From Winogradskyella psychrotolerans RS-3 (GTDB lineage: Bacteria > Bacteroidota > Bacteroidia > Flavobacteriales > Flavobacteriaceae), in assembly GCF_000427335.1 (NCBI RefSeq), contig NZ_ATMR01000094.1:62001-126000 (forward strand): a stretch of DNA of 64,000 bases, written 5' to 3'. Each line of letters begins with the position of its first letter. Position 1 is the first letter of the stretch. The translations under genes were made by a program, and so were the position numbers. A model generated the notes under the pieces. The model ran no database searches. It was given only the letters and a program-made list of their open reading frames with translations, and was not told where the DNA came from. Positions 1 through 64,000 of the stretch are shown in pieces.

Positions 1-1
1 A

Positions 2-526
2 ATAAGAGAAGTCGGAATTTCTAATGAAAAAGCTTGGGGAACTATGCGTTATTTAGAAGAATCTAGGCAGCATAATCTACCAAAGATGATTACGATTCAA
101 AATGCGTATTCACTATTATGTCGACCATTTGAAGGAGATTTGGCAGAAGTAGCGCATAGAGAAAATATAGGCTTATTGGCTTATTCACCAATGGCATTTG
201 GTGTCTTATCTGGGAAATATATAAACGGAACAGCGACAAAGGATGCACGCTTAAATGTGTATTCTCATTTTTCGCGCTATAATAGCGCAAATGCCACGGA
301 AGCAGCGAAACGTTATTTGAAAATTGCAGAAGATAACAATATGTCATTGGCACAAATGTCGCTTGCTTTTGTAAATGAACGTCCTTTTGTAACTAGTAAT
401 ATCATTGGAGCAACGAATCTTAAACAATTAGAAGAAAATATAGATAGTATTAATATCTCGTTATCAGATGAGGTTATGGAAGCTATAAACGCTGTGCATG
501 CTGAGATTCCTAACCCTGCAACATAA
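2..526 (+). CDS. Aldo/keto reductase, C-terminal part (5' end outside window)
   Basis: The frame is open from base 2, so the gene starts before the window; about 174 C-terminal residues are visible. The stretch LLAYSPMAFGVLSGKY is the usual aldo/keto reductase barrel motif, and a later SNIIGATNLKQLEENI matches the NADP(H)-binding end of the family. The family reduces aldehydes and ketones with NADPH in the cytosol; the substrate cannot be told from this part. The catalytic Asp/Tyr/Lys/His region lies outside the window. A strong hairpin terminator follows directly. Confidence 0.9.
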   Translation: MREVGISNEKAWGTMRYLEESRQHNLPKMITIQNAYSLLCRPFEGDLAEVAHRENIGLLAYSPMAFGVLSGKYINGTATKDARLNVYSHFSRYNSANATEAAKRYLKIAEDNNMSLAQMSLAFVNERPFVTSNIIGATNLKQLEENIDSINISLSDEVMEAINAVHAEIPNPAT

Positions 527-541
527 GTTAGTTGCTTCATT

Positions 542-578
542 AAAAAAAAGCACTCATGTTTGATGAGTGCTTTTTTTA
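542..578. terminator. Bidirectional intrinsic terminator
   Basis: Nine-base arms AGCACTCAT and ATGAGTGCT (549-557 and 563-571), flanked by an A-run on the left and a T-run on the right. It lies between two convergent genes and can serve both. Confidence 0.85.
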
Positions 579-582
579 TTGA

Positions 583-1053
583 CTAAATTTTAATCTGTCG
601 ATTAATTTGTTCTTGTAAAGAAATAAATGTTTCTGTTCGAGACACTCCTTTGATACTTTGTATTTCTGAGTTGAGCACATGCATTAAGTGTTCATTGTCC
701 TTAGAGAGAATTTTAATAAAAATAGACCAGTTACCTGTAGTGTAATGGCATTCAATCACCTCAGGGATTTTTTGTAATTGCTTTACAGCTTCAGGATTGC
801 TAATGGCTTTATCGAGATAAACTCCAACAAAAGCCATAGTGGTATAGCCTAAAACTTTCGGGTTAATTATAAATTTTGATCCAGCGATAAGTCCCGATTT
901 TTCAAGTTTTTTTAAACGCTGATGTATGGCAGCACCAGAAATACCAACATTACGAGCAATCTCAAGAATGGGTGTTCTGGCATCTTCCATTAAAGCACGC
1001 AGTATTTTTTTATCTATGCCATCGATGTAAATACCGTTATCGTTAATTTTCAT
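583..1053 (-). CDS. Lrp/AsnC family transcriptional regulator
   Basis: 156 residues, the normal length for the family. Residues about 12-60 form the winged helix-turn-helix (DARTPILEIARNVGISGAA, then a recognition helix with HQRLKKLEKSGLI). Residues about 70-150 form the RAM effector-binding domain, with the GYTTMAFVGVYLD strand and a later CHYTTGNWSIFIKI. Lrp/AsnC proteins are DNA-binding oligomers that respond to amino acids. The gene is convergent with the aldo/keto reductase and close to a saccharopine dehydrogenase-like gene, which might be a target, but this is only inferred from position. Confidence 0.92.
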   Translation of the reverse strand: MKINDNGIYIDGIDKKILRALMEDARTPILEIARNVGISGAAIHQRLKKLEKSGLIAGSKFIINPKVLGYTTMAFVGVYLDKAISNPEAVKQLQKIPEVIECHYTTGNWSIFIKILSKDNEHLMHVLNSEIQSIKGVSRTETFISLQEQINRQIKI

Positions 1054-1124
1054 TGGGATTCTTGTTTATAAATTGAAAGTTAAAAATAACGAATCAAATT
1101 CAATATAATTATGATGATATATAG

Positions 1125-1646
1125 TTAATCTTCGTATTCTAATTCCGTAAAAGAACCGATTAAAACGGTAGTATTAGCATTATCTAAAGTAGTTGCAGAA
1201 ATGTTGAAAGTTCCAGAAATAATTCGAATTCCTGTTTCTGTTGGATGTGTTCTATCTTCAGTAATTGTAACATTTCCTGATGTAGAGTAATAACTAATTT
1301 GAGGATTGGCTTGTCTTATAATACCGTGGGTCACAAAATTATTCGAATCGATATCTCCCATTTCCTTTACTGTACCGGAGCTAAAGCCACCAGTGCCATT
1401 TAAAAATAAAGTGACTTGATTTCCACTAGTATCTGCAATATTAATGCTCATGGTATTACCATTTGTTCCTGAGGAAATTAGGTATGTGCCATCTGTAAAA
1501 TTATAATCGTTAAAAGTGCCTCCGTTAATCGTTGCAACCATTCCTGGGTTTTCATTAAGCGGAGGCGAGTTATCGTTATCATCATCGCTACAAGATGTCA
1601 TACAAAGCAATAAAACGAAAATTTTGAGTAAGTGTAGGGTTTTCAT
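1125..1646 (-). CDS. Lipoprotein of unknown function
   Basis: I place the start at the ATG at 1646, because a lipoprotein signal follows at once (LLKIFVLLLCMTSC, lipobox ending in Cys about residue 19); the open frame continues further upstream but without a signal-like start. After the Cys is an acidic linker (SDDDNDN) typical of Bacteroidota surface lipoproteins. The remaining ~140 residues are rich in G, N, T and beta-strand pattern. It loosely resembles the DUF6252-type lipoproteins of flavobacteria, but I cannot assign a function. Confidence 0.7.
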   Translation of the reverse strand: MKTLHLLKIFVLLLCMTSCSDDDNDNSPPLNENPGMVATINGGTFNDYNFTDGTYLISSGTNGNTMSINIADTSGNQVTLFLNGTGGFSSGTVKEMGDIDSNNFVTHGIIRQANPQISYYSTSGNVTITEDRTHPTETGIRIISGTFNISATTLDNANTTVLIGSFTELEYED

Positions 1647-1757
1647 GTTTTTTAAATTTGGGTACTTATTTGATTTTTGGTTAATTACGGTGTCAATATA
1701 CAATTTTTTAAATAACGGTAATTGGTTAAATGAAATAAGAAAAAAAACATAATCAGA

Positions 1758-3122
1758 TTAAGCATTAAGCGGATTATAACCTAAATAAGGGACTTCATAC
1801 TCTTTAAATATAATATCATAAGATTCTAATTCTTTTAAAATTGGAGTATAAACTTCTTTTGTTATTGGAATTTGAACTCCTGGTGTTTTTATTTTACCAT
1901 TCAGGATAGCTAAAGTCGCAATGGCAACTGGTAAACCTACTGTTTTGGCCATTGCAGTATAGGTTTGGTCTTTTCCAAGGGTAACCATTGTAGAATCAAT
2001 TTGATATTTATTGCCATCAAGTTCGTAGCCAAATTTATGATACATTACGATCATATCTTTGTCGTTTTCGCTTAATGTCCAGCTATCCATTAATATTTTC
2101 TGAAGGATTTGAGCAGGAGTGCCTTTATCAAGTCCTACCATTTTTTTAGGATTAAAAATGTCGAGTTCTAAGAACTTTTCCCAAACAGTATCATCTTGGT
2201 CAATTTTTAAGGCATGTCTAAATTTAAGCTCCACTGAATCCGTTGGACTGTATGGTAAAAAGGAATTTACAAAATCACGGTAACTCATATTGGTACTATC
2301 ATCAATAGTGTAGCTATCATCTGTCATTCCTAATTGTACAAAGACGTTCCATGCTCTACTAAAACCAACACGTCGAATGGTACCTCTATATAATGTTTTG
2401 ATATGATCTAATCCATAAACTTTCTGATATTTTAGAGAATCTCGGTTAGCATAACCTTCAAAACGGCCATAACCTTCAACATCTAAAAATTCGGTACGTC
2501 TAAACAAACGATTGTAGGGTATGTATTTAAATTGGTTCTCCTGCAGAAATTTTGCAGCTCCACCTTGTCCGGCAACAACTACGTTTCTTGGGTTCCATGT
2601 AAATTTATAGTTCCAAAGATTGTTGTCGCTTTCGGGTGCTACTAAACCACCTGTAAACGATTCAAATAAAATCAATTTTCCACCTTTGTCTCTAATACGA
2701 TCAATGACATGCATAGCACTCATATGATCAACGCCAGGATCTACACCAATTTCATTCATAAAGATGAGGTTATTGGCTTTGGCATCTTCGTCTAAGGCTT
2801 GCATTTCTGGACTTACATAAGACGCCGTAACCATATTCTTTTTGTAGGTAATACAATCTTTGGCAACTTCTACATGAAAACGTGCAGGGAGCATTGAGAC
2901 CACTATATCTGCTTTCTTAACAGCAGCAACTCTAGATTCTGCATTAAATACATCTAAATGAATAACGTCTGTATTAGGATGATCGCCAACGAGCTTTTTA
3001 GCGTAGTCTACATTGAGATCTCCAATGGTGATATGAAGCTTTTCGGATTGAGAATTATCGAGTAAATATTTTATAAGATAAGAACAAGATTTTCCTGCTC
3101 CAATGATTAATATGTTTCGCAT
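1758..3122 (-). CDS. Saccharopine dehydrogenase family protein
   Basis: 454 residues. The N-terminus has a Rossmann nucleotide-binding motif (ILIIGAGKSCSYLIKYLL), and the central NEIGVDPGVDHMSAM is the signature of saccharopine dehydrogenase/homospermidine synthase-like proteins. In this family the enzyme oxidises saccharopine to glutamate plus 2-aminoadipate semialdehyde in lysine metabolism, using NAD(P). Length and domain order (Rossmann fold, then C-terminal catalytic half) are complete. It is transcribed toward the lipoprotein gene. The family is certain; the exact substrate is inferred. Confidence 0.85.
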   Translation of the reverse strand: MRNILIIGAGKSCSYLIKYLLDNSQSEKLHITIGDLNVDYAKKLVGDHPNTDVIHLDVFNAESRVAAVKKADIVVSMLPARFHVEVAKDCITYKKNMVTASYVSPEMQALDEDAKANNLIFMNEIGVDPGVDHMSAMHVIDRIRDKGGKLILFESFTGGLVAPESDNNLWNYKFTWNPRNVVVAGQGGAAKFLQENQFKYIPYNRLFRRTEFLDVEGYGRFEGYANRDSLKYQKVYGLDHIKTLYRGTIRRVGFSRAWNVFVQLGMTDDSYTIDDSTNMSYRDFVNSFLPYSPTDSVELKFRHALKIDQDDTVWEKFLELDIFNPKKMVGLDKGTPAQILQKILMDSWTLSENDKDMIVMYHKFGYELDGNKYQIDSTMVTLGKDQTYTAMAKTVGLPVAIATLAILNGKIKTPGVQIPITKEVYTPILKELESYDIIFKEYEVPYLGYNPLNA

Positions 3123-3256
3123 AATGAGTTTATATAACTAATTTTGTATTGAATTTATGCAAGCATTTTGAGTTTTAGTAAAAATGCTTAAATAAATTCT
3201 TCGTACGAATGTAACAAATACAAGAGGCATAATAAACCGAATTCACATTTTTAATT

Positions 3257-3644
3257 ATGAACAAGAGATTATTAGTTACCGGATCAGTTTTAGGAATATT
3301 AGGTATTATTTTGGGTGCTTTTGCTGCACATGGTTTAGAGAAGTTGGTTGATTCTAATGCGATTAAAACCTTTGAGACAGGTGTGCGCTATCAAATATAT
3401 CATGCTTTTTTTCTCCTAATTTTAGGGAGTACATCATTTGTAAGTTTAAAACAAAAAAGATTATTTTTATTTGGTTTTATTGGGGGTTATTTTCTTTTCT
3501 GGCTCTATATATGGGCTGGCAACAAATTCACTTTCTGGCTTCGATTTTAAATCTATTGCTTTAATGACTCCTGTCGGTGGATTATTGCTTATAATGTCTT
3601 GGGTAATAATGTTAATAGGCATTATAAAAAATAAGATGGATTAA
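3257..3644 (+). CDS. DUF423 small membrane protein, interrupted by a one-base frameshift
   Basis: The first part reads as a DUF423 protein (LGIILGAFAAHGLEKL, then YQIYHAFFLL). At the G5 run 3482-3486 the frame goes wrong and would stop at 3550. Reading with one G fewer gives FSGSIYGLATNS and MTPVGGLLLIMSWV, the conserved C-terminal half, ending at a stop at 3642-3644. The joined protein is about 128 residues with four membrane segments, the normal size. The function of DUF423 is unknown. The indel may be a sequencing error or a real null or phase-variable allele. Confidence 0.8.
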
Positions 3645-3659
3645 TATAAATCAAAGGTG

Positions 3660-3686
3660 TTGTTTCAAAATAATATTATAATTTTG
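3660..3686 (+). promoter_or_regulatory. pckA promoter, Bacteroidota type
   Basis: A TAATTTTG -7 element (3679-3686) fits the Bacteroidota TAnnTTTG consensus, with a TTG -33-like element at 3660-3662, and lies 23 bases before the pckA start codon. Confidence 0.65.
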
Positions 3687-3709
3687 CAGCACTAAACAAC
3701 ACAAATATT

Positions 3710-5326
3710 ATGGCAAATCATTCCCAATCAACGAAAACGATTTCGTTGGATCAATATGGAATTAAAAATGCAAAAGTAAATTATCAATTATCTTCAGATG
3801 AATTGCATGCTGAAACAATTTCTAAAGGCCAAGGCGTAGAATCGTCGTCAGGTGCTTTAGCAGTTAATACAGGTGAGTTTACAGGTCGTTCTCCAATGGA
3901 TAGATTTATTGTGAAAGATGATATCACTAAAGACAAAGTTTGGTGGGGAAACATCAATATTGCTTTTGATAGTGATAAGTTTCAGAAGCTTTATGATAAA
4001 GTCGTTGATTATTTATCTGAAAAAGAAATCTATGTACGCGATAGTTACGCTTGTGCAGATGAGGATTACAAATTAAATATTAGAGTTATTAATGAGTATT
4101 CTTGGAGCAACATGTTTGCGTATAACATGTTTTTACGTCCAACGGAAGCTGAATTAGAAAACTTTTCACCAGAATGGACTGTGGTAAACGCGCCAGGTTT
4201 TATGGCTGATCCTGAAGTTGATGGTACACGCCAACATAACTTTGCGATTTTAGATTTTACACGTAAGATTGCTTTAATCGGTGGGACTGGTTATACAGGT
4301 GAAATTAAAAAAGGAATTTTCTCAGCATTAAATTTCATTCTTCCAGTATTTAAAGATACGTTACCAATGCATTGTAGTGCCAATGTAGGTAAAGATGGTG
4401 ATACGTCTATTTTCTTCGGCTTATCCGGAACAGGAAAAACAACACTTTCTACCGATCCTAATCGTAGTTTAATTGGTGATGATGAACATGGATGGACAAA
4501 AGAAAATACCGTGTTTAATTTTGAAGGTGGTTGTTACGCTAAAGTAATTAACCTATCTCAAGAACAAGAGCCTGAGATTTTTGCTGCGATTAAAAAAGGA
4601 GCCATTTTAGAAAATGTAATTATGGATGATAAGGGCAACGTCGATTTTGCTGATACCTCTATTACTCAAAACACAAGAGTTAGTTATCCAATCTACCATA
4701 TAGAGAATATTAGAAAACCTTCTGTGGGTGAAAATCCTAAGAATATATTTTTCTTAACGGCAGATGCTTTTGGTGTTTTGCCTCCGATATCTAAACTGAC
4801 TCCAAGTCAAGCAGCATACCATTTTATTTCTGGGTATACAGCTAAGGTTGCTGGAACAGAAGCTGGAGTCGTAGAGCCAGTACCAAGTTTTTCTGCTTGT
4901 TTTGGAGCTCCATTTATGCCGTTACATCCAACTGAATATGCTGATATGTTAAGCAAAAAAATGCTGGAAGCAGGTGTTAATGTTTGGCTGATCAACACCG
5001 GTTGGACAGGTGGTCCTTACGGAGTTGGGACACGTATGAAGTTAAAGTATACACGTGCCATGATTAATGCAGCATTAAATGGTGAATTAGGCGACTATAC
5101 TTATGAAGATTATCATATCCATTCCGTATTTGGAGTGGCACAACCAAGAAGTTGTCCTGGAGTACCAACAGAAGTGTTGAGTCCAAGAACGACTTGGAAT
5201 GACGATAAAGCTTATTATACTATGGCATTTAAATTATCTAATGCGTTTAGAGAGAACTTTAAGAAGTTTGAGTCTTATGCTTCAGAAGAAGTAAGACGTG
5301 GTGGTCCACAACGTTATGCATTCTAG
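3710..5326 (+). CDS. pckA: Phosphoenolpyruvate carboxykinase (ATP)
   Basis: 538 residues, full length. This cytosolic enzyme converts oxaloacetate plus ATP to phosphoenolpyruvate, CO2 and ADP, the first committed step of gluconeogenesis. The P-loop GLSGTGKTTLS near residue 240, the following DDEHGW metal-binding motif and the N-terminal RSPMDRF substrate-binding motif are intact. It is transcribed alone from the promoter just upstream and ends at a strong terminator. The identification is secure. Confidence 0.97.
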   Translation: MANHSQSTKTISLDQYGIKNAKVNYQLSSDELHAETISKGQGVESSSGALAVNTGEFTGRSPMDRFIVKDDITKDKVWWGNINIAFDSDKFQKLYDKVVDYLSEKEIYVRDSYACADEDYKLNIRVINEYSWSNMFAYNMFLRPTEAELENFSPEWTVVNAPGFMADPEVDGTRQHNFAILDFTRKIALIGGTGYTGEIKKGIFSALNFILPVFKDTLPMHCSANVGKDGDTSIFFGLSGTGKTTLSTDPNRSLIGDDEHGWTKENTVFNFEGGCYAKVINLSQEQEPEIFAAIKKGAILENVIMDDKGNVDFADTSITQNTRVSYPIYHIENIRKPSVGENPKNIFFLTADAFGVLPPISKLTPSQAAYHFISGYTAKVAGTEAGVVEPVPSFSACFGAPFMPLHPTEYADMLSKKMLEAGVNVWLINTGWTGGPYGVGTRMKLKYTRAMINAALNGELGDYTYEDYHIHSVFGVAQPRSCPGVPTEVLSPRTTWNDDKAYYTMAFKLSNAFRENFKKFESYASEEVRRGGPQRYAF

Positions 5327-5344
5327 ATCATAACTTATATAAAC

Positions 5345-5382
5345 TAAAAAAGCGATTCTAAAATTTAGAATCGCTTTTTTTT
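5345..5382. terminator. Intrinsic terminator between pckA and hemD
   Basis: Perfect 12-base arms AGCGATTCTAAA and TTTAGAATCGCT (5351-5375) with A-tract and T-tract flanks, so it can terminate both convergent genes. Confidence 0.88.
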
Positions 5383-5399
5383 ATATCTAATAGTTTGTA

Positions 5400-6148
5400 C
5401 TATTTACCTTTATTTACGGAATCAATATACTTCTGTAAAGCCATTGTCATTGAAGGTGTTTCTGGAGTTGGTGCAGCGATATCTACACGCATTCCCTTTT
5501 CTTCAACTGCTTTAACGGTTGTGTTTCCAAATACAGCAATACGTGTATTTTTTGTTCAAAATTAGGAAAGTTATGGAATAAAGAATCTATACCTGAAGGG
5601 CTAAAGAATACCAAAATATCATAATACACATCAGCCAAATCAGATAAATCACTAATAACCGTTTTGTAAAACGTAGCTTGTTTCCAATTAACACCTAATT
5701 CGTTTAATAATTCAGGTATAACAGGTTTAACTTTATCTGTTGTTGGTAATAAAAACGATTCGTCTTTATATTTTTTAATCAAAGGCATTAGATCTTCAAA
5801 CGTACGCTTCCCAACGTAAATTTTACGCTTTCTATAAACCACATATTTCTGTAGATAATAGGCAACAGCTTCAGACTGGCAGAAATACTTCATAGAATCT
5901 GGCACTTTAAAGCGCATTTCATCTGCAACTCTAAAGAAATGATCTACTGAATTTCTACTTGTAAGTATAATGGCTGTGTACTTTGTAAGATCTACTTTTT
6001 GCTGTCTCACATCCTTAGAGGAAACACCTTCAACATGAATAAAGGGTCTAAAGTCCACTTTTACTTTTTGCTTTTCTTGCAAATCAAAGTATGGGGAGTT
6101 TTCTATTTTAGGCTCTGGTTGTGATACTAAAATTGTTTTCACTTTCAT
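5400..6148 (-). CDS. hemD: Uroporphyrinogen-III synthase, interrupted by a one-base frameshift
   Basis: HemD closes hydroxymethylbilane to uroporphyrinogen III in haem synthesis. Residues 1-198 read as a HemD protein (KTILVSQPEP at the start, TSRNSVDHFF, LLPTTDKVKPVIPELL, VFFSPSGIDSLF). At the T6 run 5548-5553 one base appears to be missing: as it stands the frame ends at 5483, but adding one base restores RIAVFGNTTVKAVEEKG and a C-terminus ending at the stop at 5400-5402, giving about 249 residues, the normal size. It is followed 16 bases upstream by the DUF4271 gene, a common flavobacterial arrangement. Because haem synthesis is usually essential, I think the indel is a sequence error. Confidence 0.85.
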
Positions 6149-6164
6149 ACGTAAACGGGGTGTT

Positions 6165-6815
6165 TTAAACGTTATACTCCCTAATTACCTTAAATAAAAG
6201 TATATAAGGGCTAATTTCGAGAGCGCAAAGATACAATAAAAAATAGAAAAAATTTGGATTTATTGATTTTTGATGGGTTTTGAATGAAGATAAAAATCCA
6301 ATGGCGTTTATAAGGCAAACAATAGAGATTGCTGAGATTATGATAATATTCATAGGTATGTCTGTATACAGTAAAAATAAATTTGCCATTAAAAAAACGA
6401 GACCAGAAAAATTCTTAAAGGTTGTCTTTTGAAATAAGTAATCATCTATTAAACTATCAATTTCAAAAAGGCTCCCAATAAGGCGTTCCAAAAGTGTTTT
6501 TATAATAATAACAGTAGAGACAGCAAACGTTAGTTTTAAGAATGACATCAGCTCAAAATGAACAGGTGTTACAAACGTATTGTAAGCAAAATAGATAAAA
6601 ATACTTAGGGATAGCGAAAGGTTAATAAACAGAAAGCTATCAAATTGATCTATAAATTTTTGATCCTTAGCGTATATCTTAAGGTATTTTGAATTACCAA
6701 TGACATACAAGAAATCGTTGAAGCGAAGTGTGTTTAAATATTTAGCAACCACGATGGTAAACAATCCTATGATTGTAAAAATGGTAAACCACTCGTGTGT
6801 TATATAATTTCGCAT
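6165..6815 (-). CDS. DUF4271 integral membrane protein
   Basis: 216 residues with about six predicted hydrophobic segments spread over the whole length (for example FTIIGLFTIVVAKYL at the N-terminus and FVTPVHFELMSFLKL in the middle). Such DUF4271 proteins lie beside hemD in many flavobacteria; their function is unknown. It is upstream of hemD with 16 bases between them, so the two are probably cotranscribed. The family call rests on length, topology and neighbourhood. Confidence 0.75.
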   Translation of the reverse strand: MRNYITHEWFTIFTIIGLFTIVVAKYLNTLRFNDFLYVIGNSKYLKIYAKDQKFIDQFDSFLFINLSLSLSIFIYFAYNTFVTPVHFELMSFLKLTFAVSTVIIIKTLLERLIGSLFEIDSLIDDYLFQKTTFKNFSGLVFLMANLFLLYTDIPMNIIIISAISIVCLINAIGFLSSFKTHQKSINPNFFYFLLYLCALEISPYILLFKVIREYNV

Positions 6816-6962
6816 GCCGCTAAATTATAAAAAAATGAGCTTACAATTAGAAGTACGATTCATAACTATCAAAAAAGTTAATTACAGTATATAATCCATT
6901 AAAAACTTTATTTTTGTTGAAATTCTAAGAAGTCGCTCCAACGAGTGTTTAAAAGTGAGTTA

Positions 6963-7681
6963 ATGTCTGACGCAATTGTCATAATCCCGACCTATAATGA
7001 GATTGAAAATATAGAATCAATCATCAGAGCTGTGTTTTCACAGTCAAAGGAATTCCATGTACTTATTGTGGATGATAACTCACCAGATAAAACAGCAGAT
7101 ACCGTTAAACAGTTACAACAAGAATTTAAGGATCAATTATTTTTGTTAGAACGCAATGAAAAAAGTGGATTAGGATCCGCTTATATTGCAGGGTTTGAAT
7201 GGGCTTTAGGAAAATCGTATCAATATGTTTTTGAAATGGATGCCGATTTTTCACACAATCCAGATGATCTTTCTAGATTGTATAAAGCTTGTGTTGCTGG
7301 TGCAGATGTCGCTGTTGGATCGAGATATGTAAAAGGTATTACAGTTGTTAATTGGCCAATGTCTCGTATTTTGTTATCTTATGGAGCATCACGTTATGTG
7401 AGATTAATAACACGAATGAAAGTTAAGGATTCTACAGCAGGATTTATATGTTATAAAAGATCTGTTTTAGAAGCCATAAATCTTAAGAAAATAGAGTTTG
7501 TAGGTTACGCGTTTCAAATTGAAATGAAATTCAAAGCCCACAAAAAGGTTTTAAAATTGTAGAAATACCAGTTATTTTTAAAGATAGAACAAAAGGAAAA
7601 TCTAAAATGAGTGGAGGTATTATTACCGAAGCTATATTTGGAGTAGTTAGTTTAAAATTAAAAAGCTTATTTGCTAAGTAA
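6963..7681 (+). CDS. Polyprenol monophosphomannose synthase-like glycosyltransferase (GT2), frameshifted
   Basis: I choose the ATG at 6963 (MSDAIVIIPTYNE), since the GT2 fold starts here; the earlier GTG at 6945 adds no known sequence. VIIPTYNEIENI, LIVDDNSPDKTAD and the MDADFSHNP metal-binding motif match dolichyl/polyprenyl-phosphate mannose synthases, which transfer mannose from GDP-mannose to a lipid phosphate at the inner face of the membrane. At 7541-7550 a base seems missing: the frame as it stands stops at 7562, while adding a G yields KKGFKIVEIPVIFKDRTKG and an end at 7681 (about 239 residues). It is followed 6 bases later by dihydroorotase. Confidence 0.85.
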
Positions 7682-7687
7682 AGATAC

Positions 7688-9031
7688 ATGAAGCGAAATA
7701 CCCTCATAAAAAACGCAAGAATTGTTAACGAAGGAAAAATTGTTGAAGGTGACATTCTTATTGAAGATAATATTATAAAAGAGATTGACACATCAATAAG
7801 TGTTAAGTCTGCTGATATTTTGGTTATTGATGTAGAAGGGAATTATGTTTTTCCAGGAATGATAGATGACCAAGTGCATTTTAGAGAACCAGGACTCACA
7901 CATAAAGGAAATATAGAATCGGAATCTAGAGCAGCTATTGCTGGTGGAATTACGTCTTTCATTGAGATGCCAAATACCAATCCACAAACGACAACGGTAG
8001 AAAAGTTAGAAGAGAAATTTGCCATTGCAGCAAACTCATCTTACGCTAATTATTCGTTTATGTTTGGTGGCACCAATGATAATTTGGATGAAATTTTAAA
8101 GGTGGATCCCAAAACGGTTGCAGGTCTAAAACTATTTTTAGGCTCTTCTACAGGAAATATGCTCGTAGACGATCCTAAAGTGATTGAAAAAATATTTTCG
8201 AGTACTGATATGGTTATATCTGTACATTGTGAGGATGAAGCGACTATAAAGGCAAACTTAGCGAAATATAAGGAGGAATATGGTGATGATATTCCTATGG
8301 AAATGCATCCTAAAATCCGAAGTGAAGAGGCGTGTTACATATCATCTTCAAAAGCGATTGAATTAGCTAAGAAAACAGGGGCAAGGTTACATGTGTTTCA
8401 TCTGTCTACAGGAAAGGAAACAAGTTTATTCTCGAATAAAATTCCATTAAAAGACAAAAAGATTACAGCTGAGGTCTGTGTGCATCACTTGATGTTTTCA
8501 GAAGAAGATTATGCTAAAAAAGGAAGCCATATTAAGTGGAATCCTGCAGTGAAAACATCGAAAGATAGAGATCAACTCTGGAAAGCATTATTAGATGACA
8601 GAATAGATGTCATTGCTACAGATCATGCTCCGCATACTTTAGAAGAGAAAAATAATAAGTATACAAGTGCACCTTCCGGAGGACCATTAGTACAACATGC
8701 GTTGATGGCTTTGATGGAAGCACATCACCAAGGAAAAATTTCCGTAGAAAAAATTGTTGAGAAAGCCTGCCATAATCCGGCTATACTGTTTAATGTTGAA
8801 AAACGTGGTTATATTAAAGAAGGCTATTTTGCAGATTTAGTAATTATAGATCCTCAAAGTCCTTGGACGGTTAATAAGAGTAATATTCTATACAAATGTG
8901 GTTGGTCTCCGTTTGAAGGTAACACCTTTAAAAGCAGAATCACACATACGTTTGTGAACGGTCAATTGGTATATAATAATTTCAATGTTTTAGAGGTTAA
9001 AGCAGGACAACGACTAACTTTTGATAGATAA
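7688..9031 (+). CDS. pyrC: Dihydroorotase
   Basis: 447 residues, the class I dihydroorotase length. The enzyme cyclises carbamoyl-aspartate to dihydroorotate in pyrimidine synthesis. Conserved parts: [16 protein letters not shown] near residue 60, [14 protein letters not shown], and ATDHAPHT with the catalytic Asp. The usual first zinc ligand of the HxH motif is Gln here (QVHFRE), which I recall for Bacteroidota relatives, so it may be a lineage feature. It follows the mannose synthase-like gene closely and its stop lies just before the DUF4296 start, so the three look like an operon. Confidence 0.9.
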
Positions 9032-9032
9032 G

Positions 9033-9506
9033 ATGTTAAAGCGAATCAGTATTATATTGGTATTAGGTATTTTAATTTTTGCCTGCGATGGTATTAACAA
9101 ACCAATAAAACCAGATAATTTGATATCTAAAGCACAAATGACGGATTTGCTTTACGATCTGTATTTAGTGAATGCATCAAAAGGTGTTAACAGATCCACT
9201 TTAGAAAAAAATTATTTCGATCCGGAATTCTACATTTTAAAAAAACATAATGTAGATAGCACTCGGTTTGCAGAAAGTAACAACTATTACGCTTATGAAA
9301 CCGAAACGTATAAAGCGATTGTTGATGAGGTAAAAGAGCGACTAGAATCTGAAAAACAACATTTTGAAGACATAAGAGAAATAGAGGCTGATTCTATAAA
9401 ACAACTTAGAGATTCAATTGCTATGGTAAAAAAAACAACTAAAGATTCTATTCGGAAAACTTTTGATAAGACTGCTTTAAAAAAAATGAAGCCTAATAAT
9501 CCTTAA
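9033..9506 (+). CDS. DUF4296 lipoprotein
   Basis: The ATG at 9033, one base past the dihydroorotase stop, is preferred over the TTG at 9021 because it starts a lipoprotein signal directly (MLKRISIILVLGILIFAC, lipobox Cys 18). The body has an alpha-helical domain with LYDLYLVNAS, typical of DUF4296, and a long charged C-terminal helix. Function unknown; likely outer-membrane anchored. It overlaps the convergent epimerase gene by 14 bases at the 3' end. Confidence 0.8.
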   Translation: MLKRISIILVLGILIFACDGINKPIKPDNLISKAQMTDLLYDLYLVNASKGVNRSTLEKNYFDPEFYILKKHNVDSTRFAESNNYYAYETETYKAIVDEVKERLESEKQHFEDIREIEADSIKQLRDSIAMVKKTTKDSIRKTFDKTALKKMKPNNP

Positions 9507-10506
9507 GAAATAATTTACTAACTTCTTCTATACTTTTATCTATAGGTTTAAATTCAAAATTTAAGCTATTTATTATTTTTGAAGCATCATAATTTGTAAC
9601 GCTTAACGCAGATTTTGCAGTTTGTTTAGATAAACTTCTGCGTTTTCCAAAAAGCAGATGCTGTAGCCAATCTAATCTCCACGCAATTCCTAATAACCAA
9701 GGTTTTGCTTCTTTTGTTGGTGGCTTAACCTCTAATTTTTTTGCAGTTTTAGTAAGAAAAGTTTGAAAGCTTAAGTTTTCAGTAACTAAAATAAAACCTT
9801 CATTTTTAATGGTACTATGCATTAGTTGTTCCATGGCTTTAACCACATCCCAAACATCTATATAGCCAGTGACTCCTGTTGTATAATAAGGCATGCCTTT
9901 ATATATGCGCTTAAATAAATTGCCGCTACCTCCACCATTCCAATAGCCAGCCCCTAAAATAATTCCAGGATTTACAATCACAGCATCTAAACCCTCTTGC
10001 GTGCCTCGCCAAACTTCAAGCTCTGCTCCATATTTGGTAATCGCATAGACACTATTGTCATCTTCAGGGCTCCAATCGGTTTGTTCATCTATTAATTTTT
10101 CAGGATTACTATGATGTCCGATTGCAGCAATAGTACTCACATAACATAATTTTTTAACCTGATGACTAATCGATAGATTAACAATGTTAGCTGTGCCTTT
10201 AATATTTATTTTTCTTAAGTCGTTATATTTATCAGGTTCAAAAGAGACGAAGGCGGCACAATGATAGACGTGTGTAATACCTTTAAAAGCGGCTTCAAGT
10301 TTAGGTATATCATTAATATCCGCTTCAACCCATTCAATTTTATTAAAAAGCGTTTCAGCATCATTAGAAAAGTAAGAGAAGACATTTTTTACACGTGCTA
10401 ATGTTTTTTCTCGTCTATAGATAGCACGTATAGGTTCATCACTTTTCAAAAGTTGAAAAAGCAGATGAGAACCAACTAAACCTGTACCTCCTGTAACTAA
10501 AATCAT
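9493..10506 (-). CDS. NAD-dependent epimerase/dehydratase (extended SDR)
   Basis: 337 residues. The N-terminus has the extended-SDR dinucleotide motif VTGGTGLVGSHLL, followed by CAAFVSFEP, STIAAIG and the catalytic YAITK. A NPGIILGAGYW segment is characteristic of the dihydroflavonol-reductase-like subgroup. The substrate is probably a sugar nucleotide, steroid-like or hydroxy-carbonyl compound, but it cannot be decided here. It is transcribed against the dihydroorotase operon and divergently from tyrS. Confidence 0.88.
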   Translation of the reverse strand: MILVTGGTGLVGSHLLFQLLKSDEPIRAIYRREKTLARVKNVFSYFSNDAETLFNKIEWVEADINDIPKLEAAFKGITHVYHCAAFVSFEPDKYNDLRKINIKGTANIVNLSISHQVKKLCYVSTIAAIGHHSNPEKLIDEQTDWSPEDDNSVYAITKYGAELEVWRGTQEGLDAVIVNPGIILGAGYWNGGGSGNLFKRIYKGMPYYTTGVTGYIDVWDVVKAMEQLMHSTIKNEGFILVTENLSFQTFLTKTAKKLEVKPPTKEAKPWLLGIAWRLDWLQHLLFGKRRSLSKQTAKSALSVTNYDASKIINSLNFEFKPIDKSIEEVSKLFLKDY

Positions 10507-10611
10507 TGTGTAAAGTTACGTTTTTTAAGCCTTATTCTTAATGTGAATTTTCGATTTATAAGTAATAGGTCTAATCAGTATCTGCTTAAGCAAATTGAGT
10601 TAAAATTGTCT

Positions 10612-10641
10612 TTTGTCTTTAAAAGGGGAAACATATCTTTG
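10612..10641 (+). promoter_or_regulatory. tyrS promoter, Bacteroidota type
   Basis: TTTG at 10612-10615 (-33-like) and TATCTTTG at 10634-10641 (-7 element), separated by 18 bases; the tyrS start is 27 bases further on. Confidence 0.7.
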
Positions 10642-10668
10642 CGTAAATTAATTTGAAACTAAAAAGCA

Positions 10669-11982
10669 ATGGCAAATAAGTTTGTAGAAGAATTACGTTG
10701 GAGAGGAATGGTACACGATATCATGCCTGGTACTGAAGAACAATTAGACAGTGAGATGACTACTGCCTATATTGGTTTTGATCCTACATCAGATTCATTA
10801 CACATTGGTAGCTTAGTGCCAATTATATTATTAGTTCATTTAAAAAAAGCAGGTCATAAGCCTGTAGCTTTAGTCGGAGGTGCTACGGGTATGATTGGTG
10901 ATCCTTCTGGTAAAAGTGATGAACGTAATTTATTAGATGAAGTTGCTTTAGCACATAACGTTGCAGGAATAAAAAGCGTGTTATCTCGTTTTTTAGATTT
11001 TAACTCAACTGAACAAAATGCTCCAGTTTTAGTGAATAACTATGATTGGATGAAAGATTTTAGTTTTATCGATTTCGCAAGAGATGTTGGTAAACGGATC
11101 ACGGTAAATTACATGATGGCTAAAGATTCTGTAAAGAAGCGTCTAAGTGGTGATGAAGGTAATGTTGGTATGAGTTTCACGGAATTTACATACCAGTTAA
11201 TTCAAGGTTACGATTTTCACCATTTGTATAAAACCATGGAGTGTAAACTTCAAATGGGAGGCAGTGACCAATGGGGAAATATTACAACAGGAACAGAATT
11301 GGTTAGACGTATGCACGATGGTGAAGACCAAGCAAAAGCCTATGCAATGACGTGTCCGTTAATTACAAAAGCAGATGGATCTAAATTTGGAAAGTCTGAA
11401 GGAGGAAATGTTTGGTTAGATACTGATAAAACATCTGTTTATAAATTTTACCAATTTTGGTTGAATTCTACCGATGAAGATGCTGAGAAATACATTAAAA
11501 TTTTCACATTTTTAGATAAAGAAACGATTGAAGCTTTGATTGCAGCTCATAAAGAAACTCCACATTTAAGATTGTTGCAAAAACGTTTGGCTGAAGAAGT
11601 AACTGTATTTGTGCACAGTAAAGATGATTATGATAATGCGGTAAAAGCATCAGAAATATTATTTAGTAAGGACTTTAAAAACGAGATTAAACAATTGTCA
11701 GAGTCTTTGTTTTTAGATGTTTTTGAAGGTGTAAAGCATGCTAAAATTTCTAAAGCAGAATTTAATGAAGGTATAGACATGATTGGTGCTTTGGCTGCGA
11801 AAACGGATTTCCTAAGTTCTAATGGTGATGCAAGACGAGCGTTAAAGGAAAATGCGGTAGCAGTAAATAAAGAAAAAGTAAAAGAGGACTATATGTTGTC
11901 ATCTGAAGATTTAATTCATGACAAGTATATTATTCTTAGTAGAGGAAAGAAAACAAACTTCATTTTAGAGGTTGTAGAATAA
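10669..11982 (+). CDS. tyrS: Tyrosyl-tRNA synthetase
   Basis: 437 residues. It charges tRNA-Tyr with tyrosine using ATP. The class I HIGH motif appears as SLHIGSLVP, the KMSKS loop as KFGKSEGG, and the tyrosine-binding QGYDFHHL and GGSDQWGN motifs are present. The C-terminal S4-like RNA-binding domain occupies about residues 370-437. It has its own promoter and terminator, so it is probably a single-gene unit. Identification secure. Confidence 0.98.
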
Positions 11983-12003
11983 TCAAGTACTTAAAATATA
12001 TTT

Positions 12004-12040
12004 AGACCTGTCAGTTTTAAAACTGATAGGTCTTTTTTTT
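12004..12040 (+). terminator. tyrS terminator
   Basis: 15-base arms (12004-12018 and 12019-12033, one wobble) followed by eight T residues, immediately downstream of tyrS. Confidence 0.88.
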
Positions 12041-12240
12041 GTGCATAAAAAAAGTGCCCAAAATTAATTTTGAGCACTCCTAACCAATCAATCAACTTTT
12101 GAAAATCTTACTTTTTCATAGCTGTTACTAAGTCGTGAGTAATTTTAGTTCCTTACAATAAAAGTAATAAGATTATTTCTAGCGGAGTGCAGATAGCAAT
12201 TTCATTAGCATTCTAGTTTTATTTTGAATGCAAATTCAAT

Positions 12241-13220
12241 TTATAAAGCCATTAAATTACAGCCTCTAATATCAGAATTATCGAATCTTCCTATAATTTC
12301 GAAATGGCCATTATCATAGACTTTACCCAAATCTTGAGTCGCAATAAATGAACAAGAATTAAGGTTTGCCAAATCAATTACATTAATACCTCCCGTTTTA
12401 TTGGGTTGCTGTATGGTTAGGGCATCTTCTGTATCTCGCGTTACTATTTTCATCCAAGGTGGACATTCAAAAACACCATGGCCTTTAGAGTATGCTTGGC
12501 TTAAAAGCTCGGTCATACCATATTCACTGTGGATTTGAGGAACGCCAAATCCAGATTGTAAGATTTGGTGTAGCTCTTGTCTAATAATTTCTTTTCGTCT
12601 GCCTTTCATCCCACCAGTTTCCATAATTGTAGTATGCTTCAGGTTAAGTTGGTGTGCTTCAACTAAATCTAATAGTGCAAAAGAAACTCCTATGAGTAAT
12701 GTTTTTGTTTTTTAGCTTCTAGTGATTTTAATGTATGCGCTAATTCTTCAATATTGTTGAGGTAAAACCCGCTTTCGGTTTGGTTCGATTTTTCAATTAA
12801 ATCATTCACCATATAAATTAAAGAAGAGCCATCGCGTTCTAAATAAGAAGGCAGTAAAGCTAAAACTACATAATCTTCAATATTTCCATAAAAGTGTTTA
12901 AAGGCTTTTAAGTAGCTCTCTTCGTATAGTTTTATATCTGAGACTAAATGTTTACTTGTTATGCTTCCTGTAGTGCCAGAGCTTGTAAATAGTTTGTCTA
13001 TAGGTGACGTTGTGCTTAAAACATCACGAGATTTAAAAAACTGAATCGGTAAAAACGGAATTTCTGAAACTCGTTTTATGTCTGATGGATGTTTATATAA
13101 TAAATCGCAAAAGGAGCGATACACCTTATTATTATGAAACTGAAATTTAAAAATATCTAAAGCTAATACTTCAAATTCAGTATCAGATTTTATATTAAAA
13201 ATGGCGTCTTTAAATTTCAT
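12241..13220 (-). CDS. LuxE-like acyl-protein synthetase/acyltransferase, frameshifted
   Basis: Two adjacent fragments form one gene. The N-terminal part (13220-12690) has FTSSGTTGSITSKHL, the Ser/Thr/Gly-rich adenylate-forming loop. The C-terminal part, entered by adding one base in the T5 run 12702-12706, reads KTLLIGVSFALLDL, then METGGMKGRRKE and HSEYGMTELLSQAY, the conserved LuxE/PaaK motifs. The joined length, about 326 residues, fits the flavobacterial LuxE-domain proteins. These activate an acyl group with ATP; no lux genes are near, so the role is probably in acyl transfer of unknown purpose. Confidence 0.82.
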
Positions 13221-13246
13221 GCAGCAAAAGTATGAAAATAAAAAAA

Positions 13247-13268
13247 CGTCCCGATAATTATCAGGACG
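13247..13268 (-). terminator. Terminator of the T9SS cargo gene
   Basis: Hairpin CGTCCnGATAATTATCnGGACG followed on the minus strand by a T-rich tract, placed just after the stop of the 13296 gene. Confidence 0.8.
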
Positions 13269-13295
13269 CTTTTAATATGAATTAAAAAAATATAC

Positions 13296-14891
13296 TTACT
13301 TAATTACTAATTTCTTAGTAGTAGAAGCATTATTTTGAGTAATTTTTACGATGTAAACACCAGACTTTAAGTTCGCAACACTTAACGTGTTGTTTGTTAA
13401 TGTTTGGTTTTTAACTTGTTTACCTAAGATATCAAAAACTTGTACAGAGATAGCAGCGCTATTTGTAGAAGAAATTGAAACAGAACCTGTATTTGTTGGG
13501 TTAGGATATAAGCTAAATGTATTAGCGCTAAAATCAGTAACACTTAATGGTGCTGCGATATCACTAGCGTATCTAGGTATAACTTGGTTAACTGAATTGA
13601 ATTGAGCAGCTAAACCTGTAATGCTTGACGCAGTAGTAGGGATTGCAGAACCAATTAAATCTTCATCACCAAATCCAGCTCTACAAACGGTTACATCTGC
13701 TCCATCAGCTACGTCGTAACTTGTGTTATCAACAAATACTCCTGCGTCTGCAAAAGTTACATTATTTAATGTAATTAATCTACTTTGGTAAGTATCTCCG
13801 CTATTAATAAGGTCAGAAGCAGAAAGAACAATTGGAGTTAGCGTATTTCCTGTAGAAGAAGTACCTGCTATATCTTGAGTTGGAATAAATTGAAGGGTTC
13901 CAGAAAATTCAGTAAGCTGACCTTTTAAACCAGTAATACCATCACCAATGTTTAAAGCAGTTGCTAACATACCTGCTGCATCATCAATAAGGATTCCAGC
14001 ACCACCATCTTGGATGTATTTTTGGTTTCTAGTATTTTCAGTAACAATGTAAGATATAATAGCTTCACCTGTTAATTCATAAGTTCCGCCAAGAGTACCA
14101 GCTCTTAATTCAGTAATGCTAGCGACTTGGTTTATAGATGATACGCTAAACGTAATCATGTCAGTATCTAAAGTTGTACCACCACCATCAACTAAATCAG
14201 CTGTTACAGTATAAGTTTGACCATTTGTCGTTGCAACTGCAAAAGGGCTTGTTGCGTTTGCTGTTGGAGTTCCATTAACAGTTAATGTAACGCTTTCTCC
14301 ACCTGCTAAATTAGCAGTAATAAATTCTACATCTACAGATGTCATACCTGGAGCAAATGCAGTATTATCACTTGGGCTTGTAATCGATATACTTGGAGGT
14401 GCTGTTCCTGCAAATGCGGTCCAAACAACATCATCAACAGCAACTTGACCAGCACCATTTTCTGCATTGATGAATTTTATTACGACATCACCTGGTGTAT
14501 TTACTGTAATAGTTCCAGATGCTTTTATAACATCTTGCTCTGCATTACTTGTTACATTACCAACGACAACATCATTAACCAATACGTTTAAATTAACAGC
14601 AGTTCCAAAAGCCTGCATGTAATTAAAACTAATAGTACCAACTCCTCCAGAAATTAATCCTGAACTAAATTCAGCTTGAGGTGTTCTGTTTCTTCCAATC
14701 ATTATAGATTGTCCAGTAATTTCATAGTCTGCTCTACATTGTGTATAAGTCCAAGTAGAACCATCTTGACCTGTAAAAGTTCCATCAACGTAGCTATTTC
14801 CCTCTACAGAAAAGCCATCAAATGTTTCAGTGCCTTGGGCAAAAGAAAAAGTTGAGATTAATGTAAATAATAAAAAGTAAATTTTTTTCAT
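13296..14891 (-). CDS. Secreted multidomain protein with T9SS type A sorting domain
   Basis: The ATG at 14891 is chosen since a signal peptide follows (MKKIYFLLFTLISTFSFAQ). Residues about 20-165 form a jelly-roll-like domain (TFDGFSVEGNSYVDG, VAVDDVVW). An Ig-like strand region follows at about 170-265, then a DUF5689/OB-like domain (ITELRAGTLGGTYEL, YIQDGGAGILIDD) at about 265-440. The C-terminal ~75 residues (FSLYPNPTNTGSVSI to TKKLVIK) are a por-secretion-system type A sorting signal, so the protein is exported by type IX secretion and anchored or released. 531 residues. The enzymatic role, if any, is unknown; no catalytic motif seen. Confidence 0.88.
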   Translation of the reverse strand: MKKIYFLLFTLISTFSFAQGTETFDGFSVEGNSYVDGTFTGQDGSTWTYTQCRADYEITGQSIMIGRNRTPQAEFSSGLISGGVGTISFNYMQAFGTAVNLNVLVNDVVVGNVTSNAEQDVIKASGTITVNTPGDVVIKFINAENGAGQVAVDDVVWTAFAGTAPPSISITSPSDNTAFAPGMTSVDVEFITANLAGGESVTLTVNGTPTANATSPFAVATTNGQTYTVTADLVDGGGTTLDTDMITFSVSSINQVASITELRAGTLGGTYELTGEAIISYIVTENTRNQKYIQDGGAGILIDDAAGMLATALNIGDGITGLKGQLTEFSGTLQFIPTQDIAGTSSTGNTLTPIVLSASDLINSGDTYQSRLITLNNVTFADAGVFVDNTSYDVADGADVTVCRAGFGDEDLIGSAIPTTASSITGLAAQFNSVNQVIPRYASDIAAPLSVTDFSANTFSLYPNPTNTGSVSISSTNSAAISVQVFDILGKQVKNQTLTNNTLSVANLKSGVYIVKITQNNASTTKKLVIK

Positions 14892-15122
14892 AATTTTAAT
14901 TGTATAAAAGTTAGACAACAAATATAATAACAAATAGTGAGTTTTAAGAATCAGAGTCGTTAATAGTTATCATTTTACAATATGTTAACATGGTAAATGT
15001 CAGGTGCTTCTTAGTTTCAATAATTTACAATTTCAATGTTAGGGAATTGTTATCAATTCACTATTTGTAGATAGTTAACAGGGATATAATTTATATTTAC
15101 AATTATTTAAAACCTTATTCAA

Positions 15123-15809
15123 TTGAAAAAGAAAGACATTAAGATCTTATTGGTAGATGATGACCTAGATATTTTAGAAATAGTAGGTTTTAATTTGTCG
15201 GCAGAAGGCTATCAAGTTATTAAAGGTGAAAACGGTGAAGAAGCTGTTAAATTAGCTAAAAAACACCAACCACATTTAATTATAATTGATGTGATGATGC
15301 CAAAAATGGATGGTATTGAAGCTTGCGAACGTATTAGAGAGGAGCCTAGTCTAAGCGAAACTATCATTACGTTTTTAACTGCAAGAGGTGAAGATTATTC
15401 TCAAGTAGCCGGTTTTGAAGCTGGTGCTGATGATTATATCGCGAAACCTATAAAGCCTAAAGTCTTAATTAGTAAAGTGAAAGCCTTACTCCGACGACTT
15501 AAACACTCTGAAAGTAGTGCTGAAACGGTGATTCAAATCGGTGATTTAATAATCTATAAAGAGGAATACAAAATTACTGTTAACGGTAAAGAAACGGCAT
15601 TACCGAGAAAAGAATTTGAATTGTTATCTTTGTTAGCAACCAAACCAGGTAAGGTTTTTAAACGAGACGAAATTCTAGATAAAGTCTGGGGAAATGAAGT
15701 CGTTGTTGGCGGAAGAACCATCGATGTACACATTAGAAAACTCCGTGAAAAAATAGGGGACAAGTCCTTCAAAACCGTAAAAGGTGTGGGTTACAAGTTT
15801 GTAGATTAA
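15123..15809 (+). CDS. OmpR/PhoB-type response regulator
   Basis: 228 residues. Receiver domain with acidic DDDLD pocket near the start, phosphoacceptor Asp 56 (LIIIDVMMPKMDG) and the conserved Lys in IAKPIKP; winged-helix DNA-binding domain from about residue 135 with RTIDVHIRKLREKIG and GVGYKF. No ATG is available at the 5' end, so the TTG at 15123 is the start. The stop overlaps the start of the kinase gene, indicating translational coupling. This looks like a PhoB/PhoR-type pair, although phosphate control is not shown by the sequence. Confidence 0.95.
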   Translation: MKKKDIKILLVDDDLDILEIVGFNLSAEGYQVIKGENGEEAVKLAKKHQPHLIIIDVMMPKMDGIEACERIREEPSLSETIITFLTARGEDYSQVAGFEAGADDYIAKPIKPKVLISKVKALLRRLKHSESSAETVIQIGDLIIYKEEYKITVNGKETALPRKEFELLSLLATKPGKVFKRDEILDKVWGNEVVVGGRTIDVHIRKLREKIGDKSFKTVKGVGYKFVD

Positions 15810-16852
15810 TGCATCATAAAAATCTTAAAAAATCTTATAAATTCGCCTTGCGAACAGCGCTATACGTTACGTTGTTTACATCTCTTCTTGTGGGTGTTTT
15901 TTTGAATTATTATCATATAATTAATTGGCATTTTGTTTTTTACCCCTTTGTATGCTTTCCGTTTTGTTTTATTATTATTCAGTATAGAGTTGAACGTTTT
16001 ATATACAGGCGTGTTAAAAAAATCTATGATGATTTAACACTGCTAGAATCTACAAGTCTAAGGCAACAACCCATAACTACTGATATGGGAACATTAACGA
16101 AAGAAATTGACAAATACGCCAAAAACAAAAAATTTGAAATTGAAACTCTAAAAATTAGAGAAGAATATCGAAAAGAATTTATTGGTAATGTTTCACACGA
16201 ATTAAAAACGCCTTTATTTACTGTTCAAAGCTATTTGCTTACGTTGTTAGAAGGTGGGGTTGAAGACGAAAAGATTAGAAAAAAATATTTAGCTAGAGCG
16301 GCTAAAGGAGTCGAGCGCTTAACCTACATTATTAAGGATTTAGACATGATTACCAAATTAGAAGTTGGTGTTCTTAGTTTAGATAAAGAAAATTTTGATA
16401 TGGTTAAAGTGGTTCAAAATGTATTTGATCTGTTCGAAATGAAAGCAGCTAAAAAACAGATTACATTAACTTTTGATATCGATTATACAGAACCTATAAA
16501 GGTCTATGCAGATAAAGAACGTATTCAGCAAGTTTTAACCAATCTTATTGTTAATTCTATTAAATACGGAAGAGAAAAAGGAACTACAGAAGTAAGCATA
16601 GAAAACCTCATTAAGAATAAAGCGATTATACGAGTTACTGATAATGGTGAAGGGATTGCTAAAGCTAATCTTCAACGTTTATTTGAACGGTTTTATCGTG
16701 TAGATAAAAGTGGTTCTCGTAAAGAGGGTGGTTCTGGCCTTGGGTTATCAATTGTAAAGCATATTATTGAGGCCCACGAAGAAAAAATATATATTGAAAG
16801 TGAATTAGGTGTGGGTAGTGAGTTTTCATTTACTTTGGAAAAGACCAAATAA
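15809..16852 (+). CDS. Sensor histidine kinase, PhoR-like
   Basis: 347 residues. Two membrane segments near the N-terminus (ALYVTLFTSLLVGVFL and FVFYPFVCFPFCFIII) with almost no periplasmic loop, then the HisKA domain with His 130 in FIGNVSHELKTP, and an HATPase domain (N box LTNLIVNSIKYG, G1 TDNGEGIAKA, G2 GSGLGLSIVKH). It starts inside the stop of the response regulator gene. The short sensor region suggests that it senses through the membrane or a partner. Its last 27 bases overlap the convergent glycosyltransferase gene. Confidence 0.94.
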   Translation: MHHKNLKKSYKFALRTALYVTLFTSLLVGVFLNYYHIINWHFVFYPFVCFPFCFIIIQYRVERFIYRRVKKIYDDLTLLESTSLRQQPITTDMGTLTKEIDKYAKNKKFEIETLKIREEYRKEFIGNVSHELKTPLFTVQSYLLTLLEGGVEDEKIRKKYLARAAKGVERLTYIIKDLDMITKLEVGVLSLDKENFDMVKVVQNVFDLFEMKAAKKQITLTFDIDYTEPIKVYADKERIQQVLTNLIVNSIKYGREKGTTEVSIENLIKNKAIIRVTDNGEGIAKANLQRLFERFYRVDKSGSRKEGGSGLGLSIVKHIIEAHEEKIYIESELGVGSEFSFTLEKTK

Positions 16853-17887
16853 CTTTTTATAATTTAGTTGGTAGTCTTCCGATTTAAAACCACTATAATT
16901 TTTAATTTCAGATAACATATTAATGTCAAAATCTTCTTGCTTACAATAAGGGGCAATACCTTCAGAAGCTAATTTCTTAGCTAAATATTCTTGTTCAAAT
17001 TGACCTGGAGTAGGTATAAAGAAGGCTTTCTTTTCAAGTTTTGCTAAATCCATCAGGGTTGTGTAACCAGACCGACTTAGAATAACATCACTTTTGTTAA
17101 TGGCAATTTCAAGTTGGTTACTTGTCATAAAATTATAGATAGTAACATTGTTTACAACCGTTTTCTGTTGTTCAGATTCTACGTTTCCTTTTATAAAGAG
17201 CGCATTTCCGCTGTAGTGCTTTAGGTCGCTTAAAAGCTTTTCTTCTAAGTAGGTACGTTGCGGTTCTGGTCCAGATAGTAAAACAAGAAGATCGTATTCT
17301 ATTTCTACATTTTGTTTTTTAAATCGTGTTAATGGTCCTAAATATTTTACCGATGCTATAAAATTAGGAACATGGCCTAAGTCTCCACTCAAATTAGTTG
17401 TGCCCATATGATCAGGAACCCAACATTCATCAAATTTAGAAATTATGTTTTGATGCAATTTACTGCTTAACCATGTAGTGTTACCACTTAACACGCGTAA
17501 TTGATGTGTAATGAATACCGACGGAATAGCATTATACCTAACACCAAATCTGTTATCTGAAATAATACCAATAATCCCTTCTGATTCAACTAAACTTTCA
17601 ACAACCTTTTTTTCGCGTTTAATTGTTTTTAAAAGATGTGGTGAATCTTTCAATAATTTAATTTTAAAGCTATTTGCTTTTTTGGCGTACGTAATATTAT
17701 AGGATGGTAACTCAAAGGCGCTTAGTTTTGGAAATTCTTTTTTCAATAATTCTAAAGCGATACCATCACTAGCAATAATAGGTTCAAAATTATGCGCTAT
17801 TAATTCATTAATAATGGGAATACATCGTGTAGAATGTCCTAATCCCCAATTTAATGGCGCAACTAAAATCCTTTTTTTTGTATTCAA
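16826..17887 (-). CDS. MurG-like glycosyltransferase
   Basis: 353 residues. The N-terminus has RILVAPLNWGLGHSTRCIPII, the GLGHxxR motif of GT-B enzymes of the MurG/GT28 sort, and the C-terminal half has SRSGYTTLMDLAKL and TPGQFEQEYLAKKL, which match the sugar-nucleotide-binding half of that fold. Family 28-like transferases move sugars to lipid acceptors. It is not murG itself by context, since no other cell-wall division genes are near. It is divergent from trmB and convergent with the kinase gene. Confidence 0.82.
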   Translation of the reverse strand: MNTKKRILVAPLNWGLGHSTRCIPIINELIAHNFEPIIASDGIALELLKKEFPKLSAFELPSYNITYAKKANSFKIKLLKDSPHLLKTIKREKKVVESLVESEGIIGIISDNRFGVRYNAIPSVFITHQLRVLSGNTTWLSSKLHQNIISKFDECWVPDHMGTTNLSGDLGHVPNFIASVKYLGPLTRFKKQNVEIEYDLLVLLSGPEPQRTYLEEKLLSDLKHYSGNALFIKGNVESEQQKTVVNNVTIYNFMTSNQLEIAINKSDVILSRSGYTTLMDLAKLEKKAFFIPTPGQFEQEYLAKKLASEGIAPYCKQEDFDINMLSEIKNYSGFKSEDYQLNYKKLFGLFQSK

Positions 17888-17983
17888 CTTTTATTAGTGT
17901 TTCTTAATTTTAGATTGTAATAAACAAAGGTAAACCTAAAATGTTTGCTTAATTTTACCGAATTATTAATAAATCAATATGTA

Positions 17984-18658
17984 GTGGGAAGTAAAAACAA
18001 ACTTAAACGCTTTAGGGAAAACGAAACCTTTCATAATGTATATCAACCAACACGAGAAGAATTGGTCGATGCTACGTACAAATTAAAAGGAAAATGGAAA
18101 ACGGAAGTTTTTAAAAACGATAACCCTTTAGTTCTAGAGTTAGGCTGTGGTAAAGGAGAATATACCGTTGGTTTGGCAAAACGCTATCCGAACAAAAACT
18201 TTATTGGTATAGATATTAAAGGAGCAAGATTCTGGAGAGGAGCAAAAACAGCGATTGAAGACGATATTCCTAATGCAGCATTTATTAGAACACAAATTGA
18301 ATTAATAGCGTTTATTTTTGAAGAAAATGAAGTTGATGAAATCTGGATTACATTTCCAGATCCACAAATTAAATATCAGCGGACAAAACATAGAATGACG
18401 AATCTACAGTTTTTAGAACGCTATAAAAAGGTATTAAAACCTGGTGGATTAATGCATCTAAAAACCGATAGTGAATTTATGCATGGCTATACCTTAGGTT
18501 TATTGCATGGTTCGGGTTACGAGGTGTTATATGCCAATCATAATGTTTATAAATTAGAAGGCAGTCCAGAGGATGTAACTGAAATTCAAACGTTTTACGA
18601 AAGTCAGTATTTAGAAAAAGATAAAGCAATTACGTATATTAGATTTAAAATCAACTAA
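17984..18658 (+). CDS. trmB: tRNA (guanine46-N7)-methyltransferase
   Basis: The GTG at 17984 (GSKNKLKRFREN follows) matches the N-terminus usual in flavobacterial TrmB, so I prefer it to the TTG at 17945. 224 residues. SAM-binding ELGCGKGEYTVGLA, the IGIDIKGARFWRGAKTA strand, the substrate-site motif TFPDPQIKYQRTKHR and the C-terminal TEIQTFYESQYLEK all fit TrmB, which methylates G46 in the tRNA variable loop. It is followed closely by a LysE-type exporter gene. Confidence 0.93.
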   Translation: MGSKNKLKRFRENETFHNVYQPTREELVDATYKLKGKWKTEVFKNDNPLVLELGCGKGEYTVGLAKRYPNKNFIGIDIKGARFWRGAKTAIEDDIPNAAFIRTQIELIAFIFEENEVDEIWITFPDPQIKYQRTKHRMTNLQFLERYKKVLKPGGLMHLKTDSEFMHGYTLGLLHGSGYEVLYANHNVYKLEGSPEDVTEIQTFYESQYLEKDKAITYIRFKIN

Positions 18659-18661
18659 AAA

Positions 18662-19290
18662 TTGAGCATTACCGTCATTTTTTTCTTGGGCTTTTTGTGG
18701 CATTTGTAGGAGTTATACCTCCTGGATTGCTAAATATGACAGCGGCAAGAATTAGCTTAAAGGAAGGAGCTGCTCGCGGTATCATGTTTTCTACAGGCGT
18801 TTGTATTGTAGTATATATTCAAACCTATGTAGCGGCTATCTTTGCAAGATATTTATCTAGTCACTCAGATATCGTAGCGATTTTAAAACGTGTCGCTTTT
18901 GTAATATTTGTACTCATTACTATTTATTTTTTGATGTTAGCGTCTAAGCAAAAAGAGCAAAAACAAGAAACTGAAATTAAAAGTAAACACGGGAGATTAT
19001 TACATGGTATGTTGTTGTCTGCGCTCAATATTTTCCCGATTCCGTTTCAAGCATATATGACTATTACTTTGGTGTCTTTTGGTTGGATGAATTTCGAAAA
19101 ATTAAGCATTGTCACTTACGTAACAGGTGCTGCAACAGGTACCTTTGTAATGTTGTATTTCTATATTTTCTTTTTTGATAAGATTAAAGATCGAAAATTC
19201 ACTTCTCAAAAAAGTATGAATCTCAGTATTGGTATAATTACCGGACTTGTTGCTTTAGTTACGTTTATTACCATTCTAAGAGAACTGTAA
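18662..19290 (+). CDS. LysE/RhtB family amino-acid exporter, probable N-terminal frameshift
   Basis: The body (FVAFVGVIPPGLLNMTAARI, then six hydrophobic segments) is a LysE-type translocator of about 209 residues. The clear open frame begins only at the GTG at 18697, which would lack the first transmembrane helix. The preceding bases read, in another frame, from a TTG at 18662 as SITVIFFLGF, and one extra T in the T5 run 18692-18696 joins them into the normal N-terminus. An ATT start at 18661 in the main frame is the alternative. The last base of the stop codon is shared with the next start. Confidence 0.75.
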
Positions 19291-19619
19291 TGAAACCTGA
19301 AACGCTTAGTTTTTTCGAAAAAGTATATGAGGTAGCTAAGAAAATTCCTTACGGAAGAGTAACCAGTTACGGAGCCATTGCAAAATATTTAGGAGCAGGA
19401 AAAAGCGCGAGAATTGTGGGGTATGCCATGAATGGCTCGCATAATAAAGATGTGCCAGCACATAGAGTTGTAAACCGAAAAGGACTTTTAACAGGCAAAC
19501 ATCATTTTGAAGGGACCAATTTAATGCAACAGCTTTTGGAAAGTGAAGGTGTTGAGGTTGTTGAAAATCAAATTCAGAACTTAGAGACTATTTATTGGGA
19601 CCCTGCTAAGGAATTGTAA
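19290..19619 (+). CDS. Alkyltransferase-like protein (MGMT family, active-site Cys replaced)
   Basis: 109 residues with the DNA-binding/active-site domain of O6-methylguanine-DNA methyltransferase (YGRVTSYGAIAKYLG, ARIVGYAMNG). The active-site motif PCHRV of true methyltransferases reads PAHRVVN here, with Ala 57 in place of the reactive Cys. This is the mark of alkyltransferase-like (ATL) proteins, which bind O6-alkylguanine and hand the lesion to nucleotide excision repair instead of repairing it. It starts within the stop of the LysE gene, so the two are probably cotranscribed. Confidence 0.9.
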   Translation: MKPETLSFFEKVYEVAKKIPYGRVTSYGAIAKYLGAGKSARIVGYAMNGSHNKDVPAHRVVNRKGLLTGKHHFEGTNLMQQLLESEGVEVVENQIQNLETIYWDPAKEL

Positions 19620-19644
19620 GGCTATTTTAAGTTAAAATATTATT

Positions 19645-20526
19645 ATGAAAAAACTTTGTATAATTTTCATTTTAATGACGTCATGTTATAACAGTGAAAA
19701 CAATATAACATTGCCTTTTGTTACCCCAAAAGATTGTGATACTATAATGGCTGAGCAATCAATCACGATGTTACGTTCTATACCTATAGTTTATGCCATA
19801 AATGTAAAGGATTCATTAAATATGAATTTTGAGGTGAAATATAAGTCTTCAGATTATACGGATGACGGTATTCCTTTAAATAGTCACGATAGTATAAAAG
19901 TCTTTGTAGATAATACTAGAATTAAATTTCATACTGATGAGTTTGATATTTTAAGTTTTCCACCACCTCCGCCACCTCTACCAATAATTCAGGATTCAAT
20001 TTTAAATTTAAATGACGAAACCAATCCTAATGATCATGATAGTTTATCAATTAATAAATACGAAAACAAGTTATTAGAGAAATTAGAAAAAAGGAGTAAA
20101 ATTCATTTTAAAACGTTTCCTGTTTATGTCTATAATTATGGTAAAGAGGAAACAATAATACAAAAACCTATCGCTGGCGATTTGTTTATGTTATTGGAAG
20201 CAAAAGATAAAAATGAAGAATGGAAACCAATAGAGTATTTAAAACAATACAGTTTTTTATGTGGTACAGGTCATGAAGATTATAGATTGAAACCTAAACA
20301 TTTTATTTTTTCTACAGTGAAAAGATATGAAGGCAATTACAAAACGAAATTAAGAGTTAAGTTGATGTCCTTTAATAAAATATATTATTCAAATACATTT
20401 GAAGGCCATATAAACTATAGTCAGTTTGATTCTGAACCCATAGTAAATCAAACAAAATCTAATTTTAAGTATAAAGATTCCATAACATTAATTAGAAAAT
20501 TGAATGGCCTATTTCTTACTGAGTAG
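19645..20526 (+). CDS. Lipoprotein of unknown function
   Basis: 293 residues. The N-terminus MKKLCIIFILMTSC is a short lipoprotein signal ending in the lipidated Cys 14. Two regions flank a Pro-rich stretch (SFPPPPPPLPI near residues 107-116). I do not recognise a family. The C-terminal half has beta-rich sequence. It stands alone between the ATL gene and the Mrp promoter. Confidence 0.7.
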   Translation: MKKLCIIFILMTSCYNSENNITLPFVTPKDCDTIMAEQSITMLRSIPIVYAINVKDSLNMNFEVKYKSSDYTDDGIPLNSHDSIKVFVDNTRIKFHTDEFDILSFPPPPPPLPIIQDSILNLNDETNPNDHDSLSINKYENKLLEKLEKRSKIHFKTFPVYVYNYGKEETIIQKPIAGDLFMLLEAKDKNEEWKPIEYLKQYSFLCGTGHEDYRLKPKHFIFSTVKRYEGNYKTKLRVKLMSFNKIYYSNTFEGHINYSQFDSEPIVNQTKSNFKYKDSITLIRKLNGLFLTE

Positions 20527-20623
20527 TTTTTCTTAATAATTGCAAACGCTTAATGTATTTAAAATTCGAATTCAGGCATTAATCAATTCAATTTATCTAG
20601 TTCAAATTCTAAACTATTCTAAG

Positions 20624-20631
20624 TATCTTTG
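20624..20631 (+). promoter_or_regulatory. -7 element of the mrp promoter
   Basis: TATCTTTG matches TAnnTTTG; it lies about 75 bases before the Mrp ATG. This favours the internal ATG at 20707 and leaves a leader of about 70 bases. Confidence 0.6.
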
Positions 20632-20706
20632 CGTTTAGAATTAATCTTAATAAGAAAAAACGCGAGTCTTTATTCTAGTCTCTATTTTCTTAAGTCTTTA
20701 AACGAT

Positions 20707-21846
20707 ATGAAATTAATAAAACAAGATATACTTAACGCGCTTAAAACTATAACAGCACCTGGTGAAGGTGAAAATATGGTAGATAGTGGAGCGGTAACTA
20801 ATGTTGTGACGTTTGCAGATGAAGTCATCGTAGACATCACCATAAGAAACCCAAGTCTTCAAGCACGTAAAAAGACAGAAGTTGAAATTTTGCAAACAAT
20901 ACACAAGCTAGTGTACGAAAAAGCAAAGATAAAAGTCAATATAAAAGTTGATGCACCAGCAACATCTCCAAAAAACGAGATTAAAGGAAAGTCAATTCCA
21001 GGTATTCAGAATATTGTGGCAGTTGCGTCTGGTAAAGGTGGAGTAGGTAAATCTACGGTAACAGCTAACTTGGCTGTGACTTTAGCAAAGATGGGCTTTA
21101 AAGTTGGTATTTTAGATGCTGATATCTACGGACCGTCAATTCCGATTATGTTCGATGTGGCTAACGAACGACCACTATCTGTAACCATTGATGGAAAATC
21201 TAAGATGAAACCTGTAGAGAATTACGGAGTAAAAGTATTATCTATCGGATTTTTTACAAAGCCAGATCAAGCCGTTATTTGGAGAGGGCCAATGGCTTCT
21301 AAAGCTTTAAATCAAATGATATTTGATGCGGCTTGGGGAGAATTAGACTTTATGTTAATTGATTTACCTCCAGGAACGGGAGATATTCACTTAAGTATTA
21401 TGCAAGCTTTGCCTATCACAGGTGCTGTTGTGGTGAGTACACCTCAAAATGTAGCTTTAGCAGATGCTAAAAAAGGAGTGGCGATGTTTCAGCAAGATAG
21501 TATCAATGTACCTGTTTTAGGTATTATAGAAAATATGGCCTACTTTACACCTGCGGAGCTTCCAGAAAATAAATACTATATTTTTGGAAAAGAAGGAGCT
21601 AAGCATTTAGCGGAAGATTTAAATGTGCCGTTTTTAGGTGAAGTACCATTGGTTCAAAGTATAAGAGAAGCTGGTGATTTAGGACGACCAGCAGCAATGC
21701 AAACAGGAACTCCGATTGAAGCAGCTTTTGAAGCAATTACAAGAGATGTTGTTCAGCAGGTGGTAGATCGTAATGACGCATTACCAGCTACGGAAGCGAT
21801 AAAAATTACAACAATGGCAGGTTGCTCTGCTGTTAAAAAAAATTAA
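20707..21846 (+). CDS. Mrp/ApbC family iron-sulfur cluster carrier ATPase
   Basis: 379 residues from the ATG at 20707; the frame runs upstream, but that part holds the promoter. Residues about 1-90 are a DUF59 (MIP18-like) domain; the P-loop ATPase domain follows, with the deviant Walker A VASGKGGVGKSTV and the switch DADIYGPSIP. The CxxC usual near the C-terminus of Mrp is not obvious, only MAGCSAVKKN with one Cys. The protein is a scaffold or carrier delivering Fe-S clusters to apoproteins. It is directly followed by a NifU-like gene, in keeping with that role. Confidence 0.92.
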   Translation: MKLIKQDILNALKTITAPGEGENMVDSGAVTNVVTFADEVIVDITIRNPSLQARKKTEVEILQTIHKLVYEKAKIKVNIKVDAPATSPKNEIKGKSIPGIQNIVAVASGKGGVGKSTVTANLAVTLAKMGFKVGILDADIYGPSIPIMFDVANERPLSVTIDGKSKMKPVENYGVKVLSIGFFTKPDQAVIWRGPMASKALNQMIFDAAWGELDFMLIDLPPGTGDIHLSIMQALPITGAVVVSTPQNVALADAKKGVAMFQQDSINVPVLGIIENMAYFTPAELPENKYYIFGKEGAKHLAEDLNVPFLGEVPLVQSIREAGDLGRPAAMQTGTPIEAAFEAITRDVVQQVVDRNDALPATEAIKITTMAGCSAVKKN

Positions 21847-22089
21847 ATGAGCACAGAAGAACTTAGATTAAACGTAGAAAAAGCATTGGATGAAATCCGT
21901 CCGTTTCTACAAAGTGATGGAGGCGATATTAATTTATTATCTATTGACGATGGTAAGTTTGTAAAAGTACAACTTGTAGGTGCTTGCACATCGTGTAGCG
22001 TTAATCAGATGACCTTAAAATCTGGTGTAGAGATGACTATTAAAAAATATGCTCCACAAATCGAAAAAGTTATTAATGTTGAAAAATAA
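21847..22089 (+). CDS. NifU-like Fe-S scaffold protein (C-terminal NifU domain)
   Basis: 80 residues consisting only of the NifU C-terminal domain: IRPFLQSDGGDINLL and the cluster-binding CTSCSVNQMTLK with Cys-x-x-Cys. Such small Nfu-type proteins receive and transfer [4Fe-4S] clusters. The start follows the Mrp stop with no gap, so the two are in one operon and probably act together in cluster delivery. Confidence 0.92.
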   Translation: MSTEELRLNVEKALDEIRPFLQSDGGDINLLSIDDGKFVKVQLVGACTSCSVNQMTLKSGVEMTIKKYAPQIEKVINVEK

Positions 22090-22105
22090 TGTGACATTTA
22101 TCACA
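22090..22105. promoter_or_regulatory. CRP/FNR-like palindrome TGTGA-N6-TCACA
   Basis: Perfect five-base arms TGTGA (22090-22094) and TCACA (22101-22105) with a six-base spacer, the classical CRP/FNR family site. Its centre is about 30 bases before the -7 element at 22127, so it would sit near -42 of the transcript, the position for class II activation. Confidence 0.6.
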
Positions 22106-22126
22106 TTCTGAATAAAATGACATTAG

Positions 22127-22134
22127 TAATTTTG
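22127..22134 (+). promoter_or_regulatory. -7 element of the ferredoxin reductase promoter
   Basis: TAATTTTG, 17 bases before the start codon at 22152, fits the Bacteroidota consensus. Confidence 0.6.
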
Positions 22135-22151
22135 TATTCAATTTTACATTC

Positions 22152-23213
22152 ATGATTACAACAGATATACTTATTATTGGCGCTGGCCCAACAGGACTTT
22201 TTACGGTTTTTGAAGCCGGACTTTTAAAATTAAAATGCCATTTAATTGATGCTTTACCACAACAAGGTGGCCAATGTACAGAGCTTTACCCTAAAAAACC
22301 CATATATGATATTCCGGCATATCCAGAGATTTTAGCTGGCGATTTAACGGATAAATTAATGGAGCAATGTAAGCAGTTCGAGCCAGGATTTACTTTAGGT
22401 GAACGTGCAGAAACTATAGAGAAGCAAGAGGACGGTACGTTTATCGTTACCACCAATAAAGGTACAAAACATCAAGCTCCAGTAGTTGCAATTGCAGGTG
22501 GATTAGGAAGTTTTGAACCTCGTAAACCTTTAATCCATAATATAGCTGATTTTGAAGATAAAGGTGTTGAGTACATGATTAAGGAACCTGAAATGTATCG
22601 CGGTAAAAATGTGGTGATTGCAGGAGGTGGAGATTCAGCCTTAGATTGGAGTATCTTTTTAAGTGATGTCGCTAAAAGTGTGACTTTAATTCATAGACGA
22701 AACGAATTTAGAGGCCATTTAGATTCTGTTGAAAAAGTACAAGAATTAAAGAATAAAGGAAAAATAAACCTTATTACACCGGCCGAAGTTGTAGGTATTG
22801 TTGGTGATGATAAAGTGAAAGCTATAGTTGTAAAACAAGCGCAACATATTGAAAAGGAATTTGAAGTAAAATGTGATCATTTTATTCCATTATTTGGATT
22901 ATCTCCTAAACTTGGACCAATTGCAAATTGGGGACTTGAGATAGAAAAAAATGCCATTAAGGTTGATAATTCATTAGACTATCAAACTAATATTCCTGGT
23001 GTTTTTGCTATTGGAGACGTTAATACGTATCCTGGGAAACTAAAATTAATTCTTTGTGGTTTTCACGAAGCTACATTAATGTGTCAGTCTGCTTATAAAA
23101 TTATTAATCCAGGAAAACGTTATGTATTAAAATATACAACGGTTGCTGGTGTTGATGGCTTTGATGGTACGCGAAAGGAAGCTCCGAAAGCAGTTGTTAA
23201 AGCTTTCGATTAA
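22152..23213 (+). CDS. Ferredoxin-NADP reductase, thioredoxin-reductase-like type
   Basis: 353 residues. FAD-binding IIGAGPTGLFTVFEAG at the N-terminus, GGQCTELYPKKPIYDIP, NADP-binding GGGDSALDWSI in the middle, and GVFAIGDVNTYPGKLK near the end. The CxxC of thioredoxin reductase is absent, which marks the ferredoxin-NADP+ oxidoreductase type of low-GC bacteria and Chlorobium. It moves electrons between NADPH and ferredoxin. A ferredoxin gene lies 60 bases downstream, the natural partner, and a CRP/FNR-like site lies upstream. Confidence 0.92.
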   Translation: MITTDILIIGAGPTGLFTVFEAGLLKLKCHLIDALPQQGGQCTELYPKKPIYDIPAYPEILAGDLTDKLMEQCKQFEPGFTLGERAETIEKQEDGTFIVTTNKGTKHQAPVVAIAGGLGSFEPRKPLIHNIADFEDKGVEYMIKEPEMYRGKNVVIAGGGDSALDWSIFLSDVAKSVTLIHRRNEFRGHLDSVEKVQELKNKGKINLITPAEVVGIVGDDKVKAIVVKQAQHIEKEFEVKCDHFIPLFGLSPKLGPIANWGLEIEKNAIKVDNSLDYQTNIPGVFAIGDVNTYPGKLKLILCGFHEATLMCQSAYKIINPGKRYVLKYTTVAGVDGFDGTRKEAPKAVVKAFD

Positions 23214-23272
23214 TGTAAAATAGACTTAACGAATCTTAAAAGAGGATGTTTCCGCATTCTTGGGAACTGATT

Positions 23273-23605
23273 ATGGAACAAGATATAAATATAACTATCA
23301 TTGATAGAGAAGGGGTAAAACACAACATTGAAGCTCCAACAGATATGGCCATGAACTTAATGGAGATTGTTCGTTCTTACGAACTAGCTCCAGAAGGAAC
23401 CATAGGAATCTGTGGCGGTATGGCTATGTGTGCTTCTTGTCAATGTTATGTCTTAAGCAAAACAGAATTGCCAGAAATGCAAGACGATGAAGAGGCGATG
23501 CTTTCAGAAGCCTTTGATGTTAAAGAGAATTCGCGTTTAGGTTGCCAAATTCAAATGACACCAGAAATGGAAGGTTTAGAGGTGGAATTAGCGCCTGAGT
23601 CTTAA
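23273..23605 (+). CDS. [2Fe-2S] ferredoxin, adrenodoxin type
   Basis: 110 residues from the ATG at 23273; the extra residues from 23246 carry no conserved sequence. The cluster-binding Cys are in GICGGMAMCASCQC (Cys-x5-Cys-x2-Cys) with a fourth in LGCQI, the plant/adrenodoxin pattern with the C-terminal EVELAPES tail. It carries one electron and is probably the redox partner of the reductase just upstream. Confidence 0.92.
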   Translation: MEQDINITIIDREGVKHNIEAPTDMAMNLMEIVRSYELAPEGTIGICGGMAMCASCQCYVLSKTELPEMQDDEEAMLSEAFDVKENSRLGCQIQMTPEMEGLEVELAPES

Positions 23606-23609
23606 ACAA

Positions 23610-23629
23610 ATTCCTGCGCAGGCAGGAAT
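23610..23629. repeat. Extragenic palindrome
   Basis: Perfect 8-base arms ATTCCTGC and GCAGGAAT around a 4-base spacer, directly after the ferredoxin stop. No T-tract follows, so it is probably a REP-like interspersed palindrome; similar palindromes occur between genes of many flavobacteria. It could also stabilise the 3' end of the ferredoxin mRNA. Confidence 0.6.
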
Positions 23630-23641
23630 CTCATAATTACA

Positions 23642-23802
23642 TCAACAGGTCCACTCTTTAATAAGAATAAAAAGTGAAAAGAAAATGATAATTGGTATTG
23701 CAGTTATAAAACCGGTGTACCAACTATAGTATTTTTCATGTTTTAATTCACCATAATTTTTTTGATAAATTCCGTCAGCGAGCTCTGTTTTATAACTTCC
23801 AT
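23642..23802 (-). CDS. Small membrane protein (about 52 aa), possible one-base frameshift
   Basis: Reading from an ATG at 23802 and adding one base at 23796-23798 gives MESYKTELADGIYQ and a hydrophobic helix (WYTGFITAIPIIIFFSLFIL) that ends at the TGA at 23642. In the uncorrected frame the reading is open after the stop of the preceding gene but lacks a start. It may be a small inner-membrane protein downstream of the DUF-like protein. The assignment is tentative, since it depends on an indel. Confidence 0.4.
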
Positions 23803-23806
23803 AGGT

Positions 23807-24121
23807 TTATGGTTTTTTATTAATATAGAAGCCTTCTTTCTTTGTGATTTTTTTAGAAAGTATCATTACTACTTTACAGACTAGTAATGTAATAAATGGT
23901 GAGAATGTGAAAACTAAACATTGGTACCCACAGAGGAAATTCCAATCAGTTGAAACCATTACTATTCCAAAAAGACCAATGAAAAAAGAAATTTTCAAAT
24001 ATTTCTTAAATCGCTTTTCATCTTTTAAATCTTCGTTGGTAGTTATTATGAATAAATTCAAAACACCACAAATAATAATTATCATCCAGAAATACATTTC
24101 TAATAACCCCATAAAAATCAT
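23807..24121 (-). CDS. Small membrane protein of unknown function
   Basis: 104 residues with three hydrophobic stretches (FWMIIIICGVLNLFII, IGLFGIVMV and FSPFITLLVCKVVMIL). Its ATG overlaps the last bases of the phosphoesterase gene (ATGA overlap), so the two are translationally coupled. No family is recognised. It may cooperate with the downstream small protein; nothing more can be said. Confidence 0.6.
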   Translation of the reverse strand: MIFMGLLEMYFWMIIIICGVLNLFIITTNEDLKDEKRFKKYLKISFFIGLFGIVMVSTDWNFLCGYQCLVFTFSPFITLLVCKVVMILSKKITKKEGFYINKKP

Positions 24122-25014
24122 TCCGTTTTATACTCTGATAATTTTGTGGGTCCTTCCAATAAAAACCGATCAATTTTCAAATTACCATCTTCAGAAGTTA
24201 TAATTTGCCATTTAATTAATGAAATCTCACCATTTTCAATTTCAAGACCAGTAATACTTCTTGGGTGTACACAACTGCCATCATTAAAATAAGCAATGTC
24301 TCCAGGTTCTGGAAAACGCGGTCGGTGTGTATGGCCAACGATGGTGATTAAATTGTTGTTTTCAATAATCCAGCGTTTGGTTCTCTTTTCTATTTTAATG
24401 AGTTCTGTATAATTTTTAGCAGGACTTGTAGGATCTGCAATGCCCATAACATTTAATGGTTTCCATAGGATACGAACCATAAATCGGCTCCATTTCCAAA
24501 ACAGAAAATTCCACCAATCTGCTTGATGACCATGTGTTAAGAATAACTTTTGATTGGTTTCAGAATGTTCTAAAACAATACCTTCATGATATTGAATACC
24601 ACAAAATAAATCTTCATCATTTCCTGTTTTTGGATCAAAAAACGTAGCTAAATGTTTTTCTACGTATTTGGTATCGCGATATACCATATCATGGTTGCCC
24701 CATATCATGTGTAAACGGTCTTCATCATGAAATTGTTTCATTAGCATATATACATTTTTATGCGCATAGAAGATGCTTTCAAATGTGAGATTTTCCCACA
24801 GTTCGTCACCATCTCCAAGTTCGCAATAGCTAAAACCTTCCGTATAATAATGTCGTAATGCATGGAAGTAAATGTTGCGGTTATTGGCAAAATCATCAGC
24901 AAAACTATTATCACCTCTATGGCAATCGCTAAATAGTATGTACTTAGAGGAATCATCAAACTGAAGTCGTTTGGCGTTCTCATATGCGCGATCTAATCTT
25001 GTTTTTGAGGACAT
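24118..25014 (-). CDS. Metallophosphoesterase
   Basis: 298 residues from the ATG at 25014 (MSSKTRLDRAYENAKRL); the upstream frame crosses a terminator hairpin. The five metallophosphatase motifs are visible: FSDCHRGDN, GDGDELWE, WGNHDM, LTHGHQAD and VGHTHRP, so the metal centre is intact. The family hydrolyses phosphate mono- or diesters; the long insertion with WWNFLFWKWSRF suggests a membrane-associated substrate, such as a lipid or nucleotide, which is inference. Confidence 0.88.
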   Translation of the reverse strand: MSSKTRLDRAYENAKRLQFDDSSKYILFSDCHRGDNSFADDFANNRNIYFHALRHYYTEGFSYCELGDGDELWENLTFESIFYAHKNVYMLMKQFHDEDRLHMIWGNHDMVYRDTKYVEKHLATFFDPKTGNDEDLFCGIQYHEGIVLEHSETNQKLFLTHGHQADWWNFLFWKWSRFMVRILWKPLNVMGIADPTSPAKNYTELIKIEKRTKRWIIENNNLITIVGHTHRPRFPEPGDIAYFNDGSCVHPRSITGLEIENGEISLIKWQIITSEDGNLKIDRFLLEGPTKLSEYKTE

Positions 25015-25041
25015 GTAATTTTTCTGTTCGACTAATTTAAA

Positions 25042-25076
25042 CAAAAAATGCTCCTCAATAATGAGAAGCATTTTTT
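25042..25076 (-). terminator. Terminator of the acyl-CoA dehydrogenase gene
   Basis: Hairpin with arms at 25047-25057 and 25062-25072 and T/A-rich flanks on both sides; on the minus strand it lies 70 bases after the dehydrogenase stop. Confidence 0.7.
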
Positions 25077-25142
25077 AATTTTCGTTTTGCTATGTTTCGA
25101 AACGAACTCTTCCGAGTGCAATACTTAAATGTCGCTTAACGA

Positions 25143-26321
25143 CTATTTAAAAGCGTTTAAGCCCGTTACGTCGAGTCCGGTAATAAGCAAGTGAATATCA
25201 TGTGTGCCTTCGTAAGTAACCACACTTTCAAGGTTCATCATGTGTCTCATAATGCTATATTCGCCACTAATTCCCATACCACCTAACATTTGTCTAGCAT
25301 CGCGGGCAATAGTTAAAGCCATATCTACATTATTTCGTTTTGCCATAGATATTTGAGCTGAGGTTGCTGTACCGTTTTCACGCATTACACCAAGTCTCCA
25401 AGCTAATAATTGTGCTTTTGTGATTTCGGTAATCATTTCGGCTAATTTCTTTTGTTGTAGTTGAAATTGTCCAATCGGCTTTCCAAATTGCATACGTTCT
25501 TTACTGTAACGCAACGCTGTATCGTAACAATCCATTGCAGCTCCAATCGCTCCCCAAGCAATACCAAAACGAGCAGAATCTAAACAACCTAAAGGTGCAC
25601 CTAGTCCAGATTTGTTTGGTAATAAATTTTCTTTGGGCACTTTTACATTATCAAAAATAAGTTCACCGGTTGCAGATGCTCTTAGTGACCATTTGTTATG
25701 TGTTTCTGGTGTAGAAAAACCTTCCATACCACGTTCTACAATAAGTCCGTGGATTCGTCCTTCTTCGTTCTTAGCCCAAACCACAGCAACGTTACAAAAA
25801 GGTGAGTTACTAATCCACATTTTAGCACCATTTAAAAGATAATGATCTCCCATGTCTTTAAAGTTAGTCACCATACCTGCTGGATTAGAACCATGATCTG
25901 GTTCTGTTAATCCAAAAGAACCAATCCACTCACCAGAAGCTAATTTTGGTAAATATTTTTGGCGTTGTGCTTCGTTACCATATTTCCAAATAGGATACAT
26001 TACTAAAGAAGATTGAACAGATGCTGTACTTCTTACACCAGAATCTCCACGTTCAATTTCTTGCATAATTAAACCATAAGAAATTTGGTCTAATCCTGCT
26101 CCTCCGTATTCTTCTGGAATATATGGGCCAAAAGCTCCAATTTCGGCCAAACCATTAATGATTTGTTTAGGGAATTCTGCTTTTTGAGCATACTCCTCAA
26201 TAATAGGTGAGACATCGCGTTTTACCCATGCTCTTGCTGCATCACGTACTAACTTGTGCTCTTCTGTAAGTAATTCATCAAGATTATAATAATCTGGTGC
26301 TTCGAATAAATCTGGTTTCAT
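25143..26321 (-). CDS. Acyl-CoA dehydrogenase, glutaryl-CoA dehydrogenase type
   Basis: 392 residues, full length. FAD enzyme oxidising an acyl-CoA. The segments FGLTEPDHGSNPAG, KMWISNSPFCNVAVVWAK and RQMLGGMGISGEYSIMRHMMN are classical. The catalytic Glu is in VVTYEGTHDIH, the place of the glutaryl-CoA dehydrogenase base, and STASVQSSL resembles its substrate pocket, so glutaryl-CoA (lysine breakdown) is a likely substrate. A lysine-pathway (saccharopine) enzyme is elsewhere in the window. The enzyme class is certain, the substrate is probable. Confidence 0.88.
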   Translation of the reverse strand: MKPDLFEAPDYYNLDELLTEEHKLVRDAARAWVKRDVSPIIEEYAQKAEFPKQIINGLAEIGAFGPYIPEEYGGAGLDQISYGLIMQEIERGDSGVRSTASVQSSLVMYPIWKYGNEAQRQKYLPKLASGEWIGSFGLTEPDHGSNPAGMVTNFKDMGDHYLLNGAKMWISNSPFCNVAVVWAKNEEGRIHGLIVERGMEGFSTPETHNKWSLRASATGELIFDNVKVPKENLLPNKSGLGAPLGCLDSARFGIAWGAIGAAMDCYDTALRYSKERMQFGKPIGQFQLQQKKLAEMITEITKAQLLAWRLGVMRENGTATSAQISMAKRNNVDMALTIARDARQMLGGMGISGEYSIMRHMMNLESVVTYEGTHDIHLLITGLDVTGLNAFK

Positions 26322-26576
26322 GGAATTAGATTTTATAGAGATTAAAAATTAGAGGTGACGACTGTGCTTAAATTACTGATAAAAGATATCGTTTCTTTAA
26401 GCATATATAATGAGGTCTCCTCCTAATGTTATATTTAGTTTAAATGAATTACAAAAATAGCGAATACGATTGCGGTTAACAATTTAATGTGTGATTTTTA
26501 GAAGTGGTTAGTGGTATATTTTATATCTAAAAATTAGAAATAGGAGTAAAATTTAACCGCGTTAATATCATGACGG

Positions 26577-27608
26577 TTAGTCTGTTTTTTTTAATAAATA
26601 AGCCCACGCTTCCATGCCTTTGGTATGATCGAATATTACTTTTAAAACACCAATTAATGGTAAAGATATGACCGCTCCAACAACTCCCCATAATGCAGAG
26701 AATAAAATGATTCCGAAAATAGTAATGAAGGGATTTAAATTAATTTCATCTCCAATAATCCAAGGAGTTAGTACATAATTTTCTACGAGTTGAGTTACGG
26801 AAATCACACCAATAACAATTAAGGCAGGCGTTGATCCGGCATAGAGATAAGAAAGCGCTACAGCAATTCCACCACCAATTAAATTACCAACATATGGAAT
26901 AATGGAAAACAGCGATGCAAATAGAGCTAAAAATAACGCATAAGGCACAGAGCCAAATAAGAATCCAATATAATAAATGATAAATAAGAATACCATTATT
27001 TTTCCTTTACCAACGAAGTAATTTTTAATGGTTTGAGCTGATTTGCTTAATAATGAACTTATCGCGGCCTCATTTGAAAATTGTTTTTTAAAAAATGTTA
27101 TAAACTGCTTTTTTTGCATCAAAAAAAGAATAATATAGACAAATATAATAAGGGATTGCGATAATAGACTCATAAGTGAAGCTAAGAAAGTACTAGCTAA
27201 GCCTTCCGCTTTTTCAACCAGTTTTTTATTGCCTTCTATATAGTCTTTATAATCCCAATTTAACTGGTTGTTTGCCCATTGCGATAATGAATTTAATTTT
27301 TCATTTGCCTTGTCTTTAATAGTTGGCCAATCTTCTGCCATGGTATTTATTTGGGAATTTAAAAGCCAAAAAATCAATAAAAAAAATAGTAGCATAAATA
27401 AAACTGCTAAGGCAATAGAAAGCCAATTAGGCCATCCCCAACTTTTGAGTTTTTGAACTGGTATATCTAGTAAAATAGCAATGATTGCAGCAACTAATAA
27501 AGGAATTATTAGGTCTTTTCCGTAGAAAAATAAAACTAATAGACCGCCAGTAAGTAAAAGCGTTTTTATTAAATTATTTGTAGAAATTTCTATTTTTGGA
27601 GTGCTCAC
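26577..27608 (-). CDS. AI-2E family transporter (permease)
   Basis: 343 residues with about eight hydrophobic segments; the central WPTIKDKANEKL region and the C-terminal SLFSIIPYVGNLIGGGIAVAL, YVLTPWIIGDEINLNPF and WGVVGAVISLPLIGVLK are hallmarks of the AI-2E/UPF0118 family. Members export small molecules or ions; the substrate of this one is unknown. It is a single gene with a 180-base gap to the next minus-strand gene. Confidence 0.9.
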   Translation of the reverse strand: MSTPKIEISTNNLIKTLLLTGGLLVLFFYGKDLIIPLLVAAIIAILLDIPVQKLKSWGWPNWLSIALAVLFMLLFFLLIFWLLNSQINTMAEDWPTIKDKANEKLNSLSQWANNQLNWDYKDYIEGNKKLVEKAEGLASTFLASLMSLLSQSLIIFVYIILFLMQKKQFITFFKKQFSNEAAISSLLSKSAQTIKNYFVGKGKIMVFLFIIYYIGFLFGSVPYALFLALFASLFSIIPYVGNLIGGGIAVALSYLYAGSTPALIVIGVISVTQLVENYVLTPWIIGDEINLNPFITIFGIILFSALWGVVGAVISLPLIGVLKVIFDHTKGMEAWAYLLKKTD

Positions 27609-27788
27609 GTCAGGTTTTTTAAGAATTAGATATCTTAAAAATACATCAAAATTTTAAAACCAAACGATTTTTATTTGGTATGAAATGAATAGAGTCGGTG
27701 CAGAATAAAAATTAATAGAAGGGAGGAAGCCATGTATATCTAAAGGTTTATACTGCTCTGTTTTGAGTATATACTAGGTTTATGTTTT

Positions 27789-28505
27789 TTACATTTTTAA
27801 ATAAAAATCTTTGGTGAGATTAATGTAATCTTCTGTGTAGTGATGACGAGCAGTTTCAATAATTAATTCTGAATGTTCAATTTTTGATTTATGAAAAGAA
27901 AATTCTAGCAAGCTGCGTTTAATTTCAGTTTCAGGATTGCCTTTCACATAAAGTGAGCGATTAAGATGTAAACCAGCTTTTAAAGCGAAATCTTTAAATT
28001 TAATTTCTTCTTTATAAGGAATTACAACAGAGAAAAGTCCATCGTTTGAAAGTAAATTCGCAACAGCATAAACTAAATGCTCAAAAGGCATGGCGTCATT
28101 AAAACGCGCTAGGTCTCTAGCTTCGTTTTCGGTTTTGTAATCTTCAGAATAGAATGGAGGATTACAAATAATAAGATCGTAGTCATCTTCTAGTTCTTCA
28201 ACAAATTCTAACAAAGACGCATGGTAGCAGAATAAACGATCTGCCCAAGGTGAGTTTTCGAAATTCTCAGAACATTGCTCATAAGCATCTGCATCAATTT
28301 CTAAAGCTTCGATATTTTCAGCATAGCTTCGTTGTGCAATCATTAAGGCTAAAACTCCGGTTCCGGATCCAATATCTAAAACCGAGAATGGATTTTTATC
28401 AACAGAAGTCCATGCACCAAGTAACACTCCATCTGTACCAATTTTCATAGCACAACGGTCTTGATGGACTGTAAATTCTTTGAATTTGAAAGGAAGAGAA
28501 CTCAT
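27789..28505 (-). CDS. trmN6: tRNA1(Val) (adenine37-N6)-methyltransferase
   Basis: 238 residues. SAM-binding VLDIGSGTGVLALMIAQ and the amino-methyltransferase NPPF motif (DLIICNPPFYS) identify a TrmN6/YfiC-type enzyme that methylates A37 of tRNA-Val. The start overlaps the stop of rimM (TAATG), so the genes are coupled. The order rpsP-rimM-trmN6 indicates a translation-associated operon. Confidence 0.88.
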   Translation of the reverse strand: MSSLPFKFKEFTVHQDRCAMKIGTDGVLLGAWTSVDKNPFSVLDIGSGTGVLALMIAQRSYAENIEALEIDADAYEQCSENFENSPWADRLFCYHASLLEFVEELEDDYDLIICNPPFYSEDYKTENEARDLARFNDAMPFEHLVYAVANLLSNDGLFSVVIPYKEEIKFKDFALKAGLHLNRSLYVKGNPETEIKRSLLEFSFHKSKIEHSELIIETARHHYTEDYINLTKDFYLKM

Positions 28506-29035
28506 TATTCTTCGAGATACAAATCAATTAACCCTTCAGGAGTATTAACCTCTATAGTTTTATTTTTCCGATCTACTTTAACTATAAATTCATCGTTCAT
28601 AGGAATTAAGATTTCAATACCATCTCTATCAATTTCGAATAAAGATTGGGCTGTGGTGTCATTAATACTTTGAAGAATACCTACCTCTCCAAAATTGGTG
28701 TCTTTAATTGTGAAGCCTATAACTTCATGAAAATAGAATTTATCACCTTCAAGTTTAGGAAGCAAATCTAATGGCAAGTATAATTCAGTCTTTATTAAAG
28801 CATCAGCATCTGCTTCCGTATCGACGTCTTCAAATTTTAAACGTAGTAAATCCGATTTATGTAATTGTGATGATTCAACAAAGAAAGGCACTAAGTTTCC
28901 TCTCAGATCTATAAATATAGCATCGAGGTTATCATACAAATCGGGTTCATCGGTATCTAACTTTGCTAAAAGTTCTCCTTTAAAACTGTATTTCGATACA
29001 ATTTTTCCTAAATAAAAACAATCTTCTTTTTTCAT
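28505..29035 (-). CDS. rimM: Ribosome maturation factor RimM
   Basis: 176 residues. RimM assists 30S head assembly through S19. The N-terminal YLGKIVSKYSFKGELLAK and the later FYFHEVIGF PRC-barrel core and IEVNTPEGLIDLYLEE C-terminus are conserved. It lies between rpsP and trmN6 in a common flavobacterial arrangement. Confidence 0.94.
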   Translation of the reverse strand: MKKEDCFYLGKIVSKYSFKGELLAKLDTDEPDLYDNLDAIFIDLRGNLVPFFVESSQLHKSDLLRLKFEDVDTEADADALIKTELYLPLDLLPKLEGDKFYFHEVIGFTIKDTNFGEVGILQSINDTTAQSLFEIDRDGIEILIPMNDEFIVKVDRKNKTIEVNTPEGLIDLYLEE

Positions 29036-29052
29036 GACAAATTTATTTGTCT

Positions 29053-29071
29053 TCCTGAACTAGTTTCAGGA
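29053..29071. repeat. Extragenic palindrome
   Basis: TCCTGAACTAGTTTCAGGA; the arms TCCTGAA and TTCAGGA pair. It lies in the gap between rpsP and rimM and resembles the dispersed CCTGAA...TTCAGG palindromes found in other flavobacteria. Confidence 0.5.
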
Positions 29072-29162
29072 TCTCAGTTAGTAATAGTAAGGTTTTTCTT
29101 TATGACGAAATTTGTTTAATAACGTATGGTATTCAAAATAATATACAATTTCACATAAAAAA

Positions 29163-29187
29163 ACCCAGACTAAAATAGTCTGGGTTA
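29163..29187 (-). terminator. rpsP terminator
   Basis: Arms ACCCAGACTA and TAGTCTGGGT with a T-rich tract on the minus strand just past the rpsP stop; read-through would be needed to reach rimM, or it acts as an attenuator. Confidence 0.8.
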
Positions 29188-29208
29188 AAAGTATAAAAAA
29201 TAATTTTT

Positions 29209-29721
29209 TTATTCTTCTTCGTTAGCTGCTGTTTCTTCAGTTGCAACATCTTCTGCTACTTCTTCTTCAACAACTGGTGCAGCTGCAGCGATACGTGCTT
29301 CGTTTACTGCTTTTTCTGCTTCTAATGCTTTAGCTCTAGCATCAGCATCAGCTTTAGATAAACCGTCAGATTTAGCTTCAATTTTAGCTGCTTTTTCTTC
29401 CAACCAAGCATCGAATTTCGATTGTGCTTGTTCTTCAGTAAGTGCACCTTTTCTAACTCCACCAGCTAAATGGTGTTTAAGCATTGCTCCTTTATAAGAT
29501 AAAATTGCTTTTGCAGTGTCAGTAGGTTGTGCACCGTTTTGTAACCATGTTACAGCTCCATTAACATCTAATTCGATAGTTGCAGGATTTGTGTTAGGAT
29601 TGTAAGCACCTAACTTTTCAAGGTATTTACCATCTCTTTTAGCGCGAGAATCCGCTGCTACGATCCAGTAATAAGGTTTTCCTTTCTTACCGTGTCTTTG
29701 TAATCTAATTTTTACAGGCAT
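29209..29721 (-). CDS. rpsP: 30S ribosomal protein S16
   Basis: 170 residues. Residues 1-80 are the S16 core (MPVKIRLQRHGKKGKPYYWI, SRAKRDGKYLEKLGAYNP). The rest is an extended tail rich in Ala, Glu and Lys, found in Bacteroidota S16. It binds 16S rRNA in the 30S body. A terminator-like hairpin follows, then rimM. Confidence 0.97.
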   Translation of the reverse strand: MPVKIRLQRHGKKGKPYYWIVAADSRAKRDGKYLEKLGAYNPNTNPATIELDVNGAVTWLQNGAQPTDTAKAILSYKGAMLKHHLAGGVRKGALTEEQAQSKFDAWLEEKAAKIEAKSDGLSKADADARAKALEAEKAVNEARIAAAAPVVEEEVAEDVATEETAANEEE

Positions 29722-29902
29722 AATAATTAATTAATGAGGTTCTCGACCTCTGTTATTAATGAGGGCGCAAAGATACTATAATTTTTTAATTTGCAACGGT
29801 TTAATTTGTTTTAAACGAGCGCTAAGTGTACTTTAACTAAAAGAAAAAGTGGAGTTATGCTCATTATTAAAAATTATTATACTTTTGACATTGTTGTTTC
29901 GT

Positions 29903-29910
29903 TATATTTG
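29903..29910 (+). promoter_or_regulatory. -7 element of the lipoprotein gene at 29936
   Basis: TATATTTG, 25 bases upstream of the ATG, matches the Bacteroidota TAnnTTTG consensus. Confidence 0.6.
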
Positions 29911-29935
29911 GAGCACAGACAAAAGCCTTTTTTAA

Positions 29936-31147
29936 ATGAAGAAAAAACTAATCCTCTTATCTCTTATTTTTTTAACAGCATTCAGTTGTGGTGACGAAGT
30001 ACAGTTTAATACGCCTGCTTTTCAAGGTGATCGTGAAAATGAACTGTGGAGAGCTAAGGCTTTCTCAGCTAGTATTGACGCATTTGGGTTTTTGACCATT
30101 ACAGGAATTAACAATTCTGAAACTGTAAAACTGATTGTTCCTTCTGTAATTGAATCAACCTTTATTGTGGGTGATATAGATATTGTTGAAGCACAATATA
30201 GTGATGGTTTTGGTGCAACGTATTCTACGACCAATAAACCAGATGAAAGTGTTTCAATCTATCCTGAACTTGGTGAAATTATCATTGAGGAAATAGATGT
30301 AGTTAATAAAACCTTTACAGGAACGTATAGATTTTTAGCTTTTGATGCTTCTGGATTAAACTCTGTTGGGTTTACCAATGGTATTTTTTATAAAGTACCT
30401 TTGCTATCTGGTGAGTTTCCAACAAACCCTATAACGTGTATAGATGTAGAGGTTGCTTCTGATGTTGCATTGATAGCTTATGAAAATACATTTTCTTCTG
30501 ATTTAGAATTTGTAAATAGTGCGGCTTATTTAGCGGCATGTAGTGCGTATTCGGAAGCTTTAACAAATCAACGTATCTATTGTGGTGATTCCGATGGCGC
30601 TTTACAAGATATAATAGATGGTTTAGCTGACTGCCAAATATCTTGCGAAATTGCTACTGCAAATGTTGTAGAAGCAAACTCACAATATACAACGGCAACT
30701 ATTGGTAATTATAATGAAAAGTGTGCACAGTTTATCCTTTACTTACAAGAACAAATAGAAATTTGTGGTGACGCTGATGGAAGTATTCAGTTGCAAATTG
30801 ATAATTTAGATTGTGGTGATGCCGATGGAGATGGTGTGCCTGATGCGTATGAAGATTTTAATAGTAATGGTGATCTTGAGGATGATGACACGGATAGTGA
30901 TGGAATTCCAAATTATTTAGATAATGACGATGATGGTGATGGCATATTAACGCAATATGAAGCTAAAGATGCAGACGGAAATCCTATTGATACTGATGGT
31001 GATGGTGATGTGGATTATTTAGATAATGATGATGACGGAGATACAATATTGACTATAAATGAAAATGCGGATCCAAATGGTGATGGTAACCCTGATGATG
31101 CTGTAGATACTGACGGTAATGGAGTTCCAGATTATTTGCAAGCATAA
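29936..31147 (+). CDS. DUF6252-like lipoprotein with Asp-rich calcium-binding-type repeats
   Basis: 403 residues. A lipoprotein signal ([18 protein letters not shown]) is followed by a DUF6252-type domain ([19 protein letters not shown], then [14 protein letters not shown]) at about residues 30-165. A central region has several Cys pairs. The last ~110 residues are Asp/Gly-rich ([34 protein letters not shown]), like thrombospondin type 3 or EF-hand-like calcium repeats. It is probably a surface lipoprotein that binds calcium. A promoter precedes and a terminator follows it. Confidence 0.78.
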
Positions 31148-31171
31148 ATTAATCATTATATAATAATATTT

Positions 31172-31206
31172 AAGCGTCACTCATAATGAGTGACGCTTTT
31201 TTTTGT
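31172..31206 (+). terminator. Terminator of the calcium-repeat lipoprotein gene
   Basis: 12-base perfect arms AAGCGTCACTCA and TGAGTGACGCTT followed by eight T residues. Confidence 0.9.
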
Positions 31207-31339
31207 TAAAGACTTATAAGTCTTTGTTAAAGATGTTAAGTTGTGCTGTGTTTCCTATCATTTCTGTTATATTAATTATGGTTGTGAAACAATACGCAAC
31301 CTAAAAGAACTTATTGAAATCTTAAATGAACAAGATATA

Positions 31340-31789
31340 ATGAAGTATACAGAAGAAATTTCAAATAAATTAAACGAATTATTAATTAAGAATTACGATG
31401 CCGAAAAAGGCTATTTAAATGCCATTGACAATGTGGATAGTAAACGATTAGAAATGTTTTTTAAGCGTAGAGCCTCAGAACGCAGTGAATTTGCAAAGGA
31501 ACTAAGAACTGAGATATTGCAGTATGGTGAGATTCCAGAAGATTCTGGAAGTTTTAAAGGTGCAATGCATAGAAATTGGATGAGTTTAAAGTCTGCATTT
31601 AGTTCTAATAACGAAGAGACTATTTTAGAAGAGGCTATTAAAGGTGAAGAAGCGAGTTTAGACGTTTATAACGATTTAATTAAAGAACGTAACTTGCCGC
31701 CAAGTATTGACGCCTTGTTGTTAAAGCATAAAAACGCTATCCAAGCCGCAATTAATTCAGAGAAAGTGCAAGAGGAGTTAATATCGTAA
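31340..31789 (+). CDS. PA2169/DUF2383-like four-helix-bundle protein
   Basis: I choose the ATG at 31340 (MKYTEEISNKLNELLIKNYDAEKGY); the longer frame from 31241 has no recognisable sequence. 149 residues, nearly all helical, with a ferritin-like bundle typical of DUF2383/PA2169 (KGYLNAI, FFKRRASERSEFAKELR, SFKGAMHRNWMSLK, EAIKGEEASL). Members are stress-related proteins of unknown biochemical role. It is a single-gene unit, with a terminator at 31809. Confidence 0.8.
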   Translation: MKYTEEISNKLNELLIKNYDAEKGYLNAIDNVDSKRLEMFFKRRASERSEFAKELRTEILQYGEIPEDSGSFKGAMHRNWMSLKSAFSSNNEETILEEAIKGEEASLDVYNDLIKERNLPPSIDALLLKHKNAIQAAINSEKVQEELIS

Positions 31790-31808
31790 TTAATTTAAAA
31801 TAAAGATT

Positions 31809-31838
31809 GAAGTCAGCTTTTAAAGCTGGCTTTTTTTA
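31809..31838 (+). terminator. Intrinsic terminator
   Basis: Arms AGTCAGCTTT and AAAGCTGGCT (one G-T wobble) followed by seven T residues, downstream of the DUF2383 gene. Confidence 0.85.
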
Positions 31839-32006
31839 TGTTCAAAACTCTTTGTAATTTCATTTCAGAAAAGTTCAAATTCTATGTAATTTTATGAGCT
31901 AACTTTTTGAGGGCTTTAATTGTGGTTTTTGCTGATTATGAGTAATTTACACTTTGATGTCCTTGCGGTAATGCGCAGCACTTAATAAAAAACAACAGAA
32001 CACTAC

Positions 32007-35000
32007 ATGTACTTAATATTCGATACTGAAACCACAGGATTACCAAAACGCTGGGATGCACCAATTACAGATACTGATAATTGGCCAAGATGTATTCAGA
32101 TTGCTTGGCAATTGCATGATGGTATGGGAAATTGTATTGAGCACGAAGATTATTTGGTAAAACCAGAAGGCTTTAATATTCCGTATGATGCTGAGAAAAT
32201 TCATGGTATTTCAACTGAATTAGCGCAAGAACAAGGTGTGTCACTTTCTGAAGTTTTAGAGAAATTTAATGCGGCTTTAGCTAAAACAAAATTCGTTGTT
32301 GGTCAGAATGTAAAGTTCGATTTAAATATTATGGGAGCGGAATTTGTACGTGAAAACGTCACAAATCCACTTCAAGAATTACCGGTTTTAGATACCTGTA
32401 CAGAACATACAGCAAGTTTGTGTCAATTGCCTGGTGGACGTTACGGGAAGTTTAAATTGCCAACCCTAACGGAATTACATCAGTACTTATTTAATAAGCC
32501 ATTTTCTGAAGCTCACAATGCCACAGCCGATGTTGAAGCAACCACACGTTGTTTTTTAGAATTAATAAGACGTAAACAATATACCAAAGAGCAGTTAGAT
32601 GTAGAGCCAGAATATTTTGAGAATTTCACGCAAGAAAATCCTGCGGAAGTTCAGCTTATTGGTTTAAAACACATCAACCTTAAGAAGGAAAGTGCTAAAA
32701 TTAACGCACGCCTTCAAAAAGAACAAGCGGTACCTGTAACCATTGATAAAGAAGCGGCATCGCAAATTAAGGATGTCGATTTTGCACATTTACATAACCA
32801 TTCACAGTATTCCATTCTTCAATCTACGATTAGTGTTAAAGATTTAGTGGCTGCAGCTGCTAGAGAAAATATGCCAGCAGTCGCGATGACTGATCACGGA
32901 AATATGATGGGAGCATTTCATTTTGTGACTGCGGTTTCCAATCATAATAAAGGGGTAAAAGCACAGCACAAGCAAGCAGAAGAAGCCGGGTTAGAAAAGA
33001 AAGGCAAAATCATGAAACCAATTATTGGTTGTGAGTTTTTTGTGTGCGAAAATCACGCAGATAAAACCCGAAAAGATAATGGGTATCAAATTGTGTTAAT
33101 GGCCAAGAATAAAAAGGGCTATCACAATTTGGCAAAATTATCATCTGCGGCCTTTACAGATGGTTTTTATTACGTACCAAGAGTTGATAAAAAACTGATT
33201 GAACACTATAAAGAAGATTTAATCTGTTTAACCGGAAACCTTTATGGTGAAGTGCCAAGTAAGGTTTTAAATGTGGGTGAAAATCAGGCGGAAGAAGCCT
33301 TATTGTGGTGGAAAGAAACGTTTCAAGATGATTTATATGTTGAAATAATGCGTCATAACCAAGAGGATGAAAATCGGGTGAATCCGGTATTAATTCAAAT
33401 GGCAAAAAAGCATGATGTTAAATTGGTCGCTACCAATAATACCTATTATGTCGATCAAGAAAATGCCAATGCACACGATATTTTATTATGTGTAAAAGAT
33501 GGTGAAAAACAGGCGACGCCAATTGGTCGTGGTCGTGGTTATCGTTACGGTTTACCAAATCAAGAATATTACTTTAAGTCTTCAGAAGAAATGAAAGCAC
33601 TCTTTAGAGATGTGCCAGAAGCGATTGTGAATATCGGCGACGTAGTCGATAAGATTGAGCCTTACGAATTAGCTAGAGATGTATTATTACCTGCTTTCGA
33701 TATTCCTGAAGAATTTAAATTTGAAGAAGATTTAGCAGATAACGGTAAACGTGGTGAAAATGCATTTTTAAGACATTTAACTTACAAAGGTGCCAAAATA
33801 CGTTACGGTGAGATTACACCAGCCATTGAGGAGCGTCTCGATTTTGAGTTAAGCGTTATTGAAAAAACAGGATATCCAGGTTATTTCTTAATTGTAGAAG
33901 ATTTTATTCGCGAAGCCAGAAAAATGGATGTTTCCGTTGGTCCTGGTCGTGGATCTGCAGCAGGTTCGGTAGTGGCCTATTGTTTGTGGATTACCAATAT
34001 TGATCCTATTAAGTACGATTTACTTTTTGAGCGTTTCTTAAATCCAGATCGTGTAAGTATGCCCGATATTGATATCGATTTTGATGATGAAGGTCGTGGT
34101 CGTGTAATGCAATATGTAATTGATAAATATGGTTCTAACCAAGTAGCGCAGATTATTACTTACGGAACCATGGCTGCAAAATCTTCAATTAGAGATACCG
34201 CCAGAGTTTTAGATTTACCGTTAAATGAAGCCGATCATATTGCGAAGTTAATTCCGTTGATGTCTAAATTAGGCAAGATTTTTGGGCTTTCGGAAAAGGA
34301 GTTAGCAAGTAAATTTAGAGCTGAAGATTTAGAGAAAATTAATGAATTACTCAATATTTCTGATGGTGACGATTTACAAGCCGAAACCATCAACCAAGCA
34401 CGGATTTTAGAAGGTTCGGTTCGTAACACAGGGATTCACGCTTGTGGTGTAATCATCACACCAGGAGATATTACCAATTATGTGCCTGTTGCGCTGGCTA
34501 AAGATTCCGATTTATATGTTACCCAATTTGATAACTCTGTTGTTGAGGATGCAGGGTTGTTGAAAATGGATTTCTTGGGATTAAAACGTTAACCTTAATT
34601 AAGGATACCGTAAAACTTGTAAAAGCCAAGCACGATATTTTACTTGATCCTGATAGTTTTCCACTCGATGATGTGAAAACATATGAGTTATTCCAACGCG
34701 GCGAAACAGTTGGTGTGTTTCAGTATGAATCGCCAGGCATGCAAAAACACATGAAGAATCTGAAACCTACGGTTTTTGATGATTTAATTGCCATGAACGC
34801 CCTGTATCGCCCTGGTCCAATGGAATATATTCCAAGTTTCATTGCGCGTAAACATGGTGATGAAGAGATTGTGTACGATTTACCAGAAATGGAAGAGTAC
34901 CTTAAGGAAACTTACGGAATTACGGTTTACCAAGAGCAAGTAATGCTACTGTCTCAAAAGTTGGCTGACTTTACCAAAGGTGAAGCCGATGTCTTGAGAA

Positions 35001-36385
35001 AAGCGATGGGTAAAAAGCAGATTGCGGTTTTGGATAAAATGAAACCAAAATTCATTGAACAAGCAAGTGCAAAAGGTTTAGACGCTAAAAAGTTAGAAAA
35101 AATTTGGAAGGATTGGGAAGCCTTTGCAAGTTACGCCTTTAACAAATCGCACTCTACATGTTACGCATGGATTGCTTACCAAACAGCCTATTTAAAAGCG
35201 CATTACCCAGCAGAATATATGGCTGCTGTATTATCTAATAATATGAATGATATTAAATCCATTACCTTCTTTATGGAAGAATGTAAACGGATGCGATTAC
35301 CAGTTTTAGGACCCGATGTTAATGAAAGTTTTTACAAGTTTTCAGTAAATAAAGATAATGCTGTTCGTTTCGGAATGGGAGCGATAAAAGGTGTTGGTCA
35401 TGGAGCTGTTCAGACGATTGTAGAAAACAGAAAAGAAGATGGACACTATAAATCTATCTTCGATTTTGCCAAACGTATTGATTTGCGTGCTGCCAATAAA
35501 AGAGCTTTTGAAGGGCTGGCGAATGCAGGTGGTTTTGATTGTTGGGCAGATACACACCGAGCGCAATACTTTGCAGACGAAGGTGATGGTGTCAGCTTTT
35601 TAGAAAAAGCAGTTAAGTATGGAGCCAAGCATCAGGAAAATGAAAACTCGGCGCAAGTCAGTTTATTTGGGGCCGCTAGTGATGTTCAGATCGCAGAACC
35701 TATTGTGCCTCCATGTGAAGATTGGGGAACGATGGAGAAATTATCGCGAGAACGCGAAGTGGTTGGGATTTATATTTCTGGTCATCCACTAGATGATTTT
35801 AATATTGAAATGAAAACTTTCTGCAACGGAGTGGTGGAGGATTTTAATGATTTGGAAACCATCGTAAATAAGGAAGTTACTTTTGGTGGCGTTGTTACCG
35901 ATGTGCAACATCGTGTGAGTAAACAAGGAAAAGGTTGGGCTATTTTTACGATTGAAGATTATACCGATAGTTTTGAGTTTCGAATTTTTGGTGAAGATTA
36001 TTTAAAGTTTAGACACTTTTTTGTGATTAACTCTTTTGTCTATGTCAGAGCCTTTGTGCGCGAAGGTTGGGTAAACAGAGACACAGGTAAAAAAGGAGAT
36101 CCAAGGATTCAATTTAATAGTTTCCAGTTGTTGCATGATGTGATGGATACCTATGCTAAAAAGTTATCCATTCAATTAAACATTAAAGATTTAGAAAGGG
36201 AAACAGTTTCTGTGTTGTATGACTTAATAAAATTCCACGAAGGCACTCAAACCTTAAATTTTGTGGTCTATGATAATGCTGAAAAGATAAAAGTACAGAT
36301 GCCAAGTCGAAAAAATAAAGTTAAGATTTCGCAACAACTCTTAAATAGTTTGAAGGAGCATGATATAATTTATAAGTTGAATTAG
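32007..36385 (+). CDS. dnaE: DNA polymerase III alpha subunit with N-terminal exonuclease, frameshifted
   Basis: The replicative polymerase, about 1460 residues. Residues 1-180 are a DEDD proofreading exonuclease (FDTETTG with Asp 6 and Glu 8; VGQNVKFD; HNATADVEA). The PHP domain follows (HLHNHSQYS, His 261/263/265), then the palm: GPGRGSAAGS, PDIDIDFDD (Asp 687, 689), and KMDFLGLK (third catalytic Asp 855). One A is missing in the A4 run 34583-34586 immediately after KMDFLGL; inserting it joins TLTLIKDTVKLVKAKHD, FQYESPGMQKH and the C-terminal OB fold (VTFGGVVTDVQHRV). The gene cannot really be split, so I expect a sequence error. Confidence 0.95.
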
Positions 36386-36415
36386 ATGTTTAGAACTTGA
36401 CTTGCGTATATTTAT

Positions 36416-36441
36416 GTGTTATGCGCAATAAGGATAAACAA
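36416..36441. repeat. Right end of a cassette-type intergenic element (E0)
   Basis: GTGTTATGCGC at 36416-36426, then AATAAGGATAAACAA just before the ATG at 36447. Its first eleven bases are the exact inverse of GCGCATAACAC at 38278-38288, on the other side of the gene. The left part of this element, next to dnaE, is not clearly recognisable. Confidence 0.65.
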
Positions 36442-36446
36442 ATAGA

Positions 36447-37394
36447 ATGACAACAACTAGAAAATATTATGAATCCTTAATTGACGCTTTCATTCGAATT
36501 AACAAATCGAACGTAAACGAACCTAAAGAATACTTTGAGGCTAAATTAGAAATAAGTAATTTAATTAATAGAATACTAAAATTTGATTTATTTCCATTAA
36601 CATTTTCTAATGATTTTTTTGATTTGTTAGAATCAGAATCAATAAAGGATTTTGATAATCAGAAAATCAAATTGATAAATGAATTGCATTTTGAATTAAT
36701 TGAATGTCTTTGGACAACTCGTTTGCGCTTTGGTGGAGAATTAATCCAATATATATCAAAAATTAAAATTGCTTTATTAAATCTAAATATTAAGGAATTA
36801 GAATTATTTGAAAAAAATAAAACTGAACCGACTCATAATTATTTCCCTGAAGTTTACAATTTTAAAAACAACAAGGATAAAACTCAAAGAATCAAAGAAA
36901 TTAGAGCCTTTTCGAAAACTGGTCCTAAAAAGGAAAAATTAATCATAAAGAAAAAAGATTACACTAAGTTAGAAAACAAAATTGTTACTGATATAAGTAA
37001 TTATAGAAGTTATATAATGGAACATTATCCATCTTTATCCGACAATTTTTCTTTTTGCAATAAAAAGGTTTTAGCTTATATTACAGAGGCAATGTCATCT
37101 GATATTTTTGAATTTCGAATTCACTCATATATGACAACTAATGGTGATAATTCAGTAAAACTTGACCATCAATTTTATGATTTTTATCCTTCCTATTTTC
37201 ACAACCTTGAAGAAATAATAGACAAATTTGCAGGAGCACATATTACAAGTCTAAAAAAAGAGGATTTTAGTTTTAGAAATCCATTTTCAATAAACAACAT
37301 TCATCGTGAATTAATTGAAATTTTCATTCAAAACTCTAGTGGAAATGGAATTGAAGAATTTACTACATTCCTATTAAAGTGCAAAGGATACTAA
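36447..37394 (+). CDS. Protein of unknown function, probable N-terminal part of a nuclease-domain protein
   Basis: 315 residues ending in a TAA at 37392-37394. The sequence is rich in Lys, Asn and Ile, more A+T-rich than the neighbours, and has no recognised domain. The frame stays open, in register, for another 880 bases beyond the stop, with no ATG, GTG or TTG until 37737. That open stretch therefore probably belongs to the same gene, with the TAA a nonsense mutation or base error. The alternative is a separate gene starting at the ATG at 37399 with an indel in the A8 run 37447-37454. It is placed as the first gene of a cassette-like series. Confidence 0.6.
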   Translation: MTTTRKYYESLIDAFIRINKSNVNEPKEYFEAKLEISNLINRILKFDLFPLTFSNDFFDLLESESIKDFDNQKIKLINELHFELIECLWTTRLRFGGELIQYISKIKIALLNLNIKELELFEKNKTEPTHNYFPEVYNFKNNKDKTQRIKEIRAFSKTGPKKEKLIIKKKDYTKLENKIVTDISNYRSYIMEHYPSLSDNFSFCNKKVLAYITEAMSSDIFEFRIHSYMTTNGDNSVKLDHQFYDFYPSYFHNLEEIIDKFAGAHITSLKKEDFSFRNPFSINNIHRELIEIFIQNSSGNGIEEFTTFLLKCKGY

Positions 37395-38276
37395 ATCAAT
37401 GAAGACTTACATAAGGATTTTAACTATGATATTTCTGCGTCAAAAGAAAAAAAATCATTTTCCTTCGAGATATTTCACCATAAATCTAGGAGTATCTCAA
37501 AAATTAAGGCTAGAATTACGAACATAAGTAAAACATCATCAGAATTAATACCTTCTTTTATATTCACTTCATTTCCCGGAGAAGAAATTTATAAAATATT
37601 AAAAGAAGAAAATATTAAAACAATTATTCTACAAGACCTAATTAGGGAACATTTTGAGTTACAAAATAGTCAAGTTATTCATTGGTATATTAAATCTAAA
37701 ATATCCAATCTTAGAATTAAATCAAACAGTTTTGAATTGAAATTTGAGGGAGAAAACCTAATTGCAAAACTTGAAAAATGTCTTCCTGGCGAAAAAAACT
37801 GGTCAGAATATGAATCTATAGGTGTAAATATTTTTAGGTTTTTATTTAAAGACAACTTCAAAAAATATTTGAGCGAGGAACAAATAGAGAATAACTTAAA
37901 AAACCATAGAAGAGATTTATTAGTGAATAATAATCCCTCTGATTTAACTTCTTTTTGGTCAGACACTAAAAGGAATTATAATTGTTCGGCAATTATAATT
38001 GATTTTAAAAATTATTCAGGCAAACTTAATTCAACAAATTTTTTCAGCGTTTCGAAATACACCAAAAAAAATGTTGGGGATTTTGCTATTGTATTTTCAA
38101 GAAAAGGAATTGACAAAACAGCAAAAATTGAACAATCTGAATTATTTGGAAATGGAAAACTGTTGCTTGAATTTAGCGATAGTGAATTGATTGAAATGAT
38201 AAGAGAAAAAATAATAGGAAAAGACCCAATTGACAGATTGGAATCTAAGAAATTTGAATTAGTAAAAAAATATTAA
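37395..38276 (+). pseudogene. PD-(D/E)XK nuclease-like C-terminal part, separated by an in-frame stop
   Basis: The reading frame of the previous gene continues from 37395 to the TAA at 38276 with no stop, but its first usable start is the TTG at 37737 (179 residues). The conserved nuclease signature lies in that half: KNHRRDLLVNNN gives the Asp of the PD motif and AIIIDFKNYSGKL the Asp-x-Lys, followed by FFSVSKYTKKNVGDFAIVFS, as in restriction-endonuclease-like folds. With the upstream 315 residues a protein of about 600 residues would be formed. It probably cuts DNA or RNA, maybe in defence; there is no methyltransferase partner here. Confidence 0.6.
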
Positions 38277-38277
38277 A

Positions 38278-38425
38278 GCGCATAACACTTTATATAATTT
38301 ATTGCTAGTTCTAGCCAACTTACAAACATTCCTACAGAATATTCTATCTGAGATTTATTTAATAAATTAGTTGCTTAACCACGTCACTAGCTATACACAA
38401 AATAGTTAGTTACAATTTGGAACAA
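38278..38425. repeat. Cassette-type intergenic element (EA)
   Basis: About 148 bases from GCGCATAACAC (1 base after the nuclease stop) to GTTAGTTACAATTTGGAACAA just before the next start codon. It matches element EB (39456-39575) along its length: ATAATT.ATTGCT.AGT near the left, AACTT..AACATT.CT.....AATATTCT in the centre, GA.TTATTTA then, and a GTGTTA-like right end. It contains imperfect palindromes. This is the arrangement of attC-like sites in integron cassettes. Confidence 0.65.
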
Positions 38426-38430
38426 TACGC

Positions 38431-39453
38431 ATGGGAATATTTGATATATTTAAGAAGAAGACAACCGACTCAACATTTCCAGAAAATGAATTAGAGAAAA
38501 TTTTCTTACGAGCTACACAAGAAATAGCTGCTCAAAAGGAATTTTATCAAAAATTATTATGGAGTCAATTGTTTGTTTTGACCGACGAACATATGGATTC
38601 GGAAGAAGGAATTCAAACATTGGAAGAGGATACAATTGTGCGATTTGTAACGTTTGAAGAAGGACAAATTCCAATTTTTACTTCTACAAATAGAATTTTT
38701 GATAAAGGAGTAATAAAAGAAGAAGTTCCATATGTGAGTCTTAAAGGCCAGGACTTATTTCGTATTGCGAAAGGAGCAACATTTATTCTAAATCCTAATT
38801 CAAACTATGTAAAGGAATTAATCCCAGAGGAAATTGAAAACCTCATGGATGGAACACTCTATGACAAGATTGATGAACAGGAAATAGAGGATATTAAATT
38901 TCAAGAGTTTAATGAAATATTTGAACGAGCAGGAAATAAACAAGAAGGATTGATTTTGCTTGATGGATACCATATTAAAAAATTAAATAAATCAGAAAAA
39001 TCAAGACTAGAAGAATCTGTAATAGAATTTGAAAAATGTCTTGCCATAATTCCTGAACATTGGCAAAGTATGATATTAATGTCCAAGGCGCTTCAACGAT
39101 TAGAAAGACATTCTGAAGCTCTTGAACATTTAGAAAATGCTTGTAAAATTGAATTGGAAAATCATATCATTGCTATGGAGGCCTCTTTGGAAGCTATGCA
39201 CTTGAAAGACATTGATAAAGCATTGTATTATTCTGTAGAATCTCTAAGACGAAAACCCAATGATTATGCATTGATGGGCAATCACGCAATGAATTTACTT
39301 GTAGCCAATAAAGACCAAGAAGCTAAAAATACTATCGACAATGCGATTAAAATAAAGTCTAATGACGCTGTAAATAAAAACATCAGATTGATTATAAATG
39401 GTGTTATTTCTGGTAAACGAAAAAGACCAACTTTTGAAGACGCAATTAAATAA
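38431..39453 (+). CDS. SseB-like N-terminal domain plus tetratricopeptide repeats
   Basis: 340 residues. Residues about 18-140 resemble the SseB N-terminal domain (FLRATQEIAAQKEFYQKLLWSQLFVL, IPIFTSTNRIFD). Residues about 190-330 carry TPR-like helix pairs (HWQSMILMSKALQRLERHSEALEHL, KALYYSVESLRRKPNDYALMGNHA). TPRs imply a protein-binding role. The start follows element EA closely and the stop is followed at once by element EB, so it looks like a complete single-gene cassette. Confidence 0.7.
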   Translation: MGIFDIFKKKTTDSTFPENELEKIFLRATQEIAAQKEFYQKLLWSQLFVLTDEHMDSEEGIQTLEEDTIVRFVTFEEGQIPIFTSTNRIFDKGVIKEEVPYVSLKGQDLFRIAKGATFILNPNSNYVKELIPEEIENLMDGTLYDKIDEQEIEDIKFQEFNEIFERAGNKQEGLILLDGYHIKKLNKSEKSRLEESVIEFEKCLAIIPEHWQSMILMSKALQRLERHSEALEHLENACKIELENHIIAMEASLEAMHLKDIDKALYYSVESLRRKPNDYALMGNHAMNLLVANKDQEAKNTIDNAIKIKSNDAVNKNIRLIINGVISGKRKRPTFEDAIK

Positions 39454-39455
39454 TA

Positions 39456-39575
39456 ACGCTATCTAACACCTTGAATAATTAATTGCTTAGTCAATGTCAA
39501 CTTGCTAACATTGCTGTAAAATATTCTCACTATGACTTATTTATAAATGAAGTGTTTATACTATAGGTAAAAACC
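39456..39575. repeat. Cassette-type intergenic element (EB)
   Basis: Begins ACGCTATCTAACACC straight after the stop of the SseB gene, has AACTTGCTAACATTGCTGTAAAATATTCT in the centre, and ends GTGTTTATACTATAGGTAAA (39552-39571). Aligns with EA and E0; length about 120 bases. Confidence 0.6.
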
Positions 39576-39594
39576 CTAAATAGAAATTAATAAC

Positions 39595-39948
39595 ATGTTG
39601 TTCGAAAATCCATTATTTTTAATTCCATTCAGTAGCGGACTCATCTTTTGTGTTGTAGGACTATTTATGTATAAATTTCCACCAAAGAAGATTAACGGAA
39701 TCTATGGTTATAGGACAGCAAATTCTATGAAAAATCAAGTGAGATGGGATTTTGCACAACTATATTCATCTAAACAAATGATAAAATACGGACTTCTACT
39801 TTCAGTATTTGGATTAGTTGGTTTGGTGTACGAGCCATCTGAAAGTATTTCTACTATGTTAGGCTTAGGTTTAATGATTTTAATGGTAGTTTTATTAATC
39901 GTTAAAGTCGAGAAAAAAATCAAAGAAGAATTTAAAGATACTGAATAA
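39595..39948 (+). CDS. SdpI family membrane protein
   Basis: 117 residues with three hydrophobic segments and the FPPKKINGIYGYRTANSMKN motif of SdpI-type immunity proteins (signal-peptide-like N-terminus FLIPFSSGLIFCVVGLF). Members protect cells from the SdpC toxin in Bacillus, while many others have unknown targets. It follows element EB by 19 bases, so it may be the third cassette of the series, and precedes the TetR gene. Confidence 0.78.
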   Translation: MLFENPLFLIPFSSGLIFCVVGLFMYKFPPKKINGIYGYRTANSMKNQVRWDFAQLYSSKQMIKYGLLLSVFGLVGLVYEPSESISTMLGLGLMILMVVLLIVKVEKKIKEEFKDTE

Positions 39949-39955
39949 ATAAAAT

Positions 39956-39973
39956 AGACAGACTTGTCTGTTT
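39956..39973. promoter_or_regulatory. TetR operator O1
   Basis: ACAGAC-TT-GTCTGT perfect palindrome (39958-39971), with one mismatch in the outer arms. It covers the upstream part of the promoter of the TetR gene. The same sequence is found at O2. Confidence 0.75.
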
Positions 39974-39987
39974 ATAAAATTATTTTA

Positions 39988-39995
39988 TATATTTG
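39988..39995 (+). promoter_or_regulatory. -7 element of the TetR gene promoter
   Basis: TATATTTG five bases before the ATG at 40000; O1 ends 15 bases upstream, so a bound repressor would block RNA polymerase. The leader would be very short. Confidence 0.6.
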
Positions 39996-39999
39996 CACC

Positions 40000-40563
40000 A
40001 TGAAACATGCCGAAGTAAAAAATAGAATTACAGAAACGGCCTCATTTTTATTTTATAAGAATGGGTATAATTCTACAGGTATCAATCAAATTATTGCGGA
40101 AGCAGGCATTGCTAAGGCAACGTTATATAATCATTTTAAATCTAAAGAAGACATTTGTTTGGCGTATCTCCAATACAAGAATGTCAATTTTTTAGAAGAT
40201 TTTGAAAATTTTACAACGTCTAAACCAAAAGGAAAAGAGCAAATCCTAGCGATATTCGATTTCCTTCAACTGTTTTATCAGGATAAAGATTTTAATGGGT
40301 GTTGGTGTATAAAAACCGTTTCGGAAATTCCAAAAGATAATGAGATTATTAGACATGAAATTCAATCTCAAAAAAACGACTTTATCGCGATTATAGCAAG
40401 ACTGATCACCAACAATTTAGAACAAGTGAAAAGTGAGCAAGTAAATTCACTCGCAAGACAGATTTATTTACTGTATGAAAGTGCCGTTGGAGAAAGTCAC
40501 TTGCACCGAGAAGACTGGCCTATTGTTGAGTCTAAAAATTTATGTGAAAAAATAATAGCTTAA
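40000..40563 (+). CDS. TetR/AcrR family transcriptional regulator
   Basis: The start is taken at the ATG at 40000 (MKHAEVKNRITETASFLFYKNGY), which matches the family N-terminus; the upstream frame from 39964 crosses the operator and promoter. 187 residues. The helix-turn-helix is at residues about 20-60 (STGINQIIAEAGIAKATLYNHFKSKEDI), followed by a ligand-binding helical domain. It probably represses itself and the adjacent SDR gene through the shared palindrome at O1 and O2, and would be released by an unknown small ligand. Confidence 0.93.
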   Translation: MKHAEVKNRITETASFLFYKNGYNSTGINQIIAEAGIAKATLYNHFKSKEDICLAYLQYKNVNFLEDFENFTTSKPKGKEQILAIFDFLQLFYQDKDFNGCWCIKTVSEIPKDNEIIRHEIQSQKNDFIAIIARLITNNLEQVKSEQVNSLARQIYLLYESAVGESHLHREDWPIVESKNLCEKIIA

Positions 40564-40581
40564 AAAAATTTGAACAAACAA

Positions 40582-40599
40582 AGACAGACTTGTCTGTCT
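40582..40599. promoter_or_regulatory. TetR operator O2
   Basis: AGACAGACTTGTCTGTCT, a perfect 18-bp palindrome, 27 bases before the SDR start; 14 central bases are identical to O1. Confidence 0.78.
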
Positions 40600-40625
40600 A
40601 ATTTTAATAATTTAATAAAAATATA

Positions 40626-41372
40626 ATGAAAGAATTTGAAAACAAAGTAGCTTTAGTCATTGGCGGAACAAGCGGAATAGGTAATGCCACTACAAACGCC
40701 TTATTAGAAGGAGGAGCAATAGTACATGTTGTAGGTAGAAATACAGATAAAATTGCGGATGCACCAAACTTGGTTAAACACACGGCAAACATATCTAGTA
40801 CAACAGATGTAGATGCTTTAATCGCTAAAATTGAGGATTTAGATAACTTGGACTATTTGGTAAATGCATCAGGGATTTTTGGCCCTAAACCGTTTTTAGA
40901 TCACACTATGGAAGACTATAATTCGTATTTAGATTTAAATAGAGGTTTCTTCTTTATCACACAAAGTGCCGCTAAAAAAATGAAAGCAACTAAAGGAGGC
41001 TCTATTGTAAATGTAGGTTCTATGTGGGCAAAACAAGCCGTAAAAGCAACACCTTCTACGGCCTATTCTATGCAGAAAGCAGGTTTGCATTCGCTAACAC
41101 AACATTTGGCTATGGAATTAGCAGAAGATAACATTCGTGTTAATGCAGTGTCTCCTGCCTTAGTTAATACTCCTGTTTATCATGGTGTTTTTGGAGGTGA
41201 AGAAGCGGCTAAAGAAGCGTTGGTTGGTTTTAACGGATTTCACCCCATAGGTCGTTTTGGTGAATCTGAAGATGTAGCCAATACTATTATCTTTTTATTA
41301 TCAGACAAAGCAGCTTGGGTAACAGGTGCCATTTGGGATACCGATGGTGGTGTTATGGCTGGTAGAAATTAA
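40626..41372 (+). CDS. Short-chain dehydrogenase/reductase
   Basis: 248 residues. Cofactor motif GGTSGIGNA at the start, the LVNASG structural motif in the middle, catalytic Ser and YxxxK (AYSMQKAG) later, and [12 protein letters not shown]. It reduces or oxidises an unknown hydroxy/carbonyl compound with NAD(P). It is controlled by the adjacent TetR gene through O2, which suggests that its substrate is also the inducing ligand. A double hairpin follows. Confidence 0.93.
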
Positions 41373-41392
41373 AAAACTAAAAATAATTATTG

Positions 41393-41461
41393 AGCCATAA
41401 CCTTAACTCATTTTGGTTATGGCTTTTCTATTTTATAAATCTCAAAATAATTTTGAGATTT
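41393..41461. terminator. Double hairpin after the SDR gene
   Basis: First hairpin: arms AGCCATAACC and GGTTATGGCT (41393-41424) with a short T-run, a plausible terminator. Second: perfect arms AAATCTCAAAA and TTTTGAGATTT (41437-41461), 17 bases before the next ATG, which could be an operator for the hydrolase pair. Confidence 0.7.
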
Positions 41462-41478
41462 AAATTTGAATTCAAACT

Positions 41479-42459
41479 ATGAAAAATTTAGTCCTAACCG
41501 TGAGTATCGTTTTACTGTTTATTTCTTGTAAAGAGACAGTAACATCAGAAACGGACCGTATGTCTAAAACTACAACGTCCAATAGTACTAGTGAAAAATC
41601 AACATTAAAATATAAAACATTAGCTGTAAACGGGATAAATATTGCCTATCGAGAAGCTGGTAATCCCAAAAACCCGACTATTGTTTTACTACATGGTTTT
41701 CCGGCATCATCGTACCAATACCGAAAAGTGTTAGCACAATTATCTAACGAGTTTCATTTAATCGCACCTGATTATCCAGGTTTTGGGAACAGTGATTTTC
41801 CAGATGCTGAAACATATACGTATACCTTTGATAATATAGCGACTACTATTGATTCCTTTTTAGAGCAAAAGGAGATTAATTCTTATGCTATAATGATTCA
41901 AGATTATGGAGCTCCTATTGGTTTTAGATTAGCGACTGCACATCCTGAAAGAATTGCAGCAATCATCAATCAAAATGGAAATGCTTACGAAGAAGGTCTA
42001 GGCGATGCTTGGGCTGGAATAAAAGCACTTTGGAAAAATAGAACAAAAGAAACCGAAGATGCTTTATTGACTGCTTTTTCTTTGGAAGGTTTAAAATGGC
42101 AATACACACATGGTGTTAGAGATATTGAAACCGTAGATCCTGATAGTTACAATTTAGATTTCTTAAGATTGTCTAGACCCAATGCACATGCCGTAAATTT
42201 AGATTTGTTTTACGATTATCAAAATAACGTGAAGCTTTACCCAAAATGGCAAGATTATTTAAGAGATAACCAACCACCATTATTAATAGTTTGGGGTAAA
42301 AACGATGCTTTTTTTCCTGAAAGTGGTGCCGAAGCGTTTAAAAAAGACGTAAAAGACATTGATTATAACATTTATGATACAGGGCATTTTGCTTTGGAAG
42401 AAGAGGGTGATGCCATTATTGAAAGCATTAGAAACTTCATGAGAAATCAAAATAAATAA
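41479..42459 (+). CDS. Alpha/beta hydrolase lipoprotein (haloalkane dehalogenase/epoxide hydrolase-like), copy 1
   Basis: 326 residues. N-terminal lipobox VLLFISC, then a Ser/Thr-rich linker and the hydrolase core. Oxyanion-hole motif LLHGFPASSYQYR, nucleophile Asp in IQDYGAPIG, acid Asp in WGKNDAFF, and catalytic His in TGHFALEEEG. An Asp nucleophile marks the dehalogenase/epoxide-hydrolase branch, which opens an ester intermediate with water. The protein is probably on the periplasmic face of the outer membrane. A paralogue follows 9 bases later. Confidence 0.9.
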   Translation: MKNLVLTVSIVLLFISCKETVTSETDRMSKTTTSNSTSEKSTLKYKTLAVNGINIAYREAGNPKNPTIVLLHGFPASSYQYRKVLAQLSNEFHLIAPDYPGFGNSDFPDAETYTYTFDNIATTIDSFLEQKEINSYAIMIQDYGAPIGFRLATAHPERIAAIINQNGNAYEEGLGDAWAGIKALWKNRTKETEDALLTAFSLEGLKWQYTHGVRDIETVDPDSYNLDFLRLSRPNAHAVNLDLFYDYQNNVKLYPKWQDYLRDNQPPLLIVWGKNDAFFPESGAEAFKKDVKDIDYNIYDTGHFALEEEGDAIIESIRNFMRNQNK

Positions 42460-42468
42460 ACATCTAGA

Positions 42469-43437
42469 ATGAAGCAATTTGTAATAATTTTATTGGTAAT
42501 ATTATCCTTATTTGGATGTCAGGGTAAAACAGACGAGACTAAAAAACAGTTCTTTTTACCACCAACGACAACCTATAATTATGTAGAAATTGATAGTGTA
42601 AAACTATTTTATAGAGAAGCAGGAGATAAAAGCAATCCAACGATAGTATTGCTGCATGGTTATCCGTCATCTTCACATTCGTATAGAAACCTTATTCCGA
42701 TGCTGGCGACGCATTATCATGTAATTGCACCAGATAATTTAGGGTCGGGTTATAGCACGCATTTAGATCCTGCAACGACGACATACACTTTTGATCTCTT
42801 GGCTGATTATACGGAGAAGTTAATCGATACACTTCAAATTAAGAATTATGTAATGTTCATGCAAGATTTTGGGGCTCCTGTGGGTTACCGAATGATGATG
42901 AGAAATCCAAAACGGATTGAGGCTTTAATTGTTCAAAATGCGAATGCGTATTTAGACGGTTTAACGCCTAAACGACAAGCTTTTTTTAGAACAGCACAAA
43001 CGGATACCTCACAAGTAAAGCACGATTTTTTATATCGTTTAACAGGTGAAGATGCGATAATAAACCAGCAGTATTTATTTGATTTAGACGCTACAAGTAT
43101 CAATATTCAGAGTCCGGATGCTTGGACACACGACTTAACATTTTTAAGGTCTAAGAAAGACAGAGAAATTCAAGTGCAGCTATTTAAAGATTACAATACC
43201 AATTTAATTCGCTATCCGAAATGGCAAAAGATGTTGAGAGAGAACCAACCAAAAACCTTAATAGCTTGGGGTAAAAAGGACTTGAAATTCAATTATAAAG
43301 GAGCGGAAGCTTATTTAAGAGATTTACCCAATGCAGAGTTGCACTTATTAGATGCTGGCCATTTTGCAGCAGAAGAAAAGACACAGGATATTGCAATACT
43401 TATTTTAGAATTTTTGTCTAAGAATGAGATAAGATAA
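42469..43437 (+). CDS. Alpha/beta hydrolase lipoprotein, copy 2
   Basis: 322 residues. Lipobox LSLFGC, then hydrolase core with LLHGYPSSSHSYR, nucleophile in MQDFGAPVG, acid Asp in WGKKDLKF and His in AGHFAAEEKT. The same catalytic layout as copy 1, 9 bases upstream, shows a tandem duplication with later divergence. The two probably share the transcript, with different substrate preference. Its 3' end is followed by a terminator hairpin. Confidence 0.9.
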   Translation: MKQFVIILLVILSLFGCQGKTDETKKQFFLPPTTTYNYVEIDSVKLFYREAGDKSNPTIVLLHGYPSSSHSYRNLIPMLATHYHVIAPDNLGSGYSTHLDPATTTYTFDLLADYTEKLIDTLQIKNYVMFMQDFGAPVGYRMMMRNPKRIEALIVQNANAYLDGLTPKRQAFFRTAQTDTSQVKHDFLYRLTGEDAIINQQYLFDLDATSINIQSPDAWTHDLTFLRSKKDREIQVQLFKDYNTNLIRYPKWQKMLRENQPKTLIAWGKKDLKFNYKGAEAYLRDLPNAELHLLDAGHFAAEEKTQDIAILILEFLSKNEIR

Positions 43438-43510
43438 AGAGTTAAAAGTGCGAAACCTACTTTATAAATCATATTTAAGGTAAAGGCTTGTAGTTATCCT
43501 AAATTTGCGC

Positions 43511-43537
43511 AAAGGATGGTAACGGCATCCTTTTTTG
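43511..43537 (+). terminator. Terminator of the hydrolase pair
   Basis: Arms AAAGGATG and CATCCTTT with a T-run; lies 75 bases past the copy 2 stop. Confidence 0.7.
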
Positions 43538-43665
43538 CCATTAAAAGCAAAAAAGATATAGTGGACAGCCTGGTTTATGCGCCCAACAAAGTAAATATAT
43601 AAGGCATCTATATGGCTATAACCAAAACATATACAGCCATTGTAAGGTTTGCCAAATATTTTGAC

Positions 43666-43673
43666 TAATTTTG
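43666..43673 (+). promoter_or_regulatory. -7 element of the trxA promoter
   Basis: TAATTTTG, 61 bases upstream of the trxA ATG, matches TAnnTTTG. Confidence 0.55.
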
Positions 43674-43733
43674 CAGTTGTACCAGTAAAAGGTGCACTAA
43701 AAACGAAGTACAATACAATTAAAAATAAATATT

Positions 43734-44051
43734 ATGGCATTAGAAATAACAGATGCAAATTTTGAAGAGACAGTATTAAAGAGTGACAAACCAGTAGTAG
43801 TTGATTTCTGGGCTGCTTGGTGTGGACCATGTCGTATGGTTGGACCAATCATTGATGAAATCAGTACAGAATACGAAGGTAAAGCTGTAGTTGGTAAGGT
43901 AGATGTTGATGCAAATCAAGAATTCGCTGCTAAGTATGGTGTTAGAAACATCCCTACTGTTTTGGTTTTTCAAGGTGGTGAAGTTGTTGGTCGCCAGGTT
44001 GGAGTTGCGCCTAAAAAGGCATATTCTGACGCTATCGACGCACTTTTGTAG
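43734..44051 (+). CDS. trxA: Thioredoxin
   Basis: 105 residues, a single thioredoxin domain. The redox-active WCGPC (residues 29-33) in VDFWAAWCGPCRMV and the cis-Pro in NIPTVLVF are intact. It reduces protein disulfides in the cytosol; no export signal is present. It has its own promoter and a strong terminator, so it is a single-gene unit, with the DUF58 gene starting after the terminator. Confidence 0.96.
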   Translation: MALEITDANFEETVLKSDKPVVVDFWAAWCGPCRMVGPIIDEISTEYEGKAVVGKVDVDANQEFAAKYGVRNIPTVLVFQGGEVVGRQVGVAPKKAYSDAIDALL

Positions 44052-44073
44052 TCAATACTCTAAAAGAAATGAT

Positions 44074-44104
44074 AAAAGGTTTGCCTATACGGCAAACCTT
44101 TTTT
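44074..44104 (+). terminator. trxA terminator
   Basis: 12-base arms AAAAGGTTTGCC and GGCAAACCTTTT with a T-run. Confidence 0.9.
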
Positions 44105-44118
44105 AGTTTCGGTAACTG

Positions 44119-45048
44119 ATGGATTTACAACAAGAACTCAATAAAACAGGAGGTTTTAAAAATCTCGAATTATTAGCGAAGCAAGTCGTTGAAGGCTTTA
44201 TTGCTGGGATGCATAAAAGTCCATTTCATGGGTTTTCTGCTGAGTTTGCTGAGCATAAGATTTATAATCCGGGAGAAAGCACGAGACATATAGATTGGAA
44301 GTTATATGCGAAAACAGACCGTTTGTATACCAAGCGTTATGATGAAGAAACCAATTTGCGTTGCCATATTATATTAGATAATAGCCGTTCTATGCATTAT
44401 CCTGAATCGGCTGGAACTTCTATAGATAATCTTAATAAAATCGCATTCTCGGCTCTGGCAAGTGCATCTATGATGCATATTCTTAAAAAACAACGCGATG
44501 CTGTTGGCTTGAGTATTTATAGTGATACTTATGATTTCTATTCCCCTGAAAAGGGTAGTGAGCGTCATCATCAAATGCTATTACATAAGTTGAGTGACGC
44601 GGTAGTTTCTAAATCTGAGACTAAAACAACAGAAACGTATCGGTATTTACATCAGATTGCAGAAAAAATTTATCGTAGATCTTTGATTTTTGTGTTTACA
44701 GATATGTTTCAAACCTCAGAAGAGGATGAAAAATTGTTTGAAGCGTTGCGACATTTAAAGCATAATAAGCATGAAGTGGTCTTATTTCATGTTTTTGATA
44801 AAGAAAAAGAACAATCTTTTAATTTTAATAATATACCAACACGATTTATAGATGTTGAGACTGGTGACCATATAAATTTGTACGCCGATAACATCAAAGA
44901 GAACTACGAAAAATCTGTAAAAGAATACTTTACAGACTTAAAATTAAGGTGTGGTCAATACCGAATTAAGTATGTAGAGGCTGATATTAATGCTGGTTTT
45001 AATAGTATATTAACCACCTACATGATAGAGCGACAAAAATTTATTTAA
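44119..45048 (+). CDS. DUF58 domain protein
   Basis: 309 residues. The segment GESTRHIDWKLYAKTDRLYTKRYDEETNL is the DUF58 signature, followed by a von Willebrand-like fold with a MIDAS-type DNSRSMH. DUF58 proteins usually act with MoxR AAA ATPases in batteries for metal-dependent complex assembly, but no MoxR gene lies beside this one. It starts 15 bases after the trxA terminator and precedes the tRNA gene. Confidence 0.9.
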   Translation: MDLQQELNKTGGFKNLELLAKQVVEGFIAGMHKSPFHGFSAEFAEHKIYNPGESTRHIDWKLYAKTDRLYTKRYDEETNLRCHIILDNSRSMHYPESAGTSIDNLNKIAFSALASASMMHILKKQRDAVGLSIYSDTYDFYSPEKGSERHHQMLLHKLSDAVVSKSETKTTETYRYLHQIAEKIYRRSLIFVFTDMFQTSEEDEKLFEALRHLKHNKHEVVLFHVFDKEKEQSFNFNNIPTRFIDVETGDHINLYADNIKENYEKSVKEYFTDLKLRCGQYRIKYVEADINAGFNSILTTYMIERQKFI

Positions 45049-45123
45049 AATATTTTTTATTTTTTTGTTTTTTGTTTGTGGAATTGAAAATGCAGTGTAT
45101 ATTTGCACTCGCAATTAAGCAAC

Positions 45124-45197
45124 GGTCTGGTAGTTCAGTTGGTTAGAATGTCGCCCTGTCACGGCGAAGGTCGCGGGTTCGAGTCCCGTCCAGACCG
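45124..45197 (+). tRNA. tRNA-Asp (anticodon GTC)
   Basis: 74 nt. Acceptor arms GGTCTGG (45124-45130) and CCAGACC (45190-45196), a D-loop with AGTTGGTTAGA, anticodon stem TCGCC/GGCGA with loop CTGTCAC carrying GTC at 45158-45160, and T-arm GCGGGTTCGAGTCCCGT. A T-rich terminator hairpin follows. Confidence 0.97.
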
Positions 45198-45214
45198 CTA
45201 AAATTGCAAAAGAA

Positions 45215-45240
45215 GCTTCAAGAAATTGAGGCTTTTTTTT
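45215..45240 (+). terminator. Terminator after the tRNA gene
   Basis: Seven-pair stem (45215-45221 with 45226-45232) followed by eight T residues. Confidence 0.8.
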
Positions 45241-45448
45241 AGCAATATAATGACGTTGTGTTGTTCTAGGAGAGATCCTAGAGTAGTTGTAAGAAACTCA
45301 TTGTTGTTGAGTTCTTACCAATGAGAAGCTTTCCTTTTTTCTGTATAAGAAGATCGGGATGCTTTTTGTTTTTAGGGGCTTTTTGAGTAGCGTCAATATT
45401 AGTTTCTATTTTAAATTTAGAGGTCGTTGCCGTCTTTAACTTTCGTTT

Positions 45449-46207
45449 TTAGTATATCAATTTACCATTCTCTGTTAAAACAATCTGATCGTTTTTTAAA
45501 ACTTCGAGCGTAGCTTCGGGTTCATCATCTTTAGATATGCTATTTCTGTATATTGTGTAAGTGTATAGTCCGTTTGTAAATGTAATAGCATAATTACCTC
45601 CGTTACCTTGAAATTCATAGTCTCCGTCACTCAACACTAAATTGGGTTTTGAAGATTCTTTATCAGTTATGTTCCAAGATGCGTATCTGTAAGTGTTATT
45701 AGCGAGCTGGTCTATTCTAATGATGTGTTTTTTAGTCTTTAGCTTAAGCGTTGGGTTGTCAAATGTTTTCAAAGAGCTGTGCAGGTTTTCTTTATCCTTG
45801 GCTATCAATGCGGTTCTGTTCTTTCTTTCAGTCTCGCTTTCGTAGTTTATGGCTTTTATTTTTCCGTTGTCGCTATCCATCCAGATTACTCCATCATTTA
45901 GCATAATACCTCTCCAACCAACTTCTTCCCACTGTTCAGCTTTAGAATTTGTGATTAGTGCAACTAGTTTATCATCAAAAACCTCGGAAAAGCGCTGCTT
46001 AAAATCGGCTTCGTTTTGTATGCTTAGTAGAGGATATTCTCGGTTTAAAGGGTAATTGATGTGCTTAGCTAATTGGTCAATGTTTTTGGCTTTAAACAAG
46101 CTTGTTATTGTGTTGATGTTGGTTCTTTTTTGCTCATCAAGCGTTTCGCTTTGTGTAAAACCTATTTTTGCAACAAATAGTAGTAAAACTAAAAATCTGA
46201 TTTTCAT
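45449..46207 (-). CDS. Exported protein of unknown function
   Basis: 252 residues. The N-terminus MKIRFLVLLLFVAKIGFTQ is a signal peptide. The mature part has a SnoaL/NTF2-like or lipocalin-like alternation (NINTITSLFKAKNIDQLAKHI, then WRGIMLNDGVIWMDSDNGK), and a beta-rich C-terminus (DYEFQGNGGNYAITF). I do not recognise the family. It follows the CsgG-like operon by 199 bases and a hairpin, so it may be a separate unit. Confidence 0.65.
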   Translation of the reverse strand: MKIRFLVLLLFVAKIGFTQSETLDEQKRTNINTITSLFKAKNIDQLAKHINYPLNREYPLLSIQNEADFKQRFSEVFDDKLVALITNSKAEQWEEVGWRGIMLNDGVIWMDSDNGKIKAINYESETERKNRTALIAKDKENLHSSLKTFDNPTLKLKTKKHIIRIDQLANNTYRYASWNITDKESSKPNLVLSDGDYEFQGNGGNYAITFTNGLYTYTIYRNSISKDDEPEATLEVLKNDQIVLTENGKLIY

Positions 46208-46344
46208 AATTAGGTGTTTTTATAAATTTTTAAAATGTCATGTATGGTTGGTTTGTATAACTAAGATTACTTAATGATAAGTGGTCTAAGTAATTTGAAT
46301 TAAGATGGGTTTTAATGAAATATGTAGCGAAATTGAGAAACAAG

Positions 46345-46379
46345 AAAGCCGACTCTAAAAATGACATTGAGACGGCTTT
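46345..46379 (-). terminator. Probable terminator of the CsgG-like operon
   Basis: Arms AAAGCCG and CGGCTTT, with additional pairs inside, placed 27 bases past the last gene stop on the minus strand. Confidence 0.55.
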
Positions 46380-46405
46380 ACTTAGAATTAATAGACTCCC
46401 TAAAT

Positions 46406-47341
46406 CTATTCTTGAATGAAATTGAGATTTAAAATACGAGCTTGCGCAGCTAACATTCTAATCTTTTCTAAATGTGAAAGTTTAGCAAAATTCGCTTTTC
46501 TCTCCTCATGTGGTGGCATAAATGCTTCTGCATCCTCTTTGTCCATTAGTGTTTTTACCTCTTGAGCCATTTTTAAGGCTTCAGGATAACATGAGCTTTC
46601 GGAATCAATAAATACTAAACTGTATAAGGTTGAAGAATAATCCTTATATGCTTTTTGATTACGTGCTTGTTCAAGTATTTTTTTACAATTGTCATCTTTA
46701 TTATCGGTATAAATCTTGGTTATTAAGTGCTCAACATCAGTAAAACAACTCATGTTTTCCGGGATATACTTTAGCAATCCATAAGCCTTATTATAATCTT
46801 TTCTTTCGATATGTGTGCTCGCTGATTTGAGGATTTTGGCACAATTCTTTTCATAATAAGCTAAAACATTCGCTTCAGCCTTGGTAAAAAAGATTTTGAA
46901 TTTTGGGTCTGAAGTTTTTATTTGCTTGATTGCTTTTGTTATTGCTTTTTCCAAGACTTTATCAGTTACTATTACCGTTGTTTTAAACTGATTAAATAGC
47001 GTTTGAAGTTCTGCTTCTGTAATGGTTAAATACACTGCAACTTTAACGACCTTAACCGTCTGAATATCTCCAGCATTCTTTTCGTCAACGATTTCTATTC
47101 TTGGAACAATTTCAAAGGGAGTTTGAGTAGAAAGGAAGTTATTTTCTCTTTGATTATAAATCCCTTCAATTTTTTGTTCCAGCAATTTGTAATGCTCCTT
47201 ATTGACACCGTTTTTAGTCTTTGTATTTGGCATTTTGTAGCTAAAGTTAATGGTACTAGAATCTTGACCAAAAATTATGCTACTAGAGAACACCAAAAAC
47301 AAAACCAAAAACAAACTATATGTTGTACGCTGTATAAACAT
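46406..47341 (-). CDS. Exported protein of unknown function, last gene of CsgG-like operon
   Basis: 311 residues. Signal peptide MFIQRTTYSLFLVLFLVFSSSIIFGQ. The mature part has an N-terminal mixed domain (FEIVPRIEIVDE, VVKVAVYLTITEAEL) and a C-terminal helical part with conserved Cys residues (KNCAKILKSASTHIERKDYNKAYGLLK, NCKKILEQAR), TPR-like. The ATG overlaps the stop of the preceding gene (TAATG), so it is translationally coupled to it. The helical half suggests a protein-protein contact; the function is unknown. Confidence 0.65.
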   Translation of the reverse strand: MFIQRTTYSLFLVLFLVFSSSIIFGQDSSTINFSYKMPNTKTKNGVNKEHYKLLEQKIEGIYNQRENNFLSTQTPFEIVPRIEIVDEKNAGDIQTVKVVKVAVYLTITEAELQTLFNQFKTTVIVTDKVLEKAITKAIKQIKTSDPKFKIFFTKAEANVLAYYEKNCAKILKSASTHIERKDYNKAYGLLKYIPENMSCFTDVEHLITKIYTDNKDDNCKKILEQARNQKAYKDYSSTLYSLVFIDSESSCYPEALKMAQEVKTLMDKEDAEAFMPPHEERKANFAKLSHLEKIRMLAAQARILNLNFIQE

Positions 47342-48249
47342 TATTTAATTGTAATAAATAGGTTCTGTCCTTTAATGTTTCTAGAGGCTGATACCTGATT
47401 AGATTTTAAAAATCTAATCAGTTCGCTCGCAAATCTATTTGGGTTATATGGTCGGCCAGATTCTTGATCAAAAAGCGGTATTCTCACTTGGTCAAATGCC
47501 ATTGTCTTTTCTGAAATGCCAGCTAAATTAGCTCTTCCTTTATAGGCATTTTTATAAATCCAATCTTCGATAGCTTCGTTAAGAAAGTCACCTTCCCCTA
47601 CTTCTGTATCAAAATCAATTTCAGCATCTTCATGCAAATTCAGTTCTATTTTAATAGCGCGTCCTATTTCTCTAATTTCATCTGTTTTTATAAGCAGCAT
47701 GTTTAAGAACTCTTCTCTAATACGGTCGTAGGCTTTTTCGATTAGCTTATCGTAATCTTGAGTGTTGAATCGCCCACTGTTTTCTGATTGATTAGAAAAA
47801 CTAGCTCCCGAATGGGCTTCAAAAGCTTGAAGGACCAACGTTACACTTGCGGATCCAGAATCATCAGTAGAAAGTTGTGTATCTACCTCAACATAGATAT
47901 CTGCACCAGAACCAGCAATTAAATCGGCTTTAAAGTCTGCTTGTCTATCCATTTGAAAAGCACGATTAGATTCTGCAGCTCTAAGACTTGCAACGAAATC
48001 TACAGTAGTCCATCCGCGTTGATCAAAAGACTGTTTAACCATAGACATGGCAGAGCGAATGTATGGATTGTCGTCTAGGATTGATTTCACTTCTTCACCT
48101 TCCTTGGTGTAGGGTACAACCATTAATTTAGCTTGTGCCCTTTCAACTTCATCACTTCTAGTTGATGCAATCTGAGCAAACGTAGAAAAGGTTTGCAAAA
48201 AGCACATCACTAAAATTCCTGTTTTTATAATATTTGTTCTTTTAGTCAT
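47341..48249 (-). CDS. DUF6175-like exported protein
   Basis: 302 residues. Signal peptide with ILVMCFLQTFSTFAQ. A repeated pattern KLMVVPYTKEGEEVKSILDDNPYIRSAMSMVKQSF, then SGADIYVEVDTQLS and VTLVLQAFEAHSG, resembles CsgG/TolB-N-like alpha-beta folds and the DUF6175 family. A conserved C-terminal RNIKGQNLFITIK closes it. Its function is not known. The gene is 2 bases after the LPP20-like gene and overlaps the next start, a strictly compact operon. Confidence 0.7.
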   Translation of the reverse strand: MTKRTNIIKTGILVMCFLQTFSTFAQIASTRSDEVERAQAKLMVVPYTKEGEEVKSILDDNPYIRSAMSMVKQSFDQRGWTTVDFVASLRAAESNRAFQMDRQADFKADLIAGSGADIYVEVDTQLSTDDSGSASVTLVLQAFEAHSGASFSNQSENSGRFNTQDYDKLIEKAYDRIREEFLNMLLIKTDEIREIGRAIKIELNLHEDAEIDFDTEVGEGDFLNEAIEDWIYKNAYKGRANLAGISEKTMAFDQVRIPLFDQESGRPYNPNRFASELIRFLKSNQVSASRNIKGQNLFITIK

Positions 48250-48251
48250 GT

Positions 48252-48719
48252 TTAAAATCCTATTTTATTTAAAATTTTGTTACGTTCTAAATCTCTTCTC
48301 AAAAGATTATAGTTAAGAGTAAAAGTTGACGCTGCAGTTACGCAGTTTTTAGTCTCAGTTTGACAGCCGTAATAATCAACTTTGTTGCTTGTTATGTATT
48401 GTTTGTAGCCTGATTTGTAAAACTCATCAAAGAAAGCTTTGTTCTCAGTTTCAATACGCTGTCCTTTTTGGATCATAGGGTTTTTCATGTCAGTTCCTGG
48501 GAAGCCCATGTAAAATAAATGTTGCATAGCTTTTTTATGTGCGTTAGCTTCAGCTTCAGATTCTCCTTTAAATTCATCGCTAACACCTCGTAACGTCACA
48601 ATACCTTGCGTGTCATGAGCTATAAGTTCAGAAGTAGAGTATGGGTTTGTTATTTTTTGTGATCCGCAGCTTGTAGCTAGTATAGCAACAAGAATTAATA
48701 ATAAGTACGTGTTTTTCAT
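48252..48719 (-). CDS. LPP20-like lipoprotein
   Basis: 155 residues. A lipobox (YLLLILVAILATSC, Cys about 18) is followed by a domain with EAEANAHKKAMQHLFYMGFPG and YYGCQTETKNCVTAASTFTLNYNLLRR. The alpha-beta pattern with SEAEANAHKKAMQ resembles the LPP20 (FlgP-type) lipoprotein family. In Vibrio and Campylobacter relatives of this family form an outer-membrane disk. It stands between the CsgG-like and DUF6175-like genes with short gaps. Confidence 0.68.
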   Translation of the reverse strand: MKNTYLLLILVAILATSCGSQKITNPYSTSELIAHDTQGIVTLRGVSDEFKGESEAEANAHKKAMQHLFYMGFPGTDMKNPMIQKGQRIETENKAFFDEFYKSGYKQYITSNKVDYYGCQTETKNCVTAASTFTLNYNLLRRDLERNKILNKIGF

Positions 48720-48757
48720 AATTGTTAAAATTTAATGGTTAATATTTGATGGGTTAT

Positions 48758-49660
48758 TTATCTGATTAATACTCCTATTGGTTCTCCTTTTTTAATGGCT
48801 TTTTTGATGTCTTTTTGGTTATTTATTAATGTGGCCACGGAAAAGTTTTGGTCATCTACTCTAATTATCCAAGCAGACCCTACGATCTCATTTCTTTGCA
48901 AGTCTTTATCTCCAATGACAACTGTTGAGGGCTTAACAACATCTACAATTTGTCCGATTTGTATCCCTGAAGCATGGCCTGCTCCAAGTATAAACTCATC
49001 TTTTTTCTTCTTGTCCCAGCTAATGATTTGGGCTGCCATAGGGAAAAGAGATCTTGTGATTTTAATGATGTTGTCACTTAAGGGGATTAAGGCAACATTA
49101 AATGCCTCTGAGCTTGTAGGTGATGGGTCTTGTAATCGCTCTTCTTTTTCTTCTACTCGTTTAAATTCATCTTTTGAATAATAAGATTTCATCACTTTTT
49201 TAACGTCTCCACTGTATGAGATAAAAGTTGAATTTACCGTTTCAGTAGATAGAATTTCACCGGTAGAAACGTCTAGCATTCTAATTTGTACACTGATATT
49301 GGATGTCCATTTATTCTTTTTAATTTCAGAGTTGCTAATAGCAATAATACTTCCGTCAACTAAAAAGTTAGCTCCTTTTCCTAGACCATCTGCGACGGTA
49401 TTATCGCTATCCATAAAAGCTTCTGTTCTTTGAAGGCTCTTTTCTTTTTCAATCTCCTCTAATTTTTCTCTATCTACTACGGTGAATCTTTTGGAGGAAA
49501 CAAAGCCATTTATTACTGTTTCTTGAACTATTCTTGCTTCATTGCTGCTAATAGATGCTTCGTCATAGGACATTGGAAGAAAAGCAATAGTGGTTCTGTT
49601 TTGAGCTTTAATAGCCAAAATTGAAAACAGTAAGCATAAAAATGTAATCGTATTTTTCAT
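48758..49660 (-). CDS. CsgG-like exported protein with FlgT-like C-terminal domain
   Basis: 300 residues. Signal peptide ITFLCLLFSILAIKAQ. Residues about 25-190 follow the CsgG/TolB-N pattern (TIAFLPMSYDEA, KRFTVVDREKLEEIEKEKSLQRTEAFMD, GANFLVDGSIIAIS, RMLDVSTGEILSTETV). The last ~90 residues (FILGAGHASGIQIGQIVDVV, NEIVGSAWIIRV, KAIKKGEPIGVLI) have the G-x-x-x-G-I-x-x-G pattern of the FlgT C-terminal domain. CsgG forms outer-membrane pores; there is no lipobox here, so it probably works in the periplasm. It is the first gene of the operon. Confidence 0.75.
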   Translation of the reverse strand: MKNTITFLCLLFSILAIKAQNRTTIAFLPMSYDEASISSNEARIVQETVINGFVSSKRFTVVDREKLEEIEKEKSLQRTEAFMDSDNTVADGLGKGANFLVDGSIIAISNSEIKKNKWTSNISVQIRMLDVSTGEILSTETVNSTFISYSGDVKKVMKSYYSKDEFKRVEEKEERLQDPSPTSSEAFNVALIPLSDNIIKITRSLFPMAAQIISWDKKKKDEFILGAGHASGIQIGQIVDVVKPSTVVIGDKDLQRNEIVGSAWIIRVDDQNFSVATLINNQKDIKKAIKKGEPIGVLIR

Positions 49661-50376
49661 ATTATATTAAGTTAGAATTAATGTGGTTTAAAAAGTATTA
49701 GGATTGTTGTCCTTTCTTTTAATTGAATTGTTCTGTGTTATTAATAATTTGTTTTTCTAATTGTCTCAACTTGTTGGTGCTTTTTAGAAGATGCTTTTTT
49801 GTTGTTGGTTAGCTCTTATAATTTGCGAATTGCTAGCTATGTCAAATTTTTAATTGACTTGAAGTTTCAAAAATTTGAGTTGTGGCTTAGAATCCTTTAA
49901 GCTGAAGTGGCTTTTCATAGGGGGTGAGATTCTTTGGTTTTTTAAAAGATTTAGGTTCGTCATAATTTTTGATTTGGTGTTGGCAAATATGATTGGATTT
50001 TTCTGCAAAACTGAAAATTCAGCGGGTAGTAAGTGTGTAGTTTTGCAAACTACCTATAGGGTAGTGTTGTGTAGTTTGTTGTTTTTTAGGTGATTATCTA
50101 GTATTGGATTAAAAGCAACTATGACTTTGAAAGTGTTGTTTTGAATTTTATTTCGTGAATAATTCAATTTTTCGACTTAATTTTATCGATGAAAGCTCTT
50201 AAAAATGGGTTGTAATCACTGTTTCTTAATAATTTTTAGGTGCAAAATGGATTATTAATCTATAGGTATTATCCTTGGTTAATCTTAGATATTTAAATTA
50301 ACGGTGTTTTAATTAGGGAAAGATTTATCCTGCTGGCCAGAATAACTTCTCGCATAGAGTCTGTAAAATTGTTATC
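49661..50376. other. Long intergenic region before the CsgG-like operon
   Basis: About 0.7 kb without a convincing gene. A 72-residue frame at 49875-50093 has no start or coding signal. There is a palindrome ACTACC-TATAG-GGTAGT (50049-50065), preceded by a second short repeat of TAGTTTTGCAAACTA. The region must hold the promoter of the minus-strand operon; I see no clear TAnnTTTG for it. Confidence 0.5.
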
Positions 50377-50404
50377 ATAAAAAAAAACCGCTTTTGGCGG
50401 TTTT
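50377..50404 (-). terminator. Terminator of the TPR/LuxR gene
   Basis: Stem AAACCGC/GCGGTTT with a long T-run on the minus strand, 64 bases after the stop of the gene at 50468. Confidence 0.85.
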
Positions 50405-50467
50405 CTTATGTTACTCTTTTATGGCAGTGTTGTATTTATTCTGTTTTAAGGCTATATAGAATTTTAA

Positions 50468-51691
50468 TTATAGCTCATAGGTTTGACGCAGAACTATTCG
50501 ATTTTTTACACCTAAAAGTTCGTAAATGGCTTTTAAGTGATATTTTACAGTGTTTTCGGAAATATAAAGTTCGCCACCAATTTCTTTATTCGTTTTTCCT
50601 TCTTGTACTAATTTAATGACTTCGAGTTGTCGTTCGGTTAAATTGTGTGATTCTAAAATAGTCTTAGGGTTATTTTTTGTGTCTATTTCGGTAGTAAGGC
50701 GTTCGACCTCTTTACGGATATATTGATTTTCATGTAATATCAATTTATTCTTTTGTTTATAAACACGTAGTAATACTAAGAGCACAATAATTAAGGTAAT
50801 AACGGTTATCGAAATAACAATTAAATAAAACTGTTGTTTTTGTTTAGCTTCTAGTTCAATTTTTAATCTTTCTTGTTTGAGGCTGTTTTGTAAAGTTAAA
50901 AGCTTTTCGCTGTTGTTAGTGGCCTTGTACTCATCTCTTTTCTTAGAAACTAATTGTTGCGTTTTTAAAGCATTTTCATAATCGCCAATGTTCTCATAAT
51001 GTTTAGTTAGACCTTCGTGTATGATAATATCATAGATTGGCACATTATGTTTTTCTGCATAATATAAACCTTTTTCAAAAGCTTTCATTACTTTAGTATA
51101 ATCACCCAGTGTTGAGTATAGTGCTAGTTTTGCTCTATATATATTAGGTAAGTGTTTGGGGTTGTCTTGTTCTAAAATCGAAATGGCTAGGTCGTAATTC
51201 TCTTCTGCTTCTACATAATCTTCTTCCTGAAAAGCTACTGTGCCTAATACTGTATAGTAATGGGCAAGCGTTTCTCGCGTTAAGTGTTTTACTTTATTGT
51301 CAGCCAATTTTTTAAGAAGCATTGACACTTTTGATTGATCCTGCATGTCAAAATAAACAAACATTTTCTCTGCCAATATTTGTGCTTCTAATTCCTCTCT
51401 ATGAATGGATGTTTTGGCTTCTGTTTCGGCTAGGTCAAGCTTATTTATGGTCATGACATAGTTATACACGCGTTTAAATGTATAGGCCATTTGTATATGA
51501 GCGTGAGCTTTGTCAAATGAATCCGACTTAGGATTTTGAATGATTTTGTCTAATTTTAATAAAGAGGTTTCATATAGTTGCTGATCATTGAGTTTGGAAA
51601 TGTCGTCTTCTAGAGCAACGGGATCAATATTTTGTGCGATAATTAGAATTGGAAAGAAGTAAAAAACAATTTTTAAATAATGGTGAAGCAT
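50468..51691 (-). CDS. TPR-containing membrane regulator with LuxR-type HTH
   Basis: 407 residues. A signal-like N-terminus is followed by TPR helix pairs (residues about 40-270; YAEKHNVPIYDIIIHEGLTKHYENIGDYENAL), then a membrane segment (FYLIVISITVITLIIVLLVLL, about 293-313), a coiled linker, and a LuxR-type helix-turn-helix at the C-terminus (LTERQLEVIKLVQEGKTNKEI, SENTVKYHLKAIYELLGVKNR). It is a one-component membrane-bound regulator which senses outside and binds DNA inside. Related proteins occur throughout Bacteroidota; the ligand is unknown. Confidence 0.88.
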   Translation of the reverse strand: MLHHYLKIVFYFFPILIIAQNIDPVALEDDISKLNDQQLYETSLLKLDKIIQNPKSDSFDKAHAHIQMAYTFKRVYNYVMTINKLDLAETEAKTSIHREELEAQILAEKMFVYFDMQDQSKVSMLLKKLADNKVKHLTRETLAHYYTVLGTVAFQEEDYVEAEENYDLAISILEQDNPKHLPNIYRAKLALYSTLGDYTKVMKAFEKGLYYAEKHNVPIYDIIIHEGLTKHYENIGDYENALKTQQLVSKKRDEYKATNNSEKLLTLQNSLKQERLKIELEAKQKQQFYLIVISITVITLIIVLLVLLRVYKQKNKLILHENQYIRKEVERLTTEIDTKNNPKTILESHNLTERQLEVIKLVQEGKTNKEIGGELYISENTVKYHLKAIYELLGVKNRIVLRQTYEL

Positions 51692-52384
51692 TAGTCGATA
51701 GGGTGGTTTAATAGTGAGCTAAATTTTAAAATAAAATTTTTAGATTAGAAACTTATCAATGGTTTTTAAATGTTTTGTACGAATTTGCTTAAAAAATCTT
51801 AAATATATATAATAATCACACTCAAAATTAATTTTTGGTGTATCAATTTTATGACGTCTCAAAAGGTATAGCTTTTAGTGTCGGTTGAGTCTGTTTCATT
51901 AGTTTCTCATCCTTAGTTCTAGAATAATCTTTTTGTTTATTAGACTGTATTTCGCTTGTAGTTTTATCGACATAATTACAAGATTGTTAGGCTTTTAATT
52001 TAGAGTGATTTGTTAAGAGGAAATAAGTTTAAAAGAACTGTAGGTGGCTGTATTCATTTTGCGGAATATTAAATATTTTTTGTGGTAATGCTGATGTGGA
52101 GTTTTTATTTATTTTAGAATATAGTGGATTTAATTTATGTGACTTTATCGAAAAGGATGTGTCTTATAAATGCTATTAATCAATAAAAAAAAGGTGCAGC
52201 AAGAAATTGGTGCCCTTTTTTTGTTTTTAAAGGTTATTTAGTTCATAAACTTTAAAGAATTTAATAAAGCAATAATGTTAACTAGGGCGCGAGTTTTCAA
52301 CAGGTTATGAACATTAATTTAACGGTTAATCGGGTAATAAAAGCGTTTAGTCGGATATTCGTTAGGAATATTCAAAAATACGTG
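51692..52384. other. Intergenic region without recognised gene
   Basis: About 0.7 kb of A+T-rich sequence. I see only a weak hairpin with a long A-tract and T-tract at about 52185-52221, which may be a terminator of an unrecognised transcript. No reading frame over 40 codons with a start is convincing. Confidence 0.4.
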
Positions 52385-52392
52385 TATATTTG
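52385..52392 (+). promoter_or_regulatory. -7 element of the small exported peptide gene
   Basis: TATATTTG, about 215 bases upstream of the peptide start. Transcripts would carry a leader of about 210 bases that contains several hairpins, for example TTTTAGGTTTCCCTAAAA near 52501-52518. Confidence 0.55.
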
Positions 52393-52606
52393 CAGTTCTA
52401 ATTAAGTTTTGAAAACGCTTAAAAAGGAGAATTTTAATCCATTTTACTAGAGGCAAGTAATTGTCTACAAAAACGTCCCTCGTTTTAAGTTTTAGTATTG
52501 TTTTAGGTTTCCCTAAAATAGTTAATTATCCATTCCCTTCCCTCAGTGTATCGCGAAGCGTTACCGATTTTGATATTGACTAATTTTAACCCTAAATATA
52601 ATACTT

Positions 52607-52780
52607 ATGAAAACCCTAAAAATTACTTTTGCATTACTAGCTGTTTTATTATTAACAGTATCTGGAATCCAATCAGACAACGTTGCAGTTAATGATGAAG
52701 AACCTACTTACAAAGAAAAAACGAGTTATGACCTATTGGCTCATGATAAGACTAGAATAAAATTGAAAACTCAAGGATAA
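52607..52780 (+). CDS. Small exported peptide, 57 residues
   Basis: Signal-like N-terminus MKTLKITFALLAVLLLTVSG, then a mature stretch of about 35 residues rich in D, E, T and K (QSDNVAVNDEEPTYKEKTSY, then DKTRIKLKTQG). No Cys lipobox, so it is probably periplasmic or released. It has a promoter, a long leader and a terminator of its own, so it is a separate unit. It lies 140 bases upstream of a TPR histidine kinase gene, which could sense it. No function is known. Confidence 0.7.
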   Translation: MKTLKITFALLAVLLLTVSGIQSDNVAVNDEEPTYKEKTSYDLLAHDKTRIKLKTQG

Positions 52781-52808
52781 TATAACGTTTTATTTAATAA
52801 GACTTCAC

Positions 52809-52833
52809 AGCCCACTCATTGAGTGGGCTTTTT
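52809..52833 (+). terminator. Terminator of the small peptide gene
   Basis: Arms AGCCCACTCA and TGAGTGGGCT followed by T5. Confidence 0.88.
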
Positions 52834-52885
52834 GCGTTAGTCTGAAACCTATCGATTATTAAAATATAGTATTGATATTTTAGTA

Positions 52886-52893
52886 TATATTTG
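52886..52893 (+). promoter_or_regulatory. -7 element of the TPR kinase gene
   Basis: TATATTTG, 27 bases before the kinase start codon. Confidence 0.6.
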
Positions 52894-52919
52894 AGTGACT
52901 AATTAATGACTTCGTTTGG

Positions 52920-54947
52920 ATGCGTATTTATCTTGCTTTAATTTTTTTATTCTTGTTTGGAAACGCATTTGCTCAAAAACACTATTCAAATACATACGAT
53001 AGTATTTTTAAGTTAAGAAGCCTATCGTTTGATGATGATTTATCTGATAGTTTAAGGGTTGTTTATGCTAAAAAAGCGATGGTGTTATCACATAAAACTT
53101 CTGAAGACAGCACAGTTCTTAAAAGTGGAAGAAGTTTAGGTCTATTATATGATGTGTTAGGTCAAACTGATCTGTGGCGACAACAAAATAAAAATAATTT
53201 ACAACTAGCGCATAAATTATCTGATACATTGGCATTAGCTGTAGCTAATCTTAATATTGGTATAGCAAAACAGTATTATGAGATTCAATATGATAGCGCA
53301 TTTTATTACTACAGTGGCGCATTAAAGTATTATGATGAATTAGGCGATACAGAACTTGTGGCAACACTATATAGTTATATTGCCGAAATTCAACTAAATG
53401 AGAAAGTTTATATCAGTAGTGAAGAAAATGCAATTAAAGCATTAAGATTATATAATACGCTGCCAAAAACGGAATCTATTGTAGATGATATTTGGATTGT
53501 AAATAATCTATTAGGTCAAATATCGGGACATCTAGGTCGCTATACTGAAGCTTTAGAATATCATACTAAAGCCATTGACATAGCTAATGACATGAGAAAT
53601 GGTGAACGGAACAAAACCATCTCACTTCATAATCAAGCTAACATGTATATTAAATTACATGATTATGAAAAAGCTATTGAACTTTTTAATGATCTCATTG
53701 AATTACGACCAGTTTACGAAGCGCAAGAGCCAACATTCTATCCGTTAATTATTAATAATCTTGCTTTTACTAAAGTACTTGCTGGTCATAACGATTATGA
53801 TAAAATAGATAATATGTTCTATGAAGCATATAATATTAGTTCTAGTCTTGATGATGACGTAACTAAACTTGCGGTAACAATTGATTTGTCAAAATATTAT
53901 AAGCATTTAGCAATTAAGGATTCCACTCTAAAATATACGGTTAAGGCTTATAATTTGGCTAAGAAAATATCGTCAACAGATATATTATTAGAATCCATGG
54001 TTCTGCTTTCTGAGTTAAAAGATGGAGAGGAAGGTAAACGGTATCTGTACGATCATATAAAGCTTACCGATAGTTTATTATATGTAGAACGAAACGTAAG
54101 AAATAAATTTGCTAGAATTGAACTCGAAACAGATCAATTGGTAGCGGAAAATAAACAAATATCTAAAGAGAATTTATATTTACTAATCTTATCTATTGGA
54201 CTTTTAATTACTGCGATATTAGTTTACGTCTTAATTTCCCAACGCGCAAAGAACAGAAAGTTAAAGCTAATACAAGTACAGCAAAAAGCAAACGAAGATA
54301 TCTATAACCTAATGCTAGGTCAGCAAGATAAAGTAGATGAAGCTAGGGCGAAGGAAAAAACAAGAGTGTCAAAAGAGTTGCACGATGGAGTTTTAGGAGG
54401 GCTTTTTGGAGTGCGTTTAAGCCTAGACAGCATTAATTTTAATGAAGGAAAAGAGGCGATGATGTCGCGGGCAAAGTATATTAGTCAGCTTAAAACGATA
54501 GAACATGACATTCGGAAAATATCACACGAGTTAAATACCGATTTTATATCAGGATCTAGTTTTATAGATATTGTAACCGAACTCATTGAGAACCAAACTC
54601 AAGCTTATAATTTAAAACATGAATTTGATTATACCGATGATATTCATTGGGATTTAGTGTCTAATAAAGTGAAAATTAATATTTATAGAATCATTCAAGA
54701 GTCTATGCAAAATATCTATAAACACGCCAATGCTAAAGTCATTTCAGTTTGTATTTCACTAGAAAAAGGCTTAATTTGCTTAGATATTGTAGACGACGGT
54801 TCTGGCTTTGATACTTCAAAAAGTAAAAAAGGCATTGGTTTAAAAAACATGAGTTCTCGAGTAAGTGATATCAACGGCACTATAAGCTTTACGTCGCAAT
54901 CCGATACTGGTACAACAGTTAATGTAAAAATTCCCTATACAAATTAA
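52920..54947 (+). CDS. TPR-containing sensor histidine kinase (NarX/HPK7-like)
   Basis: 675 residues. Signal peptide (IYLALIFLFLFGNAFAQ), a periplasmic TPR array about residues 80-370 (LGRYTEALEYHTKAIDIA, LHDYEKAIELFNDLIEL), coiled linker, membrane segment about 417-437, and a cytoplasmic HisKA_3 kinase domain with His 488 (RVSKELHDGVLGGLFG) and an HATPase (RIIQESMQNIYKHANA, DDGSGFD, GIGLKNM). It starts 6 bases before the response regulator gene ends the pair. HisKA_3 kinases pair with NarL/LuxR-type regulators, as here. Confidence 0.93.
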   Translation: MRIYLALIFLFLFGNAFAQKHYSNTYDSIFKLRSLSFDDDLSDSLRVVYAKKAMVLSHKTSEDSTVLKSGRSLGLLYDVLGQTDLWRQQNKNNLQLAHKLSDTLALAVANLNIGIAKQYYEIQYDSAFYYYSGALKYYDELGDTELVATLYSYIAEIQLNEKVYISSEENAIKALRLYNTLPKTESIVDDIWIVNNLLGQISGHLGRYTEALEYHTKAIDIANDMRNGERNKTISLHNQANMYIKLHDYEKAIELFNDLIELRPVYEAQEPTFYPLIINNLAFTKVLAGHNDYDKIDNMFYEAYNISSSLDDDVTKLAVTIDLSKYYKHLAIKDSTLKYTVKAYNLAKKISSTDILLESMVLLSELKDGEEGKRYLYDHIKLTDSLLYVERNVRNKFARIELETDQLVAENKQISKENLYLLILSIGLLITAILVYVLISQRAKNRKLKLIQVQQKANEDIYNLMLGQQDKVDEARAKEKTRVSKELHDGVLGGLFGVRLSLDSINFNEGKEAMMSRAKYISQLKTIEHDIRKISHELNTDFISGSSFIDIVTELIENQTQAYNLKHEFDYTDDIHWDLVSNKVKINIYRIIQESMQNIYKHANAKVISVCISLEKGLICLDIVDDGSGFDTSKSKKGIGLKNMSSRVSDINGTISFTSQSDTGTTVNVKIPYTN

Positions 54948-54953
54948 TTTCAC

Positions 54954-55622
54954 ATGGAACACATCAAAATTTTAATGGTAGACGACCATCCAATTATTAT
55001 AGAAGGCTACCAGAATGTGTTAATGGCAACAAAAAAAGACAATCAAACCTTGTATATTGATACAGCTAACAATTGTGATACAGCTGTAGCTATGATAGAA
55101 CGTGAATCAAAAAAATACCCATACGATGTTTGCTTTTTTGATATTAGTTTACCAGGTTCAGAAGACGGTAGATATGCTTCTGGTGAGGATTTAGCATTAT
55201 TAGCAAAGCGTTTAATGCCAAGGGCCAAGATTGTAATTCTAACCATGTTTAATGAGACGTTTAGAATTCATAATATTATAAAAGAGATAGATCCAGACGG
55301 TTTTCTTATTAAAAGTGATTTAACCTCTATGGAATTGGCTGATGGTTTTCAGCAAATTTTAAAATTTCCACCTTACTATAGTAGTACGGTTAGTAACTAC
55401 ACTAAAAAAAGAATTTCTAGTGATATCTACGTAGATGATATAAATCGAAAAATCTTACATTTATTGTCTCAAGGCATAAAAACTAAAAGTCTCAATGAAT
55501 ATATAGACATTTCTACAAGTGCCATTGAAAAACGTAAAAAACAGCTTAAAATTTTGTTCTCTATTGATGACGGAAAGGATGAAACCTTGCTAAAAGAAGC
55601 AAGAGAAAAGGGTTATTTGTAA
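54954..55622 (+). CDS. Response regulator of the TPR kinase
   Basis: 222 residues. Receiver domain with MVDDHPI, phosphoacceptor Asp 63 (VCFFDISLPGS), TMF and the conserved Lys in FLIKSD. The C-terminal region about 155-222 (ISSDIYVDDINRKILHLLSQGIKTKSLNEYIDISTSAIEKRKKQLKI) has a NarL-like helix-turn-helix, though divergent from LuxR. It begins 6 bases after the kinase stop; the two form a two-component system. Its targets are unknown, perhaps including the peptide gene upstream. Confidence 0.9.
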   Translation: MEHIKILMVDDHPIIIEGYQNVLMATKKDNQTLYIDTANNCDTAVAMIERESKKYPYDVCFFDISLPGSEDGRYASGEDLALLAKRLMPRAKIVILTMFNETFRIHNIIKEIDPDGFLIKSDLTSMELADGFQQILKFPPYYSSTVSNYTKKRISSDIYVDDINRKILHLLSQGIKTKSLNEYIDISTSAIEKRKKQLKILFSIDDGKDETLLKEAREKGYL

Positions 55623-55648
55623 TAAAAGTAGAGAAATATCGTATTTTA

Positions 55649-55732
55649 TACGGTTTTTAAAACCTTTGAAACCACCGTTAATTAAGGGAATTACGGTTTT
55701 TCCACAGCAAGTGTACGGTTTTTCCACAGCAA
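55649..55732 (+). repeat. Triple repeat of TACGGTTTTT with DnaA-box-like core
   Basis: TACGGTTTTTCCACAGCAA occurs twice exactly (55692-55710, 55714-55732), 22 bases apart, and a shorter copy TACGGTTTTT is at 55649-55658. Each long copy contains TTTTCCACA, one mismatch from the DnaA box TTATCCACA. The spacing is two helical turns. Confidence 0.6.
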
Positions 55733-55823
55733 AAAGTTAAATGACTTCAATATATTTACACCTGTCAGCAAGAGTTAATTAATCCCTTATTAAGTATTTG
55801 TTGAATTAATAGCAAGAAAATTA

Positions 55824-55857
55824 AACCTAATCACATAGTATGTGGCTAGGTTTTTTT
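55824..55857. terminator. Intrinsic terminator
   Basis: Stem AACCTAATCACATA/TATGTGGCTAGGTT with one wobble and one mismatch, then seven T residues; it lies between the two-component genes and the DUF456 gene on the other strand. Confidence 0.7.
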
Positions 55858-55881
55858 CTATTAAAGGAGGTTCGAAACAGA

Positions 55882-56379
55882 TTAATACCAGCTTACATTG
55901 TGTTCCGATAATTTCACAATAAAAAAGCCTAAGTAAATTATAGCCACAATAAATTTTAAAAAGGTAGATGCTATAAATCCTAAGAACGATCCAAAAGCAG
56001 CTTTCAATGCTTTATTAAAATCATTGCGATGCATCATTTCTCCAATAAGTGCACCAACAAAAGGGCCAATTATAATACCAAACGGAATAGGTGAGAACAA
56101 CCCAATAACCAAACCTAAGGTCGTCCCAATCATTCCAGCTTTACTACCACCAAATCGTTTGGTGCCGATAGCAGGAATAATATAATCTAAGACATAAATA
56201 AAAACAGCAAATACTAGAGTGACAATTAAAAAGGTCTGACTCAATTCTACGCCTTCCGTAAAATGAAGCACCAAAAGGCCTGCCCAACTCGTAAGTGGTC
56301 CAGGTAGTACGGGAAGAAAACTACCTAGAATACCTAATATCATTAAAAGTAGTGCTATACACACTATAAATAGTTCCAT
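55882..56379 (-). CDS. DUF456 family membrane protein
   Basis: 165 residues with four hydrophobic segments and the motif LGSFLPVLPGPLTSWAGLLVLHF and GTTLGLVIGLFSPIPFGIIIGPFVGALIGEM, typical of DUF456 proteins. The function is unknown. It is divergent from the BlaI gene and ends next to a terminator. Confidence 0.88.
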   Translation of the reverse strand: MELFIVCIALLLMILGILGSFLPVLPGPLTSWAGLLVLHFTEGVELSQTFLIVTLVFAVFIYVLDYIIPAIGTKRFGGSKAGMIGTTLGLVIGLFSPIPFGIIIGPFVGALIGEMMHRNDFNKALKAAFGSFLGFIASTFLKFIVAIIYLGFFIVKLSEHNVSWY

Positions 56380-56437
56380 TTCAAAAAATTAAATTCATTA
56401 ATAGGACGCATTAAGTAAGCTATTGTTACAATTATAT

Positions 56438-56453
56438 AACTAAACAATTAGTT
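56438..56453. promoter_or_regulatory. BlaI-family operator, site 1
   Basis: AACTAA-ACAA-TTAGTT, a perfect six-base inverted repeat, 18 bases before an identical-arm copy. Confidence 0.7.
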
Positions 56454-56455
56454 TC

Positions 56456-56471
56456 AACTAATTATTTAGTT
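56456..56471. promoter_or_regulatory. BlaI-family operator, site 2
   Basis: AACTAA-TTAT-TTAGTT, with the same arms as site 1. Its last base is the first of the -7 element TATCTTTG (56471-56478), so a bound repressor would cover the promoter. Confidence 0.72.
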
Positions 56472-56478
56472 ATCTTTG
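56471..56478 (+). promoter_or_regulatory. -7 element of the blaI-like promoter
   Basis: TATCTTTG, 30 bases before the BlaI-like start. Confidence 0.65.
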
Positions 56479-56507
56479 TGATGAGTTAATCTAAAAAATG
56501 GAGTTCT

Positions 56508-56873
56508 ATGAAGCAGCTGACGAAAGCAGAAGAGGAAATTATGCAAACCTTATGGCAGCTTAAAAAAGCCAATGTAAAATCTATAATTGAAATGTTACCA
56601 GAGCCTAAGCCTGCTTATAATACGGTGTCTACAATCGTAAGAATTTTAGAAAGTAAAGGTTTTGTAAACTATGAGAAAAAAGGAAAAGGCCATGTGTATT
56701 TTCCTATAGTTGCTAAGGAATCTTACAGTAACCAATCCATAAATAAATTAGTGGATAATTATTTTCAAGGGTCTTTTAAAAGTATGGTGTCATTTTTTGT
56801 TCAGAAGAATGATGTAGATGTCAAAGACATTGAAATTTTACTCGATGAAATAAATAAAAACAAACCGCAGTAG
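56508..56873 (+). CDS. BlaI/MecI/CopY family transcriptional repressor
   Basis: 121 residues, the family length. The N-terminal winged helix reads LTKAEEEIMQTLWQLKKANVKSIIEML, then YNTVSTIVRILESKGFV and KKGKGHVYFP, and the C-terminal part is for dimerisation. Repressors of this family are cut by an adjacent BlaR/MecR-type M56 peptidase in response to a cell-wall signal. The sensor peptidase gene follows 86 bases downstream, and two dyads overlap the promoter. Confidence 0.93.
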   Translation: MKQLTKAEEEIMQTLWQLKKANVKSIIEMLPEPKPAYNTVSTIVRILESKGFVNYEKKGKGHVYFPIVAKESYSNQSINKLVDNYFQGSFKSMVSFFVQKNDVDVKDIEILLDEINKNKPQ

Positions 56874-56959
56874 GTCTTTTGTTTAAAAATTGAACTGTAC
56901 ATAATTTACAAGGTTCAATGAGAGCATTAAAAAAATAAATAGTAACGAATTAAATAATT

Positions 56960-59353
56960 ATGCTGTATTCTATTCTTCAAATTATCGCATTTCAAGCCTT
57001 GTTTTTATTGATATACGATTTGTTTTTAAAGCGAGAAACCTTCTTTAATTATAACAGAGCGTATTTAATTATTACATCGGTTTTATCACTTGTATTACCA
57101 TTTCTTAAATTTCCTCAACTAAAAACGATGGCAACTAAGGATATGGTTATTCACTTACCAGAAGTGTTTATTGGTACAAAACCGCCAACGGATTATGATA
57201 TACAAATTGCAGAACAAGCAGGTATTATTTTAGAGCAACCACAAACCTCAATTTGGCAAATAATTGCAGTAACGGGTATCGCGATAGCATCATTGATTTT
57301 TCTAGCTAAAATCACCAAATTATATTGGTTAAAACATAAAAATCCAAAACGATGGAAAGGCAATGTTCTTATTGTTAAGCTCATAAAAAGTAGTGCTGCA
57401 TTTTCATTTTTCAACACCATATTTTTAGGAGAACATATTTCAGAGTCTGAAAAACCAACGATTTATAAGCATGAGCTGGTACATATTGAAGAATACCATA
57501 CGGTAGATTTATTGTTCTTCGAATTGCTTAGAGTTGTGTTTTGGTTTAATCCTTTGGTCTATATCTATCAAAATAGAATCAAAGAATTACACGAATATAT
57601 CGCCGACGCCAAAGCGGTAAAACAAAGCGGTAAAGTCGATTATTATACAAGTTTACTCAATCAGGTTTTAGATGTTAATCAGGTGTCTTTTACCAATACA
57701 TTTTTCAACAAATCATTAATCAAAAAACGAATCGCTATGTTACAAAAATCAAAATCAAAACAGCTTCATCTTCTTAAGTATGCACTATTAATTCCTATGG
57801 TTTTTGGGATGTTAATTTATACATCTACAGAAGTTAGAGCGCAGCAAAAAACAGTGCAACAAGAGCAAGTTGCAGATCAAGAGTTAACAGATGCAGAATT
57901 AATTAAAAAGTACTATAATAAAATGGTCACCATGAAAAAAAATGGAGCGACATTTTTTGAAATCTCTGATTTTGCTGGGATTAATACATATGACTCAGGT
58001 AAATATTTGCTTTCTAGAACAGAATTCTTAAAGATGAAAGCTCATGGACAATATATTTCCGACGGTATAATTCAAAGAAAATCGGAAGAAGGTACACTTA
58101 CTCAGAAAGATATTAATACTGTAAGTTTAATGCGATTAGATAAGTTTGAAACTTATGCAGATTTTAAGGCGTTTAAAAATACAAAAGCAGAAAAAGAACG
58201 ATGGGAATCAAACACCCAAGATGGTATTTTAAAACTTTATGTTGAAGATGTTGGAAACAAAACAGATGAAGAAACCAAGCGTTTTAATGGGTTGTTGAAA
58301 CAATTAGAAAACGACGATTTTTTTAATAAACTCGTAGTAACAGACGGTAGTTCAACTTTAGTATTAGATTCATATATTTCAAATGATGGTGTCGAAATAA
58401 TTAAAGAAGAGGTTGAAATTGTGGAAGTCCCATTCTCAGTAGTAGAAGAAACACCAACAACAATTGATTGTCAAGATTTAGAAAGCAATAAAGAACGAAA
58501 AGACTGTTTTAGTAGTTTTGTGAACAAGCATATTGGTAAAAACTTTAATACAAGTATAGGAGATAGTTTGAGTCCTGGTAGAAAACGAATTTTTGTGCAG
58601 TTTAAAATTGACACCGATGGTAGTGTTAAAGATATTGTAGCTAGAGGCCCAAGTCCAGAATTAGAAACAGAAGCCAAACGTGTTTTAGCAACCTTGCCTC
58701 AGTTTATTCCAGGGAAACAAAAAGGAAAAGTGGTAGTGGTCCCTTTTTCTGTGCCCATTGTTTTTCAGGTTCAAGCAGATGCTAATTCGCAAGAATATAA
58801 TGAGTTGGTTGCTCAGCGCGATAGTATTTTAAAGCTTTCCACAAATAAAAACCCAATGGTTGAGCAATTAAATCAACAGATTAATGAATTAAAGACCAAT
58901 AAAAAGGTGTTGTCTATTGAAGACATGGAAAAGTATGCAGAAGAAAGGGTAGCTGCTAAAAAGAGGCGTTTAAATGGGGCAATTCCTTTTAGTGAGGTGG
59001 AAGTTGTTCCCATTCATCCCGATTGTAAATCTATTTCTAACGATGCGGAACAAAAAGATTGTTTAGCTAGCGCTATTAATAAGCTAGTTGGTAAAAATTT
59101 TAATACCAATTTAGCAAATTCTTTAGGTTTACCAGCAGGTCAAAAACGAATTTACGCGCAGTTTATAATAGATAAAACAGGCCATGTTACTAGCATTACT
59201 GCCAGAGGACCACACCCAAAATTGGAAGCGGAAACGATTAGAGTTTTAAACTTATTACCAAATTTTACTCCTGCTAAAAAAGGAGGTGAAGATGTAGCTG
59301 TATCGTATGCTTTACCAATTGTTTTTCAAATTCATGATTCAAAAAAAGACTAA
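56960..59353 (+). CDS. BlaR1-like M56 membrane peptidase with two TonB-C-like domains
   Basis: 797 residues. Residues 1-290 are the M56 region with membrane segments (FQALFLLIYDLFL, IIAVTGIAIASLIFLA) and the zinc motif HELVH (171-175). A last membrane segment (LLIPMVFGMLIYTSTE) precedes a large periplasmic part. Here, instead of a penicillin-binding domain, there are two copies of a TonB C-terminal-like domain: each has a C-x-x-L...ERKDCF or EQKDCL stretch, HIGKNFNT or LVGKNFNT, and a KR-I-(F/Y)-(V/A)-QF segment with P-IVFQ end. It would detect an envelope signal and destroy the BlaI-like repressor. Confidence 0.87.
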   Translation: MLYSILQIIAFQALFLLIYDLFLKRETFFNYNRAYLIITSVLSLVLPFLKFPQLKTMATKDMVIHLPEVFIGTKPPTDYDIQIAEQAGIILEQPQTSIWQIIAVTGIAIASLIFLAKITKLYWLKHKNPKRWKGNVLIVKLIKSSAAFSFFNTIFLGEHISESEKPTIYKHELVHIEEYHTVDLLFFELLRVVFWFNPLVYIYQNRIKELHEYIADAKAVKQSGKVDYYTSLLNQVLDVNQVSFTNTFFNKSLIKKRIAMLQKSKSKQLHLLKYALLIPMVFGMLIYTSTEVRAQQKTVQQEQVADQELTDAELIKKYYNKMVTMKKNGATFFEISDFAGINTYDSGKYLLSRTEFLKMKAHGQYISDGIIQRKSEEGTLTQKDINTVSLMRLDKFETYADFKAFKNTKAEKERWESNTQDGILKLYVEDVGNKTDEETKRFNGLLKQLENDDFFNKLVVTDGSSTLVLDSYISNDGVEIIKEEVEIVEVPFSVVEETPTTIDCQDLESNKERKDCFSSFVNKHIGKNFNTSIGDSLSPGRKRIFVQFKIDTDGSVKDIVARGPSPELETEAKRVLATLPQFIPGKQKGKVVVVPFSVPIVFQVQADANSQEYNELVAQRDSILKLSTNKNPMVEQLNQQINELKTNKKVLSIEDMEKYAEERVAAKKRRLNGAIPFSEVEVVPIHPDCKSISNDAEQKDCLASAINKLVGKNFNTNLANSLGLPAGQKRIYAQFIIDKTGHVTSITARGPHPKLEAETIRVLNLLPNFTPAKKGGEDVAVSYALPIVFQIHDSKKD

Positions 59354-59362
59354 TAATTACTT

Positions 59363-60493
59363 ATGAAATTAATTTTAGGGTTCTTGTGTTGTGTTTTTGT
59401 GATCCATTTAAATGCTCAAAATATAAAAGCGGAAGCAGATCATCTCTATGTGAATGGTAATTTTTCCAAAGCCATTGATGCGTATAAAACACTTCCTAAT
59501 TTAGATGCGGTTTACGATGATATTGCAAAAGCGTATATAGCGATAGGTAATTATGGTGAAGCTTTAAATAATTATGAAAAAGCAATACGAGCCAATGCAG
59601 ATGACCTTCTGTTACAGTATGAATATGCAAAATTATTAGCAAGAACTAAACATTATAAAGATGCCAATCAGCGATTTTTAAACTTAATTGCATCCGATAG
59701 CTTAAACCCTAATTACTATTATGAACTAGGTGTGGTTTTAGAAAAGCAAAAGGACACTACCGCATTACAACAATTTGAGAAAACATTTATACTTGATGAA
59801 ACGCACCAAAAGGCCATTTTTAAGATTTCGAAACATCATTTAATAAAACGTAATTTTATTGAGGCACATGGTTATATAGATCGCGGTTTAGAAAGTTATG
59901 AAAATAATGTAGAGCTTATCAGTTTAAAAGCGCAAACCTATTACCATCAAGACTATTATACACATGCCGTTGTTTGGTTTAATAAATTGTTAGATTTAGG
60001 TGAGAAATCGGAGTTTATTCACGAGAAATTAAGTCTGAGTTATGCGCAAAATTCAGATTATAAAGATGCTATTTTTCACAGGAAACAAGCCTTAAAATAT
60101 AGCCCAAATGATGCGAATGCTATTTTTGTGATTGGTGCGTATTACCAGAGTTTAAGTGATTTTGAAATGGCTGAAGAATATATCACAAAGGCTTTATTAT
60201 TGAAAGATCTTCCACTTTCAGATGAGTACCAACGTTTAGGTACTATTTTTAATCGCCAGAAAAAATATGACCAAGCGATTAAAGCCTTTCAAAAATCGTT
60301 AAAAGAAGATCCTACTAATATGATGTCTGAGTTTTTCTTACTGAGAACAAAAGATGAATATTATGCCGATGTTGACAGTAAAATTAAGCTGTACGAGCAA
60401 TTTATTGAAAAGAATACAAAAAGTCCATTTTTGGGCTATGCTGAAGGCCGACTCAAAGAATTAAAGGAGGAAAAGTTTTTAGAAGGAGACTGA
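59363..60493 (+). CDS. TPR protein of the BlaI/BlaR-like locus
   Basis: 376 residues. Signal peptide (LILGFLCCVFVIHLNAQ), then about eight TPR units from residue 30 to 350 (GNYGEALNNYEKAIRANADDLLLQYEYA, YKDAIFHRKQALKYSPNDANAIFVIGAYYQSL, KYDQAIKAFQKSLKEDPTN). It starts 9 bases after the peptidase stop, so it is probably in the operon. It may bind a periplasmic partner for the sensor peptidase, or the envelope complex regulated by it. Confidence 0.88.
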   Translation: MKLILGFLCCVFVIHLNAQNIKAEADHLYVNGNFSKAIDAYKTLPNLDAVYDDIAKAYIAIGNYGEALNNYEKAIRANADDLLLQYEYAKLLARTKHYKDANQRFLNLIASDSLNPNYYYELGVVLEKQKDTTALQQFEKTFILDETHQKAIFKISKHHLIKRNFIEAHGYIDRGLESYENNVELISLKAQTYYHQDYYTHAVVWFNKLLDLGEKSEFIHEKLSLSYAQNSDYKDAIFHRKQALKYSPNDANAIFVIGAYYQSLSDFEMAEEYITKALLLKDLPLSDEYQRLGTIFNRQKKYDQAIKAFQKSLKEDPTNMMSEFFLLRTKDEYYADVDSKIKLYEQFIEKNTKSPFLGYAEGRLKELKEEKFLEGD

Positions 60494-60598
60494 AATTTCC
60501 AATACGAAATACAACCAACACCATTGTCATTTTTATTGTCTAAAAGCGAAGCTGTCTAGCCTCATTTTGAATAAAATATCGTACTTTTCGCTATTAGA

Positions 60599-61084
60599 AT
60601 GCTAGTAATGAATCGAATTGTTTGTCTTTTAATCTTGCTTATCGTAACCTCTTGCGATTATTTTGAAAAGAAGAAAGTTTATCCTGAAGAGCTTCTTGAG
60701 GAGGAGCTGCAAACTTTTAATTGGAATGAAGTGGATACCTATCCAACATTTACCAATTGCGAAACTTTATCGGAAAAAGAAGAGCGAAAAATCTGTTTTC
60801 AAAACACCTTAATTGGTAACGTTAATCACTATTTAGAATCGCAAAACTTAGTAGTTTCTAATGATGTTAATGATACAATTATACTCAAAATAAAAATTGA
60901 TCGCATGGGGTTTTTAGAAGTAGAATCTATAAATATGCATCCCGAAACTGTTCAAGAAATCCCTAAGATTGATAGTCTGCTACGTCAGAGTTTAAAAGGT
61001 ATTCCTAAAATATATCCAGCTATTAAAAGAAACCAACAAGTTACTACAGCTTTTGAGTTGCCAGTGATTGTTAGAATTAATTAA
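60599..61084 (+). CDS. Lipoprotein with TonB-C-like domain, paralogous to the BlaR-like sensor domain
   Basis: 161 residues. A signal with lipobox (IVCLLILLIVTSC, Cys about 19 of the longer frame). The mature part has TFTNCETLSEKEERKICFQN, then NVNHYLESQN, and IILKIKIDRMGFLEVESI, ending FELPVIVRI. The C-x-x-L...ERxxCF motif and the last strand match the two domains at the C-terminus of the preceding peptidase. The gene is probably a free copy of the same fold. It lies 105 bases after the TPR gene. Confidence 0.75.
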   Translation: MLVMNRIVCLLILLIVTSCDYFEKKKVYPEELLEEELQTFNWNEVDTYPTFTNCETLSEKEERKICFQNTLIGNVNHYLESQNLVVSNDVNDTIILKIKIDRMGFLEVESINMHPETVQEIPKIDSLLRQSLKGIPKIYPAIKRNQQVTTAFELPVIVRIN

Positions 61085-61125
61085 AATCGAGGTAGTCATA
61101 GGTTAACTAAAAGTAATCCAAGCTA

Positions 61126-62268
61126 TTATTTAGCAAACCGTCTACCTTTCCATTCATATGATTTAAAGAAAGATAATAAGGCGATAGAGACGTTAAAAAT
61201 CGGATATAAAAGACTTGAAAACACGTAAGAAAATAAAAGTATTTCCTGTTTGAAAAAACGAGTTGTTTTAAATAGTAATAAGAAGTCAATACTCCATTTA
61301 ATTATAAATAAAGCAATCGCTACGTTCAAGGTTGTAACATTGAAGTAAAGGGCTGGGATTAATCCTAAACAGACCAAATTCCCTAATAAAACGACTAATC
61401 CAACGACTTTAGTAAACCAATAGGTATTATGGCGTGTTTTAGAAGCCCAACGCAAACGTTGTTGAATTAAATTTTTACTATTCTTTGCTGGATTTGTGGT
61501 TACAATCGCGTTATTAGATTTTAAGTAATGGACTTTTTTGGCATCTTGTTTTATGAATTTTTCAAGAAGAAACACATCATCTCCACTGGCGATAGTATCG
61601 TTGCCTTCAAAACCGTTAACCGAAACAAATAGAGATTTACGATAGGCAAAATTAGCACCATTACACATCAAGGGTTTCTCAATACCAAAGCTACCGATAG
61701 TTGCGCCTTGTAAGCTTAAAAAATCTAAGGTTTGAAAGCGATTTAAAAATGATTGTTTTCCATGATACGTCACAGGAGCAACGATACAATTTGAGCTTTT
61801 TAATTGAATAGATTCATCAAAAGTATCGAGCCAAAATTTTGGAAGGATGCAATCCGCATCTGTAGTCACAATCCAATTAAATTTTGAAACTTTAATCGCA
61901 GATGTAATCGCATCTTTTTTTGGCGAGTTTGATGCTCTTTCATTTTTAATAACTAGAATATCAAGTTGACCAAAGTCTACAGACTTATCTTTAATTAGCC
62001 TATCAATTATGGAAGCTGAACCATCTTCAGAATCATCATCAACTAAAATGATTTCAAACATAGACTTCGGATAATTCAATTTTGAAATAGAATCTAATAA
62101 TTCGGGAAGGTTTTTAGCTTCATTTCTAAACGGAACAATAACAGAGAATTTCGTTTTAGGAGGTAAATCTTGTAGTTTAAAATCATCAACCTTATCAAAA
62201 CCATAGCTTAGCCAACCTATAATAAATAGATACATAATTATGATAAAAATGAATAAAAATGTTAGCAT
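61126..62268 (-). CDS. Processive-type family 2 glycosyltransferase, membrane bound
   Basis: 380 residues. An N-terminal membrane segment, then a GT-A domain (FSVIVPFRNEAKNLPELL, ILVDDDSEDGS, TTDADCILP, GDDVFLLEKFI, QRLRWASKTRH: the D,D,D..QxxRW pattern of processive transferases) and three C-terminal membrane segments. It would build or extend a polysaccharide or glycolipid at the inner membrane. Its start overlaps the stop of the upstream flippase-like gene (TAATG), so both are coupled and may act in one pathway. Confidence 0.9.
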   Translation of the reverse strand: MLTFLFIFIIIMYLFIIGWLSYGFDKVDDFKLQDLPPKTKFSVIVPFRNEAKNLPELLDSISKLNYPKSMFEIILVDDDSEDGSASIIDRLIKDKSVDFGQLDILVIKNERASNSPKKDAITSAIKVSKFNWIVTTDADCILPKFWLDTFDESIQLKSSNCIVAPVTYHGKQSFLNRFQTLDFLSLQGATIGSFGIEKPLMCNGANFAYRKSLFVSVNGFEGNDTIASGDDVFLLEKFIKQDAKKVHYLKSNNAIVTTNPAKNSKNLIQQRLRWASKTRHNTYWFTKVVGLVVLLGNLVCLGLIPALYFNVTTLNVAIALFIIKWSIDFLLLFKTTRFFKQEILLFSYVFSSLLYPIFNVSIALLSFFKSYEWKGRRFAK

Positions 62269-63234
62269 TATTCTACCGGTTTTGGAAGTTTAAAATTAAG
62301 CACAAAATAACTTCCAAAGATACTCGGAATTACAAAATTGAGCAGCCACATTAAGGTTGTCGTAGATAAAACAATAAACTCATTTACATCTAGGTAACTA
62401 AACAAAAATATAGCGATGCTGCCTTTTACTACCACATCAAAAATTGAAATAGTAGGTAAAATTGAAGCCAATACATACATACTCGTTATAATCAACATAG
62501 CATCGTAATACGTAATCTCTATACCAAATACAGTTAGCAGATAGTAAAATTGAAATGAAAATATAAGATATCTAATCAAAGAGAATAACAGATTTAAACT
62601 ATGCGCTTTTATTGGAATTGATTTTATAAAATGAATAATAGAAGCGAAGGCAAACCCTTTTATTTAAAACGTTTTGGGTTATGCTAAAGAACACTAACAA
62701 TCCAAGCGCTATAATTAGGACTCCGATACCTGCTATTTTATAAAAATTAATAGCAATTGGATAACGGTTTATAAAAAGTAGTAAACCGATAGCACCCAAA
62801 AGCATCGTTATGGTCATCTGTGCCATATTACCCAAGAGGTTGAGTAATACAATTTTTGTTCTAAATGGTTTAGCGTAGTAAATCGCTTTTGCACCATAAT
62901 CACCAATACGATTTGGTGTTATTAATGATGCTGTTAAGCCTCCTAAACTTTGTTCTAATGCTGATTTAAAGGAAATAGGCTTTATAATTGTTACTAGATG
63001 TTGCCATTTAAGAATTTCAAAAAACCAATTAAAACTGCTTAAAAGGATTAGAATAAGGCTATTTTTTACTGAAAAAACGTCATTTTCATTTAAAAAAGCG
63101 ACAAATTTGTTGAATTCTAAATTTTCGTTTTGAACAATTTTGGAATACATAAAACAAAATGCACTAACAACAATACTCAACTTAATAAGCACAAATAAGA
63201 ATTGTTTAATTTTGTAGGGTACATTGTAACGCAT
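62268..63234 (-). CDS. UPF0104/lysylphosphatidylglycerol synthase-like membrane protein, frameshifted
   Basis: The ATG at 63234 (MRYNVPYKIKQFLFVLIKLSIVV) is used; the frame upstream to 63333 overlaps the divergent gene. N-terminal helices and FNWFFEILKWQHLV, GGLTASLITPNRIGDYGAKAIYYA fit the UPF0104/AglD-type flippase-like family. Around 62655-62661 an extra base shifts the frame; removing one base gives FAFASIIHFIKSIPIKAHSLNL and the remaining helices to the stop at 62268-62270. About 321 residues. It may handle a lipid-linked sugar for the adjacent transferase. Confidence 0.78.
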
Positions 63235-63261
63235 ACTACAAATAAAATCAAAAACTAACAG

Positions 63262-63900
63262 ATGCAATACTATTTTAAACAATACCTTTTCGTTTTTATT
63301 ATCGTTTTTATAACGTTTAATAGTCAGGCGCAATTGAAAGACACTGCGAAGTGGAAAGCCCTTTTTGCTGTTGGTTTTAATTATCCAACAACAGATGGAT
63401 TTGTAAAAAGTTCTTATGCGAAGCCTGTGAATTTTCCGACAATTAATTTAGGGATTCAACATAAGCTAACACCGCAATACGGGGTAAAATTAGATTTTGG
63501 TTTTAATCGCTTTAAAAATGCTGATGACACACCAGAATTTAAAATAAATTATACAAGAATTAATGCGCAATTTGTGTATGATCCTACGGAATATCTAACG
63601 TTTTTACCAATGAGATTACGTACGGTTGCACATGCAGGTCCAGGTGTGTCTTTTGTAAAACCATTAGGAACATTGGGAGATAATAAACAGACTTTTGTAA
63701 ACCTTTTAGCCGGTTTAGAAGTACACTATGCTATTAATGAAAAAGTCTCAGTGTATACAGATGTCTCTTATATCTATGGTTTAACATCTTTAGAGGATTA
63801 TAATCCTGTTTTAAATGGTTTAGGTGCTTTTAATGGTAGTGTTTTTAACCTTACCTTTGGCTTGGCAGTCGCGTTAGATGGTTGCCGATACTGTAATTAA
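63262..63900 (+). CDS. Outer-membrane beta-barrel protein
   Basis: 212 residues. Signal peptide FKQYLFVFIIVFITFNSQAQ, then amphipathic strands of an OmpA-like or Ail-like eight-strand barrel (FPTINLGIQHKLTPQYGVKLDFGFNRFKN, FVNLLAGLEVHYAINEKVSVYTDVSYIYGL, SVFNLTFGLAVAL). The C-terminus DGCRYCN is unusual, with two Cys. It is divergent from the flippase-like gene with 27 bases between their starts, so they share a control region. Confidence 0.8.
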   Translation: MQYYFKQYLFVFIIVFITFNSQAQLKDTAKWKALFAVGFNYPTTDGFVKSSYAKPVNFPTINLGIQHKLTPQYGVKLDFGFNRFKNADDTPEFKINYTRINAQFVYDPTEYLTFLPMRLRTVAHAGPGVSFVKPLGTLGDNKQTFVNLLAGLEVHYAINEKVSVYTDVSYIYGLTSLEDYNPVLNGLGAFNGSVFNLTFGLAVALDGCRYCN

Positions 63901-63904
63901 AAGC

Positions 63905-64000
63905 ATGAGTAAAGAAAAATTATTTTAGGTATTGATCCTGGTACTACAATTATGGGTTTTGGACTCATAAAGGTGATTGGTAAGAAAATGGAATTTCTGC
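63905..64000 (+). CDS. ruvC: Crossover junction endodeoxyribonuclease RuvC, N-terminal part, frameshifted (3' end outside window)
   Basis: The reading from the ATG at 63905 stops at 63928 as the sequence stands. With one A added in the A5 run 63915-63919 it reads MSKEKIILGIDPGTTIMGFGLIKV, the RuvC N-terminus with the first catalytic Asp in GIDPGT. RuvC cuts Holliday junctions. Only about 32 residues lie in the window. The indel is probably a sequence error because the N-terminus beyond it is fully conserved. Confidence 0.85.

Follow-up and report, generated by a model that had tools for sequence, protein, structure and literature searches.

In the best-known integrons the integrase gene is oriented opposite to the cassettes, and the R' box of IntI-class attC sites follows the consensus GTTRRRY. 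Chromosomal (sedentary) integrons, such as the Vibrio superintegron, join an IntI integrase gene and an adjoining attI site to a one-orientation array of one-gene cassettes, whose attC sites have paired R and L arms and a variable top and whose cassette ends are complementary; toxin-antitoxin cassettes occur in these arrays, and cassette content differs between relatives. Passages in three papers treat the role that I2, an added domain close to patch III, plays in IntI (PMC9668308, PMC7790495, PMC8138268), and one of them describes integron integrases as having innovated toward single-strand recombination by gaining the I2 helix (PMC7790495). A chicken-and-egg problem has been stated in this connection, namely how selection could favour I2 when there was no attC yet, or attC when there was no I2 (passages in PMC4792948). 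A survey passage on "integron-like" tyrosine recombinases describes the IntI insertion as incompletely conserved in that subgroup (PMC8138268), and neither this passage nor the entry for the NF040815 model ties I2-less members to attC arrays. According to passages on IntegronFinder 2.0 (PMC9024848), Bacteroidetes had earlier yielded In0 and have a single complete integron, in Salinibacter. Our literature searches found no description of an I2-less integron-like system of the kind reported here.

The window analysed is a 64,000-nucleotide stretch of the genome of Winogradskyella psychrotolerans RS-3, lying on contig C94, in which single genes alternate with related noncoding elements downstream of dnaE. 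We are confident, on sequence grounds, that this site belongs to an integron-type cassette system, represented in the window by an outlying array in partial decay and on contig C199 by an intact platform, with excision and insertion of cassettes presumably driven by a recombinase. This reading rests on the arrays, the element family, the attI junction, the complementarity of cassette ends, the compensatory stem and the presence of different cassettes at one junction.

A partly decayed cassette array downstream of dnaE

All features of the array lie on the forward strand. The sequence from the dnaE stop codon to the first cassette (36386-36417) is likely a worn recombination site, and is kept up to the junction in the relative G409. 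Cassette 1 begins at 36418-36429 with an R'-like GTT, a variable arm and AAT, and its gene (36447-38276) is a 610-codon frame interrupted once, by an in-frame TAA at 37392-37394. The cassette closes with an R''-like arm (38278-38286), and GTTATGCGC at 36418-36426 is matched by its exact inverse, GCGCATAAC, at 38278-38286, as the sequence-only reading had noticed; the wider inverse pair at the two ends (I24) spans 16 nt at 88%. The attC-like core of element EA follows at 38284-38407 (61.4 bits with model R1, a decaying copy). Cassette 2 then starts at 38405-38416 (GTTAGTTACAAT) and carries a gene for an SseB N-terminal domain with TPR (38431-39453), identified by frame and Pfam. Element EB, whose 3' half is degraded, occupies 39465-39575 with a model match to about 39558, and an SdpI-family gene at 39595-39948 is probably the gene of the last cassette. 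EA and EB are 74% alike over about 86 columns (E 4e-8) and begin near stop codons (38274-38276 and 39451-39453), which bears out their proposed kinship and common blocks. A third element had been proposed at 36416, but this proved to be a cassette start only, half a site. The SseB-TPR and SdpI assignments hold by Pfam, while the first gene, read earlier as nuclease-like, matches no Pfam family.

The copies in the window are decayed. In EA, the 13 stem positions read TC, TA, AC, TA, AT, TA, TG, TA, TT, TA, TC, GT and CG, of which 4 are unpaired, and EA folds no better than its shuffles on either strand (z -0.46 and 0.36), as opposed to z values of -4.7, -3.6 and -5.4 in three folds of two intact elements. 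Folding, proposed earlier as a check, agrees with structured sites in the family and its intact members and not in EA. EB is absent from the genome's 61 covariance-model matches. As stated from the sequence, the window has no integrase: none of the tyrosine-recombinase matches of the whole genome lies on C94. With two attC-like elements and no integrase nearby the site resembles a CALIN, a cluster of attC sites lacking an integron integrase; it differs in that its elements form a separate attC-like family and in that the integrase of the platform, located elsewhere in the genome, is not IntI.

Comparison of the dnaE locus between relatives, proposed as a check on the cassette idea, found cassettes present, absent or replaced. 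They are absent from G435 and G399, the SdpI gene included; an SdpI-family gene is present at the locus in G409 and G401, and G409, which carries a cassette of toxin-antitoxin type, has other cassettes at the same junction. A homologue search for cassette 1 in 299 genomes returned, besides itself, one weak partial match, and among 148 other genomes a single one has a homologue of cassette 2, at 49% identity. We also scanned 94 hand-picked cassette ORFs, of which three come from the window and the others from the references listed, and single ones match ParE, AbiEii, RhuM, KAP or PADLOC candidate models, which agrees weakly with the suggestion that the cargo is a defence repertoire.

A family of structured attC-like elements

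Each cassette ends in an attC-like site of about 125 nt. A covariance model of this site has 61 matches on 18 contigs of the genome (E<=0.01), and similarity searches with EA and EB placed copies at 40 and 41 sites, respectively, among the matches listed, the last of these being at chance level. Some copies stand single on their contig. Copies were also found in other flavobacteria; phage records searched with EA gave chance-level matches only, and a search of Rfam found no matching family.

The site is an imperfect palindrome with paired arms, in which 95.1% of the aligned cells are paired at a mean column identity of 49%, and the stem holds 172 double (compensatory) changes against 48 in shuffles. 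This alignment used 58 of 60 listed reference elements (63 selected), with two left out and 3 added; another set used 30 of 31 selected elements. We considered whether the palindrome could come from sequence constraint alone, and the compensatory changes speak against this. The consensus stem contains conserved A.C mismatches (59/61 and 51/61), and the R' box reads GTTR in 452 of 456 GTT starts and GTTRRRY in only 26 of them, both of which differ from chromosomal integrons. The bottom strand folds more strongly in 194 of 206 elements, an advantage that is partly base composition, as shuffles (n=100 elements) give 1.3 of the 2.5 kcal/mol. A column count did not show the central hairpin (best 55% paired), where gaps misalign it.

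Cassette ends are complementary

The seven variable letters that open a cassette recur inverted at its own end, at 6 or more of 7 positions, in 264 of 303 pairs, against a mean of 11.5 and a maximum of 24 of 303 in shuffles. These pairs had exact AAC and GTT ends, a score of at least 15 and a spacing of 150-3000, with duplicate pairs removed, and all pair tests were confined to elements whose match covered almost the full length. In two controls, whose counts still contain duplicates, agreement was 27/422 within one element and 12/281 with the next-but-one; earlier runs of the test gave 16/25 and 47/68. In the window, the two ends of cassette 2 share just 4 of 7 letters. Matching ends enclose a unit made up of a gene and its element.

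An integrase platform without the I2 insert

The tyrosine recombinase that the sequence-only reading had proposed to look for is found outside the window, next to an intact array elsewhere in the genome, and is not a canonical IntI. Contig C199 carries in order a 375-aa tyrosine recombinase, an attI-like palindrome directly after its stop codon, a cassette, an attC-like site and another cassette, the array consisting mostly of one-gene cassettes on the same strand. At the attI-like site, the first-cassette junction test succeeded in 51 of 63 loci and failed in 12 (shuffled mean 3.1, maximum 12). Around 80 integrase loci, some of which are not independent because a few genomes are present twice (by handle and by name), an element model built from the own genome only found 117 copies downstream on the same strand and 0 on the opposite one, with 5 and 0 upstream. 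Of 260 gaps, 244 have their longest ORF running with the array and 16 the opposite way. At 39 of 80 loci the contig ends within 3 kb downstream of the integrase, as against 4 upstream, and element repeats seem to break assemblies. No element was found at 3 of 34 integrase loci, including two that lie at contig ends, nor at 9 of 49 loci with at least 2 kb downstream even with a widened model, which was trained on the same integrase loci to which it was applied. A Persicobacter plasmid has downstream repeats with one weak element match only. The platforms of W. psychrotolerans and W. pacifica are 88-94% identical up to attI, beyond which the cassettes differ or are reordered.

The I2 insert is missing from this recombinase family: the region measures 25-26 aa in 33 of 33 members versus 67 aa in 21 of 21 IntI, while the catalytic residues R K H R H Y are kept in all 33. 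The IntI model TIGR02249 matches the recombinase in two pieces around the insert region, below its cut-off, and the XerA-type model NF040815, named 'site-specific tyrosine recombinase/integron integrase' at NCBI, gives 235.6 and 227 bits against a curated cut-off of 220. In a tree the family forms its own clade separate from IntI; because of long Xer branches and an outlier (own_L064), only this separateness (F1 versus IntI) was used, and not the root. Two features set the platform further apart from chromosomal integrons, namely an extra N-terminal domain of about 100 aa and a conserved divergent small partner gene, found at 78 of 80 loci, and here the integrase is oriented as the cassettes. 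Of 12 members scanned, one matched Pfam HARP at the N-terminus (E 7.8e-4; 19.4 bits, below the cut-off of 25), and the domain compares with the HARP fold at Z 4.2 (rmsd 1.9, 49 aligned). In a second fold comparison six XPB entries came out on top (Z 6.0-6.6, rmsd 1.9-2.6, 54-59 aligned), with an unrelated entry next at Z 5.8. Foldseek gave no significant match for the domain (best E 0.18 in PDB and 0.005 in viral models), and a profile search of PDB sequences with it found nothing credible. A TnpF-type recombinase beside tet(X3) on Acinetobacter plasmids is 51.5% identical to residues 146-374, but its annotated gene of 221 aa lacks the N-terminal domain.

Across the window's class, the covariance model matches 102 of 295 genomes, and elements and integrase co-occur (65 genomes with both, 37 with elements only, 53 with integrase only and 140 with neither; p 2.5e-9). 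As 37 of the 102 genomes with elements have no integrase match at E<=1e-60 and 53 of the 118 with an integrase match have no element matches, some homologues do other work or the thresholds miss. The 13 integrases checked for nearby elements were hand-picked from among the matches listed. Canonical IntI over the cut-off was found in 105 of 395 genomes of the phylum as the database draws it, elsewhere in the phylum.

Alternative explanations

The strongest competitor, which we still consider improbable, is Xer/dif-like exchange, in which a Xer-type recombinase would use the half-sites as plain double-stranded core sites, without folding of a single strand. The recombinase shares its catalytic core with XerA and XerCD, lacks I2 and exceeds the XerA-type cut-off, the attI site is palindromic, and the model of a relative superposes on both XerA (Z 23.8, rmsd 13.5, 252 aligned) and IntI (Z 21.2, rmsd 4.2, 257 aligned). 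However, contacts to double-stranded DNA need no co-change of variable letters at the two ends of a cassette, nor of letters some 100 nt apart in one element, and the conserved A.C mismatches fit a strand-specific fold. The system differs from XerA and XerCD recombinases and dif modules in its 125-nt structured element, its arrays and the extra N-terminal domain.

We give very little credence to dispersal of non-autonomous MITE- or REP-like repeats that settle after genes without forming a cassette unit. Many scattered copies, some of them single on a contig, would suit it, but it is contradicted by the cassette-end test, in which matching ends bound gene and element together, and by arrays that begin at one recombinase on a single strand and by one junction with different cassettes. 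Just as remote is a canonical integron whose IntI lies on a stretch missing from the assembly: the 219 contigs leave room for this, but the assembly is 99.76% complete with no IntI over the cut-off, the 106 IntI positives in 395 phylum genomes include none of the window's family (at least 20 genomes with that family sampled), and the I2-less recombinase adjoins arrays of this kind in genomes assembled as one contig, among them G168, G335 and G040. The integron-cassette layout first read from the window is supported by element copies, structured sites, presence, absence and replacement at the locus, and a dedicated tyrosine recombinase.

In the preferred reading of an integron-type system, the recombinase would cut out a circular cassette through attC x attC exchange close to the GTT in the R' arm and then insert it at attI or another site. 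The circle would join the cassette's own start to its own end, so that the arms pair and a complete hairpin can be read by the recombinase. The substrate is presumably one strand in folded form, probably the bottom one, and the family recombinase the putative catalyst. The N-terminal domain, perhaps with the divergent small partner protein, may replace the IntI I2 helix as reader of the folded site.

Significance

We see an even chance that this is a second, independent invention of the integron, in which Bacteroidia-wide arrays with folded attC sites would be served by a recombinase that lacks I2 and recognises the fold through a HARP/XPB-like N-terminal domain together with a zinc-ribbon-like partner, rather than through I2 and bulged bases. 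Because widespread attC-like arrays are probably served by a recombinase lacking I2, the question of the origin of I2 and attC becomes testable. Surveys that require IntI miss such arrays, which the covariance model matches in 102 of 295 class genomes, and a large exchangeable gene pool has so far been out of view.

Gene cassettes behind dnaE and their exchange among relatives

Between the dnaE stop codon (36385) and a TetR gene, the window holds a frame of 610 codons interrupted by a single stop (cassette 1, 36447-38276), the attC-like element EA (38284-38407; 61.4 bits with the covariance model), an SseB+TPR gene (cassette 2, 38431-39453), the degraded attC-like element EB (39465 to about 39558) and an SdpI gene (39595-39948), with a gene preceding each of EA and EB. 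The sequence-only reading had taken EA and EB for relatives, which sequence comparison bore out, and had described inverse ends on the first cassette; its start, GTTATGCGC at 36418, is indeed the exact inverse of its end, GCGCATAAC at 38278. The single in-frame TAA of cassette 1 (37392-37394) may mark a pseudogene, an error or readthrough. The window's dnaE (32007-36385) lies in two frames (32007-34592 and 34673-36385), which may reflect a frameshift or assembly error; it is one open frame of 1462-1494 codons in the 39 other genus genomes with a match. The TetR gene is flanked by near-identical palindromes around AGACAGACTTGTCTGT (39951-39974 and 40577-40600), likely TetR operators.

We took 30 dnaE loci from the 40 genus genomes with a match, our own included, and found the sequence behind dnaE to differ widely. 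The cassettes are present, absent or replaced in relatives, as expected of exchangeable modules. Two genomes (G435 and G399) pass from dnaE to TetR with no cassette between, and G401 has cassette 2 and SdpI and lacks cassette 1. G409 shares the window's dnaE junction, TTTATGTGTT, but has other cassettes behind it: one with a 281-aa gene and matching ends (GTTGTACAT / ATGTACAAC), as well as a gene for a ParE toxin, preceded by a small gene readable from sequence as its antitoxin and followed by the same EB and SdpI. Upstream of the G409 cassettes (locus L183), an inserted Bro-N gene is bracketed by a duplication of some 130 nt from the 3' end of dnaE; the end of dnaE may also be an integration site of a second, unrelated kind.

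An integrase platform and its arrays

Searching the genome with EA and EB returned long lists of further places, which cluster on small contigs at spacings of a few hundred to some 1500 bases. A covariance model gave 61 matches on 18 contigs (E ≤ 0.01), EB not among them. The window carries no integrase, and the tyrosine recombinase that the cassette reading called for was found elsewhere in the genome, where the array of contig C199 begins directly behind, and on the same strand as, a 375-aa recombinase (P0001). A palindrome (GGATATA..TATATCC) follows the integrase stop codon, and behind it stands GTTGTGCAAC, the inverse of the first element's GTTGCACAAC. A paralogue (61%) lies at the very end of contig C15, with no array visible at the contig end and with conjugation-type genes upstream, as read from ORFs.

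Among the matches listed from the named collection, the closest genome by integrase is that of Winogradskyella pacifica (96%). Its platform is 88-94% identical to that of C199 up to attI, and behind attI (3.1 and 2.2 kb) the cassettes are different or reordered. A scan of the genome collection supplied the best 80 of at least 465 confirmed loci, nearly all from Flavobacteriaceae or related groups, judging by record titles. In these 80, an element model based solely on the window's genome placed 117 copies on the same strand and none on the opposite strand downstream of the integrase (368 kb), against 5 and none upstream (745 kb). With this model at least one element occurs in 31 of the 49 loci with at least 2 kb downstream, and with a widened model in 40, some weak; for 34 loci of relatives the figures are 26 and 31. 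Contigs end within 3 kb of the integrase downstream in 39 of the best 80 loci and upstream in 4. A junction of the C199 type between integrase and first cassette (at least 9 of 10 letters) is found in 51 of 63 loci, while shuffling the arms 500 times gave a mean of 3.1 and a maximum of 12.

In 78 of the 80 loci, a small divergent gene with a cysteine-rich start (zinc-ribbon-like, for example, at L072:7464-7862 and L084:9218-9499) lies no more than 800 bases upstream of the integrase. It matched no NCBIfam model, its Pfam match stayed under the cut-off (a treble-clef model, E 0.096), and it is a candidate regulator or accessory factor. Near one platform, a tandem repeat codes for NHQPSTI units (L072:6021-6329).

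Cassette ends, folding and content

By integron logic, the variable letters that open a cassette should be the inverse of the letters that close it, with no such match expected within one element. In the window's genome, 16 of 25 adjacent pairs agree at 6 or 7 of 7 positions, against 2 of 37 within elements, and the observed mean was reached by none of 10000 shuffles. In 34 relatives 47 of 68 pairs agree (within elements, 6 of 103). After removal of duplicate pairs, all these loci together gave 264 agreeing pairs out of 303. Inside single elements the count was 27 of 422, with the next-but-one element it was 12 of 281, and shuffles gave 11.5 pairs (maximum 24 over 2000 runs). By these sequence comparisons, the unit is therefore the gene plus its element, closed via its own ends.

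The palindromic character attributed to the elements held up for the family. Across 30 elements, 38 stem cells were changed on both sides, against 10.5 in shuffles, and across 61 diverse elements 172 against 47.8 (each reached by 0 of 500). The 61 have a mean column identity of only 49%, yet 95.1% of stem cells are paired (sliding the partner by 1-3 columns leaves no more than 44.3%), and one pair varies between GC (24), AU (21) and CG (15). In EA, 4 of 13 pairs are unpaired and the fold is no better than shuffles; EA is thus a worn copy. Conserved A.C mismatches in the stem (59/61 and 51/61) correspond to T.G wobbles on the bottom strand. That strand is the better fold for 194 of the 206 elements, although by the shuffles base composition makes up roughly half of the average advantage. 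A central hairpin is seen by eye in many element sequences; a column count across the aligned elements did not capture it.

Gaps between neighbouring elements (n=295, own and relative loci) have a median of 637 bp. Of the 260 gaps with an ORF of at least 50 codons, 244 have the longest one in the direction of the array and 16 in the opposite direction. In 94 cassette ORFs we found 65 Pfam families, none in more than 3 ORFs and including ParE, AbiEii, RhuM and KAP; candidate defence models were matched by single ORFs.

A recombinase distinct from IntI

The IntI model TIGR02249 matches the recombinase below cut-off, in two pieces flanking the IntI-specific stretch, which in the alignment spans 25-26 residues in 33/33 family members and 67 in 21/21 IntI; catalytic residues are kept in all aligned members. 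In the tree, used here for grouping and not for its root, 24 family members form one clade (100/99) and 21 IntI another (98/81). In the phylum as drawn by the database, 105 of 395 genomes have a true IntI above cut-off, and none of the 106 IntI-search positives there belongs to the window's family. According to PMC8138268, an integron-like subgroup of tyrosine recombinases conserves the IntI insertion only incompletely, and Bacteroidota appear among the phyla with integrons in one of PMC9024848, PMC8618304, PMC9668308, PMC7790495, PMC4792948, PMC2727003 and PMC8191803.

The W. pacifica homologue (96% identical) was modelled with a mean pLDDT of 81.6 and a pTM of 0.49, and the best structural alignments of this model were to XerA (Z 23.8, 252 aligned, rmsd 13.5) and to IntI (Z 21.2, 257 aligned, rmsd 4.2). 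For the N-terminal domain predicted alone (pLDDT 79.6), XPB N-terminal domains ranked on top (Z 6.0-6.6, 54-59 aligned; an unrelated row scored 5.8), the SMARCAL1 HARP domain gave Z 4.2, and Pfam HARP matched 1 of 12 members scanned, below cut-off (E 7.8e-4). As HARP/XPB-type domains recognise forked or structured DNA, this modelled resemblance is a lead to how the fold might be read without I2, the insert of IntI. An Acinetobacter plasmid (L292) carries, next to tet(X3), a TnpF with 51.5% identity to the recombinase's catalytic part, a possible trace of Bacteroidetes origin.

Distribution and relation to integrons

Of 397 genomes in the taxonomic family, 185 contain integrase homologues (E ≤ 1e-60). 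Class-wide, elements matched in 102 and integrases in 118 of 295 genomes. If the two draws are treated as one set of 295 genomes, 65 have both, 37 have elements without an integrase, 53 have an integrase without elements, and 140 have neither (Fisher p 2.5e-9). Around 13 integrases, hand-picked for sharing a contig with listed elements, every listed element within 20 kb lies downstream and on the same strand. On a Persicobacter plasmid (L181), a 2.5-kb direct duplication and several repeats of about 130 bp come after a 42.7% homologue and may be another array outside Flavobacteriaceae. We found no description of such a system in the literature searched, bioRxiv and most subscription papers being outside its scope.

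The cassette arrays behave like those of IntI integrons, but the recombinase is without one defining IntI feature. Because the system works like an integron and lacks that feature, we call it an I2-less integron rather than a member of the IntI integrons, and it may represent either a second invention or an old branch.
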